45,697 nucleotides of DNA from Flavobacteriales bacterium (GTDB lineage: Bacteria; Bacteroidota; Bacteroidia; Flavobacteriales_D; Crocinitomicaceae). This document shows positions 1-45,697 of this stretch, piece after piece; position 1 is the first letter of the stretch, and each line of letters starts with the position of its first letter. The notes beneath the pieces were generated by a model. That model was given only the letters and a program-made list of their open reading frames with translations, was not told the origin of the DNA and ran no database searches. Location: assembly GCA_947476955.1 (NCBI GenBank), contig CANJSS010000004.1:1-45697 (forward strand). Direction: 5' to 3'. A program made the position numbers and the translations under genes.

Positions 1-171
1 AATAAGCATTAAGTAAAGAATTCCTGTATTTATGCTGCTGCCGAAAGACGCCTCATCTAATTCACTGCCTTGTTCTGCAAGCATTTTACATTGAGAACAT
101 CCTTGTGCCACTAGTTGATTTTCAAGCAGAATAAAAGCGAAAAGCGCTAGAACAAGCATACATTTTTTCAT
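1..171 (-). CDS. Small Cys-containing membrane protein, partial (C-terminus off left edge)
   Basis: An open frame starts at an ATG at 171 (minus strand) and runs off the left edge after 57 codons without a stop. It begins MKKCMLVLALFAFILLENQL, a hydrophobic signal-type N-terminus. A CSQCKM motif (CxxC) and an acidic stretch follow, and then a new hydrophobic segment begins (NTGILYLML). From memory, Bacteroidota genomes carry many short proteins of this plan (signal peptide, CxxC, small-residue linker, one TM helix) of unknown function. The reading frame and hydrophobicity pattern are what I see; the family link is inference. It is divergent from the TPR lipoprotein at 322. Confidence 0.6.
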   Translation of the reverse strand, partial: MKKCMLVLALFAFILLENQLVAQGCSQCKMLAEQGSELDEASFGSSINTGILYLMLI

Positions 172-291
172 AAAGTAAAATTACAGATTTTATCTTTTTA
201 TAGAGCCATATAATTGACAAAATTGTATAAATTTTTAAGGAAAGGTGACAACCATCTATTTGCTGAATAAGTTCTTCTCACGAAATTCCAT

Positions 292-299
292 TAACTTTG
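292..299 (+). promoter_or_regulatory. -7 promoter box (TAnnTTTG) before the TPR lipoprotein gene
   Basis: TAACTTTG matches the Bacteroidota -7 consensus TAnnTTTG exactly and lies 22 nt before the ATG at 322. I found no TTG at 17-23 nt upstream (the nearest TTTG, at 259-262, is 29 nt away), so the -33 element is weak or absent. Confidence 0.5.
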
Positions 300-321
300 T
301 TTTGCTATTAATAAAATATAC

Positions 322-1305
322 ATGAAATACCTAATTTTCTTATTTCCATTGTTTTTCTTATCGTGTGAGGAATCTACTATTACGGCGAAACCAAAAAAGT
401 TAAATTTGGACAGCTTATTAGTGCTTTATCCAGATAGCGTAGAATTGATTTTACAGCACGGAAGTAGATTAGTTGACAAATATTATTACGATGCTGCAAT
501 GCCCGACGCTGCAAAGGCCTTTCGACTGGACAGCAACAATTTGGAAGCCCGAATGCTTTATGCAAACGTGCTGAATAATCGTCCTGAAAGAACGGTAGCG
601 GATGTTGCAGCAGCGCAAAGACAGTATAAATTTATTATTAAGAAACAACCTAAAAACACAAAAGGTCTCGTTGGATTGGCTTCTACTTTTAGTCAGCAAA
701 TGGATTTTGATAAATCTTTTCAATACATAAATAAAGCCTTGCGAATTGACCCAAAGTATCGGGACGCGTATGTAATGAAAGGCTCTAACTACTTGTTTTT
801 AAACAAACCGGATCTAGCGAAATCTTCCTATGAAACAGCCGTTCAGCAAGACCCGAATTTTTACGAAGCTTATTTAATGTTGGGAACGCTATACCAGGCA
901 GAAAACAACAAAATCTGCATAGAATACTATAAAACCGCCGCGCAATTAAAACCAAAAAGTACAGAGGTGCTTTTTTCTCTTGCATATGCGGAACAGTTAT
1001 TTGGAACACCAGAAAAAGCATTGGGAATTTACAGGAAAATGATTCAAATTGATACGGCTTATTTTCAAGCATTGAATCAAATAGGGGTAATAAAGCAATA
1101 CGATTACAAAGAAATAGATAGCGCAATTTATTATTATAATTCAGCAATTCAAACGGAACCTAGATTTGTAGAGGCGTGGCACAATCTCGGCACGTGCTAC
1201 GAAGCCCAAGGTGAAAAAACTAGAGCTTTGAAAGCGTACGCGAAAGCATTGAAATTTAATCCAGAATTTACACTGTCCCGAGACCGAGCAAACGCTCTTC
1301 AATAA
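322..1305 (+). CDS. TPR-repeat lipoprotein
   Basis: This 327-residue protein starts with a lipoprotein signal peptide, with the lipobox cysteine at residue 15 (FFLSC). From about residue 55 to the end it consists of tetratricopeptide repeats with the usual alternating pattern (for example ALRIDPKYRDAYVMKGSNYL, AQLKPKSTEVLFSLAYAEQL and TEPRFVEAWHNLGTCYEAQG). TPR domains are protein-binding scaffolds, so an envelope-anchored adaptor role is likely; the partner cannot be named. The ATG follows a good -7 box. Its TAA overlaps the ATG of the next gene (TAATG), which implies translational coupling with the membrane protein at 1305. Confidence 0.88.
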   Translation: MKYLIFLFPLFFLSCEESTITAKPKKLNLDSLLVLYPDSVELILQHGSRLVDKYYYDAAMPDAAKAFRLDSNNLEARMLYANVLNNRPERTVADVAAAQRQYKFIIKKQPKNTKGLVGLASTFSQQMDFDKSFQYINKALRIDPKYRDAYVMKGSNYLFLNKPDLAKSSYETAVQQDPNFYEAYLMLGTLYQAENNKICIEYYKTAAQLKPKSTEVLFSLAYAEQLFGTPEKALGIYRKMIQIDTAYFQALNQIGVIKQYDYKEIDSAIYYYNSAIQTEPRFVEAWHNLGTCYEAQGEKTRALKAYAKALKFNPEFTLSRDRANALQ

Positions 1306-1895
1306 TGCGCATAAATCCAAAAATAATTCAAGTATCAAGTGATGCATTAATTCCTTTGGCCGGATATTTTTGGTGGGATTGGAACATGTATTTTATTCTA
1401 TTGTTTTATCTTTTGGATTATATTTCTAGCGAGATTTTCCTTCATGTGAAATCAAAAAAAATTCAATCTTCTCAAAACACACCGGTAGAAATTTGGATTA
1501 AAAACGCAATAATCAGTGGGTTTTTGCTAGTTTTTAGTGTTTTGTCCGTTCATTTCGCCATGTTGCGTGTTTCTCCTGGCATCCAATTTACAGATGAGTT
1601 GCTGCGCTTTTGGAGATACAAAGACCTTGGAATTGAGCAAGGATATATTCTCATACCCTTGATTTTTCTCGTAGGATTTCAGCGTTATAAAATGGAATTT
1701 GTAAACACTGCTCAATTCAAAAAAGTTCAGATGAAAGAACTATGGAAACAACATATTGTTGTTCATTTTGCCATTTTGGCCTTTTCCTGCAGCGTTATCG
1801 GATTGTCAACTTTTATTGTTTTTACGGAGATTGTATACATTGCTACCATTATTTTAGCCTCTAGCATTTTTCAGCTTCTGCGGGTAAGCCGATAG
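1305..1895 (+). CDS. Multi-pass membrane protein of unknown function
   Basis: This 196-residue protein has four or more predicted membrane segments (about residues 15-45, 66-88, 112-128 and 148-190). The start of the first, with its PLAGYFWWDWNMYFILLFYLL pattern, vaguely recalls DUF6498-type membrane proteins (short helix, aromatic turn, long helix), but I cannot confirm that. No catalytic motif is visible. Its ATG overlaps the stop of the TPR lipoprotein by one base, so the two are probably co-translated. Its stop directly abuts the stop of the convergent gene at 1896 with no spacer. Confidence 0.7.
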   Translation: MRINPKIIQVSSDALIPLAGYFWWDWNMYFILLFYLLDYISSEIFLHVKSKKIQSSQNTPVEIWIKNAIISGFLLVFSVLSVHFAMLRVSPGIQFTDELLRFWRYKDLGIEQGYILIPLIFLVGFQRYKMEFVNTAQFKKVQMKELWKQHIVVHFAILAFSCSVIGLSTFIVFTEIVYIATIILASSIFQLLRVSR

Positions 1896-3065
1896 TTAGT
1901 TGGTTTTACGCAGCCATCTTGGCAATAAAAACGCACCAATAAATAAATAGGGGAAATAGGAAATCAACCTCCAAAGGATTGCCAAAGCAGCTAAAAGCAA
2001 AGTGGACTGACTAAATGAAACAAGTAATTCACCAAACGCAAATTCGGCCACACCGCTTCCTCCAGGAGTTGGGCTTACCAACATAAACAGCCACAAAACC
2101 AGTTGTTTGCCTAAAATAATTATGTGATCAATAAATCCTAAATGTAAAAAAGCTTGGAGTATTGCATTGATTACAAGGTAACGGGAAGTCCAACTGGCGC
2201 AGGTTAAGCCAAATATTTTTAACCAGTAACCAACAGATTCCTTACGCATGACTTTTGAAGAAATTTCAATATCTTTTCCTGTTTGAATGGCTTTATTTTT
2301 CCATCGCCTCAAAATGGGCAGACTGAATACCGACTTAAGCAGCCATGTTGCCAAACTTGGGAACAAGAAGATACTCGAAAACAGAAACAAACACGCTAAA
2401 AGAATTGCGGAAAATCCAATCCAAAACACCCATTCAATGCGCATCGAGCCTTCTATAGAACTCGGAAATAATTCTGCGCTATCAATAAATAGAAACACAA
2501 AAGGGATCATAATTACATAGAACAAATTGTCCATCATTGCAGTAATAAACACAATGGCTGTCGCTCTACCAAGTTCTATTTTTTCTTTGTGTAAAATAAA
2601 CATTGCAACAGCTGCGCCACCAACTACTCCCGGAGAAAGTGCAGAAGCAAATTCCCACAATAAAATGACATAAAAACTGGATTTCCAATTTAAATCGTAA
2701 TGTGTTAAAAGCCGAATTCTCCACATGTAGAAAAAATCCCTCCCGACAACAAAAAGGATGGCTATCACTAACCAAATATAGGATTGACTTGTCCAAGAAA
2801 TAGCCGATAAAACATCAGATAATTTTTGTTTTCTATAATCGCCATGAGCGGATAAATAAAATTCTTTGCTGTTCCCAAGATCTACCGAACCATTTTTATT
2901 AAAATCTACCCAAGCATAATTTCCATGCCCTTTTTCTACCGCTAAAAACTGCACTTCAGTAACACTTCTATATACCATCCATCCTGCGACGAGAAGTCCA
3001 AGTGAAATTGCCATCCAAATTTTCCATCCTTTGAATGATTTTTGTATGATAGTTGCATCCTTCAT
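1896..3065 (-). CDS. Lysylphosphatidylglycerol synthase TM-region / UPF0104-type membrane protein
   Basis: This 389-residue integral membrane protein carries the signature of the LPG_synthase_TM family (PF03706 type). The LWEFASALSPGVVGGAAVAM segment lies at about residues 132-151, and a second segment around 335-350 reads SPTPGGSGVAEFAFGELL. Family members are the flippase-like membrane halves of MprF or stand-alone proteins handling lipids or glycans; there is no lysyl-transferase domain here, so the substrate is unknown. Residues 35-90 form an extra-membrane insertion with a DxNxNGxxD stretch at 54-62, resembling a calcium-binding loop. Its ATG directly follows the TAA of the lipoprotein gene at 3066 (TAAATG), so the two are almost certainly co-transcribed. 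Confidence 0.85.
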   Translation of the reverse strand: MKDATIIQKSFKGWKIWMAISLGLLVAGWMVYRSVTEVQFLAVEKGHGNYAWVDFNKNGSVDLGNSKEFYLSAHGDYRKQKLSDVLSAISWTSQSYIWLVIAILFVVGRDFFYMWRIRLLTHYDLNWKSSFYVILLWEFASALSPGVVGGAAVAMFILHKEKIELGRATAIVFITAMMDNLFYVIMIPFVFLFIDSAELFPSSIEGSMRIEWVFWIGFSAILLACLFLFSSIFLFPSLATWLLKSVFSLPILRRWKNKAIQTGKDIEISSKVMRKESVGYWLKIFGLTCASWTSRYLVINAILQAFLHLGFIDHIIILGKQLVLWLFMLVSPTPGGSGVAEFAFGELLVSFSQSTLLLAALAILWRLISYFPYLFIGAFLLPRWLRKTN

Positions 3066-4631
3066 TTATTTAACGGGAGAAATTTGTAAGTTAATATCCC
3101 AATTTGCTCGAACTCTGGTTGGAGTAGAATACCAAAAAACCTTTTCTGGTTGTAAGTCATTACCAAAGTCTCCGGTGTCCCAAATTCCATTTTCATTTCT
3201 ATCCGAAATTATTCTAAACTGGTATTCTTTTGGGCTAAGTTCTTTAAAGACATAGGAGCTTGGTTGTTTTAAAATTACGCGTTGAACAACATTGGAATTT
3301 TGAATTAATTCTACAATTATAGGCTCTTTAAACATGGAAAGATCTAGAATTATTACTCCATAATCCTTTGCTAAGGAAAACTTTAAATTTGCTTTGAACG
3401 CATCACTTTTTTCATCTTGCGTGGTGGTGATCGCGTTAGGCTTAATAACAATATCAACTTGTTTTAGCGTATCCCTATCTATTTCCAAAAACAAGGTGTT
3501 TTGCGAAAATTTAGTTTTGAATGGAATAAAAAGAGTGCTATCTCGTGGGTCTTTTACTTCAATTTTTGAGGAATCAACGGTGGAAATTAAACCGTTGCAC
3601 TGAAAAGAAATTGCTTCACTTGGCGCAATCTGCATAACATTGAAAAGTGGCTTGAGTTGAATTTTAGCGATTTTCTCTTTTTGAGTTACACGCAAAGAAA
3701 TGGTGTCCGATTGATCAGCTGTATTAACTCTAATTTGCAAATCAGACACGTCTGTTTCTTGCACGAAAAGTTGCACGCTATCCGAGGTAATCTTTCGGAT
3801 AAATTCCTTTTCCACAAATTTATTTTGAATAAAAAAACGCGCGTTTTCTATCGGAAAATTCGCACCAATTAAAATACTACTAGGCGCAGAATACTGAAAG
3901 TTTTTTATTTTTTTCGCTTCTTTTGGTTTAAAAATGCGAATTGGAACACTATCAGCGATGGAATTTACTAACTGAATTTCTTCTGTTTTAAACCCTAAAC
4001 TTTCTGAAGTCTGAATTAGGAGGTCCTTATTTTGATCTAAAAATGCTCTAACAAAATACGTCCCAGTTTTTAAAAAGGAAAACGTTGCAAAACCAGAAAG
4101 ATCTGTATTGGCAAAATAATATGGTTTTAAAGAGTCTTTGTGTGAAAAAAGACCAACAGTTGCATTGGCAATCGGTTGATTTGTCCAGGCGTCAACTGCA
4201 CGAACGGAATAATGAAGAGAATCTATCGTTTCTCCAGTTGAAAATACATAGCACATCAACGAATCGTTATTTTCAGTAAGATCTTTGACGGTTCTGTTCA
4301 AATAAATTACATAAGTGGTATTTTCTTCTAGCTCTTCTTCCCAGGAAATTTCCACCGTTTTTTTATTTAAAGTAGTTTTCAGTTTAGCATGGTTCGGAAC
4401 AAAGAATACGGTTTGGAGCGGATTATTTAGTTGAATATATTCATCAAAACTAATTTTAATACTTTTTCCCTTAAAATTTATACTTTCATTTGCTGGATAG
4501 GTTTTTCCAGCAATTGGTTTTGGTGCAACTTCATCCTTTTCTCCTCCGGAAATTTCTCCTACTTGTGCGCAAGAACCCAACATTAACAGAGTAATGAATC
4601 CAATTATATTCTTTCTGAAAGCCATATACAA
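3066..4631 (-). CDS. Big_5 (SbsA Ig-like) domain lipoprotein
   Basis: This 521-residue envelope protein has a lipoprotein signal peptide, with the lipobox cysteine at residue 21 (LMLGSC). The N-terminal Big_5-type domain (about residues 35-135) has the typical order: a 'P..G.TYPAN...' start, an 'ISFDEYIQL' strand and a 'YVIYLNRTVKDLTENN' strand. A prealbumin-like segment follows (about 142-210). A C-terminal segment reads ISDRNENGIWDTGDFGNDLQ, a pattern I recall from this Bacteroidota family. The role is unknown; outer-membrane or surface attachment is inferred. An alternative ATG two codons downstream (4625) is equally plausible. The start overlaps the end of the msrC-like gene by 22-28 nt, and the stop abuts the flippase-like gene. 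Confidence 0.85.
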   Translation of the reverse strand: MYMAFRKNIIGFITLLMLGSCAQVGEISGGEKDEVAPKPIAGKTYPANESINFKGKSIKISFDEYIQLNNPLQTVFFVPNHAKLKTTLNKKTVEISWEEELEENTTYVIYLNRTVKDLTENNDSLMCYVFSTGETIDSLHYSVRAVDAWTNQPIANATVGLFSHKDSLKPYYFANTDLSGFATFSFLKTGTYFVRAFLDQNKDLLIQTSESLGFKTEEIQLVNSIADSVPIRIFKPKEAKKIKNFQYSAPSSILIGANFPIENARFFIQNKFVEKEFIRKITSDSVQLFVQETDVSDLQIRVNTADQSDTISLRVTQKEKIAKIQLKPLFNVMQIAPSEAISFQCNGLISTVDSSKIEVKDPRDSTLFIPFKTKFSQNTLFLEIDRDTLKQVDIVIKPNAITTTQDEKSDAFKANLKFSLAKDYGVIILDLSMFKEPIIVELIQNSNVVQRVILKQPSSYVFKELSPKEYQFRIISDRNENGIWDTGDFGNDLQPEKVFWYSTPTRVRANWDINLQISPVK

Positions 4632-5083
4632 AGGTCATTTAAATAATTTGAATCTATTGAATCAAATGCCGAAATAGTAGTGCTATCGATATCTAAAACG
4701 CCAATTACAATTCCTTTTTGAAGGAGTGGAATAACAATTTCACTTTTGGACAATGAGCTACAGGCAATGTGACCTTCGAATTTTTCTACGTCATCCACGA
4801 TAATTGTTTCCCCAAGTGCCCAAGATTTCCCACAAACGCCCTTTCCTTTTTGGATTCTGGTGCAGGCAATTGGCCCTTGAAATGGAGCAAGTACAAGTTC
4901 ATCGTTTTTAACCATGTAAAAACCAACCCAGAAAAAACCAAAGGCTTCCTTTAAGGCCGCACATGTATTCGCTAAGTTTGCAATTACATCAGCTTCTTCT
5001 ATGACAAGCGCTTTGATTTGAGGAAGCAACCCTTGGTAAATTTCTTCTTTTGTGCCAACTACTTTGATTAAATCTTCTGCCAT
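4604..5083 (-). CDS. msrC: Free methionine-(R)-sulfoxide reductase, GAF-domain type
   Basis: This single GAF-domain protein matches the fRMsr family, which reduces free methionine-R-sulfoxide with thioredoxin-type electrons. The three family cysteines are present in IACTRIQKGKGVCGKSW and HIACSSLSKSEIVIP. Their spacing of 10 and then 24 residues matches the known fRMsr cysteines (91/101/125 in the yeast enzyme). The conserved end LQKGIVIGVLDIDS is also present. I chose the ATG at 5083 (MAEDLIK) because the longer frame, to 5104, would begin at TTG. The length of about 159 residues is normal. It heads a leftward chain with the Big_5 lipoprotein and the flippase-like gene; the functional reason for that linkage is unclear. 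Confidence 0.88.
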   Translation of the reverse strand: MAEDLIKVVGTKEEIYQGLLPQIKALVIEEADVIANLANTCAALKEAFGFFWVGFYMVKNDELVLAPFQGPIACTRIQKGKGVCGKSWALGETIIVDDVEKFEGHIACSSLSKSEIVIPLLQKGIVIGVLDIDSTTISAFDSIDSNYLNDLCIWLSERI

Positions 5084-5166
5084 TCTAAAAATTGTTCCTA
5101 ACAAAATTGCCTTTTTTATATGGATTCTGCAATTATTTAGTTATCTTCAATCAACAAACCTAAATT

Positions 5167-5886
5167 ATGTTAGAAAAAATTGCCCTTGAAAAAATGTTGT
5201 TTCTGGATATAGAAACAGTACCACAAACCTATCAGTTTCCTGATTTGGAAGAACCAGCAAAGCACTTGTTTGAGATGAAAACCCGTTTTATGCAAAATGA
5301 GGATAAATCATTTGAACAGCTTTACAATGAACGGGGTGGAATTTATGCGGAATTTGGTAAAATTGTATGTATTTCTGTTGGTTTCGTGCGCGACACTTCT
5401 ACGGGACGTCAAATTCGAATGCGATCGTATTACCATGATGACGAAGAAACCTTGCTGAAGCAATTCAAAGGTTTGTTAGAAGAACACTACAATACGCCGT
5501 ACCATATTTTATGTGGGCATAACGCGAAAGAATTTGATTTTCCATATATCTGCCGTCGGATGTTAATTCACGGCATTAAATTGCCCGCTATTTTAGATAT
5601 TGCAGGAAAGAAACCGTGGGAGATTAGCCATTTGGACACGCTAGAATTATGGAAGTTTGGCGACTATAAAGCATTTACGTCCTTAGCGCTGCTGTGTCAC
5701 GTATTCAAGATCCCAACACCAAAGGATGATATTTCCGGCGCAGATGTTGCCCGCGTTTATTATGAAGAAAACGATTTGGAACGAATAAAAGTCTATTGTG
5801 AAAAGGATGTTTTGGCCTTAATCCAATTGTTTCTTCGTATGCGAGGCGATCAATTGGTGGCGGAAAGCGAAGTGCAATTTTCTTAA
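5167..5886 (+). CDS. Predicted 3'-5' exonuclease, PolB-like (DEDDy family)
   Basis: This 239-residue protein has the complete DEDDy nuclease motif set. Exo I is LFLDIETVP (D14, E16), Exo II is CGHNAKEFDFPYICRRM (D124), and Exo III is VYCEKDVLAL (Y210, D214). The architecture and length fit the stand-alone PolB-like exonuclease family (PF10108 type), which lacks a polymerase domain. The expected activity is metal-dependent 3'-5' hydrolysis of DNA or RNA; the substrate is unknown. It is a single gene divergent from msrC, and a strong hairpin lies 20 nt after its stop. Confidence 0.9.
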   Translation: MLEKIALEKMLFLDIETVPQTYQFPDLEEPAKHLFEMKTRFMQNEDKSFEQLYNERGGIYAEFGKIVCISVGFVRDTSTGRQIRMRSYYHDDEETLLKQFKGLLEEHYNTPYHILCGHNAKEFDFPYICRRMLIHGIKLPAILDIAGKKPWEISHLDTLELWKFGDYKAFTSLALLCHVFKIPTPKDDISGADVARVYYEENDLERIKVYCEKDVLALIQLFLRMRGDQLVAESEVQFS

Positions 5887-5906
5887 AATGAAAAAACAGC
5901 ATAAAA

Positions 5907-5937
5907 AAAGAGGCTGTCTTTTACAGGCAGCCTCTTT
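5907..5937. terminator. Intrinsic terminator, bidirectional
   Basis: The arms AAAGAGGCTG and CAGCCTCTTT form a 10-bp stem around an 11-nt loop between two convergent genes. The minus-strand transcript has a run of seven U after the stem, so it terminates the lipoprotein pair well. On the plus strand the U tract is shorter. Confidence 0.85.
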
Positions 5938-5952
5938 ATGAAATAAAATTTT

Positions 5953-6333
5953 TTATTGAATGAAAACGGTTTCTGTCGATGTTACTTCTTGTTCAATTTT
6001 AATAATTCCCTGACCATCTGCACCATCTTTAGATGCTTCAATATTTAGAACAGCAACTCCAGCTTGACCCAATTGGTATACATCATTGAAATTAAAATTT
6101 GCTTCCCCTAAAAGGTTGGTTGTTGTTGTGTCGTATAAAGCAACATTTGCTGGCTGTCCAGTTGTAGATTGACCATAAAGTACAACTTCAGCTCCAGAAA
6201 CCAAGTCATTAGCGGCATCACGAACATATATTATAGCAATAGTGTCTTTCTTCTCACGGCAACCAGACGAAAAACCAATTCCTATTAGCCCAACGAAAGT
6301 AACTAATAGTGATTTTTTAAATAGTGTATTCAT
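5953..6333 (-). CDS. Small lipoprotein with Ig/CarboxypepD-reg-like domain, tandem paralogue 2
   Basis: This protein of about 126 residues starts MNTLFKKSLL and has a lipobox cysteine (GFSSGC) followed by charged residues. The mature part (IIYVRDAANDLVSGAEVVLYG, then TTTNLLGEANFNFNDVY) looks like a small carboxypeptidase-regulatory or transthyretin-like beta sandwich. It is clearly paralogous to the upstream gene: MNT[LF]KK, IxVRxAxNxLVxxAxVVxxG and TxTxxxGxAxFxxxDxY are shared. I placed the start at 6333, 7 nt after the upstream stop; a longer frame would overlap that gene. The function is unknown, and envelope attachment is inferred. Confidence 0.8.
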   Translation of the reverse strand: MNTLFKKSLLVTFVGLIGIGFSSGCREKKDTIAIIYVRDAANDLVSGAEVVLYGQSTTGQPANVALYDTTTTNLLGEANFNFNDVYQLGQAGVAVLNIEASKDGADGQGIIKIEQEVTSTETVFIQ

Positions 6334-6340
6334 AGTACAA

Positions 6341-6724
6341 TTAATTAGGTAAATAAATTGTTTCGACAGTTGTAATATGGGCACGACAACGAACGTTTGC
6401 TTGTGCTTGTTTTGGATCTTTTTTTACAAGCACATCAAAATAAGCAACCGTGTTTTCTTCTCCAGCAGCGGTATAATAGTCATCCAAGCTGAAAGCTGCA
6501 AACCCAGAAGAATTTGTCACCAATGTGTCAACATGTGCCAGGGTTGCTGGCGTTGAGTTTACATCGCCAATAATAACGACTTGTGCATCTTTTACTAATT
6601 CATTGCTCGCAGAGCGCACAAAAATTTTAAGAACAGACGGATCATTATTTTTACACCCTGTAAAAAGCGCTAATGCTACTAAAAACAAAAAAGATGTAAA
6701 ACCTACTTTTTTAAATGTATTCAT
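6341..6724 (-). CDS. Small lipoprotein with Ig/CarboxypepD-reg-like domain, tandem paralogue 1
   Basis: This protein of 127 residues starts at the ATG at 6724 (MNTFKKVGF); the longer frame would start at TTG. The signal peptide ends in a lipobox (LALFTGCKNN). The mature domain reads LKIFVRSASNELVKDAQVVI followed by TNSSGFAAFSLDDYYTA, which matches the pattern of the downstream paralogue. Both end with a beta strand (TTVETIYL here, TSTETVFIQ in the other). The genes form a two-gene transcription unit with a promoter at 6750-6782 and a terminator at 5907-5937. The function is unknown. Confidence 0.82.
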   Translation of the reverse strand: MNTFKKVGFTSFLFLVALALFTGCKNNDPSVLKIFVRSASNELVKDAQVVIIGDVNSTPATLAHVDTLVTNSSGFAAFSLDDYYTAAGEENTVAYFDVLVKKDPKQAQANVRCRAHITTVETIYLPN

Positions 6725-6749
6725 ATATAATTTGTTCAAACTTGTTGCC

Positions 6750-6782
6750 CAAAGATAAACTAATTTTAAATTAATCCGACAA
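6750..6782 (-). promoter_or_regulatory. Promoter of the tandem lipoprotein unit
   Basis: On the minus strand there is a -33 TTG (6780-6782), a 22-nt spacer and an exact -7 box TATCTTTG (6750-6757). The box ends 25 nt before the ATG at 6724. The spacing fits the 17-23 nt range known for Bacteroidota sigma-A promoters. Confidence 0.6.
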
Positions 6783-6802
6783 CATTGTTCTTCTTAATTT
6801 CT

Positions 6803-6810
6803 TACCTTCG
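6803..6810 (+). promoter_or_regulatory. Candidate -7 box of pheS
   Basis: TACCTTCG is a one-base variant of TAnnTTTG, about 108 nt before the pheS ATG. The nearest TTG lies only 15 nt upstream, so the -33 element is poor. Its last base is the first base of an 11-bp inverted repeat. Confidence 0.35.
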
Positions 6811-6875
6811 TGCAGCAAAGCAGTTTAGGTTAGCTTAAACAATAAAAGACACAAAAAAGTTACACTTTGCTGCAC
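6810..6875 (+). promoter_or_regulatory. Inverted-repeat leader upstream of pheS
   Basis: The left arm GTGCAGCAAAG (6810-6820) and right arm CTTTGCTGCAC (6865-6875) are perfect 11-bp reverse complements around 44 nt. A second small inverted repeat, GTTTA...TAAAC, sits inside the loop (6823-6840). No U tract follows, so it is not a simple terminator. It could be an RNA leader structure or a pair of operator half-sites controlling pheS. Confidence 0.45.
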
Positions 6876-6918
6876 AAATATTTAAAATAACGGTTTACAA
6901 AAAGTAAAATCGAACACC

Positions 6919-7941
6919 ATGAAGTCAAAAATAGACGCTATACTGGCCGAAATAGAATCCTTTAATATGAAGGATTTAAAGTCATTGGAAGAATATAGGA
7001 TTCATTTTTTAGGATCCAAAGGAATTGTCAAAAATTTGTTTGGGGAATTGAAAACTGTTTCCGGAGAACAAAAACGGGAGGTAGGTCAACTGTTAAATAA
7101 CCTAAGAATTGTTGCAGAGGAGAAATTCAATTCTGCAAAAGAAAAATTGGAATCTACCGCAAGCGAGGATGCAAAAATTGACTTTTCCCGTCCTGGAGAG
7201 AAGGATGAAATTGGGGCGCACCATCCACTTTCTTTGGTTAGAAGGGAAATAATTGAGATTTTCAATAGAATTGGCTATACTGTTTCGGAAGGACCTGAAA
7301 TAGAGGACGATTGGCATAATTTTTCTGCTTTGAATTTTCCGCCCGAACATCCTGCTCGCGATATGCAAGATACTTTTTTCATTGAAAAAGGAGAGAAAGA
7401 AATTGCGTTACGCACACACACAAGCTCTGTTCAAGTTAGGGTAATGGAAAATTCCAAACCTCCAATCCGCACAATTTCTCCTGGGCGTGTATACAGAAAT
7501 GAAGCGATTTCTGCTAGAGCGCACTGTTTTTTCCACCAAGTTGAAGGTTTATATATCGATAAAAATGTTTCTTTCGCGGATTTAAAGCAAACGCTATTGT
7601 ATTTTGCTAAAGAATTATTTGGTGAAAAAGCACAGATACGATTGCGCCCATCTTATTTTCCTTTTACCGAGCCAAGCGCAGAGGTAGATGTATCGTGTAC
7701 AATTTGCAATGCGAAAGGTTGTAATGTTTGCAAAAACTCAGGTTGGCTTGAGATTCTTGGTTGCGGAATGGTAGACCCAAGCGTTTTGGAAGCATGTGGA
7801 ATTGATTCAAAGGAATATTCAGGTTTTGCTTTTGGAATGGGAGTTGAGCGGATTGCCCAGTTGAAATACAAGGTAAATGACCTACGTTTGTATTCGGAGA
7901 ATGATGTGCGCTTTTTAAAACAGTTTACAGCAGGATTTTAA
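6919..7941 (+). CDS. pheS: Phenylalanine--tRNA ligase alpha subunit
   Basis: This 340-residue class II aminoacyl-tRNA synthetase subunit charges tRNA-Phe together with PheT, which is not in this window. Features in order are an N-terminal coiled-coil arm (about residues 1-85), the HHPLSLVRREI start of the catalytic core (101-111), DTFFIEKGEKEIALRTHTSS (151-170), the motif 2 region YRNEAISARAHCFFHQVEG (192-210) and motif 3 GFAFGMGVERIAQLKY (302-317). A four-cysteine knuckle (C260, C263, C268, C271) precedes GWLEILGCGMVDP; the same insertion is known in Bacillus-type PheS. The length is typical. It leads a rightward unit with ytxJ and the glutaminyl cyclase gene. Confidence 0.98.
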   Translation: MKSKIDAILAEIESFNMKDLKSLEEYRIHFLGSKGIVKNLFGELKTVSGEQKREVGQLLNNLRIVAEEKFNSAKEKLESTASEDAKIDFSRPGEKDEIGAHHPLSLVRREIIEIFNRIGYTVSEGPEIEDDWHNFSALNFPPEHPARDMQDTFFIEKGEKEIALRTHTSSVQVRVMENSKPPIRTISPGRVYRNEAISARAHCFFHQVEGLYIDKNVSFADLKQTLLYFAKELFGEKAQIRLRPSYFPFTEPSAEVDVSCTICNAKGCNVCKNSGWLEILGCGMVDPSVLEACGIDSKEYSGFAFGMGVERIAQLKYKVNDLRLYSENDVRFLKQFTAGF

Positions 7942-7959
7942 TGAACAACAAAAAATATA

Positions 7960-8340
7960 ATGGGATTATTTAGCTCTAAATCAAAAAATGGTTTTCCTTG
8001 GATAAACATTACTACGGAAGAACAATTGCTTGAAGCATGGGATTACAACTCAGACAAAACGAAGCTTTTTTTCAAACATAGCACACGATGCAGTATTTCT
8101 TCAATGGCGCTTTCTCGGTTTGAAGAAAAATGGGAAAAGGACGAAAAGCGGTGTTTGGTTTATTTTATTGATTTAATTGCCCATCGATCTGTTTCAAATC
8201 TGCTGGAAAAAATTAGTGGTGTTATGCATCAATCGCCACAAGTAATTGTAGAGCAAAATAAAGTAGCCATTTATTCTGCTACTCACGCTGAAATAGATGC
8301 GCGTTATATTCAGAAATTATTACCAACGGAAAAAGGATGA
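7960..8340 (+). CDS. ytxJ: Bacillithiol-system redox-active protein YtxJ
   Basis: This 126-residue thioredoxin-fold protein contains LFFKHSTRCSISSMALSRFE, with a single active-site cysteine (C44) in a TRCSIS context. That matches the monothiol YtxJ family, proposed to act as a bacilliredoxin. Consistent features include WxxITTEEQL near the N-terminus and HQSPQVIVEQNKVAIYSATHAEID near the C-terminus. It implies that the organism makes bacillithiol, a prediction from family knowledge. It lies 18 nt after pheS and overlaps the next gene by 4 nt (ATGA). Confidence 0.9.
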   Translation: MGLFSSKSKNGFPWINITTEEQLLEAWDYNSDKTKLFFKHSTRCSISSMALSRFEEKWEKDEKRCLVYFIDLIAHRSVSNLLEKISGVMHQSPQVIVEQNKVAIYSATHAEIDARYIQKLLPTEKG

Positions 8341-9413
8341 AAAAGTACCTATTAATTACTATAATTATAGCTGTTATTGGCGCATTGGTAATTGTTCCAT
8401 TGCTTTCAAAAAAACAAGATTTACCTGCTGAAAAAGCTATTCCAGCAACATTTGGTTTTAAAGATAATCTTGCTACAAAGTGGGACGAAACAATAGAATT
8501 GACGATAAATGTAAACCAGGAGGACGTTGTTAAGCTAGAACTGATTTATAACGATAGTGTTTTTCAAACGTGGGCAAATCCTCTAGGAAAAATCAGCACT
8601 AAATTCAACGCAGGATTTTATGGACTTGGCACGCGCACGCTGCAGTTGCTTTCAACTCTCAAGGATGGCTCAACCAGTTTGGATAGTCGCATGGTGCGTG
8701 TTTTGTCAGATATTGTTCCTGAATTATGGATAGCGTCAATTTTAAATACCTACCCGCATAATCCAAATAGCTTTACGCAAGGGCTAGAATTCAACGACAA
8801 TATTTTATATGAAGGAACAGGTCAAAAAGGGCAAAGTATCGTTGCGCAGGTAAATTTGAATACCGGAGAACAAACGAAGAAAATTGGTTTGGATGGAAAT
8901 TATTTTGGAGAAGGGATAACGATTTTGGGAAGTAAGTTATACCAACTCACATGGCAGGAACAAAAGTGTTTTGTATACGATAAAAAAACATTGCTATTGG
9001 AAAAAGATATTCCATACGTCGGAGAAGGCTGGGGATTGTGCAACGATGGCGTTTCCTTGATAATGTCGAATGGAACAGAGCGGCTAACATTCCGAAATCC
9101 TATAACATTTGAGATAGAGCGAACTATTGATGTTTATTCTCATTTGGGTCCTGTTTCCAACTTGAATGAACTTGAATATGCAGACGATTTAATTTACGCT
9201 AACATTTGGATGACGAATAAAGTTGCAGTAATAGATCCAAGAAACGGGAAAGTTCTGTCAGAGATTGATGCAACCAACCTTTTACAAGCTGGGCGCGGAA
9301 ATGGAGATGTTTTGAATGGAATCGCATACAATTATAAATCGAACAAATGGTATATGACCGGAAAAAACTGGAGTAAACTGTTTGAAGTGAAATGGACTAA
9401 GCCAACGGTTTAA
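8337..9413 (+). CDS. Glutaminyl-peptide cyclotransferase (glutamine cyclotransferase family)
   Basis: This 358-residue protein begins with a single hydrophobic anchor or signal segment (about residues 4-24). An Ig-like stretch of about 100 residues follows, and then a beta-propeller glutaminyl cyclase domain of the plant/bacterial type (PF05096). The diagnostic opening is LNTYPHNPNSFTQGLEF (about 139-155), followed by YEGTGQKGQSIV and later GEGWGLCNDGVSLIMSNGTE and LNELEYADDLIYANIW. The enzyme converts N-terminal glutamine of exported proteins to pyroglutamate, probably in the periplasm, where it would cap substrates after signal cleavage. Many exported Bacteroidota proteins have Gln right after the signal-peptide Ala. 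It overlaps ytxJ by ATGA. Confidence 0.9.
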   Translation: MKKYLLITIIIAVIGALVIVPLLSKKQDLPAEKAIPATFGFKDNLATKWDETIELTINVNQEDVVKLELIYNDSVFQTWANPLGKISTKFNAGFYGLGTRTLQLLSTLKDGSTSLDSRMVRVLSDIVPELWIASILNTYPHNPNSFTQGLEFNDNILYEGTGQKGQSIVAQVNLNTGEQTKKIGLDGNYFGEGITILGSKLYQLTWQEQKCFVYDKKTLLLEKDIPYVGEGWGLCNDGVSLIMSNGTERLTFRNPITFEIERTIDVYSHLGPVSNLNELEYADDLIYANIWMTNKVAVIDPRNGKVLSEIDATNLLQAGRGNGDVLNGIAYNYKSNKWYMTGKNWSKLFEVKWTKPTV

Positions 9414-9442
9414 TTGAACTAGCTATTATTCTTACACTCGTT

Positions 9443-10165
9443 TTACTGATCAGAACTCGTTTCAAAAGTTGTAAAAGGATTGAAGCGATCCATTGTATTA
9501 ACCTCCTTCAACATACTATTTTCAACTCGTACCACTCGGCCAGGAAATTTCTCAACCATTGTCATATCGTGTGTTGCCATTAAAACTGCTGTTTTTTCTT
9601 CCTGAGCAATAGCCAATAAAAGGCGCATTATTTCCTGAGAAGTTTCCGGATCTAAATTTCCGGTTGGCTCATCCGCAAGAATTAATTCCGGCCTATTTAA
9701 TAATGCCCTTGCGATGGAAACACGTTGTTGCTCTCCACCGGAAAGAGCATGCGGCATTGCGTTTATTTTCTGTTCTACACCAACCAATTGCAAAACGTCT
9801 TTTGCGCGTTTCAGCATTAAATTAGAGTCTTTCCATCCCGTTGCTCCAAGAACAAATAGAAGGTTTTGAAGAACCGTTCGATCCGTCAATAGTTGAAAAT
9901 CTTGAAATACGATTCCAATTTTTCTGCGAAGCATTGGAATTTCTTTTTTGCTGAGTTTTCGTAAATCAAAACCGGCAACATTTCCTGTTCCTTCTGTTAA
10001 AATTAATTCTCCGTAGATTGTTTTAAGTAAGCTACTTTTCCCGCTGCCTGTTTTCCCGATGAGGTAAACAAACTCATTTACGTCCATTTCAAATTGCACC
10101 TCATTCAACACCAAGGCACGTTGCTGGTAGATTTTGGCGTTTTTTATCTGTATAACTTTTTCCAC
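9443..10165 (-). CDS. ftsE: Cell-division ABC transporter ATP-binding protein FtsE
   Basis: This 240-residue ABC ATPase has Walker A GKTGSGKSS (37-45), Q-loop VFQDFQLL (87-93), signature LSGGEQQR (141-148), Walker B LILADEP (161-167) and an H-loop histidine at 199. The sequence around LLTDRTVLQNLLFVL and ALLNRPELILADEPTGNLDP is characteristic of FtsE. FtsE works with the membrane protein FtsX to activate peptidoglycan hydrolases at division. No ftsX lies next to it. LolD or MacB-type ATPases are the alternative, but the FtsE-like length and the lack of a permease neighbour favour FtsE. Confidence 0.88.
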   Translation of the reverse strand: MEKVIQIKNAKIYQQRALVLNEVQFEMDVNEFVYLIGKTGSGKSSLLKTIYGELILTEGTGNVAGFDLRKLSKKEIPMLRRKIGIVFQDFQLLTDRTVLQNLLFVLGATGWKDSNLMLKRAKDVLQLVGVEQKINAMPHALSGGEQQRVSIARALLNRPELILADEPTGNLDPETSQEIMRLLLAIAQEEKTAVLMATHDMTMVEKFPGRVVRVENSMLKEVNTMDRFNPFTTFETSSDQ

Positions 10166-10244
10166 GGAATAAAATAATTTAGTGTAAAGGTGAAAAAATA
10201 CTCGTAAGTAATAGCGAAACGGTTGATAATAATCTTAACAGATT

Positions 10245-10267
10245 CACGTTTAAAACTTTTAAACGTG
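10245..10267. promoter_or_regulatory. 23-bp perfect palindrome in the ftsE/TPR divergent intergenic region
   Basis: The arm CACGTTTAAAA (10245-10255), one central C and the exact reverse complement TTTTAAACGTG (10257-10267) form an 11+1+11 palindrome. It lies 80 nt upstream of ftsE and 57 nt upstream of the TPR gene. It is AT-rich with no flanking U tract, so a dimeric repressor or activator site is more likely than a terminator. Confidence 0.55.
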
Positions 10268-10323
10268 CGCTCCATCTCAGAGCCGATGTGCCTTAATTTT
10301 ACTTGATTAAAAGCAATTGTATT

Positions 10324-13300
10324 ATGAAAAGATTTTTGGTTTTCCTGTTGATCTTCCTGCATTCTTTCACGTATTCCCAAACATCCGAGAAATACAACAG
10401 TGAATACGAAAATTTTTACCGCGGCGAAGAGTTGTTTGCCAAGGAACAATTTGCAGCTGCGCGAATTGAATTTAGAAGGTTTGCCGACGCATTCAATAAA
10501 CCAAATGACCCACTGTTTATAAAAGCATTGTATTATGAAGGATTGTCTGCATTGGAATTATTCAACAACGATGCTGTAGCGCTGTTGGAAGAATTTAATA
10601 AAAACTATCCGGAAAGTGTTTTTAAAAAAGACATCTTTTTTCGGCTTGGAAAATATTTTTACCAAAAGAAAGATTTTACCGAGGCTTTGGTTTGGCTCGA
10701 TAAATTGAAAGCTCAAGAGGTAGAACCAGAGAATAAAGAAGAATTCTATTTTAAGGTTGGCTATGCCAATTTTCAGGAAAATAAATTACCACCTGCTAAA
10801 AGTGCTTTTTATGAGGTAAAAAATGGAACTACGCAATATGCCGCGCCAGGTTTGTATTATTATTCTCACATTTCGTATATGGACAAATCCTACCAGACAG
10901 CTTTGGAGGGATTCTTGAAACTACAAACGGATGAAAACTTTTCGAAAGTAGTGCCGTATTATATTACCCAAATTTATTACCTACAGGGAAAATATACTGA
11001 AGTAACTAGTTATGCCTCAACGGCAATGGACTCTGGCAATGTTGTAAACAAAAATGACATGAACCATTTGGTTGGTGACGCTTACTATCGGATTGGAAAA
11101 TTTGATGAAGCTGTGCCTTTTTTGGAAGCATTTAATTTAAAGTCTAATACCACTCGCTTTGATGATTACCAGCTTGGTTTTGCATATTTAAAGAGCAAAG
11201 AATATAGCAAAGCAATTAAAATTCTTGACAAAGTTACCCGAGAAAAAGATAGTTTGGGGCAGGTTGCATTTTACCATATCGCAGAAGCATATTTAAAATT
11301 AAACAATCTTATTGCAGCTCGATCTGCATTTGAGGCCGCTTCCGAAAGTGATAAAAATGTAAAATTACAAGAAGACGCGTTGTATAATTATGCTGTATTA
11401 TCCTATAAATTGGATTTAAATCCATACGATGAAGCAGTTATTGCCTTGGAAAAATACTTGAATCGTTTTCCAAATTCAGAACGGAAAAATGATGTTTACC
11501 AGTACTTGGTCACCGTTTATTCTTCTACCAATAACTACGCGAAAGCGCTTGCCTCACTGGATAAATTGCCAAACAAGGATACAAAGTTAAAAACTGCCTA
11601 TCAACTGGTGGCGTTTAATCAAGGGGTTGAATTTTTCCAAAAAGGAGAATTGGCAAAAGCAATTGCTTCTTTTGAATTGGTGGAGAAATATCCAATCGAT
11701 GCCACCATAACTGGGAAAGCCAAGTTTTGGGCTTCAGATGCCAATTTCCGACTCAATAATTTAGATAAAGCTATAAAAGGATATAAGGAGTTTTTGGGAT
11801 TACCAGCAACGCTTTTGCAAGATTTGAAAATAGACGCCTATTATAATTTAGGATATGCCTATCTTAAAAAGGAAGACATTTCTCAGTCTTTGGATAATTT
11901 TACGATTTACTGTAGATCAGCGGTTAAAAACAAAAATAAATTAGCAGATGCAAACATGCGCGCTGCAGATGGTTATTATATTACCAAACAAAATGAAAAT
12001 GCCATAAAATATTACCAGGAAGTTTTAAAATTGAAATCGGGCTTCGAAGACCAAGCGCTATTTTATATGGCTAAAACGTATGGTTTTTCAGGAAAAGACG
12101 ATTTGAAAATCATAAATTTAGTCGACATCATTAACAATTATAAGCAATCGAAGTATACACTATTGTCTGTATATGAAGTAGCACTGTTGTATAAAGCAAA
12201 GAGCGAATACGACAAATCCATGCGTTACTTCAACCAAATTTTATCAGATTTTCCAACTTCTGAGCTTTTCGTTAGCTCAAAAGTAGAAATCGCAGATATT
12301 TACTATAAGAAATGGGAATACGCCAAAGCAGAATCGCAATACAAGCAGATTTTGGCTGAATATGGCGAAGACCGCATAATTTGTGAAAAATCTGTTCAAG
12401 GATTGGTGGATGTGTATGCCGCATTAGAACAACCCGAAAAAGCAAGTGCTTTGGCGGAGCAATATGCTTGTGCAAACATTTCCGTGGACCAACAGGAAGG
12501 ATTTTATTATACGCCTGCGTTGGATTCTTATGTTGACAGTTCTTATGCTGCAGCAATTCCGCAATTTGAAAAATACCTTGAACGTTTTCCATCGGGTAAA
12601 TTTTCAGCAGAAGCGACTTATTTTATTGCAAATTCTTATTTTGAAACAGGAAACAAGGAAAAGGCAATTGAAAACTATAAAAAAGCGCTTGAAGGACCAA
12701 ACAATGGCAATACAGAGTTTTCAGCATCTCGTGTCGCGCAGTATTTGTATAACAATGGCCAGTTTGAAGAGGCAATAGAATTTTACAGGCGCCTGGAAAA
12801 AGTTTCATCGAAACCTGCGGTTATTTTCAATGCTAAAATTGGCGCTATGCGTTGTAACTTCTTGCTGGAGGATTGGGCGAATGCTGGAGCCTACGCAAAG
12901 GGTGTTTTAGAAAGCAGCCAAATCAACAATACGATTCGCTTAGAAGCGGAATACGCAAAAGGAATGTCTAATTTTTACTTGAATAATTTCACCGAAGCGA
13001 AACTATCTCTAGAATGGATTGTGAAAAATTCTACTACCGTGATGGCAGCAGAAGCGAAATATTCATTGGCCGAAATGTATTACAAGCAGCAAGAATATGC
13101 TAAAGCAGACACAGAAATTCGAGCATTGATTAAAATGAAACCAACCTACAATTACTGGGTTGCAAAAGGTTTAATTTTGCAGGCGCGTATTTTGATTACA
13201 AAAGATGACCTTTTTCAAGCAGAGCAAACATTGATGTCTGTGATGGACCATTATTCCAACCAAGATGATGGAATAATTCTGGAAGCAGAAGAATTATATA

Positions 13301-13386
13301 ACGAGTTGATACAACTGAAAAGTAAGCCAAAAGCGATTGACCAAGAAGGCGAAACAGTTATTGATGTAAATGAAGGAGGAAAATAA
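10324..13386 (+). CDS. Large exported tetratricopeptide-repeat protein
   Basis: This protein of 1020 residues starts at the ATG at 10324 (MKRFLVFLLIFLHSFTYSQ, a Sec signal peptide ending in SYSQ). An in-frame TTG 21 nt upstream would break the signal peptide. The remainder consists of around 25 TPR/Sel1-like helical repeats, for example YYEGLSALELFNNDAVALLE, FYHIAEAYLKLNNLIAARSA and ATYFIANSYFETGNKEKAIE. Repeats of this kind resemble BamD/YbgF-type periplasmic scaffolds, but the protein is far longer. The barrel gene starts 3 nt after its stop, so the two are co-transcribed and probably interact. The function is unknown. Confidence 0.9.
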   Translation: MKRFLVFLLIFLHSFTYSQTSEKYNSEYENFYRGEELFAKEQFAAARIEFRRFADAFNKPNDPLFIKALYYEGLSALELFNNDAVALLEEFNKNYPESVFKKDIFFRLGKYFYQKKDFTEALVWLDKLKAQEVEPENKEEFYFKVGYANFQENKLPPAKSAFYEVKNGTTQYAAPGLYYYSHISYMDKSYQTALEGFLKLQTDENFSKVVPYYITQIYYLQGKYTEVTSYASTAMDSGNVVNKNDMNHLVGDAYYRIGKFDEAVPFLEAFNLKSNTTRFDDYQLGFAYLKSKEYSKAIKILDKVTREKDSLGQVAFYHIAEAYLKLNNLIAARSAFEAASESDKNVKLQEDALYNYAVLSYKLDLNPYDEAVIALEKYLNRFPNSERKNDVYQYLVTVYSSTNNYAKALASLDKLPNKDTKLKTAYQLVAFNQGVEFFQKGELAKAIASFELVEKYPIDATITGKAKFWASDANFRLNNLDKAIKGYKEFLGLPATLLQDLKIDAYYNLGYAYLKKEDISQSLDNFTIYCRSAVKNKNKLADANMRAADGYYITKQNENAIKYYQEVLKLKSGFEDQALFYMAKTYGFSGKDDLKIINLVDIINNYKQSKYTLLSVYEVALLYKAKSEYDKSMRYFNQILSDFPTSELFVSSKVEIADIYYKKWEYAKAESQYKQILAEYGEDRIICEKSVQGLVDVYAALEQPEKASALAEQYACANISVDQQEGFYYTPALDSYVDSSYAAAIPQFEKYLERFPSGKFSAEATYFIANSYFETGNKEKAIENYKKALEGPNNGNTEFSASRVAQYLYNNGQFEEAIEFYRRLEKVSSKPAVIFNAKIGAMRCNFLLEDWANAGAYAKGVLESSQINNTIRLEAEYAKGMSNFYLNNFTEAKLSLEWIVKNSTTVMAAEAKYSLAEMYYKQQEYAKADTEIRALIKMKPTYNYWVAKGLILQARILITKDDLFQAEQTLMSVMDHYSNQDDGIILEAEELYNELIQLKSKPKAIDQEGETVIDVNEGGK

Positions 13387-13388
13387 GC

Positions 13389-15110
13389 ATGAAAAAAATA
13401 CTAATTAGTAGTCTGTATATTCTTTTTGGTTCTCTTGCTTTTGGACAAGGAGGATCGGACGTTGTAACCATTGTAGGATTGGGGAACCGACAAGTTGAAC
13501 CGGCATACAGAATGACGGAAAACCCGAAGATTATTGACACCACGATTGCTAGCCCGGTGTCGGAATACCCACTATTGTTTTTGCAATATTCTACCAGTAT
13601 TGAATTAGATAAAATTAGCCCAGCAACCATAAAAACAGAACCAAAGTTGCTTCAGTTATACCAAACATATGTGAAACTTGGAGTTGGAACAGAATTAATG
13701 CCTTTGGGAGAAATTTATTTTGATTCAAAACGCGACCGAAAATTTTTATACGGTGCGCATGCGCAACATTTAAGTTCGTTCGGAAATTTTGAAAATTATG
13801 CGCCTGCGCAGTTCGATAGAACAAAAGTTGGATTATATGGTGCGTTGAATGAGAAAAGGTATTCACTCCGCTCGAATGTACATTACAATAACCAGGGATT
13901 GCACTATTACGGATGGAAAATTCCAACAGATTCCGTGAACCGCGATGAAACTGCTCAGCGCTTTCAAGATGTTGGCGGTTCGTTTAATTTTGCATCTCAT
14001 AAAAAAGATAGCGCCACCCTAAACTATACTATTGGCACGGAGTATTCTAATTATACGTCCAAAAAACCGTTATTAGATAGTCTATCCGATTGGCGCGCTA
14101 GCGAAAATTATTTTGCGCTGAAAACAAGCGGTTTCTATAAATATGGTAAGGAAATATTTGCTGCAGATTTTAATGTGCGTTATAATGGTTACAAATATGG
14201 AGTCGAATCCGATACGAATAGTTTTGCACTAGATTCTGGAATTGTGCGCAACAATACACTAATAAATCTGAAACCTACAATTTCAACTTTTTCAAAAGAC
14301 AACCGCTTTAAAGCGAAGATAGGAGTAGATATTGTTGTGGATGCGAATACCACGACCAAAGCACACATTTATCCAGTTGCGGAATTGAAATATTCCTTGT
14401 TCAATGATATTTTTATTCCTTATTTAGGATTAAGAGGCGGATTGAAACAAGTAACCTTTAAAACATTGACGCAAGAAAATGAATTTCTTTTAACCAATGT
14501 TATGTTGCGGAATGAGAGTACCGCAATTGATGCTTATTTTGGCTTTAAAGGAACACTGTCCAAGCGAATGAGTTTTAATTTGAGCGCAAGTTTTGCTCGC
14601 GTGAATGATAAAGCCCTTTTTGTTACTGACACAACTTTTTCAGTCGGTAATAAATTTAATGTCATTTATGACACCTTGAATCTCACAACGCTGGAAGGTT
14701 CATTATCGTATCAATTAAATGAAAAATTAAAGATCGATGCTATGGCACGGTATAATTCCTATTCTTTGTTGAATAATTCTTATGCATGGAATTTACCGCA
14801 ATGGAAAGCTGTCGTTAAAGGAAGTTATAACTTGTTTGATAAGTTTCTAGTGAATTTAGATTTAAATTTTGAAGGTGGAAGAAAAGCGTTAGTTTATGCA
14901 TCGGAGCAAGGGGTCACACTTGAAAACGGGCAGTATGCAAAAACACTTGGATTTATTGCTGATATTAATTTAGGCCTGGAATATAGATACAACAAGCGAA
15001 TTTCTGCTTTTATTCAAATGAATAACTTAGCATCGCAACGGTATAATCGTTGGTACAACCACCCTGTTCAAATCTTCCAATTTATGGGAGGAATTACGGC
15101 AAGATTTTAA
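13389..15110 (+). CDS. Predicted outer-membrane beta-barrel protein (TonB-receptor-like C-terminus)
   Basis: This 573-residue protein has a signal peptide (MKKILISSLYILFGSLAFGQ) and no plug domain that I can recognise. The body is rich in alternating amphipathic strands (for example ALNEKRYSLRSNVHYNNQGL, KIDAMARYNSYSLLNNSYAW and LGLEYRYNKRISAFIQMNN). It ends RYNRWYNHPVQIFQFMGGITARF. That resembles the final strands of TonB-dependent receptors, with a terminal aromatic residue as required by the BAM machinery. The length suggests a barrel of 16-22 strands. It is translated 3 nt after the large TPR protein, a pairing also seen in other Bacteroidota as far as I recall. The substrate is unknown. 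Confidence 0.83.
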   Translation: MKKILISSLYILFGSLAFGQGGSDVVTIVGLGNRQVEPAYRMTENPKIIDTTIASPVSEYPLLFLQYSTSIELDKISPATIKTEPKLLQLYQTYVKLGVGTELMPLGEIYFDSKRDRKFLYGAHAQHLSSFGNFENYAPAQFDRTKVGLYGALNEKRYSLRSNVHYNNQGLHYYGWKIPTDSVNRDETAQRFQDVGGSFNFASHKKDSATLNYTIGTEYSNYTSKKPLLDSLSDWRASENYFALKTSGFYKYGKEIFAADFNVRYNGYKYGVESDTNSFALDSGIVRNNTLINLKPTISTFSKDNRFKAKIGVDIVVDANTTTKAHIYPVAELKYSLFNDIFIPYLGLRGGLKQVTFKTLTQENEFLLTNVMLRNESTAIDAYFGFKGTLSKRMSFNLSASFARVNDKALFVTDTTFSVGNKFNVIYDTLNLTTLEGSLSYQLNEKLKIDAMARYNSYSLLNNSYAWNLPQWKAVVKGSYNLFDKFLVNLDLNFEGGRKALVYASEQGVTLENGQYAKTLGFIADINLGLEYRYNKRISAFIQMNNLASQRYNRWYNHPVQIFQFMGGITARF

Positions 15111-15193
15111 CTGTTTAGAGAGGATTAAGGCAAAACGAGTTAGAGATAAAATTCTCCTGGTTAAATCGATTTAAAAAGGGAACAACTCCAGAC

Positions 15194-15874
15194 TTAATCC
15201 GTTGTTTTTTCAGGTTCATTACTTGGGCTTGACTTCTTATTTACTTTTGGAAAATATTTTCGTTGCCGAATAAAGATTAAAATTACACCGCTTGTAATGG
15301 AAGCATCCGCAACATTCCAAATTGCCGGGAATACTTCTCGCCCAGCGAGAAAAGGCATCCATTCTGGCCAATTTGCTTGGAACTTAAACATATCCACAAC
15401 ATTTCCCATTAGGAAGCCAGTATGGCGTGTTTCGATTTTCCCAAAAATTCCACAATCCGTAAAAACACCAGATCCTTCTAGGTGATTGAAGCCCATGCAT
15501 GGATCGTATGGAAAAATAAAATCATAGAACATAGAATCGATTAAGTTTCCACTTGCTCCAGCTAAAATCAACCCAATTGCAATAAGAAACTCCCTTCTAG
15601 CGCCTGCTTTTGATTGCGTATACCAATAATAACAAAGTCCAAAAATGGCGAGTATTCTGAAAATACTCAAGGCAAGTTTATGCCACATCTGATTGCCGAA
15701 AGTTGTGCCAAAAGCCATCCCTTGGTTTTCAATAAATTCTAGAAGAAACCAATCCCCAAGAATAGGTATATTTTCCCCTGGAAAAAAATGGGTTTTAATA
15801 TAGATCTTCGTCAGCTGGTCTATAATTAATATAAGTGCAATTACGGCACCCACAATCAATAGATTTTTTTTCAT
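15194..15874 (-). CDS. lspA: Lipoprotein signal peptidase (signal peptidase II)
   Basis: This 226-residue inner-membrane aspartyl protease removes the signal peptide of diacylglyceryl-modified lipoproteins. It has four TM helices, an IDQLTK motif near the N-terminus, NQGMAFG, GASGNLID, VVDMF and NVADAS. The two catalytic aspartates are in VVDM and NVADAS. A hydrophilic insertion of about 40 residues between GNLID and VVDMF makes it longer than the roughly 165-residue E. coli enzyme; such long forms are usual in Bacteroidota. I chose the ATG at 15874 (MKKNLLIVG) over an upstream TTG. It follows the DksA-like gene, an arrangement common in this phylum, often with ileS upstream, which is absent here. 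Confidence 0.95.
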   Translation of the reverse strand: MKKNLLIVGAVIALILIIDQLTKIYIKTHFFPGENIPILGDWFLLEFIENQGMAFGTTFGNQMWHKLALSIFRILAIFGLCYYWYTQSKAGARREFLIAIGLILAGASGNLIDSMFYDFIFPYDPCMGFNHLEGSGVFTDCGIFGKIETRHTGFLMGNVVDMFKFQANWPEWMPFLAGREVFPAIWNVADASITSGVILIFIRQRKYFPKVNKKSSPSNEPEKTTD

Positions 15875-15951
15875 TTGTGTCAACTTGGACTATACTAAAC
15901 CGATAGAATTTTTAAGAAATGCTATAAATTCGCTAGCGATAAGAAAAGAAA

Positions 15952-16335
15952 TTATCTGCCTTGTGCATTTTTTGCCGCTATACTCATGGTAGCATGCGGA
16001 ACCAACATCAATCGCTCTTTTTGGATTAATTTTCCCGTTACACGACAAATGCCGTACGTTTTATTTTCAATTCGAACAAGAGCAGCATTTAAACTTTGAA
16101 TAAATTTTTCTTGACGTGCAGCTAATTGAGCAACTTCCTCGCGCGATAATGTCTCTGAGCCATCCTCCATCATATTGAATGTTCTGCCAGTATCATCTGT
16201 TCCATGATCGTCATTATGAGAGAGGGAACCTAATAAAAGTCCGTAATCTTCGTGTGCTTCCTTAAGCTTTCGTTGAATTAATTCTTTAAATTCAACTAAT
16301 TCTGAATCTGAATATTTTGTTTTTTCTGTAGACAT
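15952..16335 (-). CDS. TraR/DksA-family protein with degenerate zinc finger
   Basis: This protein of 127 residues starts at the ATG at 16335 (MSTEKTKYSD); upstream in-frame GTG extension is possible but less likely. It has the DksA/TraR plan: an N-terminal coiled coil (ELVEFKELIQRKLKEAHEDY...), a central acidic DDTGRTFNMMEDGSETLSREE segment, and a C-terminal finger region, NKTYGICRVTGKLIQKERLMLVPHATMS. Only one cysteine remains of the classical four, so zinc binding is unlikely. DksA-type proteins bind the RNA polymerase secondary channel and work with ppGpp. It has its own promoter (16388-16417) and is followed by lspA. Confidence 0.88.
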   Translation of the reverse strand: MSTEKTKYSDSELVEFKELIQRKLKEAHEDYGLLLGSLSHNDDHGTDDTGRTFNMMEDGSETLSREEVAQLAARQEKFIQSLNAALVRIENKTYGICRVTGKLIQKERLMLVPHATMSIAAKNAQGR

Positions 16336-16387
16336 AGTCTTTTTTTCTTCTGTTTTCAATTGTAGCACTCATTTTGTGCTCGGTGAA

Positions 16388-16417
16388 CAAATATAATTCA
16401 AAATTATAAAGTACCAA
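16388..16417 (-). promoter_or_regulatory. Promoter of the dksA-like/lspA unit
   Basis: On the minus strand there is TTG (16415-16417), a 19-nt spacer and an exact -7 box TATATTTG (16388-16395), about 50 nt before the ATG. A small hairpin (AGCAC/GTGCT, 16364-16380) lies in the resulting leader. A second -7-like TACCTTTG is at 16434-16441. Confidence 0.65.
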
Positions 16418-16491
16418 GTAATTTCAATATAATCAAAGGTAGAATTACCGAATGTGAAATTTTTCTATTTTTACTATGAAACAGATTTCTG

Positions 16492-16499
16492 TATCTTCG
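16492..16499 (+). promoter_or_regulatory. -7 box directly before the DUF6427 start codon
   Basis: TATCTTCG is a one-base variant of TAnnTTTG and ends 4 nt before the GTG start at 16504. The transcription start would fall at or next to the GTG, giving a leaderless mRNA. I see no good -33 TTG. Confidence 0.4.
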
Positions 16500-16503
16500 C
16501 TTC

Positions 16504-17457
16504 GTGGTAAAATTATTTTTAGGCAATAGAGCCGGGGTATTATTTTTAATTCCAGTTCTAGTTTTCGTTTATTTAGGAGTTAATTATTCTATTGAATACT
16601 TTATTCATGGCCAAACCAGTAATTTAGGATTTTGGGGTGAGGCTGTAATTGTGTATCCTAAACTTTCCGCTATTTCCGCTGCAATTATTATTATTCTAAA
16701 CGCGATTATAATTAACCACATCTTCAATACGAATGAATTTTTGGAACGAAACAGTTATATGTCGTCGCTTCTATATGTTGTTTTGATGAGTTTCTACCAC
16801 TCTTTTTACAGTCTGGATGGGATTTTAATAGCTCATTTAGGACTTATTCTAATGCTGTATCAGTTTTTCAAGTTGCGTCAAAATCAAGATGGACGTAGTT
16901 CAATTTTTAACGGGGCAATATTTGCTGGAATAGCAGCGAGTTTTCATCCACCATTGATTGCTTTTTTCCCGTTTTTGTTGTTCATGATTTGGATAATAAG
17001 ACCATTTATTTTTCGGGAAACAGTTTTGGCACTCATTGGTTTTGGTATTCCACTAATTTATGCCACCTTATATTTATGGCTTTCTGGCCATCGAATTGAA
17101 TTGGAAATAATAGAACAAAGCACGAAATACACGAGTAAGCAACTGGATTTCCTTGTTATGGCGATTTTATTTACATTGTTATTTATTTTAAGCCTTGTAA
17201 CCATTCGTGGCAGGATGCTACAATCTACGAATCGATTAAAAAAACTAGTAAGCATGCTTTGGTGGCTAGTATTTATAGGCGTTATATTTGGATTATTAGA
17301 TTTGTTCTTTTTCAAGCAAATTGAACGTTTTAACTTCTTGATGTTGCCTCTTTCCTTCTTTTTGACTTTTTCTTTTTCAAACAAGACTTTTGGCGGAATC
17401 GCTACTTTTTTATTCTATTTAACCTTTCTCTATTCTTGGATTAAATTTTTCATCTGA
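16504..17457 (+). CDS. DUF6427-type multi-pass membrane protein
   Basis: This 317-residue protein starts at GTG (MVKLFLGNRAGVLFLIPVLV); I see no in-frame ATG upstream. It has about ten hydrophobic segments, with conserved-looking loops such as NEFLERNSYMSSLLYVVLMS and AGIAASFHPPLIAFFPFLLF. This pattern matches Bacteroidota proteins annotated as DUF6427, of unknown function. It has no catalytic motif, so an envelope or transport role is a guess. It is divergent from the dksA-like gene and 80 nt upstream of purQ. Confidence 0.78.
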   Translation: MVKLFLGNRAGVLFLIPVLVFVYLGVNYSIEYFIHGQTSNLGFWGEAVIVYPKLSAISAAIIIILNAIIINHIFNTNEFLERNSYMSSLLYVVLMSFYHSFYSLDGILIAHLGLILMLYQFFKLRQNQDGRSSIFNGAIFAGIAASFHPPLIAFFPFLLFMIWIIRPFIFRETVLALIGFGIPLIYATLYLWLSGHRIELEIIEQSTKYTSKQLDFLVMAILFTLLFILSLVTIRGRMLQSTNRLKKLVSMLWWLVFIGVIFGLLDLFFFKQIERFNFLMLPLSFFLTFSFSNKTFGGIATFLFYLTFLYSWIKFFI

Positions 17458-17537
17458 TTTAAATAAATTGGGTTAATTTGACTAATTTTACAGACATATT
17501 TTTCATGTGGTGAAAGCCAAAAAAACGGTAAAAAAAG

Positions 17538-18224
17538 ATGAAATTTGGAGTTGTTACTTTTCCTGGTTCGAATTGCGATGAAGACATGGTTTATGTTCTG
17601 CAAGATATTATGGGACAAAAGGTTGAACGTCTTTGGCACAAGGATACAGATTTAAAAGGAGTTGATTTTGTTATTTTACCCGGAGGATTTTCATTTGGTG
17701 ATTATTTGCGTTCCGGCGCAATAGCAAAACTTTCCCCAATAATGGGAGAAGTTATTCGACATGCAAACAAAGGGGGATACGTTCTTGGAATTTGCAATGG
17801 TTTTCAAATTCTGACGGAATCTGGATTGTTAGATGGAGCCTTGTTGCACAACAACAACCAAAAATTTATTTGCCAAAATGTTTTCCTAAAGCCAGTTTCT
17901 TCCACGAGTGCTATAACAAAAGGATTGAATCCTTCTAAAACATACAAAATACCTATTGCACATGGCGAAGGACGGTTTTATGCAGAAGACACAACCCTAA
18001 AAAAACTAGAGGAAAACGATCAAATTATTTTTAAATACGCTTCGCAGGAAGGAAATATAAACGATGCGTTTAATCCAAATGGAGCCCTTCATAATATTGC
18101 GGGAATTTCAAATAAACAAAAAAATGTTTTTGGTATGATGCCGCATCCAGAAAGAGCTGCAGATCGTTTTTTAGGGAATGAAGACGGTAAATTTATTCTT
18201 GAATCTTTATTAAAATTTTGCTGA
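17538..18224 (+). CDS. purQ: Phosphoribosylformylglycinamidine synthase subunit PurQ
   Basis: This 228-residue glutamine amidotransferase subunit of the FGAM synthase complex (purine biosynthesis, step 4) supplies ammonia to PurL. The class I amidotransferase triad is visible: C86 in GICNGFQ, and H203 and E205 in MMPHPERA. The family start FGVVTFPGSNCDEDM and the ILPGGFSFGDYLRSGAIA loop are intact. The separate small subunit implies the PurL/PurS/PurQ form of the enzyme rather than the fused large PurL. It lies 16 nt before purD, so the two are probably one operon. Confidence 0.97.
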   Translation: MKFGVVTFPGSNCDEDMVYVLQDIMGQKVERLWHKDTDLKGVDFVILPGGFSFGDYLRSGAIAKLSPIMGEVIRHANKGGYVLGICNGFQILTESGLLDGALLHNNNQKFICQNVFLKPVSSTSAITKGLNPSKTYKIPIAHGEGRFYAEDTTLKKLEENDQIIFKYASQEGNINDAFNPNGALHNIAGISNKQKNVFGMMPHPERAADRFLGNEDGKFILESLLKFC

Positions 18225-18240
18225 TAAAGCAACCACAAAA

Positions 18241-19515
18241 ATGAGAGTATTACTTCTTGGATCCGGCGGCAGAGAGCACGCATTGTCATGGAAAATTGCA
18301 CAAAGCTCACAACTTGAAGAGCTATTTATCGCCCCAGGAAATGCTGGAACGCGACAATATGGTAAAAATGTTGCCTTATCCACCACCGATTTTCCCTCCA
18401 TTAAAACTTTTGTTCTAGAGAACCGGGTAAATATGGTAGTTATCGGCCCTGAAGAACCTCTTGTGAAGGGAATTCACGATTATTTTTTGGCAGACGAAGC
18501 GTTGAAGAATGTTCCAGTTATTGGCCCCGCAAAAGCAGGAGCACAGTTGGAAGGAAGCAAAGATTTCGCAAAACAATTCATGCACCGCCACGCTATTCCA
18601 ACAGCAAAATATGCAACATTCACAAAAGAAACATTAGATCAGGGCTATAAATATTTGGATTCTATGAAGCCGCCGTATGTGCTGAAAGCAGACGGCTTGG
18701 CAGCGGGGAAAGGCGTCTTGATTCTTGAAAATCTGCAGGATGCTAAAGCAGAACTTAAGGCAATGCTCGCGAATGCTAAATTTGGAAACGCCAGCTCAAG
18801 GGTAGTAATAGAGCAGTTTTTAAAAGGAATTGAATTATCTGTTTTTGTCATTACAGATGGTGACGCCTATAAATTATTACCAGAAGCAAAGGATTATAAA
18901 CGTATTGGCGAAGGAGATACAGGTTTAAATACAGGCGGAATGGGTGCAGTTTCTCCGGTTTCTTTTGCAGATCCCGGGTTTATGGATAAGGTGAAAAACC
19001 AAGTAATCATTCCTACCGTTAAAGGTCTAAGGCAAGAGAATATTCCATACAAAGGATTTATTTTCTTCGGAATCATTAATGTGAAGGGAGATCCATACGT
19101 CATTGAATACAACTGTAGATTAGGCGATCCGGAGACAGAAGTTATCATTCCACGACTGAAATCGGATATTCTCGATCTATTTGAGGGTGTTGCTACGAAT
19201 ACATTGTCAGAAAGAGATGTACAGTTTGTAGAAAAAAGTGCAGCAACTGTAATGATGGTTGCCGGAGGATATCCTGAAGCATACGAAAATGGAAAACAAA
19301 TATTTGGGTTAAATAGTATTGAAGAAAGCATTGTTTTTCATGCTGGAACAAGTTCTGATGGCCCAGCAGTACTTTCTGCCGGAGGTCGCGTATTGGCAAT
19401 TACATCCTATGGAAAAACGGTTCAGGTAGCCCTAAAGCGCTCGTATGATTCTGCACAGAAAATAGAATTTGAAGGAGCCTACTATAGAAAAGATATTGGT
19501 TTTGATGTACTTTAG
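18241..19515 (+). CDS. purD: Phosphoribosylamine--glycine ligase
   Basis: This 424-residue ATP-grasp enzyme (GAR synthetase, purine biosynthesis step 2) joins phosphoribosylamine and glycine. It begins with the PurD signature MRVLLLGSGGREHALSWK. Other motifs are GPAKAGAQLEGSKDFAK, YVLKADGLAAGKGVLI, DTGLNTGGMGAVSP and YVIEYNCRLGDPETEVI, all family-typical. The length is normal. It directly follows purQ, so two purine steps are coupled. No purine riboswitch or operator was recognised upstream. Confidence 0.98.
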   Translation: MRVLLLGSGGREHALSWKIAQSSQLEELFIAPGNAGTRQYGKNVALSTTDFPSIKTFVLENRVNMVVIGPEEPLVKGIHDYFLADEALKNVPVIGPAKAGAQLEGSKDFAKQFMHRHAIPTAKYATFTKETLDQGYKYLDSMKPPYVLKADGLAAGKGVLILENLQDAKAELKAMLANAKFGNASSRVVIEQFLKGIELSVFVITDGDAYKLLPEAKDYKRIGEGDTGLNTGGMGAVSPVSFADPGFMDKVKNQVIIPTVKGLRQENIPYKGFIFFGIINVKGDPYVIEYNCRLGDPETEVIIPRLKSDILDLFEGVATNTLSERDVQFVEKSAATVMMVAGGYPEAYENGKQIFGLNSIEESIVFHAGTSSDGPAVLSAGGRVLAITSYGKTVQVALKRSYDSAQKIEFEGAYYRKDIGFDVL

Positions 19516-19543
19516 ATCCGTTTTTAATTTTAAGTAAAACTTA

Positions 19544-20791
19544 ATGGCGTTTTCAGTAATAATTTTATCTCTTGTTTTTTCTGCCTTTTTTTCGGGTATG
19601 GAAATTGCTTTCCTTGCTTCCAACCGCTTAAAAGTAGAGCTAGACAGAACAAAAGGGAATTTTCAGGGAAAAATTTTAGGCTTGTTCTATAAAAGAGAAT
19701 CCTTTTTTATTGCGATGCTTCTTCTTGGAAATAATACAGCATTGGTGTTATTTGGTATATATGCTGCCGTAATTCTAGACCCTATAATTGCATCGTGGGG
19801 AATATCGGAATCTGGCTTGGTTTTAGTGCTGCAAACGGTTATTTCTACTCTTTTGGTTTTGATTGTTGCGGAGTTTTTGCCAAAAGCACTTGTTCAAATC
19901 AATCCAAATGGATTTTTCAAAGTGGCAACCGCGCCAATGCTAGTTCTTTATGGCATTCTCTATATTCCGACGCAGGTTGTTATGTTCATTAGTAATTTAT
20001 TTTTGCGTGTGCTAAAAACAGACCGTTCCAATTCTGAAAAAGTGTTTTCGAAAGTGGATTTGGAACATTATGTTTTAGATCTTTCTACACGCATAAAAGA
20101 GGAAGAAGAACTCGGTAATGAAATGCAGATTTTGCAGAATGCTTTGGACTTTTCCAATATAAAAGCCAGAGATTGCTTGATTCCCAGAACAGAAATAATT
20201 GCGATTGATGTGGAGGAAAACATCGATAAATTAAAGCATATTTTTATCGCTACAGGGCTTTCAAAAATAATCGTTTACCGCGATTCTATTGATAATATTA
20301 TTGGTTATGTACACTCGTACGAAATGTTCAAAAGACCAGGCTCCATCAAACAAATTTTGTTGCCCGTGGGCTTTGTTCCGTCTTCAACGCCTGGAAAAGA
20401 CCTTCTAAAAATGTTTACCAAGCAATCGGGAAATATTGTAGTTGTAGTGGACGAATATGGGGGGACAGCCGGAATTGTAACAATTGAAGATGTAATAGAG
20501 GAAATATTTGGAGATATTGAAGACGAGCACGACACAGAAGATCTTCTGGCAGAAAAAATTAGTGAACGAGAATTTCGTTTTTCCGGCCGAACCGATATTG
20601 ACTTTCTAAATTCGGAATACGGACTAAAATTGCCGGAATCAGAGGAATATGAAACCCTTGGAGGTTTGATTATTCATGAATTAGAGTCTATCCCAGAAGC
20701 TGGAACCCAAGTTGAATTATCTAAGCAAACCTTATTTATTGAACAGGTGAGCGACCGGAGAATCGAAATTGTGCGTATTGTAATACATTAA
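19544..20791 (+). CDS. Hemolysin-C/CorC-type CNNM-CBS transmembrane protein
   Basis: This 415-residue protein combines an N-terminal CNNM membrane domain, a CBS pair and a C-terminal CorC/HlyC transporter-associated domain. The CNNM region covers about residues 1-160, with helices near 1-25, 60-85, 90-118 and 125-150 and the SGMEIAFLASNRLK start. The CBS pair covers about 200-330, including RDCLIPRTEI and VVDEYGGTAGIVTIEDVIEEIFG. The C-terminal domain includes EETLGGLIIHELESIPEAGT-like residues. The family is linked to divalent-cation (Mg or Co) transport or sensing. The related GldE of gliding bacteria usually sits next to gldD and ssb, which are absent, so I do not use that name. It lies 28 nt after purD. 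Confidence 0.88.
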   Translation: MAFSVIILSLVFSAFFSGMEIAFLASNRLKVELDRTKGNFQGKILGLFYKRESFFIAMLLLGNNTALVLFGIYAAVILDPIIASWGISESGLVLVLQTVISTLLVLIVAEFLPKALVQINPNGFFKVATAPMLVLYGILYIPTQVVMFISNLFLRVLKTDRSNSEKVFSKVDLEHYVLDLSTRIKEEEELGNEMQILQNALDFSNIKARDCLIPRTEIIAIDVEENIDKLKHIFIATGLSKIIVYRDSIDNIIGYVHSYEMFKRPGSIKQILLPVGFVPSSTPGKDLLKMFTKQSGNIVVVVDEYGGTAGIVTIEDVIEEIFGDIEDEHDTEDLLAEKISEREFRFSGRTDIDFLNSEYGLKLPESEEYETLGGLIIHELESIPEAGTQVELSKQTLFIEQVSDRRIEIVRIVIH

Positions 20792-20858
20792 TAACCGCAG
20801 TTTCCAAGCAAAAACTTTCAGTAAAAAACGCGTCTATAATCAGAATTAATTCGTAAAA

Positions 20859-21530
20859 ATGAAACTTGTTTTATCTCAATTTGATGCTGTAATTTTTGAT
20901 ATGGACGGTGTTCTAATCGATTCTGAACCCTTGTGGAAAATAGCGATGGAAGAGGTTTTTTGTTCTGTAGGATCTAGATTAACCAAACATGATTTTCAAA
21001 AAACTGTAGGTTTGCGAATAGATGAAGTTGTAGCGTTTTGGCACCAACACGAAGGATGGGATATTGTCTCTCCAAGGGAAATGGAATTGCAAATTGTCTC
21101 TAAAATGCAGGAATTAATTGAAGCAAATGCAACGCCTCTAAAAGGTGTAATTGAAACGCTAGAATTCTTGAAGGGACAAAATAAAAAGATCGGTCTGGCA
21201 ACATCTTCCTACACTGTGTTAATCGATACCGTATTAAAAGAATTAGGAATCAAAGAGTATTTCGACAGTACCCATTCTGCAGAAAACGAACAATTTGGGA
21301 AACCCCATCCTGCTGTATATTTGGCTGTTTCAGCACAACTGAAGTGCGATCCAAATAAATGTTTGGTAATAGAAGATTCTTTAAACGGAATAATCTCCGC
21401 TAAAGCAGCTCGAATGAAAGTTGTTTGCATTCCTGAAAAAACCCATTTAAAAGATCCAAAACTGATTTTAGCAGATTATCATTTTGAGGATATGCTTGGA
21501 ATGCTCGATAAGATTAGTTTTCTTGACTAG
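20859..21530 (+). CDS. HAD-superfamily sugar-phosphatase (HxpB/YniC-like)
   Basis: This 223-residue subfamily I HAD phosphatase has nucleophile motif FDMDGVLIDSEPLW (D14, D16), motif II ATSSYT (about residues 112-117), a lysine in the GKPHPAVYL segment, and motif IV LVIEDSLNGI. The sequence around motif I with 'EPLWKIAMEEVF' and the helical cap (residues about 18-85) resemble hexitol phosphatase HxpB / 2-deoxyglucose-6-phosphatase. Beta-phosphoglucomutase is the main alternative. It is a stand-alone gene with convergent kynA after it. Confidence 0.85.
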   Translation: MKLVLSQFDAVIFDMDGVLIDSEPLWKIAMEEVFCSVGSRLTKHDFQKTVGLRIDEVVAFWHQHEGWDIVSPREMELQIVSKMQELIEANATPLKGVIETLEFLKGQNKKIGLATSSYTVLIDTVLKELGIKEYFDSTHSAENEQFGKPHPAVYLAVSAQLKCDPNKCLVIEDSLNGIISAKAARMKVVCIPEKTHLKDPKLILADYHFEDMLGMLDKISFLD

Positions 21531-21552
21531 CTTTAACTAAATCGATAAACAC

Positions 21553-21585
21553 CGCTAGAAAGATTCTTTTCTTATTTCTCTAGCG
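21553..21585. terminator. Weak hairpin across the kynA stop, possible terminator
   Basis: CGCTAGA (21553-21559) and TCTAGCG (21579-21585) form a 7-bp stem with a 19-nt loop between the convergent HAD and kynA genes; the right arm lies inside the kynA 3' end. There is no strong U tract on either side. Confidence 0.3.
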
Positions 21586-22525
21586 CTTCCTCCACCCACG
21601 ATTTCCCCCAATCTTGTTTTTCCTGTTCTGTCCACAGAGCGGGGTAAAAAATTCTTTTTTGAAATCTCGGAGGTAAATATTTTTGCCAATTTGTTCCTCC
21701 TGTAGCTGCAATATCAGCAGAATCTTTGCTCAGATAGCGCGCCGCAGATTTATAATGTGCTAACGGCCAATTAATATTTACATTCGTATCGTTTTGTTTT
21801 AAAACGGCAATAACATCCGGGCTATTTTGGTCTTCAGCACTCAAACGGGTATAAACTTGCCAAAGGTTTTTAGTCCGGGATTTTTCCCCTAATGCAATGA
21901 ATTCTTTTGAGTAGCGCTCTTCAAATTGAACAAGCGTTAGCGTTTTTTTTCCTGTTGTCAATTCAGTTGCACCTTCTTTCCAGTAAATACTCTCATACAT
22001 TTCTGAAATTGTCGCGTCCACACCAAATGTTAAGCGCTTGTCTTTGTGAACCAAATTAAGGAAGTCTGTGCTATACATTTCAATGAAACGGTATTGGGCA
22101 GACTGAAAGCCACTTGCGGGGAGCAAAGACATTCTAAATTTCAAGAATTGCTCTCGGTCCATACCATGAATCATTATCTCGAAACTCTTAATTAGTGATT
22201 CAAAATACCGATTGATTCGTGTAACACGCTCCAAAAAAAATGCTTTATCAATTTTTTCTTTTTCTCCGAGTTGTTCAAATTCATGCAGGGATAATTTGAA
22301 ATAAAGCTCGGTAATTTGGTGATAAAGTATAAAAATTACCTCGTCTGGAAAATTAGTTTTTGGTTTTTGAAGGCTCAAAAGTGAGTCTACTTCAATATAA
22401 TCCCAATATTTTACCGTATCCGCATATAATAAACCATCCAAATGAGATAGAAGATCCTGTCCAAGCGCGGAATATTTATCGTTTAAAAGGGAAAGACGAT
22501 TGTGTATTTCTGCTGTGATTTCCAT
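21572..22525 (-). CDS. kynA: Tryptophan 2,3-dioxygenase
   Basis: This 317-residue cytosolic heme enzyme oxidises L-tryptophan to N-formylkynurenine, the first step of the kynurenine pathway. Family motifs are ILYHQITELYFKLSLHE (H69, the distal pocket histidine), FRMSLLPASGFQSAQYR (R131, substrate carboxylate) and AHYKSAARYL with ATGGTNW near the C-terminus (H257 as probable heme ligand; T275-G-G-T). The length is as expected. No other kynurenine genes lie nearby, so the pathway may be split across the genome. A -7 box lies 18 nt upstream. Confidence 0.96.
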   Translation of the reverse strand: MEITAEIHNRLSLLNDKYSALGQDLLSHLDGLLYADTVKYWDYIEVDSLLSLQKPKTNFPDEVIFILYHQITELYFKLSLHEFEQLGEKEKIDKAFFLERVTRINRYFESLIKSFEIMIHGMDREQFLKFRMSLLPASGFQSAQYRFIEMYSTDFLNLVHKDKRLTFGVDATISEMYESIYWKEGATELTTGKKTLTLVQFEERYSKEFIALGEKSRTKNLWQVYTRLSAEDQNSPDVIAVLKQNDTNVNINWPLAHYKSAARYLSKDSADIAATGGTNWQKYLPPRFQKRIFYPALWTEQEKQDWGKSWVEEALEK

Positions 22526-22543
22526 GTTAAAATTTTATCAGGA

Positions 22544-22551
22544 CAAAGGTA
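22544..22551 (-). promoter_or_regulatory. -7 box of kynA
   Basis: TACCTTTG on the minus strand matches TAnnTTTG exactly, 18 nt before the kynA ATG. No TTG is at the usual -33 distance, so an activator or other element may be needed. Confidence 0.5.
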
Positions 22552-22709
22552 AAAATACTATATACTAATACTATTACTTGTTAAAAGTTTAACATGTTTG
22601 TTTATACTGAACTAATTTTGAGATTTTTCAATAATCAAATGCATTTCAAGTCAATAACCTGAGTCTATATTAAATATTGAAATCTTTTTTTCTTCGTTTA
22701 ACTGCAAAA

Positions 22710-22736
22710 AAAAAGACCTCATTGAGGTCTTTTTCC
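22710..22736 (-). terminator. Intrinsic terminator of the type IX cargo gene
   Basis: An AAAAAGACCTC...GAGGTCTTTTT stem of 11 bp with a 3-nt loop lies 17 nt after the stop of the gene at 22753. On the minus strand it continues into nine U. It is a clean intrinsic terminator. Confidence 0.85.
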
Positions 22737-22752
22737 AAGTTTAAAAGTTATT

Positions 22753-23490
22753 TTATTCCTTAATGAATTTTAATGTTTCAGTTCCACCTGCATGGCTCAC
22801 TTCAACAAAGTAAACACCAGATTCAAAACCATCTAAATTTACAGTCATTGAAGCGGAAGTTACAGGAACATTTTTCATTAACTTTCCTTCCATGTTTTTA
22901 ATTATTACGGATGTAATTTTCATTTGGGCATTCAAACCATCCAACGTGATTTCATTCGTTGCCGGATTCGGGTGAATAGAAATTGGGTTGATGATTGCCT
23001 CAACAACACCAGCTTGTCCAACGATAATTTTATATCCAACAAATTGATATGGCGCTGTAGTTGGGAAACCAAATACAGAAATACTTCCCGTTACATCAAT
23101 TGAAATATTATAGGTTCCAGGGGTTGTACACGTTCCTGAAATCAATGCACATCCAACGGATCCTCCGGCAAAAACGCAAGATGCAATATTACATGCATAA
23201 CTTAATCCTGTTGGCAATCCAGTTACAGCATCAACGGTAAAACTAATAATTGGATTTCCAGCTAGAGCAGCTATGACAACACCTGCGTCAGTAGGAACTT
23301 TAAATTGTAACTCTTGCGTATACGGAACACCAACTGCAGCCGCTGCAAAATTGATAACGGTATCTGGCCAGGCACCGAATGTAGAATCAGCATAATTTGG
23401 TGCAGGAGCAGTAATGTCTGGTGTACATTGAGCAGATGCATTTGTTAATCCAAAACTTACAATGGAAACAACGAGTAATAGTCTTTTCAT
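22753..23490 (-). CDS. Secreted protein with type IX secretion C-terminal sorting domain
   Basis: This 245-residue protein has a Sec signal peptide (MKRLLLVVSIVSFGLTNASAQ). The central Ig/cadherin-like region (about residues 35-160) is rich in small residues, with six or more cysteines that may form disulfides. The last 80 residues are a type A sorting domain: ISIHPNPATNEITLDGL, then IKNMEGKLMKNVPV and LDGFESGVYFVEV, ending LKFIKE. The domain implies export across the outer membrane by the type IX system with removal of the tail. The promoter is at 23519-23551 and the terminator at 22710-22736, so it is monocistronic. The substrate is unknown. Confidence 0.9.
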   Translation of the reverse strand: MKRLLLVVSIVSFGLTNASAQCTPDITAPAPNYADSTFGAWPDTVINFAAAAVGVPYTQELQFKVPTDAGVVIAALAGNPIISFTVDAVTGLPTGLSYACNIASCVFAGGSVGCALISGTCTTPGTYNISIDVTGSISVFGFPTTAPYQFVGYKIIVGQAGVVEAIINPISIHPNPATNEITLDGLNAQMKITSVIIKNMEGKLMKNVPVTSASMTVNLDGFESGVYFVEVSHAGGTETLKFIKE

Positions 23491-23518
23491 ATTTAAAAGT
23501 TTAAATAGTTAATATAGG

Positions 23519-23551
23519 CAAATCTACTAAAAATTATAATTACTTAATCAA
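23519..23551 (-). promoter_or_regulatory. Promoter of the type IX cargo gene at 22753
   Basis: On the minus strand there is TTG (23549-23551), a 22-nt spacer and an exact -7 box TAGATTTG (23519-23526), 29 nt before the ATG. Confidence 0.6.
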
Positions 23552-23664
23552 GCATTGGTTTATCCCTTAATAATTGTATTTCATTCTACAGGATAGGATT
23601 CTGCTTGTTAACTTTTCGAATTCATCGATTCTTATTAATTTTAGCAGCTAAAGGAATTCTAAAG

Positions 23665-24792
23665 ATGTCAAAATTACCCCACGTCGGAACTACTATTTTT
23701 ACTGTCATGTCTAATTTGGCAAATACACATAATGCAATAAATCTTTCACAAGGGTTCCCTAATTTCCCTGTAGACGAAAAACTTACCGATATTGTGCAGA
23801 AGATAGCTAAATTTCCAGTGCATCAATATTTACCGATGGCAGGTTATCCACCGTTACTAGAAAAAATAAGCAAATCTATTGAACGCTGTTATGGAAGGAG
23901 CGTTGATGCAAAAACAGAAATATTAGTCACGGCAGGGGCGACGCAAGCCATTTTTGCAGCAATTCAAGCGTTAGTGAATAAAGATGAGGAAGTAATTATT
24001 TTAGATCCGAGCTACGATTGTTATGAGCCCCCAGTTCTCCTCACGGGCGCAAAATCCATACGCATTCCACTCACGGATGATTTTATGCCCAATTGGGAAA
24101 TAATCGAAGCGGCGATGACTCCAAAAACGAGGATGTTGATTATTAATAATCCGCATAATCCTTCGGGTAAAACGCTGAACGAACAGGACTTTATACAATT
24201 AGAGAAAATGCTGGATAAATTCCCAAATGTTGTCCTATTATCCGATGAGGTATATGAATTTATAACATTTGAAAAAAAGCATTATTCCGTTAATTTAAAT
24301 AAAAATTTGCGAAAAAAAAGTGTAATTATTTCTTCTTTTGGGAAAACATTTCATATTACCGGTTGGAAAATTGGGTATTTGGTGGCACCAGAAAACCTAC
24401 TAATCGAGATCAAAAAAGTACACCAATTTCTTGTTTTCTCCGTAAATAGTATAGCTCAAGTTGCATTGAGTGAATATTTGGATCAGGTAGACGTGTTGCA
24501 ACTGGGAAGCTTTTACCAAGAAAAACGGGACTTGTTCGCCAACCTTCTACACAATAGCAGATTTGAGTTGTTGCCGTCAGAAGGGTCCTATTTTCAAGTT
24601 GCATCATTTGCAACTATTTCCGATTTGTCGGATGTGGATTTTTGTGTTAATTTAGTTAAGGAACATGGTGTTGCAGCAATACCATTATCTGTTTTCAATG
24701 CAAATGGACGGGATCAAAAATTAATACGTTTTTGTTTTGCAAAGGATTCCGAAACACTTAAAAACGCCGCAGAAAGATTATGCAAGATTTAA
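23665..24792 (+). CDS. PLP-dependent methionine/glutamine aminotransferase (KAT/YbdL-like)
   Basis: This protein of 375 residues starts at the ATG at 23665 (MSKLPHVGTTIFTVMSNLA); an upstream in-frame start would add 20 residues that break the family pattern. It is a fold type I, class I/II aminotransferase. Family residues include INLSQGFPNFPVDE, LVTAGATQAIFA, NNPHNPSGK, LLSDEVYE and the PLP-lysine region SSFGKTFHITGWK. The family (YbdL/kynurenine aminotransferase III) transaminates methionine or glutamine with keto acids. Its 3' end overlaps the omega-amidase gene by 13 nt, which strongly suggests joint action. Confidence 0.92.
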   Translation: MSKLPHVGTTIFTVMSNLANTHNAINLSQGFPNFPVDEKLTDIVQKIAKFPVHQYLPMAGYPPLLEKISKSIERCYGRSVDAKTEILVTAGATQAIFAAIQALVNKDEEVIILDPSYDCYEPPVLLTGAKSIRIPLTDDFMPNWEIIEAAMTPKTRMLIINNPHNPSGKTLNEQDFIQLEKMLDKFPNVVLLSDEVYEFITFEKKHYSVNLNKNLRKKSVIISSFGKTFHITGWKIGYLVAPENLLIEIKKVHQFLVFSVNSIAQVALSEYLDQVDVLQLGSFYQEKRDLFANLLHNSRFELLPSEGSYFQVASFATISDLSDVDFCVNLVKEHGVAAIPLSVFNANGRDQKLIRFCFAKDSETLKNAAERLCKI

Positions 24793-25553
24793 GAGTAGCT
24801 CTAGTTCAGGCCAATCAAGTTTGGGAAAATAAACAAGAAAATTTAAATCATTTTTCAAAGATTACTGAAAATCTTGGTGCAGTAGATTTAATCCTTTTAC
24901 CGGAGATGTTTCATACCGGTTTTTCTATGAATGCGCAATCTCTGGCCGAAGAAACAGAATCATCTTTAGGAATTGCATGGCTAAGGGAAACGGCAAAAAA
25001 ACATTCCTCAGCGCTATATACTTCGCTAATCATAAAAGAAAATGAAAGGTTTTATAATAGAGGAGTTTTTGTTTTTCCAACGGGCGAGATTAATATCTAT
25101 GATAAACGAAAATCATTTGGCTTGGCCGGGGAAGATGAAATTTATACAGCTGGAGAAAAGGAAAGCATAGTTAGGTATAAAGATTGGAATTTCCAGCTGC
25201 AAATATGCTACGATTTACGCTTTCCAGAAATAGTGCGCAATAGAATTTTACCGGAAGGTTTTCCTGCATACGATGTTATTTTGTACGTTGCAAATTGGCC
25301 TGAAAAAAGGAAAGAACATTGGAATACGCTCTTAAAAGCTAGGGCAATAGAAAATCAGGCATACGTTTTGGGAGTAAACAGGGTTGGTTCGGATAATAAA
25401 ACCCAAGTTTATTCTGGGAATAGTACCGTAATTGACGCCCTTGGAAACACAGAAACATGCGAAGAATACAAAGAGGATATCCTTTTTTACACCCTAAAAA
25501 AAGAGCCGCATGCACTGGTTTTACAGTCGCTTCCATTTCTAAAGGATAGATAG
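24780..25553 (+). CDS. Omega-amidase/nitrilase-superfamily hydrolase (YafV-like)
   Basis: This 257-residue carbon-nitrogen hydrolase has the E-K-C triad: E42 in LLPEMFHTGF, K109 in YDKRKSFG and C143 in ICYDLRFPE. Length and motifs fit the YafV/NIT2 family, which hydrolyses alpha-ketoglutaramate or alpha-ketosuccinamate (omega-amides left by glutamine or asparagine transamination). It overlaps the aminotransferase by 13 nt. The pair would salvage methionine or keto acids using glutamine as amino donor and would clear the toxic ketoglutaramate. The substrate range is inferred from the family, not visible here. Confidence 0.9.
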   Translation: MQDLRVALVQANQVWENKQENLNHFSKITENLGAVDLILLPEMFHTGFSMNAQSLAEETESSLGIAWLRETAKKHSSALYTSLIIKENERFYNRGVFVFPTGEINIYDKRKSFGLAGEDEIYTAGEKESIVRYKDWNFQLQICYDLRFPEIVRNRILPEGFPAYDVILYVANWPEKRKEHWNTLLKARAIENQAYVLGVNRVGSDNKTQVYSGNSTVIDALGNTETCEEYKEDILFYTLKKEPHALVLQSLPFLKDR

Positions 25554-25668
25554 ATCTTTGCGTTTTGGGCTATTGAACTAAAACTTTTTAGCCGTTATTA
25601 TCCACCTTAGACTAGTATATTAAACACACTTAATTAGTTAAGCATAAAATAAGTTTAATTTATTTAGC

Positions 25669-25676
25669 TATATTTG
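25669..25676 (+). promoter_or_regulatory. -7 box of the large type IX cargo gene
   Basis: TATATTTG matches TAnnTTTG exactly and lies 24 nt before the ATG at 25701. A TTTA at 17-20 nt upstream is a poor -33 candidate. Confidence 0.5.
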
Positions 25677-25700
25677 TTTCTAAACGTTAAAATAAATAAT

Positions 25701-27569
25701 ATGAAAAAAGTTTACATTGCGATTATTGCTATTGGGTTTGCTTCATTGGGTTATGCTCAAAAAGCTACTGAATCTGCTTTATTAGCGAATAAAAAATTTG
25801 CTACGGAGGTGATAGAATCTTCGAAAGCACCTGGAAATCTTGAAAAAGCAGGTGGAGATGTTATTTGGTCTGATAATTTTTCAACAGCCTCCAACTGGGT
25901 AATAAACAATTCAGGTCAAACAGCTGCTGGTTTTGGATGGGATATCGGTGCAACGGAGCAATCCTGGTATTTTACGTCAGTTATTAACTCTACTTCTGAC
26001 GGAAATTTTGCAGAATTGAATAATGGTACTCCAACAACAACGCCAGGAACACAGGCTTTGGATGTTACTTACACGATTACCACTGCTGCACCAATTGATG
26101 TGAATGGATTGTCTGGAGGACCAAACAATTACATTTTAGAATTCCAACAGTATGGAGCAAAATTCAACGATGCACAAGAAATGTACATTAGTACGGATGG
26201 AACAAATTGGATTTTAGTCGGGGATAATTCAGACGTAACAACATTGAGTTCAACAGGTGGAGCAGCTTATACAAATCCAACGTTGAAAACTATCAATTTA
26301 TCTGGCGCAATACCTGGTGGAACAAATTCATTATGGATTCGTTTTAGTTGGACTACAGCTTTTCCTTCCTCTGCTACAAATCCAAATGTTTGGATTACTT
26401 ACGGATGGATGATTGACGATGTTCGAATTCTTGAAGCATATTCAGATGAATTCAAAATGTCTGCTGTTTTCTCCGGAGATATTATAAACTATTGGGATTA
26501 TTATTCTACTCCTTTGGATCAGGTTATTTCTAGAACAGTTGGTGTTGCTATTTCTAACGAAGGTGGAATTTCTCAATCTAAAGCAATCGGGTTGAATATC
26601 GACTTAGCTGGAACATCTGTTTATGCAGGCGTAGCCCCTGCAGTAACATTGGCTCCAGGAGCTTCAGATACGGTTTGGTTTGACACACAATTTATAGCTT
26701 CAGCTACTGGTTTGTATACAATTACCGCAACATTGCCAGCAGATCAGGTGTTAACCAATAACACCATGATGGAGAATTTTGAAATGACGAATTTTTTATA
26801 TGGTCAAAATCATCCATTGGGAACAGGAAAAATAAATTTTACGGATGAAGCAGAAATTGGAATTGGAAATATTTATGAAATTCAGGCAAATCAATTGTTG
26901 AAAGGAATTGATGTAGCATTTGCAACAGGAACAACAGCTGGAATTTTTATTGATGTTTTTGTTTTTGAAATGCCTTCTGGAAGTGTTCAAGGTGCAGACA
27001 ATATCTTAGTGGCGGATTTCCAATACCAAATGCCAGCAACAGTTAATACATCAAGTACTTCGACATTGGTTTTACCAACCCCATACACCATGGAGGCAGG
27101 AAAAATTTATTATGCGATTTTAAGAACACAACAATCTGCAACGGATAAAATGGCTATCAAAGCTAGTGATAAAGGAGATGCTGATTTTTCAACTGTATGT
27201 TATGGTCCTTTTGGAACAGGAGATGCGGTTAACAATTATGTAGGTTGGGATGCAGCAGCAGCAGTTTCTTTAAACTTTAATCCATCTGTTCAGATTGCAG
27301 AAAATGAATCGCCAGTTTCTTTCGGTTCAATTTTCCCAAATCCAACTTCAGGAGCAACAACTCTTCAGTACACATTGTCAAATGATACAGATGTAAACGT
27401 TGCAATCGTAGATGTAACAGGCAAAATTGTTTATGCTGTAAACAATAAAAATCAAACTGCAGGTGCACATGAATTAAACTTCAATGCTGCCGCTTTCACA
27501 AATGGTGTTTACTATGTTAACATGATTACGGAAGGTTCTACAGTTACTACAAAATTCATCAAGAAATAA
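25701..27569 (+). CDS. Large secreted protein with type IX sorting domain and jelly-roll modules
   Basis: This protein of 622 residues starts at the ATG at 25701 (MKKVYIAIIAIGFASLGYAQ, signal peptide). The N-terminal half carries a MAM-like or choice-of-anchor type domain (about residues 50-245): NNYILEFQQYGAKFNDAQEMY followed by ISTDGTNWILVGDNSD and WITYGWMIDDVRIL. Such modules bind surfaces, glycans or metals. A second Ig-like region follows. The last 80 residues are a type A sorting domain (FGSIFPNPTSGATTLQYTL, then NNKNQTAGAHELNFNAAAF and GVYYVNM, ending TTKFIKK). The function is probably adhesin- or peptidase-associated, but no catalytic motif is recognised. Confidence 0.9.
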   Translation: MKKVYIAIIAIGFASLGYAQKATESALLANKKFATEVIESSKAPGNLEKAGGDVIWSDNFSTASNWVINNSGQTAAGFGWDIGATEQSWYFTSVINSTSDGNFAELNNGTPTTTPGTQALDVTYTITTAAPIDVNGLSGGPNNYILEFQQYGAKFNDAQEMYISTDGTNWILVGDNSDVTTLSSTGGAAYTNPTLKTINLSGAIPGGTNSLWIRFSWTTAFPSSATNPNVWITYGWMIDDVRILEAYSDEFKMSAVFSGDIINYWDYYSTPLDQVISRTVGVAISNEGGISQSKAIGLNIDLAGTSVYAGVAPAVTLAPGASDTVWFDTQFIASATGLYTITATLPADQVLTNNTMMENFEMTNFLYGQNHPLGTGKINFTDEAEIGIGNIYEIQANQLLKGIDVAFATGTTAGIFIDVFVFEMPSGSVQGADNILVADFQYQMPATVNTSSTSTLVLPTPYTMEAGKIYYAILRTQQSATDKMAIKASDKGDADFSTVCYGPFGTGDAVNNYVGWDAAAAVSLNFNPSVQIAENESPVSFGSIFPNPTSGATTLQYTLSNDTDVNVAIVDVTGKIVYAVNNKNQTAGAHELNFNAAAFTNGVYYVNMITEGSTVTTKFIKK

Positions 27570-27583
27570 TACACTTGAATTAA

Positions 27584-27591
27584 TACCTTTG
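27584..27591 (+). promoter_or_regulatory. -7 box of the YqaA-like gene
   Basis: TACCTTTG matches TAnnTTTG exactly. Its last base is the first base of the terminator stem at 27591. A start about 5 nt downstream would put the terminator hairpin within a 26-nt leader of the YqaA-like mRNA. Confidence 0.4.
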
Positions 27592-27621
27592 AGGGTCGGC
27601 AATTATGTCGACCCTTTTTTT
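27591..27621 (+). terminator. Intrinsic terminator of the large type IX cargo gene, abutting the next ATG
   Basis: GAGGGTCG (27591-27598) pairs with CGACCCTT (27609-27616), including one G-U pair, with a 10-nt loop. A T7 tract (27615-27621) ends one base before the ATG at 27622. Confidence 0.75.
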
Positions 27622-28050
27622 ATGGATTTTTTTTCGCTTGGATATTTCGGCTTGTTTTTCGCCTCTTTTCTATCGGCAACGGTAGTTCCATTTTCTTCAG
27701 AAGGAATCCTGCTTCTTTTTTTAAGTGCTACATATAGCCCCATTTCTTGTTTGTTTGTTGCAACTATTGGAAATTCTTTAGGAGGAATAACTAATTATTT
27801 AATTGGATCGTTGGGCAATCCTTTGTGGCTAAAACGATTTGGAATAAACGAAAATAAAGTAGCATCTTTTGAAAAACGAATCCAAAAATTCGGATTTTGG
27901 TTGGCGTTCTTTTCTTGGGTTCCAATTATAGGAGATCCATTGACAATTGCCTTGGGCTTTTTTAAAGTGCCCTTTTGGAAGGTTTTAATCTTACTAATTA
28001 TTGGAAAATTCTTACGTTATTTCATCCTAGTTCTGCCATGGGTATGGTAG
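27622..28050 (+). CDS. YqaA/DedA-type small membrane protein
   Basis: This protein of 142 residues starts at the ATG at 27622 (MDFFSLGYFGLFFASFLSAT). An upstream in-frame TTG at 27589 would place the terminator within the coding region and is rejected. It has four to five TM segments and the SNARE-associated/YqaA pattern: TVVPFSSEGILLLFL, then ATIGNSLGGITNYLIG, and SWVPIIGDPLTIALGFF. DedA-superfamily proteins are thought to be phospholipid flippases or proton-linked transporters. It is probably a single gene between the terminator and fbp. Confidence 0.87.
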   Translation: MDFFSLGYFGLFFASFLSATVVPFSSEGILLLFLSATYSPISCLFVATIGNSLGGITNYLIGSLGNPLWLKRFGINENKVASFEKRIQKFGFWLAFFSWVPIIGDPLTIALGFFKVPFWKVLILLIIGKFLRYFILVLPWVW

Positions 28051-28178
28051 AAAAATCATGCAGTTAATTCTCTTCTGGTAAACTTTTTCGATAATTCTTG
28101 GATTTTTAGCGCCTTAAATACGAATAGATTGCTTCACAACTTCCTTCTTTAAGCCTAAAATATTCCAATCTAAATCAC

Positions 28179-28186
28179 GATATTTG
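28179..28186 (+). promoter_or_regulatory. Candidate -7 box of fbp
   Basis: GATATTTG differs from TAnnTTTG only at the first base and lies 16 nt before the fbp ATG. There is no clear -33 element. Confidence 0.3.
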
Positions 28187-28202
28187 CACAAAAGCACATC
28201 CT

Positions 28203-29204
28203 ATGTCAAAAGTTACAACCTTGAATGAATTTATTATGGATCGCCAGGCAGAGTTTCCTTTTGCTACTGGAGAATTATCCAGAATCCTGAGCGACATCGC
28301 CGTTGCATCTAAAATAGTTAGCCGCGATGTGCGACAGGCTGGTTTAGTAGATCATATTTTGGGCGCACAAGGAGAAATAAATATTCAAGGAGAAGAACAA
28401 CAAAAGTTGGACGTTGTAGCGGATCAGCAATTTATTAAGGCCTTCGAAAATGGCGGCGAAATTTGTGGTATCGCATCCGAAGAAAATGATGATTTTGTAG
28501 CTTTCGCATCCGATTCTGCGAAAAACGGAAAGTACGTTGTTCTATTTGACCCCCTCGATGGCTCTTCAAACATTGATGTAAATGTTTCTATCGGAACAAT
28601 TTTCTCCGTTTACCGTCGTACTTCAGAGGCTGGAACGTTGGCAACTTTGGAAGACATGTTGCAAATTGGTAGCGAACAAATTGCCGCGGGTTACGTATTG
28701 TACGGCTCTTCAACGATGTTGGTTTATACTACTGGGCATGGTGTAAATGGTTTTACGCTCGATCCATCGATTGGAGAATTTTGTTTGTCGCACCCAAACA
28801 TGAAAATGCCAGAATCAGGAAGAATGTATGCAATGAATGAAGGCAATATAGACATTTGCGAACCGGGGATCAAAAAATATGTACAGTATTGTCAAAGTTT
28901 TGATAACGATAAAGGGGCGCCATATTCTGGTCGCTATATTGGTTCGTTGGTTGCAGATTTCCATAGAAATATGATAAAGGGGGGCATTTATATATATCCT
29001 GACACAACTACTTCACCAGAAGGAAAATTGCGGTTATTATACGAATGTAACCCATTGGCATTTATTGCTGAACAAGCTGGAGGGCTAGCAACAACTGGTA
29101 GAATTAGAGTTTTAGATATTCAACCAAACAAATTACACCAAAGAATCCCATTCTTTTGTGGGTCTAAAAAAATGGTGGAAAAAGCAATGAGTTTGCTGGA
29201 CTAA
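28203..29204 (+). CDS. fbp: Fructose-1,6-bisphosphatase, class 1
   Basis: This 333-residue gluconeogenic enzyme cleaves the 1-phosphate of fructose-1,6-bisphosphate with Mg. The metal site is present: E93/E94 in IASEENDD and the DPLDGSSN motif at 116-123. Other family motifs are [27 protein letters not shown] and [19 protein letters not shown]. The length is typical. It is followed 3 nt later by mfd, an unusual functional partner (repair), so co-transcription may be coincidental. Confidence 0.97.
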
Positions 29205-29207
29205 AAA

Positions 29208-32200
29208 ATGGAACAAAAAGTCCTTAAAGAACGCTTCTCGAAAATTCCACAAATCGATGAAACTGCGAATCAATTGCAATTTGCAGCAACGCGTGTGCAC
29301 TGGAAAGGTTTGGTTGGTTCTTCTAAAAGTATCTGTGCGGCATCTTTAGCAAATCAAATGCCCGGGCACCATTTATTTATTTTAAATGATAAAGAGGAAG
29401 CGGCTTATTTTATTAATGATTTAGAAGGTTTATATCCAGAGGATAAACGTATTCTATTCTATCCGGCATCCTATCGCGTTCCATACCAGTTAGAGGAGAC
29501 AGACAATGCAAATGTTGTTTCCCGCGCAGAAGTTCTAGAAAAAATAAATAATGGAAATAATGTTTGGATTGTTACCTATCCGCAAGCCCTTTTTGAAAAA
29601 GTTCCAACCCAAAAGATTTTAAGCAAGAATACCTTGCGTATCGATGCTGGAAAAAATTATTCTATCGATTTTATCAATGAATTATTATTAGAATACCATT
29701 TTGATAGGGTAGATTTCGTATATGAACCAGGTCAATTTTCCATTCGCGGCGGAATAGTGGATGTTTTTTCTTATGCCAATGATAATCCTTTTCGGATTGA
29801 GTTTTTTGGCGATGAGGTGGAATCTATTCGAACCTTTGATGCAAGCTCGCAACTGTCGCTATCTAATTTCAAGTATTTTAATGTCATTCCAAATGTTCAA
29901 GGTCATTTGAATTTGGAAGGGAATGGTTCCTTTTTTGAGTTTTTAGGAAAAAATGTAACCCTTTGGTTGTCCTCGTTTGATCAATTGTCGAATACGTTAG
30001 AAAAAGAATACGATAAATCTGTTCAAATTTTTACAAAACTTACCGAGGCTGTTAAGCGAACGATTCCGAATGAATTGTATTTGCATCCGAAAGAAGTAAA
30101 AAAAGAAATAGAATTGTACAGCATAATTGAATGGGGGCCTGAGTTTCATTTCAAAGCAGACAAAGTTTTTCAGTTCGATTTTTTACCACAGCCGAGTTTC
30201 AATAAAAACTTTGCGCTACTTAGGGAAGATTTAGTGAAAAGAACGGATTTAAAATTTACCAATTTAATTTTCTCCAATCAGCCTAAACAAATTGATCGTT
30301 TGTACCAGATTTTTGAAGACATTGGCGGCGGTGTTGCGTTTGAGCCGGTAAACGTGGCATTGCACGAAGGATTTATTTCGCCCTCTCAAAAAATGGTTTG
30401 CTACACCGATCATCAATTGTTTGAGCGCTACCACCGCTTCCGCTTAAAAGAAGGTTTCCGACAAGCAAAACAAGCGTTGACGTTGAAGGAAATTTACAAT
30501 TTGCAAAAAGGCGATTATGTAACACACATTGATCATGGTGTTGGACAATTTTCGGGCTTGGAAACAATCGATGTAAATGGAAAACCGCAAGAAGCAATTC
30601 GTCTTGTATATAAAGATGGAGATGTTTTATATGTTGGCATTCACTCGTTACACAGAATTTCAAAATTCACAGGAAAGGACGGATCCGTTCCTAAAATGAA
30701 TAAACTTGGCTCTCAAGCTTGGACAAATTTAAAAAACAAAACAAAAAAGAAGATCAAAGAATTGGCCTTCGATCTTATCCAACTATACGCAAAACGTAAA
30801 AGTCAACCGGGATTCGCGTTTTCTCCGGATTCTTACTTACAAAATGAATTGGAGGTTTCCTTTATGTACGAAGACACCCCCGACCAATTTAAAGCTACGC
30901 AAGCAATTAAAGTGGATATGGAAAATCCAACGCCAATGGATCGATTGATTTGTGGTGATGTTGGTTTTGGTAAAACCGAAGTCGCAATTCGCGCAGCTTT
31001 TAAAGCAGTTGCGGACAGTAAACAAGTTGCCATTTTAGTTCCAACCACAATATTATCCATGCAACATTTTAGAAGTTTTAAGGAACGATTGAAAGATTTC
31101 CCCGTGAATATTGATTATATCAATCGCTTTAAATCTTCAAAAAACACGACCGAAACACTCAAAAAATTGGCAAATGGTGAAATAGATATTTTGATTGGCA
31201 CACATGCAGTAGTTGCAGAACGGGTTAAGTTTAAAGACTTGGGCTTGATGATTATTGATGAGGAACAAAAATTTGGGGTTGCGGTAAAAGATAAATTAAA
31301 AACCCTTCGCGCAACTGTCGATACACTTACATTAACGGCGACACCAATACCAAGAACGCTGCAATTTTCATTAATGGGCGCACGTGATTTAAGTATTATC
31401 AACACGCCGCCTCCGAATCGGCAACCAGTATTAACAGAAATTATACAGTTTAGCGAGGAAGTAATTCGAGATGCAATTGCATACGAAGTTAGTCGAGGAG
31501 GACAAATATTTTTCGTGCACAATCGCCTGGCAAATATCAAGGAAATTTCTGGAATGATTCAACGTTTATGCCCTGGCGTGCGTGTTGCAATCGGCCACGG
31601 TCAAATGGATGGTGCCCAGTTGGAAAAGATAATGTTTGATTTCATCAACCATGAATACGATGTTTTGTTAGCAACGACTATTATAGAATCTGGGATAGAT
31701 ATTTCCAATGCCAATACTATAATTATAAACGACGCACATAATTTTGGTTTGAGTGATTTGCACCAATTGCGCGGGCGCGTTGGGCGAAGCAATAAAAAAG
31801 GATTTTGTTACCTTGTTGCGCCACCATTTAGCATCATGACTTCCGATTCCAGAAAGCGCTTGGAAGCATTGGTACAATTCTCTGATTTGGGCTCTGGATT
31901 CAACATTGCAATGAAAGATTTGGATATACGAGGAGCGGGAAACATGCTTGGGGGCGAGCAAAGTGGATTTATTTCAGAAATTGGGTTTGAGATGTATCAA
32001 AAAATCTTGAACGAAGCAATTGAAGAATTACGTGAAAGTGAATTCAAAGAATTATTTGAAGAAAGAAATACGGATTCCATGCTTAATTTTGTGAAGGATT
32101 GCATCTTGGAAACCGACTTGGAAGTTCGAATTCCGGATGATTATGTCAACAATGTTGCGGAGCGTTTGAGCTTATACCAAGAGATGGATAATCTTAAAAA

Positions 32201-32543
32201 TGAAACAGAATTGGTTAAATTTTCAGAAATGTTGATAGATCGGTTCGGCCCTTTGCCAAAACAGGTTAAAGAATTGGTTTTATCCTTCAAGTTACGCTGG
32301 TTGGCGCAAGAAATGGGGATGGAACGGTTGGTAATCAAATCAGGGAAAATGGTTGGATATTTTATTTCCAACCCACAATCGCCGTTCTATGAAACGGAGG
32401 TCTTCAGTCAGATATTGAACCATATTCAACGCAATGGAAAAAACTGCAAATTCAGTGAACAAAATGATCGATTACGTATAATTTTTGCGGATGTGAAACA
32501 TATCAAAGATGCATTCGAACAGTTTGCTGCCATAATTGCATAA
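29208..32543 (+). CDS. mfd: Transcription-repair coupling factor
   Basis: This 1111-residue SF2 translocase removes RNA polymerase stalled at DNA lesions and recruits UvrA. The N-terminal UvrB-like region (about residues 1-320) includes EEAAYFINDLEGLYP and EPGQFSIRGGIVDVFSY. The RNAP-binding CarD-like domain, including KGDYVTHIDHGVGQFSGLE, is at about 435-500. The RecG-type helicase has Walker A GDVGFGKTE (583-591), the DEEQ box (684-687), LTATPIPRTL and the TTIIESGIDISNA motif. The TRCF C-terminal domain follows. The length is near typical (about 1100-1150). It is 3 nt after fbp. Confidence 0.98.
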   Translation: MEQKVLKERFSKIPQIDETANQLQFAATRVHWKGLVGSSKSICAASLANQMPGHHLFILNDKEEAAYFINDLEGLYPEDKRILFYPASYRVPYQLEETDNANVVSRAEVLEKINNGNNVWIVTYPQALFEKVPTQKILSKNTLRIDAGKNYSIDFINELLLEYHFDRVDFVYEPGQFSIRGGIVDVFSYANDNPFRIEFFGDEVESIRTFDASSQLSLSNFKYFNVIPNVQGHLNLEGNGSFFEFLGKNVTLWLSSFDQLSNTLEKEYDKSVQIFTKLTEAVKRTIPNELYLHPKEVKKEIELYSIIEWGPEFHFKADKVFQFDFLPQPSFNKNFALLREDLVKRTDLKFTNLIFSNQPKQIDRLYQIFEDIGGGVAFEPVNVALHEGFISPSQKMVCYTDHQLFERYHRFRLKEGFRQAKQALTLKEIYNLQKGDYVTHIDHGVGQFSGLETIDVNGKPQEAIRLVYKDGDVLYVGIHSLHRISKFTGKDGSVPKMNKLGSQAWTNLKNKTKKKIKELAFDLIQLYAKRKSQPGFAFSPDSYLQNELEVSFMYEDTPDQFKATQAIKVDMENPTPMDRLICGDVGFGKTEVAIRAAFKAVADSKQVAILVPTTILSMQHFRSFKERLKDFPVNIDYINRFKSSKNTTETLKKLANGEIDILIGTHAVVAERVKFKDLGLMIIDEEQKFGVAVKDKLKTLRATVDTLTLTATPIPRTLQFSLMGARDLSIINTPPPNRQPVLTEIIQFSEEVIRDAIAYEVSRGGQIFFVHNRLANIKEISGMIQRLCPGVRVAIGHGQMDGAQLEKIMFDFINHEYDVLLATTIIESGIDISNANTIIINDAHNFGLSDLHQLRGRVGRSNKKGFCYLVAPPFSIMTSDSRKRLEALVQFSDLGSGFNIAMKDLDIRGAGNMLGGEQSGFISEIGFEMYQKILNEAIEELRESEFKELFEERNTDSMLNFVKDCILETDLEVRIPDDYVNNVAERLSLYQEMDNLKNETELVKFSEMLIDRFGPLPKQVKELVLSFKLRWLAQEMGMERLVIKSGKMVGYFISNPQSPFYETEVFSQILNHIQRNGKNCKFSEQNDRLRIIFADVKHIKDAFEQFAAIIA

Positions 32544-32590
32544 AGCAAAATTGCCGACTTTCACGAATCTAAAACCTCAAAAAATTCAAA

Positions 32591-33748
32591 TCAAAGAGGC
32601 TTCGCGGAGTGTTTTGGAGCAGTAAAACGTTCCTCCGCAAACGGGAAAAGTTCTGCTAATTCGCCGGAATAGTAGAATTCAAAAGCCACAGATCCGAATG
32701 TATATTCACTATCATTTATTTTAAAAACAGAACCTCCAACGCCAGGATTTTTCTTGGGTTTAGATTTTTGGTAACCTAAATTAAACAGGGACGCCAATAT
32801 TTCCGGCCGATCGTCGATTGGAAACCCAGCATTTTCCCATTGCGTTTTAATTTGCTTTACAAAAAGCGCCGCGTATAAATAAGAATAATAGTGGTCTTTA
32901 AATTGCACCAAACGCTGTAAACGCATGTTCATCGTGTCATTTAATCCATTATTGTAGTTGGTGACACTATCAAAATCCAGAATATTTTCATGGTCTGCAC
33001 CTAAATAATAAGCGCTCGTTGCATCTTTCAGATTGCGTTCAATTTTCAAAGCTGTGTTTTCCTTGATTCCAGTTACGCCGTAAGAAAGATTTGTTTCCAA
33101 CGCAAGAGATTTTAAAGGTGTAATGAAACCTTTGAATTTTTCTCTGCGTGAATTAAACAGACGAACTTGCTCCCCGACAAGACACGAAACGATTATTCGA
33201 GCTTCAACTCCAGAAACGGCCGCTGCAGAATCGATGTAAATTTTATCCTTGGAAACCGCTTCCGTAAAGTACTTCCATTCCTTTATGTTCATCCACTCAA
33301 AAACACTTAAACCTGTTGTTTCTTCTTGCGATTTGTTTTTTGAGAACTCTATTTTCCGTTTTGCGCGTTGGTATTTTTTATTCTTCTGGAGCCGCAAATC
33401 AACCGCATCCAACATTTGAAGTGCGAGTTTTTCGTCTTTGGTATTTTGATAGGCGCTCAAAATATGCTGCGCATTAACAGGGAAAAAATCATTCAAAACA
33501 ATAATCCTTTGCATTACTTCGTAACGGTGCTTTACCATAGAAACACTGTCGACCTTGAAGGATTGGTTGTATTTATTGTGCATTTCCTGAAAGTATCGAT
33601 TATTGGAGTCCAATTTCCCAGATTCTCTTGTCCAATTGAACTTCATAGCAAAATAGGTTAGCGTCAAGAATGCGCCATAAATTGCAAACAGATAGAGAAT
33701 GGTAAAATAGGGAATTCTAAACCAGCGGCTTTTAAAAAACTTTTTCAT
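32591..33748 (-). CDS. Membrane-anchored protein with lysozyme-like (transglycosylase-like) region, function unknown
   Basis: This 385-residue protein has one N-terminal anchor (about residues 12-34), a charged alpha-helical linker (about 45-145) and a globular region (about 150-330). The globular part resembles lysozyme/transglycosylase folds: an EARIIVSCLVGEQVRLF helix (candidate catalytic E193), then LSYGVTGIKENTALKIERNL, like the S.G..QI...TA pattern, and DRPEILASLFNLGYQKSKP, like DUF1402-type domains. I cannot confirm the family. If right, it would act on peptidoglycan from the inner membrane. It is convergent with mfd. I see no clear promoter. Confidence 0.68.
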   Translation of the reverse strand: MKKFFKSRWFRIPYFTILYLFAIYGAFLTLTYFAMKFNWTRESGKLDSNNRYFQEMHNKYNQSFKVDSVSMVKHRYEVMQRIIVLNDFFPVNAQHILSAYQNTKDEKLALQMLDAVDLRLQKNKKYQRAKRKIEFSKNKSQEETTGLSVFEWMNIKEWKYFTEAVSKDKIYIDSAAAVSGVEARIIVSCLVGEQVRLFNSRREKFKGFITPLKSLALETNLSYGVTGIKENTALKIERNLKDATSAYYLGADHENILDFDSVTNYNNGLNDTMNMRLQRLVQFKDHYYSYLYAALFVKQIKTQWENAGFPIDDRPEILASLFNLGYQKSKPKKNPGVGGSVFKINDSEYTFGSVAFEFYYSGELAELFPFAEERFTAPKHSAKPL

Positions 33749-33956
33749 TGTTTGGTTATGCTTTTAAGTAGTGCGTGAAAATAGTGTTTATATCTCTTTA
33801 ATAATGAATAAGTGAACTATTATTTTTCCCTTTTTTAGGTTGTATTGTTAAATCAGCCTAGCCAAAATAGAGACATTTTCTACTTAAATTTTCTCAAGTT
33901 CAAGCATTTTTTAGTTTCACTTTAAACAAGAACGGTTTTATTTGAAATGCCTTTCA

Positions 33957-33991
33957 TTTGCGTTAAATTCGGCTATAACAAACTATTTTCG
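33957..33991 (+). promoter_or_regulatory. Promoter of the small lipoprotein gene at 34028
   Basis: TTTG (33957-33960), a 23-nt spacer, then TATTTTCG (33984-33991; a one-base variant of TAnnTTTG) 36 nt before the ATG. It lies in a 279-nt intergenic region that otherwise holds only AT-rich sequence. Confidence 0.5.
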
Positions 33992-34027
33992 TAAATTTCC
34001 CGTTGTATTTAAAAAATATTTTCCACT

Positions 34028-34615
34028 ATGAAATTTTTATACTTTTTGTCTGTATTAGTTGTGCTTTCTTCATGTGGTATGACAAGGCCGCAACACCACA
34101 TTAAACTAATCAAAGCTGGACATACAGAAACGGTAGTATTAGTAAAAGAAGCGTCCCAATCTACTGAAAAATCCAGCATCGAAAACACCATTTTGATAAC
34201 GGACGAAAACACAGTTGCTAACGCCAAAGAAAATACTTTAGAATCTATTGGATTAATAAACACGCCAACCCAAAAGCTCCAATCTCAGCAAAAAGTTAAA
34301 GATATAGAACCAGAAGAATCAGAGGAGGAGGCTAACCAAAGAATTTTAAAACAGGCTTTAAGAGCGGAAAAAGATGCAAGAGCGGCACTTGGCTTTATGG
34401 GTGTTGGTGCAATTTCACTTATCGCGCCTTATTTCGGTATTTTGTTCTTTGCAATTGGGCTACTATTTTATTCCAAAGCAAAATCATCTAGATATATAAC
34501 TCCTTTTGGAAACGACAGGTTGGAAATGAGCAGAGATGTAATGATTTTTGACAGCATTGTATTAACACTTTGGCTGTTGCTGATTGTCTTGATTTTCTTA
34601 GCGTTTTTATTGTAA
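34028..34615 (+). CDS. Small membrane lipoprotein with two C-terminal TM helices, unknown function
   Basis: This 195-residue protein has a lipobox cysteine at residue 16 (VVLSSCGMT), a polar Ser/Thr/Glu-rich segment, and a predicted charged helix (EEESEEEANQRILKQALRAE-like, about 95-120). Two hydrophobic helices follow (about 121-150 and 172-195), joined by a short basic loop. No family is recognised. The TM pair with alanine/glycine content (ALGFMGVGAISLIAPYFGIL) resembles small DUF4190-like proteins, but that is only a resemblance. It is upstream of, but separate by 43 nt from, the first glycosyltransferase. Confidence 0.72.
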   Translation: MKFLYFLSVLVVLSSCGMTRPQHHIKLIKAGHTETVVLVKEASQSTEKSSIENTILITDENTVANAKENTLESIGLINTPTQKLQSQQKVKDIEPEESEEEANQRILKQALRAEKDARAALGFMGVGAISLIAPYFGILFFAIGLLFYSKAKSSRYITPFGNDRLEMSRDVMIFDSIVLTLWLLLIVLIFLAFLL

Positions 34616-34658
34616 ATCAGTTTAGATCTCTACTTCGGGTAATTCCTTCTTTGAAATT

Positions 34659-35786
34659 ATGGCTAGAAAAAAAACGGCAATTGTATCTGTTACCAATGAT
34701 TTATTTACGGATAATCGGGTAGATAAAATTTGCCTTTTTCTAGAACAACAAGGGTACAATGTAACGCTTGTCGGCAGAAAAAAGAAAGACAGTGTGGAGC
34801 TGAAGACGCGGAGCTATAAAACAGTTCGAATGCGGTTATTTGTAGAAAAAGGCCCTTTATTCTACGCTTCTTTTTCTTTAAGACTTTTTTTGTTTTTACT
34901 TTTTAAGCGAACCGACCTTCTTGTTTCAAATGATTTGGATACTTTATTGGCAAACTACAGTGTGAGTAAATTCAAAAGCAGCACCCGCTTGGTTTACGAT
35001 TCACACGAATATTTTACCGAAGTTCCAGAATTAATAAATCGTCCATCCGTTCAGAAATTTTGGGAAGGAATTGAGCATTGGATCTTTCCAAAATTGGAGA
35101 CAATTTATACTGTCAATGAATCTATTGCGCAGCTGTATTCCAAGAAATATTCCAAAAAAGTATCTGTTGTGCGAAATATTACTCCAAAATGGAACTCCGA
35201 AATCAACGCAACGAAAAAAGAAATGGGAATTCCGGAAGACACATTTTTGGTAATAATGCAAGGCGCAGGTATTAATATCGATCGAGGTGGAGAAGAGGCG
35301 GTTGAAGCAATGAAACTGCTCAAAAATGTTACGCTTTTAATCGTTGGGGATGGGGATGTTATTCCGCAACTTAAAAAGCGCGTTATGGATTATGGTCTGC
35401 AGAATGCCGTTTTGTTTTTTGGAAAAAGACCCTACAACGAAATGATGGTTTTTACCCATTTTGCAGATATTGGATTGACTTTAGATAAACCAACAAATTT
35501 AAATTACCGCTACTCATTACCAAATAAAGTGTTTGATTATATGCATGCTAATACACCACTAATTTGTACACAATTAGTGGAAGTGGAAAGGCTGGTTTTG
35601 AAGTATAATATTGGGGTTGTTTTAACAGAATTCTCTCCAGAAAAATTAGCTGAAACGATTTCAGAATTACAGAAAAATCCAACCCTTTTATCTGAATTTA
35701 AAGAAAATTGTACCCTTGCGGCCCGCACTGAAAATTGGGAAACGGAACGAAAAATACTCGAGCAAATTTATCCAAAAGTTGATTAA
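34659..35786 (+). CDS. Glycosyltransferase, GT4-like
   Basis: This 375-residue cytosolic GT-B glycosyltransferase has an N-terminal donor/acceptor Rossmann half (TNDLFTDNRVDKICLFLEQQGY, then SNDLDTLLANY and RLVYDSHEYFTEVPEL) and a C-terminal nucleotide-sugar half (MQGAGINIDRGGEEAVEAM, LLIVGDGD, and LTLDKPTNLNYRYSLPNKVFDYMHANTPLI). The C-terminal E-x7-E/YR region of GT4 enzymes is approximated here. The donor is unknown. Its 3' end overlaps the next glycosyltransferase gene by 8 nt, so the two probably work on one glycan. Confidence 0.9.
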   Translation: MARKKTAIVSVTNDLFTDNRVDKICLFLEQQGYNVTLVGRKKKDSVELKTRSYKTVRMRLFVEKGPLFYASFSLRLFLFLLFKRTDLLVSNDLDTLLANYSVSKFKSSTRLVYDSHEYFTEVPELINRPSVQKFWEGIEHWIFPKLETIYTVNESIAQLYSKKYSKKVSVVRNITPKWNSEINATKKEMGIPEDTFLVIMQGAGINIDRGGEEAVEAMKLLKNVTLLIVGDGDVIPQLKKRVMDYGLQNAVLFFGKRPYNEMMVFTHFADIGLTLDKPTNLNYRYSLPNKVFDYMHANTPLICTQLVEVERLVLKYNIGVVLTEFSPEKLAETISELQKNPTLLSEFKENCTLAARTENWETERKILEQIYPKVD

Positions 35787-36906
35787 ACAAAAAATACATA
35801 TCGTGTCTTTGGACGTTCCTTTTCCGGCGGATTATGGTGGCGCAATAGATATTTTTTACCGGATAAAAGCCCTGCATAAATTGGGGTTTGACATAACCCT
35901 GCACGTCTTTGAATACGGTCGTGGAAAACAGCAAGAATTAGATAAATTCGCAAAAGTCATTTATTATTCGCGGAAAAGAAGCGTTTTTCAGCTATTGGGA
36001 AGTCGTCCATTTGTTGTTTCTTCTCGCCGCTCTAAGGCTTTACTAGCGAATTTATTGCAGGACAATTCTCCAATTATTTTTGAAGGATTGCATACAACCT
36101 GGTATCTGGAAAATGAAGAAATTCAACAAAGACTTACCTTTGTTCGCGCTCACAATGTGGAGCATGAATATTACAACGGCCTTAAAAAAAACGCTCTATT
36201 TTTAAAGCGCTTTTATTTTTATCAAGAGGCTAAAAAACTTAAACGGTATCAAACGATTTTAGCGAAATGTAAACACGTTCTTGCTATAAAATTAGAAGAT
36301 GCAGAATACCTGAAAAAGTTCAATTCGAGCATATATATTTTACCCGCTTCAATTCCGGATATTATAGGGGAATTCATACCGGTAAAAAGGTATTCTTTGT
36401 TTCATGGAAACTTATCCGTAAAGGAAAATGAGTCTGCCGCAATATGGATTATTAGCGCCTTGAAAAGCGTAATCGACCCTACTTTTCCATTAGTAATCGC
36501 TGGAAAAAATCCAACGAAGAAATTGCAGGAAATTTGTCGCAAAGAAAAAATTGAATTGCTAGCAAATCCATCGGAGATAGTATTACACAAGCTTATTCAG
36601 GAAGCACAGATTCATGTTCTATATACGAGCATCCCAGCAGGGGTAAAGTTAAAATTATTGGCTTGCATTATGAGTTCAGGACAAATCCTTGTAAATGATA
36701 AAATGGTTTTAGGTTCTACCCTGGAGAAATTTTGCACAATCGCAAAAGACGCAAAGGAGTTTAAAATCGATTATATTGGCTTACAAAATGGCGTGTTGAC
36801 CAGAGAAGAATTTGCACAACGGGCGCAATTTATACAAGCAAATTTTAACAATGAGCAGAATTGCAGTTTAATTCAAAAAATAATTAGCCATGAAATTAGT
36901 TTGTAG
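35779..36906 (+). CDS. Glycosyltransferase (GT-B type), TTG start
   Basis: This protein of about 375 residues starts at TTG 35779 (MIKQKIHIVSLDVPFPADYG), which overlaps the preceding stop as TTGATTAA. Further upstream start codons would overlap the first glycosyltransferase by 71 nt. It has a GT-B N-terminus (PFPADYGGAIDIFYRIKALH), a middle SRRSKALLANLLQDNSPIIF segment and a C-terminal SLFHGNLSVKENESAAIWII segment with later PAGVKLKLLACI. The nucleotide-sugar donor is unknown. It is followed by an overlap of 17 nt with the alpha/beta hydrolase gene. Confidence 0.85.
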   Translation: MIKQKIHIVSLDVPFPADYGGAIDIFYRIKALHKLGFDITLHVFEYGRGKQQELDKFAKVIYYSRKRSVFQLLGSRPFVVSSRRSKALLANLLQDNSPIIFEGLHTTWYLENEEIQQRLTFVRAHNVEHEYYNGLKKNALFLKRFYFYQEAKKLKRYQTILAKCKHVLAIKLEDAEYLKKFNSSIYILPASIPDIIGEFIPVKRYSLFHGNLSVKENESAAIWIISALKSVIDPTFPLVIAGKNPTKKLQEICRKEKIELLANPSEIVLHKLIQEAQIHVLYTSIPAGVKLKLLACIMSSGQILVNDKMVLGSTLEKFCTIAKDAKEFKIDYIGLQNGVLTREEFAQRAQFIQANFNNEQNCSLIQKIISHEISL

Positions 36907-38269
36907 CATCTATATCCTATTTTTTAGTTTGTTTGGATTTTCCCAAATAGATGGGATTTGGCACACCAGTTTTTCCATAATGGGCATGACAAATAAAATA
37001 GAAATGTCTATACGAGATTATCCAAATCAAACAGGAATTTTTCTTACAGAAACAGGTAAATTTAAAGATGTCCGAATGGATAAGGTGGAAATAACGGATT
37101 CTTCCCTTTCTTTTAGTTGGACGAAAATAGGCCTTTCCTTCAAGGGAAAATACTTTTCAAATGGCGATTCATTGGTTGGGGTTCTCTCGCAGATGGACAT
37201 AAAATGGCCGGCAAATTTTTACCGACAAGAGCAAGCGCAGATTGAGATTAAGCGTCCACAAGAGCCAAAAGAACCGTTCTCCTATTCGAGTCAGGAAGTG
37301 AGTATAAAAAATGGAGCGATTACCCTATCTGGAACGCTCACTTTACCGAACGCTAGTGAATTTAATTATCCAATTGTGGTCTTAGCTTCTGGATCTGGTC
37401 CACAGGATAGAAACTGTGAAATTCTCGGACATAAATCCTTTTTGGTGATTGCAGATTATTTAGCAAAGAACGGAATTGGATGTTTGCGGTTTGACGACCG
37501 CGGTTATGGCAAAAGCACCGGAGTTTTCCAGAAAGCAACATTGGAAGATTTTGCTTCTGATGTGAAAGCATGCGTTGATTTTATAGCCAGAGATTCTCGT
37601 TTTTCGGACAATAAAATTGGAATTATCGGTCATTCGGAGGGCGGAATGCACGCGCTAATTGCCGCAAAAAAGAACAAACAAGTAGATTTTGTCGTTGAAT
37701 TGGCAAGTGTTGGAACTTCTGGAGCGGAAGTGTTAATTGAGCAACAATATTTGGTGCCTCTAAAAATGGGCAAATCGGAGGAATATGCGAAATGGAATTC
37801 AAATCTTTATGCTGGAATATGTCTCATTTTGATGGATTATTCGATTGAAAAATCAATCGATCCCATGAATGATTTTTTGCGTGAAATGTACCAAAAAGCA
37901 CCACAAGAATATAAGAATCAAATGACTGAAATGAATTTTAACATGGCGTTAAACCAGTTTTTGAACAACGAGTGGGGGAGGCAATTTATCGCTTTTGAAA
38001 CGAAGGATTATTTAAAAAAACTGAAAGTTCCACTTCTTGTTATAAATGGTTCTGAGGACATTCAAGTTCCTGCGAAATCCAGTCAGGCCTCGTTTTCATT
38101 ATATGCTTCAAACAAATCGAAAGAGAAAATGAAACTAATTTTAGCGGAAGGATTAAACCATTTATTTCAACACTGTAAAACCTGTAGCGTCTTGGAATAT
38201 GGTGAGCTAGAGGAAACTTTTTCGACAGATATTTTGCTTCAAATGACGAATTGGATCAACGAATTATAG
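36890..38269 (+). CDS. Exported alpha/beta hydrolase
   Basis: This 459-residue protein has a short signal peptide (MKLVCSIYILFFSLFGFSQ), an N-terminal beta-rich domain (about residues 20-115) and an alpha/beta hydrolase domain (about 140-459). The triad is S249 in GHSEGG, D390 in NGSEDIQVP and H424 in GLNHLFQH. An oxyanion-side motif, GSGPQDRN, lies at 168-175 (about 13 residues after LTLPNASEF). The architecture matches Bacteroidota 'hydrolase of the alpha/beta superfamily' proteins with a preceding lipocalin-like module. The substrate (ester, acyl group or peptide) is unknown. It overlaps the second glycosyltransferase by 17 nt, so it may trim or modify the glycan made by that pair. Confidence 0.87.
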   Translation: MKLVCSIYILFFSLFGFSQIDGIWHTSFSIMGMTNKIEMSIRDYPNQTGIFLTETGKFKDVRMDKVEITDSSLSFSWTKIGLSFKGKYFSNGDSLVGVLSQMDIKWPANFYRQEQAQIEIKRPQEPKEPFSYSSQEVSIKNGAITLSGTLTLPNASEFNYPIVVLASGSGPQDRNCEILGHKSFLVIADYLAKNGIGCLRFDDRGYGKSTGVFQKATLEDFASDVKACVDFIARDSRFSDNKIGIIGHSEGGMHALIAAKKNKQVDFVVELASVGTSGAEVLIEQQYLVPLKMGKSEEYAKWNSNLYAGICLILMDYSIEKSIDPMNDFLREMYQKAPQEYKNQMTEMNFNMALNQFLNNEWGRQFIAFETKDYLKKLKVPLLVINGSEDIQVPAKSSQASFSLYASNKSKEKMKLILAEGLNHLFQHCKTCSVLEYGELEETFSTDILLQMTNWINEL

Positions 38270-38279
38270 CCTTCTAATT

Positions 38280-39533
38280 TTACTTTTCTACCTCATTGTC
38301 CCGAAAAGCGGAAGGAATTAAATCTGGAATTATTTTTAATACCAAAGGCAACAAAAACGCCCCGCCAGGGAGCATAAATATAGCGAGTGACGGCATCGAT
38401 TTTACAATATCCATAAACTGCAGTTTTACGGTTTCTTTTTCCTCCTTGGAAAGCTCTGTCATGGTAGATTTACGAATTAGAGAAACCAATTCTTTGCTTT
38501 GTTTTAGCTCGGTTGCCAGTTTATCTGTGTTTCTTCCTAGAATTTTTATCCACCGTTTTGACAAACTACTGTATACTTTTTCTACGGAAGAGGACGATTT
38601 TAGAAAGGGAATATCTTTTTGATTATTTAGAAGGAATTGTTCTGTTAAAGTCAGCCCAAAATTTAGTTGGCTATCGGAAACACCAATATGCTCGCTCAAG
38701 ATTTGTAAAAAGGACAGCTCTCCCTTTGATTGATCGTAATTGGAAAAAATAACGAACGACGCTAAATCCACCAAAAATAGTTTCAGCAATTCATTCGACT
38801 TTACTTGTTCTGTAAAGTCCTTTAAAGCTGCCCCTTTTTGGAATCGGGCTTCTGCAATATCGCGTTGTGTTTCAGATAAATTAGCGGACGCTAAAAATAC
38901 GGAAAACAAATCCTGTTCATTTGAATCTATAACCCCATCAGACATACACGCCAAAGAAATTGCTGTCAAGGTATTCATTGCCATTTCATCATAATTCAAC
39001 AGTGTACTTTTACTATGATTCGTTAGAAAATCATAAAATAAAATTACATCTAAATAGATGAGCACATTATTGAAATAATTTACCCAAAGTCTATTTTCTA
39101 GAAAATTGATTTTGATATCTACACGCTTTGAAAAAATTGTTTCAATTTTTTCTTCTTCTTTCTCTTTTAAGAAGAAAGTAAAGATTTTTTTAATTGCTGA
39201 TGACCCATGGAATCCATAAAAATCTGTTAAAGCCTGACTAAATTCTTTTTTATCTATTTTTCCTCCGTTCGTATTTAGTGAATAAACAAGTAAAAGCGAT
39301 TCGAATAATAGGATTTTTAATTTCTCTTCCGCAGTCCATTTTGTGGTGTCCATATTTTGGGCGAAAAGCAATTGATTTGGGAATCCGAAAATTATTCCTG
39401 TTCTTGCAAGGGAAGCATGAATAAATGCTGTCTCCTCCATTTCTGCTGACCGTTCATAGCTTATATTAATCTGGTTTTTTCCAACCAAATCAAAATATTT
39501 ATTGATCCAACCTTTTGAACTAGGGACAAGCAT
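38280..39533 (-). CDS. LETM1-related, TerB-containing biofilm-associated-type protein
   Basis: This 417-residue cytoplasmic or membrane-associated protein is convergent with the hydrolase gene (10 nt between stops). The middle (about residues 187-225) holds a TerB-like segment (TAISLACMSDGVIDSNEQDLFSVF). The C-terminus has a LETM1-like motif (FMDIVKSMPSLAIFMLPGGAFLLPLVLKIIPDLIPSAF, about 365-405). I recall Bacteroidota proteins with this pattern annotated as 'LETM1-related biofilm-associated protein'. The hydrophobic C-terminal hairpin suggests membrane insertion. The mechanism is unknown. It is a single gene. Confidence 0.8.
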   Translation of the reverse strand: MLVPSSKGWINKYFDLVGKNQINISYERSAEMEETAFIHASLARTGIIFGFPNQLLFAQNMDTTKWTAEEKLKILLFESLLLVYSLNTNGGKIDKKEFSQALTDFYGFHGSSAIKKIFTFFLKEKEEEKIETIFSKRVDIKINFLENRLWVNYFNNVLIYLDVILFYDFLTNHSKSTLLNYDEMAMNTLTAISLACMSDGVIDSNEQDLFSVFLASANLSETQRDIAEARFQKGAALKDFTEQVKSNELLKLFLVDLASFVIFSNYDQSKGELSFLQILSEHIGVSDSQLNFGLTLTEQFLLNNQKDIPFLKSSSSVEKVYSSLSKRWIKILGRNTDKLATELKQSKELVSLIRKSTMTELSKEEKETVKLQFMDIVKSMPSLAIFMLPGGAFLLPLVLKIIPDLIPSAFRDNEVEK

Positions 39534-39722
39534 AATTACATATTCAAATTATCCGGTAAAATTACAACTATTGCAGCAAAAAACGAGTAAAATTTATAGG
39601 AAGGTACTCAATGAATTTATTCATAAAGGGAACCGTTTTAAAAAAAGTATACTGCAAGGAAATTGTTGCTCCATTGCCAAAACTGGCGTGAAAAGAAAAA
39701 AATTGCGGATTAAAAATAAAAG

Positions 39723-39759
39723 TTGCTTAATCATTCCTTGGAATTTAATGAAGACGCAA
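39723..39759 (-). terminator. Candidate imperfect terminator after the lamin-tail-domain gene
   Basis: The minus-strand RNA could pair TTGC...GCAA and TTAA/ATTCC with GGAAT/TTAA (one bulge), followed by the U-rich CTTTTATTTTT. The imperfect stem makes this a weak call. Confidence 0.35.
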
Positions 39760-39768
39760 TTTACTTTT

Positions 39769-42348
39769 TTAAATTTTTCCTGCGACTACAAACGCCTTCG
39801 TTTTAGTATAAATTAATGTGCCATTCGTTGAAAAAGCTTCAAAAACAGCCACGTGAGTTCCAATTTTTGCCTTAACGCCTTTGTCGGAAATGCCATCCCA
39901 AGTAAATGTTCCACTTGAAGCTAATAATTCGTTACTAAAAAGGGTCCTGACTTCCCTTCCGCGATCATCAAAAATTGTAAATTTCCCAAGTAATCCAGAT
40001 TCGCTCATCGAATAGTTGATTTGAAGAAAATCCTCGTTTCCGTCGTTGTCCGGAGAAATAGTTTGGCTGGTAAAAGTAAATTCACCCGACATTAATGCAG
40101 GTAAGTATTGAGAATTTTTTCCGCCAGGTGTTGCAAATCCAATTGCTTCTGCCGCGGAATGCCAATTATTTGAATCATCTGATGGTCCGCTTGGATCAAT
40201 TTTTTCCAAAGAAACACCATCTGTGTTATCTAGCAACTTGAAATGCCAATCATCAGAATAGGAAACTTTGTCAATTATTGCAGCGCCATAGACTAAATAA
40301 ACAGTACTTGAATCGTTAGTGAAAGTTGGAAGTTCGCTAAAGACAAATTTTCCAGAAATAGCCGCAGGATAGTTTTGTTTAACAAAAGCGGAATCTTTTC
40401 CAATTACTGCATACTCTTTTGGTGATAAATAATAATGCTGAACAATTGCCTTTTTATTAGCAATTGAATCGTCGTAATTTCCAATTTCATACAAATAAAG
40501 ATCCAATAACTTCGAGGAAGTGTTGTATACTTCAATCCAATCGTAACCTCCAGTATATGGGTCGAATAAAATTTCATTGATTACAAGATCTCCGGAAACT
40601 GCATTTTCCGGCAAAGCAAAAGCGCCACTTAAATTTGCTGTATTCATCCAACAATCGCTGATATTCTCGAGGAATATTGTATACGTTTGACTACCGATCA
40701 AATTTTCTACAAATTGGTAAGTAACGGTCGTTGGAAACGGATTGGAGATAAATGTATTTGCTAAAGTTAAATTTGGAGAAAATGAAACCAAAGCATTCGC
40801 TAAAAATGTAGAATCCATCCCTTCCGAAAAAGTTACTGTAAGGTAATTTGGTGCCTGGGGTAATAATTGTAGTATACTTGGTGCAGTCGCATCTGGCGAA
40901 AGATCTTTTACCGAATTTTCAAGTCCGGGTGTTCCGCCAATTACAGCAATACTTCCTTTCCAATTGCTTGCATCCGAACATGGGTCATTCGGATTGATTA
41001 ATTCAATGGAATAGCCGCCATCTTCTTTCGATGGATCTTGATACCAACTATCTGTATAGGAGATTTTATCTAAGATATTTCCATTCAAATCTTTCAATAC
41101 AATGTCGTCTCCAGTATTATTTAAACTTGGAAAACTAGTCACCGCTGCTGCCACAAGAAAGGAATCTATTTTGGTTGAAGAACACAACACCAAATATTCA
41201 CCTGGATAAAGCCATTTTTGCTGAATTGTTCCATCGGAAGAATTATCTCCTAATTTCCACCCGTCCAAATTAAAATATTTGAAGCTGTTGTTATATAGTT
41301 CAACGTATTCTACTAGCGGTAAACCGACAGAAGGATTTTCATCACAAAGAAATTCGGTGATTATAACATCTCCAACTATGGGGTTTTCTGCCACAAGATA
41401 GGTGAGCGATATAGTCTGAACAGCAGAACTATTCAGTGCAATATCTTCTATATTGTTTGCGAATATGGTATACGTGTTTCCGTTTACCAGAGGGAATGTT
41501 GTTGTTAAATGAACAAGTGCTGGATTATTTGCATCAAGAACCGCCGATGTTGCAGATAAAAATGGCTGAATGTCATAGAGTGTTTCATCTTCTGCAGTAA
41601 CAGGATTTAATGCCTCGTTGAATAAAACATCAATTTGCGAAGCACTTATAGCGTTTGCGGTTAATAGCACTGGGGGAATAATATCATAAATTATAGGGCC
41701 AACATAGAAATCATCGAAGAAATGTTTCTGAAAAAAAGATGCCGTGGATTGTGTGATGGAAATCCCGAAAAAGCTACTCGTTGGATTGACGGCGTCTGTA
41801 ATAATTCCTTCTGTAAAGTAAGTGTTTCCGCTTCCGCTGATATCTCGCTCAACTTTCCATTCATAGGCTGGAGAACAGGTTACTTTTATCTTCAAATAAT
41901 TGTTGGTAGTGTTTGTGATTCCATCTGCACCATCAATTATTTTTGTAGAAACACCTGCAACTTTTCGAAACAGCGAAATTTCGTCGGTAGTTCCTCCAAT
42001 TCGAATAAAATAGCCACTAATAGCAGAGTTTAATAAGTTTGATTGGTTAGAAGTCAGGTAGATATCTGTATAATTTGCACTAGAAGTGTTGAAATTCAAA
42101 TACGTGTAAAATTCCCATTGTCCGCCTGCAACTTGTGTGCTTTGGGTTGCCAGATAAAAACTTGAACTTATAATTGTTTTATTAGAACGCAATTGTAAAT
42201 CGCCTGCAACATCCAAAAGTGTAAAAACGGAGTCATCGCCCAACCAGGTTGGATTGCTCGTGGTATTATTATCCGAAAAATCCTCTGATAATTGCGCGTG
42301 CACAAACTGTTGAAGTAGAAAAATAAAAATGGCTAAAAAGTATTTCAT
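39769..42348 (-). CDS. Large surface protein with lamin-tail domains and gliding/FlgD-like C-terminus
   Basis: This protein of about 859 residues starts at the ATG at 42348 (MKYFLAIFIFLLQQFVHAQ, signal peptide). After an N-terminal jelly-roll-like segment there are bacterial Ig/Big_5-like strands. Two lamin-tail (LTD) domains follow: GDVIITEFLCDENP, LVEYVELYNNSFKYFNLDGW and, later, GDLVINEILFDPYTGGYDWI with EVYNTSSKLLDLYLYEIG. The C-terminal domain (ISPDNDGNEDFLQINYSM, then FTIFDDRGREVRTLF and FTWDGISDKG) resembles a gliding/CHU_C or FlgD-like type IX tail. LTD proteins are often secreted and may carry nucleases, but none is seen here. A surface structural role is inferred. Confidence 0.87.
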   Translation of the reverse strand: MKYFLAIFIFLLQQFVHAQLSEDFSDNNTTSNPTWLGDDSVFTLLDVAGDLQLRSNKTIISSSFYLATQSTQVAGGQWEFYTYLNFNTSSANYTDIYLTSNQSNLLNSAISGYFIRIGGTTDEISLFRKVAGVSTKIIDGADGITNTTNNYLKIKVTCSPAYEWKVERDISGSGNTYFTEGIITDAVNPTSSFFGISITQSTASFFQKHFFDDFYVGPIIYDIIPPVLLTANAISASQIDVLFNEALNPVTAEDETLYDIQPFLSATSAVLDANNPALVHLTTTFPLVNGNTYTIFANNIEDIALNSSAVQTISLTYLVAENPIVGDVIITEFLCDENPSVGLPLVEYVELYNNSFKYFNLDGWKLGDNSSDGTIQQKWLYPGEYLVLCSSTKIDSFLVAAAVTSFPSLNNTGDDIVLKDLNGNILDKISYTDSWYQDPSKEDGGYSIELINPNDPCSDASNWKGSIAVIGGTPGLENSVKDLSPDATAPSILQLLPQAPNYLTVTFSEGMDSTFLANALVSFSPNLTLANTFISNPFPTTVTYQFVENLIGSQTYTIFLENISDCWMNTANLSGAFALPENAVSGDLVINEILFDPYTGGYDWIEVYNTSSKLLDLYLYEIGNYDDSIANKKAIVQHYYLSPKEYAVIGKDSAFVKQNYPAAISGKFVFSELPTFTNDSSTVYLVYGAAIIDKVSYSDDWHFKLLDNTDGVSLEKIDPSGPSDDSNNWHSAAEAIGFATPGGKNSQYLPALMSGEFTFTSQTISPDNDGNEDFLQINYSMSESGLLGKFTIFDDRGREVRTLFSNELLASSGTFTWDGISDKGVKAKIGTHVAVFEAFSTNGTLIYTKTKAFVVAGKI

Positions 42349-42351
42349 TCG

Positions 42352-42385
42352 TTTGTTTTCTTTGAAAGTAAATATACTAATTTTG
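42352..42385 (+). promoter_or_regulatory. asd: Promoter of asd
   Basis: TTTG (42352-42355), a 22-nt spacer and an exact -7 box TAATTTTG (42378-42385) lie 20 nt before the asd ATG. It is one of the best promoter matches in the window. It sits in a 57-nt divergent gap with the lamin-tail-domain gene. Confidence 0.65.
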
Positions 42386-42405
42386 GTCAATCAAATTATG
42401 CGTTT

Positions 42406-43392
42406 ATGAAAGTTGCAGTTGTAGGAGCTACCGGTATGGTTGGTAATGTAATGTTAAAAGTTCTGCGTGAACAAAATTTCCCTATTACGGAATTAATTCC
42501 CGTTGCTTCTGAAAAATCTATCGGCACGGAAATTGATTTTGGTGGCTTGATGTTTAAAGTTGTTGGAATGGAAACCGCTATTGCGATGCGTCCAGACATA
42601 GCATTATTTTCAGCGGGTGGAGAAACTTCGCTGGAATGGGCGCCAAAATTTGCTGCCATTGGTTGTACGGTTATAGATAATTCTTCTGCTTGGCGCATGG
42701 ATACAACAAAAAAATTGATTGTTCCCGAAATTAACGGGGAGATTTTAACTTCTGAAGATAAAATTATTGCCAATCCAAATTGCAGCACGATTCAATTGGT
42801 TTTAGCGCTTTCGCCATTGCATAAAGCATATAAGGTAAAACGAGTGGTTGTTTCTACGTACCAATCCATTACTGGAACAGGCGTAAAAGCAGTGCAGCAA
42901 ATGGAAAACGAACGAAATGGAATTTCCGGTGAAATGGCATATAAATACCCGATTGATAAAAATTGTATTCCTCAATGCGACTCTTTCGAGGAAAACGGGT
43001 ATACGAAGGAAGAGATGAAATTATCGAATGAAACAAAAAAAATATTGGATACGGCAATCAACGTAACGGCAACTGCAGTGCGGGTGCCGGTTGTTGGCGG
43101 CCATTCGGAAGCAGTCAATATTGAGTTTGAAAAGGAATTTGATTTAGCAGATGTTCGACGTTTATTGCACGAGCAACCTGGGCTTGTTTTAAAAGATGAC
43201 TCAACAGCGTATTCCTATCCAATGCCAAAATATGCTGAAGGGAAGGATGCTGTTTTTGTTGGCCGAATTCGTCGCGATGAATCGCAGCCAAAAACCCTAA
43301 ACATGTGGATTGTTGCAGATAATTTGCGGAAAGGCGCAGCAACGAATGCGGTTCAAATCGCGAAATTATTGATTGAAAAAGGATTGATTTAA
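42406..43392 (+). CDS. asd: Aspartate-semialdehyde dehydrogenase
   Basis: This 328-residue NADPH enzyme reduces aspartyl phosphate to the semialdehyde, on the path to lysine/diaminopimelate, threonine and methionine. The Rossmann motif VVGATGMVGN (residues 5-14), catalytic C126 in ANPNCSTIQ and H233 in VVGGHSEAVN are present. Other typical blocks are SAGGETSLEWAP, YQSITGTGVKA and VGRIRRD. The length is normal. It is a single gene and follows a strong promoter. Diaminopimelate from this pathway feeds peptidoglycan, but no related genes are nearby. Confidence 0.97.
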   Translation: MKVAVVGATGMVGNVMLKVLREQNFPITELIPVASEKSIGTEIDFGGLMFKVVGMETAIAMRPDIALFSAGGETSLEWAPKFAAIGCTVIDNSSAWRMDTTKKLIVPEINGEILTSEDKIIANPNCSTIQLVLALSPLHKAYKVKRVVVSTYQSITGTGVKAVQQMENERNGISGEMAYKYPIDKNCIPQCDSFEENGYTKEEMKLSNETKKILDTAINVTATAVRVPVVGGHSEAVNIEFEKEFDLADVRRLLHEQPGLVLKDDSTAYSYPMPKYAEGKDAVFVGRIRRDESQPKTLNMWIVADNLRKGAATNAVQIAKLLIEKGLI

Positions 43393-43460
43393 TCGAAATT
43401 GAGTTCGTTCATACTATTAATTATTGTACGTAGAATGTATTCACCTATTCTTATTGGAAT

Positions 43461-43488
43461 AAAAAAGGCTGCCCCATTTGAGACAGCC
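43461..43488 (-). terminator. Intrinsic terminator downstream of the predicted outer-membrane protein
   Basis: The minus-strand RNA forms a 9-bp stem (GGCTGTCTC / GGGGCAGCC, including two G-U pairs) with loop AAAT and a following U6. It lies 27 nt after the stop of the gene at 43515 and 69 nt after the convergent asd stop. Confidence 0.8.
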
Positions 43489-43514
43489 AATCCATAGTGA
43501 GTAGTGGTTGTATT

Positions 43515-44321
43515 TTAACGTTTTACAGGAACTGTATTAACGTCTTTTATTCCATCGTAGGAAGTTTTGGCAGGTGTGCCTAATCGGAAACCAATTCCTC
43601 CCATTAAACTCATTTTACCCTGTGTACTTTTCGATTTATCAATAACTGAATAAATCATTTCGGTATTCAAATAGAATTTTTTTGCTTCTCCTAAACTAAT
43701 CGTATAACCAAGACCAGTATTCAACCGCCATCCGAGGATTGTTCGTTTCGTTTCTAGTTCTGACAAATAAACAGAAGAACTATACGTATAGACCGTTCCG
43801 TCCCATGATGAAACATAGTCATAATTGTAGGAAACTAAATATTCGTGACTTACACTTGTTTGGATTCTACAAAAGTCGGCAGATAGATTTGCATACAGTC
43901 CTTTAAAAATTGATTTTTGGTATCCTAATCGAAGCGCCATTCCTTTTTTTACAACGCCATTGTTATTCAAAGGTATATTCAAATGTGAATTTAAATATTT
44001 TGTTTGAAAATTATATGCGTCGGGATTATATTGAAGAACTTGATTTTCGAGACCTTTCGGAGTATATTCTAGGACAGCTAGGGGTTTAAAACCACAGTTC
44101 TGAAAACCTATTATAATTCCATTATTTTTGGAGCCAATTACCGCTTTAATTGGAAAATTAATACCGTCATCAGTAACACCAACTTTAAAATTGCTATTTA
44201 TATCCAGATTTAACAAAGATTCAGGAAGACTACTTTTCTTTTTTGGAGCATCTGAATTATTTTGAGCGAGCACCGTAAAGGAAGTAAATACCAACAAATG
44301 GATTGTGAATATTATTTTCAT
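43515..44321 (-). CDS. Predicted outer-membrane barrel-type protein, unknown function
   Basis: This 268-residue protein has a Sec signal peptide (MKIIFTIHLLVFTSFTVLAQ). The mature part has alternating hydrophobic/polar strands with frequent aromatic belts (ALRLGYQKSIFKGLYANLSA, LGWRLNTGLGYTISLG and KFYLNTEMIYSVI), as in 8-12 strand outer-membrane beta-barrels. It ends with polar residues rather than a terminal aromatic, which is slightly atypical. No enzyme motif is seen. It lies 49 nt after the lipoprotein gene at 44371 (across the terminator at 44336-44364), so it may be read by leak-through or its own promoter. Confidence 0.7.
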   Translation of the reverse strand: MKIIFTIHLLVFTSFTVLAQNNSDAPKKKSSLPESLLNLDINSNFKVGVTDDGINFPIKAVIGSKNNGIIIGFQNCGFKPLAVLEYTPKGLENQVLQYNPDAYNFQTKYLNSHLNIPLNNNGVVKKGMALRLGYQKSIFKGLYANLSADFCRIQTSVSHEYLVSYNYDYVSSWDGTVYTYSSSVYLSELETKRTILGWRLNTGLGYTISLGEAKKFYLNTEMIYSVIDKSKSTQGKMSLMGGIGFRLGTPAKTSYDGIKDVNTVPVKR

Positions 44322-44335
44322 AAAGAAAAGTTTAA

Positions 44336-44364
44336 AGTAAAGGCAGCACTATTGTGTGCTGCCT
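44336..44364 (-). terminator. Intrinsic terminator after the paralogous lipoprotein gene
   Basis: AGGCAGCAC (44341-44349) and GTGCTGCCT (44356-44364) form a 9-bp perfect stem with a 6-nt loop. The minus-strand RNA continues UUACUUU. It lies between the lipoprotein gene (44371) and the outer-membrane protein gene (44321). Confidence 0.7.
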
Positions 44365-44370
44365 AGGTTA

Positions 44371-45144
44371 TTATTTCTTTTTCCAGAACATTAATTTTCC
44401 TAATAAACCTCCCTTTTTAGGCGTTGTTTCATCTTGGGAAAGACTGTCGTTAGATCCTTCATCAATTCCCACAGAAGCAGGATTTGCCACTCCTTTTAAG
44501 AATGCGTTATATTCATCAACAAGAGAGGATGTTTCCGTTGTTTTTGTTAATTCATATTCCGCTTCCACATTAAGTGTAGTTACTTCTAGTGACTGTAGCT
44601 TATCAATTTTATCAACATTTACAGTTTTATTAGAAGCTACATCCGTAGTGGTTGATGTTTTAATAATTCCATCCTCCTTCAACTGTTTCATTTGTTTAAT
44701 AGCTAGATCGAAAGCTTCTTGGTCCTTTTTTGTTTTTTCAGCTTCTAACTCATCTTTTACTTCTTTAAAAGATCTTGGGTTTTCATAGTACCCTGCGAAT
44801 CCAGTAACGGTAGACGTACTTTTCCCTCCAAAGATCAAAATTCTTGCAGAAGTTTGTGTTTTATAAATTGGATCTACCAAAACGTGAATGTTATTATTTA
44901 CAATCGCATTGAAGTAAGCTTCATTTTTAGAATCACTAGGTGATTTATGGCGACGGCTGGACGAAGCTTGAATAACTTTGTTTTCGTCAACTTTCAATTC
45001 CACACCAATTTTATCAGCAATAACAACACTTTTTTCAGGAATTTCAGAGATTCTATGTGAATGCTTGTAGGAACTGCATGAAGATGTTGAACCAATTGTA
45101 GCAAGCCCAATTCCAACAGTTAGTATTTTGAAAATATTTTTCAT
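44371..45144 (-). CDS. Lipoprotein, tandem paralogue A (unknown function)
   Basis: This 257-residue protein has a lipobox cysteine at about residue 23 (IGSTSSCSSYKH). The mature part begins HSHRISEIPEKSVVIADKIG, followed by an EAYFNAIVNNNIHVLVDPIY segment and then GFAGYYENPRSFKEVKDEL. A charged coiled-coil helix, QEAFDLAIKQMKQLKEDG, and a Ser/Thr-rich tail ending in GLLGKLMFWKKK follow. It is paralogous to the partial gene at 45175 on its right: HS[HY]R[IV]S, NNN/SNS-IHVLVDPIY, GFAGYY[EK]N[PS]RS and the AEK helix are shared. No known family is recognised. The pair may be an expanding envelope lipoprotein family. Confidence 0.75.
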   Translation of the reverse strand: MKNIFKILTVGIGLATIGSTSSCSSYKHSHRISEIPEKSVVIADKIGVELKVDENKVIQASSSRRHKSPSDSKNEAYFNAIVNNNIHVLVDPIYKTQTSARILIFGGKSTSTVTGFAGYYENPRSFKEVKDELEAEKTKKDQEAFDLAIKQMKQLKEDGIIKTSTTTDVASNKTVNVDKIDKLQSLEVTTLNVEAEYELTKTTETSSLVDEYNAFLKGVANPASVGIDEGSNDSLSQDETTPKKGGLLGKLMFWKKK

Positions 45145-45174
45145 TTTTATAGTTTTTAAATTGTTGGTTTATAA

Positions 45175-45697
45175 TTAATTTAATCTAGAAATAAACTTGA
45201 AGAACTCCTCAGTTGATTTTGTTCTGTTTTCTGTTTTATAGATCGAACAAGGCTTGCAGTTCTCGTCAATTCGGTATTTTTCAACTTCTGTAATAGAAGT
45301 CATAGTGCCAATATTTGCTAGTGCTTTGTAATTTTTAATTGTCATTTGCATAGCCAATTTATCTTTTTCAATTTTTTCAGCTGCTAAAGCGTCTTCAATT
45401 GCTTTCAAACTTCTTGAATTTTTATAGTATCCAGCGAAGCCGTACACTTCAACATTACTTTTTTGTCCAAAAAGTGTTCTTGTTGTCTGAACATTGTAGA
45501 TTGGGTCTACCAGAACGTGAATAGAGTTGGATTGAATTGCATCGTAGTATGCTTCATCTTTCGCGTCTTTAACACTTTTATGTTTCCCGGATTTTCCTTT
45601 GCAGGTTTTTCCAAGGTCAACTTTAAGGTCAACAGCGATTTTATTTGTTACAACAATGTTTTCTTCAGCAATATTAGAAACTCTATAAGAGTGCTGA
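45175..45697 (-). CDS. Lipoprotein, tandem paralogue B, partial (N-terminus off right edge)
   Basis: The frame is open from the stop at 45175 to the right edge at 45697. It reads QHSYRVSNIAEENIVVTNKI, then DEAYYDAIQSNSIHVLVDPI, GFAGYYKNSRSLKAIEDAL and a C-terminal region ending STEEFFKFISRLN. A GTG inside the frame (45447) could look like a start, but homology with paralogue A continues through it to the edge, so the true start and lipobox lie outside. The spacing from paralogue A is about 30 nt, with shared plan and sequence. The function is unknown. Confidence 0.75.
   Translation of the reverse strand, partial: QHSYRVSNIAEENIVVTNKIAVDLKVDLGKTCKGKSGKHKSVKDAKDEAYYDAIQSNSIHVLVDPIYNVQTTRTLFGQKSNVEVYGFAGYYKNSRSLKAIEDALAAEKIEKDKLAMQMTIKNYKALANIGTMTSITEVEKYRIDENCKPCSIYKTENRTKSTEEFFKFISRLN

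Follow-up and report, generated by a model that had tools for sequence, protein, structure and literature searches.

The window analysed here, a stretch of 45,697 nucleotides from a Flavobacteriales bacterium of the Crocinitomicaceae, contains a short gap between two divergent genes, and the locus raises the question of whether one regulator controls both sides and at which site it would bind. To the left lies an ftsE-like ABC ATPase gene (9443..10165, minus strand), whose product scores 234.5 bits against TIGR02673, below the cut-off of 264.85. To the right lies the gene of a 1020-aa TPR protein (10324..13386, plus strand), followed in the same direction by that of a 573-aa protein (13389..15110, plus strand), which the initial annotation took for a barrel. 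The mechanical list of open reading frames starts the TPR gene at a TTG (10303), while homology and the position of the promoter favour the ATG at 10324. Searches of the PDB and of family collections gave a name to neither product of this TPR unit. The 573-aa protein has no sequence match in Pfam, NCBIfam or the PDB; the TPR protein has 24 PDB matches, one to CpoB and nearly all the rest to engineered TPR proteins or fusions. The YbgF and BamD models exceed their NCBIfam cut-offs, with scores of a kind that TPR repeats inflate.

The gap spans 158 nt between the GTG of ftsE (10165) and the ATG of the TPR gene (10324), in agreement with the initial annotation, and contains the feature that had drawn attention to it, a perfect 23-bp palindrome on neither strand in particular (10245..10267). 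It reads CACGTTTAAAA-C-TTTTAAACGTG, with arms of 11 nt that are 100% complementary. An intrinsic terminator had been thought unlikely, and the combination of hairpin and T-run that defines one is indeed absent at this site: the sequence after the right arm is CGCTCC, and the genes on either side point away from each other. The claim that the palindrome is longer than chance would allow holds for the gap, where arms of at least 11 nt arise with a frequency of 0.00075 in 20,000 Markov copies, and fails for a scan of the whole window, where the length is not exceptional (about 0.2 places expected per window length, 3 counted with spacers of 0–3, nested spacers being counted separately). A generic repeat can be set aside after a whole-genome search: the 11-bp arm has 7 copies in the 2.70-Mb genome, two of them the palindrome itself, against 6 for the pattern read backwards, so the arm does not belong to a repeat family. 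Its five remaining copies are spread over five contigs, and the perfect palindrome therefore occurs once in the assembly. A phage collection gave no match to positions 10100–10330.

Relatives were found through the TPR protein, which has a match in 39 of 40 genomes, the own genome included. At the 22 other loci of the genus in which the region is intact, only 1–4 of the seven outer pairs of the palindrome are kept (four in the nearest sister, at 95% protein identity), and the perfect palindrome is absent from every other genome examined. Its two arms fare differently. Each base of the left arm recurs in 14–22 of these 22 loci, with the first, third and sixth bases the most variable, and the CTTTT that follows is invariant, while the last seven bases of the palindrome are mostly lost. 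Conservation of the arms among relatives, set as a test at the outset, thus applies to the left arm and breaks down for the right, even in the nearest sister. This bears directly on the proposal that a dimeric regulator uses the palindrome itself as its operator. Its perfection and its rarity for such a gap speak for that proposal; yet none of the 22 same-genus loci keeps it, its inner stretch AAAACTTTT is retained because it is part of another, TTAACA-type element, and in most other families the inner stretch is not palindromic. We consider this reading very improbable, and as a conserved operator the palindrome was rejected on the lack of conservation of its right arm. To judge from these comparisons, the exact palindrome is a quirk of one genome, and half of it belongs to a conserved element; it probably arose when unconserved sequence beside that element chanced to complement the element's left part.

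The conserved element covers only positions 10245–10260 of the palindrome. Alignment and column counts delimit a genus-conserved block, WTWATCTTAACAGAWTCACGTTTAAAACTTTT, with some variable columns (10229..10260, plus strand), and within it the left arm and CTTTT form part of a deeply conserved promoter element at 10235–10260, TTAACA-N7-GTTTAAAACTTTT. With up to 3 mismatches allowed, the pattern TTAACAGANNNNNGTTTAAAACTTTT of the block occurs once in the own genome. A relaxed form of the block was rarer than its backward control in all eight genomes searched, and matches to the TPR-type element were not commoner than the backward control. Based on a logo with one sequence per family and on the geometry of the promoters, we propose as the regulator site an imperfect dyad, TTAAC-N8-GTTTA (10235..10252, no strand, centre 10243.5), which overlaps only the left arm of the palindrome and whose half-sites are themselves imperfect.

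One line of evidence for this element is its distance from the promoter of the TPR gene, whose -7 box, TAATTTTA (10294..10301, plus strand), lies 50.5 bp from the dyad centre. A search of 199 genomes of the order with the DNA pattern TTAACAGA-N5-GTT-N36..44-TAnnTTTA gave a match in 40. Most matches share one spacing and, among those checked, precede the TPR gene; some others looked like chance. For the class, regions upstream of the TPR gene were taken by protein homology, giving 84 loci in 48 families (one class-wide batch comprised 20 taken from class matches not given as loci, and L159 was left out of alignment A1). The rows of family f1 are biased, as they include loci found by the DNA pattern, and the 36 families from outside the order are free of this bias; the order-level sites were already known when the regular expressions were drawn up. 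AAC[AG]-N7-GT[TG] precedes a -7 box by exactly 43 or 44 nt in 31 of the 48 families (62 matches among the 84 loci, the two spacings summed), and in 24 of the 36 extra-order families, which were fetched by protein homology alone. The same pattern occurs in none of the 48 families at gaps of 39–42 and 45–49; the only stray gaps between 30 and 59 were 30, 35 and 38, with a single family in each case, and 50, with two families. A Markov null, which ignores the relatedness of the loci, gave a mean of 0.03 families and a maximum of 1. Compared with the first, a second pattern allows more at the third base and at the -7 box and less at the first two bases; it fits 33 families, while 35 fit either pattern and 13 of the 48 fit neither. 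Three A's (positions 17, 19 and 20) are invariant in the 33 second-pattern families even though the pattern leaves them free. The one-per-family logo reads TYAACA-N6-C-GTTRAWAACTT, with an unconserved spacer. All 33 one-per-family sites carry nAnnTTTR by construction, with T as the first base in 29 and A (24) or G (9) as the last, and a TTG in the window expected for a -33 box occurs in one of them. Across the TPR side, the dyad lies 50.5 or 51.5 bp from the box.

A comparable geometry is found on the other side of the gap. The -7-like box of ftsE, CACCTTTA (10185..10192, minus strand), is 51.5 bp from the same centre. Among 39 loci with a divergent ftsE, from 14 families and with 21 loci from the own family, 24 loci in six families have such a box 49.5–52.5 bp away (null mean 1.4, maximum 6). 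Another 60.5–64.5 bp range, about one helical turn farther, holds a box at 11 of the 39 loci in seven families, where the null covers the 49.5–52.5 range only and locus L164 is counted in both. At 14 of 53 loci no ftsE was found within the flank and the element still stands beside the TPR gene, so it is not merely the element of ftsE. In Flavobacterium psychrophilum, a promoter study places the -7 box TAnnTTTG at -12 to -5 (PMC9723704). With start sites inferred from the -7 boxes, the dyad centre would fall at about -62 for the TPR gene and about -63 for ftsE, and in the spacing tests for the TPR gene, ftsE and ftsK the dyad keeps a fixed helical phase to the promoters.

A fixed distance to the -7 box and the missing -33 box could also be expected if the element were a core-promoter contact for RNA polymerase, akin to an UP element or an extra sigma contact, without a separate regulator. 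This explanation is unlikely, since one dyad serves two divergent promoters near-equidistantly, with the ftsE side sometimes a turn farther, and since strong matches to the element are few in each genome. An ECF sigma promoter with AAC and CGT boxes was rejected on its spacing, which is too short, and parS, dif and Rex sites were compared and dropped.

The element recurs before a further division gene. FtsK was searched in 40 genomes already in the study, mostly ones with the TPR-side element, and 20 upstream regions of ftsK were picked by the FtsK domain, the criterion being a first flank that fell short of the ftsK start. Twelve of the 20 carry the element at a gap of 46 or 47, which is the same spacing counted from GTT, and none carries it at any other gap from 36 to 59; the null was 0 in 300 resamplings, with relatedness ignored. 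All ten regions of the window's family have it, the own genome included, and two of ten elsewhere, a count that rises to three of ten if a looser left half with C for the first A is allowed. Shorter ftsK flanks added the element at 8 of 30 loci, all eight from other families, which brings the totals to 20 of the 28 genomes examined and 10 of 18 outside the own family. In the window's family these sites typically read CTAACA-N6-TGTTTATAG with a TAnnTTCG box, and the own genome's copy (L389, G000:C53:13806-13874) has the -7 box TAACTTCG.

Given the spacing on both sides and the recurrence before ftsK, we favour, at a probability of roughly 75%, a model in which a single regulator site organises the 158-bp gap as a divergent promoter region, with the same site before ftsK marking a division regulon. 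A dimer, or two monomers on inverted half-sites, would bind the dyad centred at 10243.5 and, from about -62/-63, activate transcription of ftsE to the left and of the TPR unit to the right, substituting for the missing -33 box. The same site at the same spacing would act before ftsK and probably before a few other division, peptidoglycan and segregation genes, and the element could then be regarded as the mark of a division regulon in this class of Bacteroidota. That a protein binds here, and that it activates rather than represses, we infer; the conservation, the two-sided spacing and the recurrence before ftsK were observed. Against the regulon model count the 13 of 48 families that fit neither pattern and the presence of the ftsK element in just two of ten regions outside the window's family. 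The earlier idea of one regulator shared by ftsE and the TPR unit survives in altered form: a conserved dyad does lie near-equidistant from both -7 boxes, and before ftsK too, but the proposed site is this dyad rather than the palindrome, and the regulon would be wider. A single regulator probably controls the division genes that share the element. A further point against the model is that the promoter study of F. psychrophilum assigns a TPR-domain gene and an ABC-type ATPase gene to an ECF-type motif; their start sites are far apart, so that they are no single divergent pair, and homology to the genes of the window is not implied (PMC9723704).

Other candidate targets emerge from genome scans with two models, R1, built from the TPR sites, and R2, built from alignment A2. 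The A2 sites had been preselected by their spacing, so matches to R2 are no independent evidence of it. In the own genome, R1 has one strong match (E 3.9e-11), the next having an E-value of 0.097. Across the class, 172 of 247 genomes have a match at E-values up to 0.1, of which perhaps a tenth are chance, as E-values were computed per single genome and about one genome in ten passes at 0.1 by chance; secondary matches recur. Twenty of these were fetched as a selected set with low E-values, among the matches listed, and 11 of them precede division or envelope genes by annotation or resemblance, the other nine preceding other genes or lying in open frames. Among the 20, four lie before ftsK (one checked against Pfam here, two found in the separate FtsK-domain search), two before GH3 glycosidases and two before TPR-PD40 proteins (one of each checked against Pfam), and one each before a TPR protein, an N-acetylmuramoyl-L-alanine amidase and an OmpA protein. 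At least two secondary matches (L343 and L350) lie inside long open frames. Eleven secondary matches from ten genomes comprise seven before the genes of a Mur ligase, a DivIC (27.2 bits, below the cut-off of 28.9), a GyrB/ParE-type topoisomerase, a GH3 enzyme and three AsmA-like proteins, one of these in the own genome, and four without apparent meaning. The exact spacing test was passed by 18 of 23 secondary loci and failed by the DivIC, amidase, two TPR-PD40 and one transglutaminase-like sites. In genome G026, two secondary sites outscore the TPR site.

Several of these copies deserve mention in their own right. A weaker copy of the element precedes an AsmA-like gene of the own genome (L308, G000:C31:15032-15097), and such copies also precede similar genes in G018 and G021. 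In family f45, a match precedes the gene of a 460–498-aa protein in four genomes (L346, L347, L348 and L354), and the two of these proteins that were scanned (L346 and L354) have no Pfam match. In families f1 and f45, the element or a close match stands before a Transglut_core2 protein (L352 and L357).

Which factor would bind the dyad is a matter for which its half-sites give one lead. The consensus of the DnaA box is TTWTNCACA, and it is possible, as a tentative identification, that the regulator is DnaA, bound to two inverted DnaA-type boxes (TTWTNMACA) and linking the division genes to the initiation of replication. Read backwards, the right half gives TTWTNAAC in the majority of the TPR sites in the set; the ftsK sites L370, L376 and L384 fit TWTNCACA or TTWTNCAC at 8 of 8 positions in both halves; the window site matches the consensus at 6 and 7 of 8 positions in its two halves. 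Domain IV of DnaA reads GKDHATV in seven genomes of the class (L220–L226), against GRDHTTV in Escherichia coli, which makes a shifted box preference conceivable. Several observations pull the other way. Position 6 is mostly A in the TPR sites, where the DnaA consensus has C, and in the own family the left half of both TPR and ftsK sites fits at only 5–6 of 8 positions. A site with rigid spacing and dyad symmetry more typically belongs to a dimeric factor, and such a factor suits the rigid inverted arrangement better. In two stretches searched near skew minima, at most three boxes fall within 400 bp.

The resemblance to DnaA boxes also brings up the replication origin. In genome G002, the element at 275.7 kb lies 29 kb from the skew minimum of its contig (246.7 kb), as would suit an origin in the gap. 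In G123, by contrast, the element (3.289 Mb) and the minimum of the 400-kb stretch examined are about 277 kb apart, and in G026 the element, at 3.05 Mb, is inside a negative arm, the skew changing sign between 3.72 Mb and the start of the contig. Near-DnaA boxes do not form a cluster of three or more at the site; G123 has two, each with one mismatch, within 500 bp from 3,289,315. The gap as chromosomal origin is thus barely credible, and it was rejected on the GC skew in G123 and G026 and the want of clustered DnaA boxes. Near the skew minimum no convincing cluster of DnaA boxes was found. In G002:C21, a contig of 399.6 kb, the cumulative GC skew reaches its minimum near 246.7 kb, next to a gene that by eye looks ferritin-like, and this region is possibly the origin region, with weak box clusters. 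In Bacteroidota, oriC is reported to lie far from dnaA (PMC4755523).

Compared with known promoter systems, the arrangement is familiar in its parts. An nAnnTTTR box, as in Bacteroidota sigma-A promoters, stands on both sides of the dyad; the sigma-A box TAnnTTTG is here mostly replaced by TTTA at the TPR gene and by TTCG at the family's ftsK, and the -33 TTG is absent, the conserved feature at about -62 being the dyad. Class I activator sites, such as those of CRP in E. coli (TGTGA-N6-TCACA), lie near -61.5. The dyad resembles them in its position at about -62, in its helical phasing and in the weak or absent upstream core element, whereas its AACA-N6-NGTT points outward and one site serves two promoters. 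In Caulobacter, DnaA boxes occur in promoters of cell-cycle genes. The likeness there is that the half-sites resemble TTWTNCACA and that the targets include division and segregation genes; the differences are the strict inverted pair, the strict spacing and the A at position 6 in most sites. The F. psychrophilum promoter map distinguishes six sigma motifs, and the dyad is not described in the available part of it (PMC9723704). We found no description, in the open-licence literature searched, of a site shared by division genes in Bacteroidota.

An element common to ftsE, ftsK and an envelope TPR unit could serve as bait to isolate the regulator and points to candidate targets; the involvement of DnaA is directly testable. 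It is conceivable, if rather doubtful at present, that one factor, perhaps a DnaA of shifted preference, acts in much of the class on inverted boxes at about -62, activating ftsE, ftsK, the TPR unit and further genes of division, peptidoglycan and segregation. If this is true, division in these bacteria would be transcriptionally coupled to the initiation of replication.
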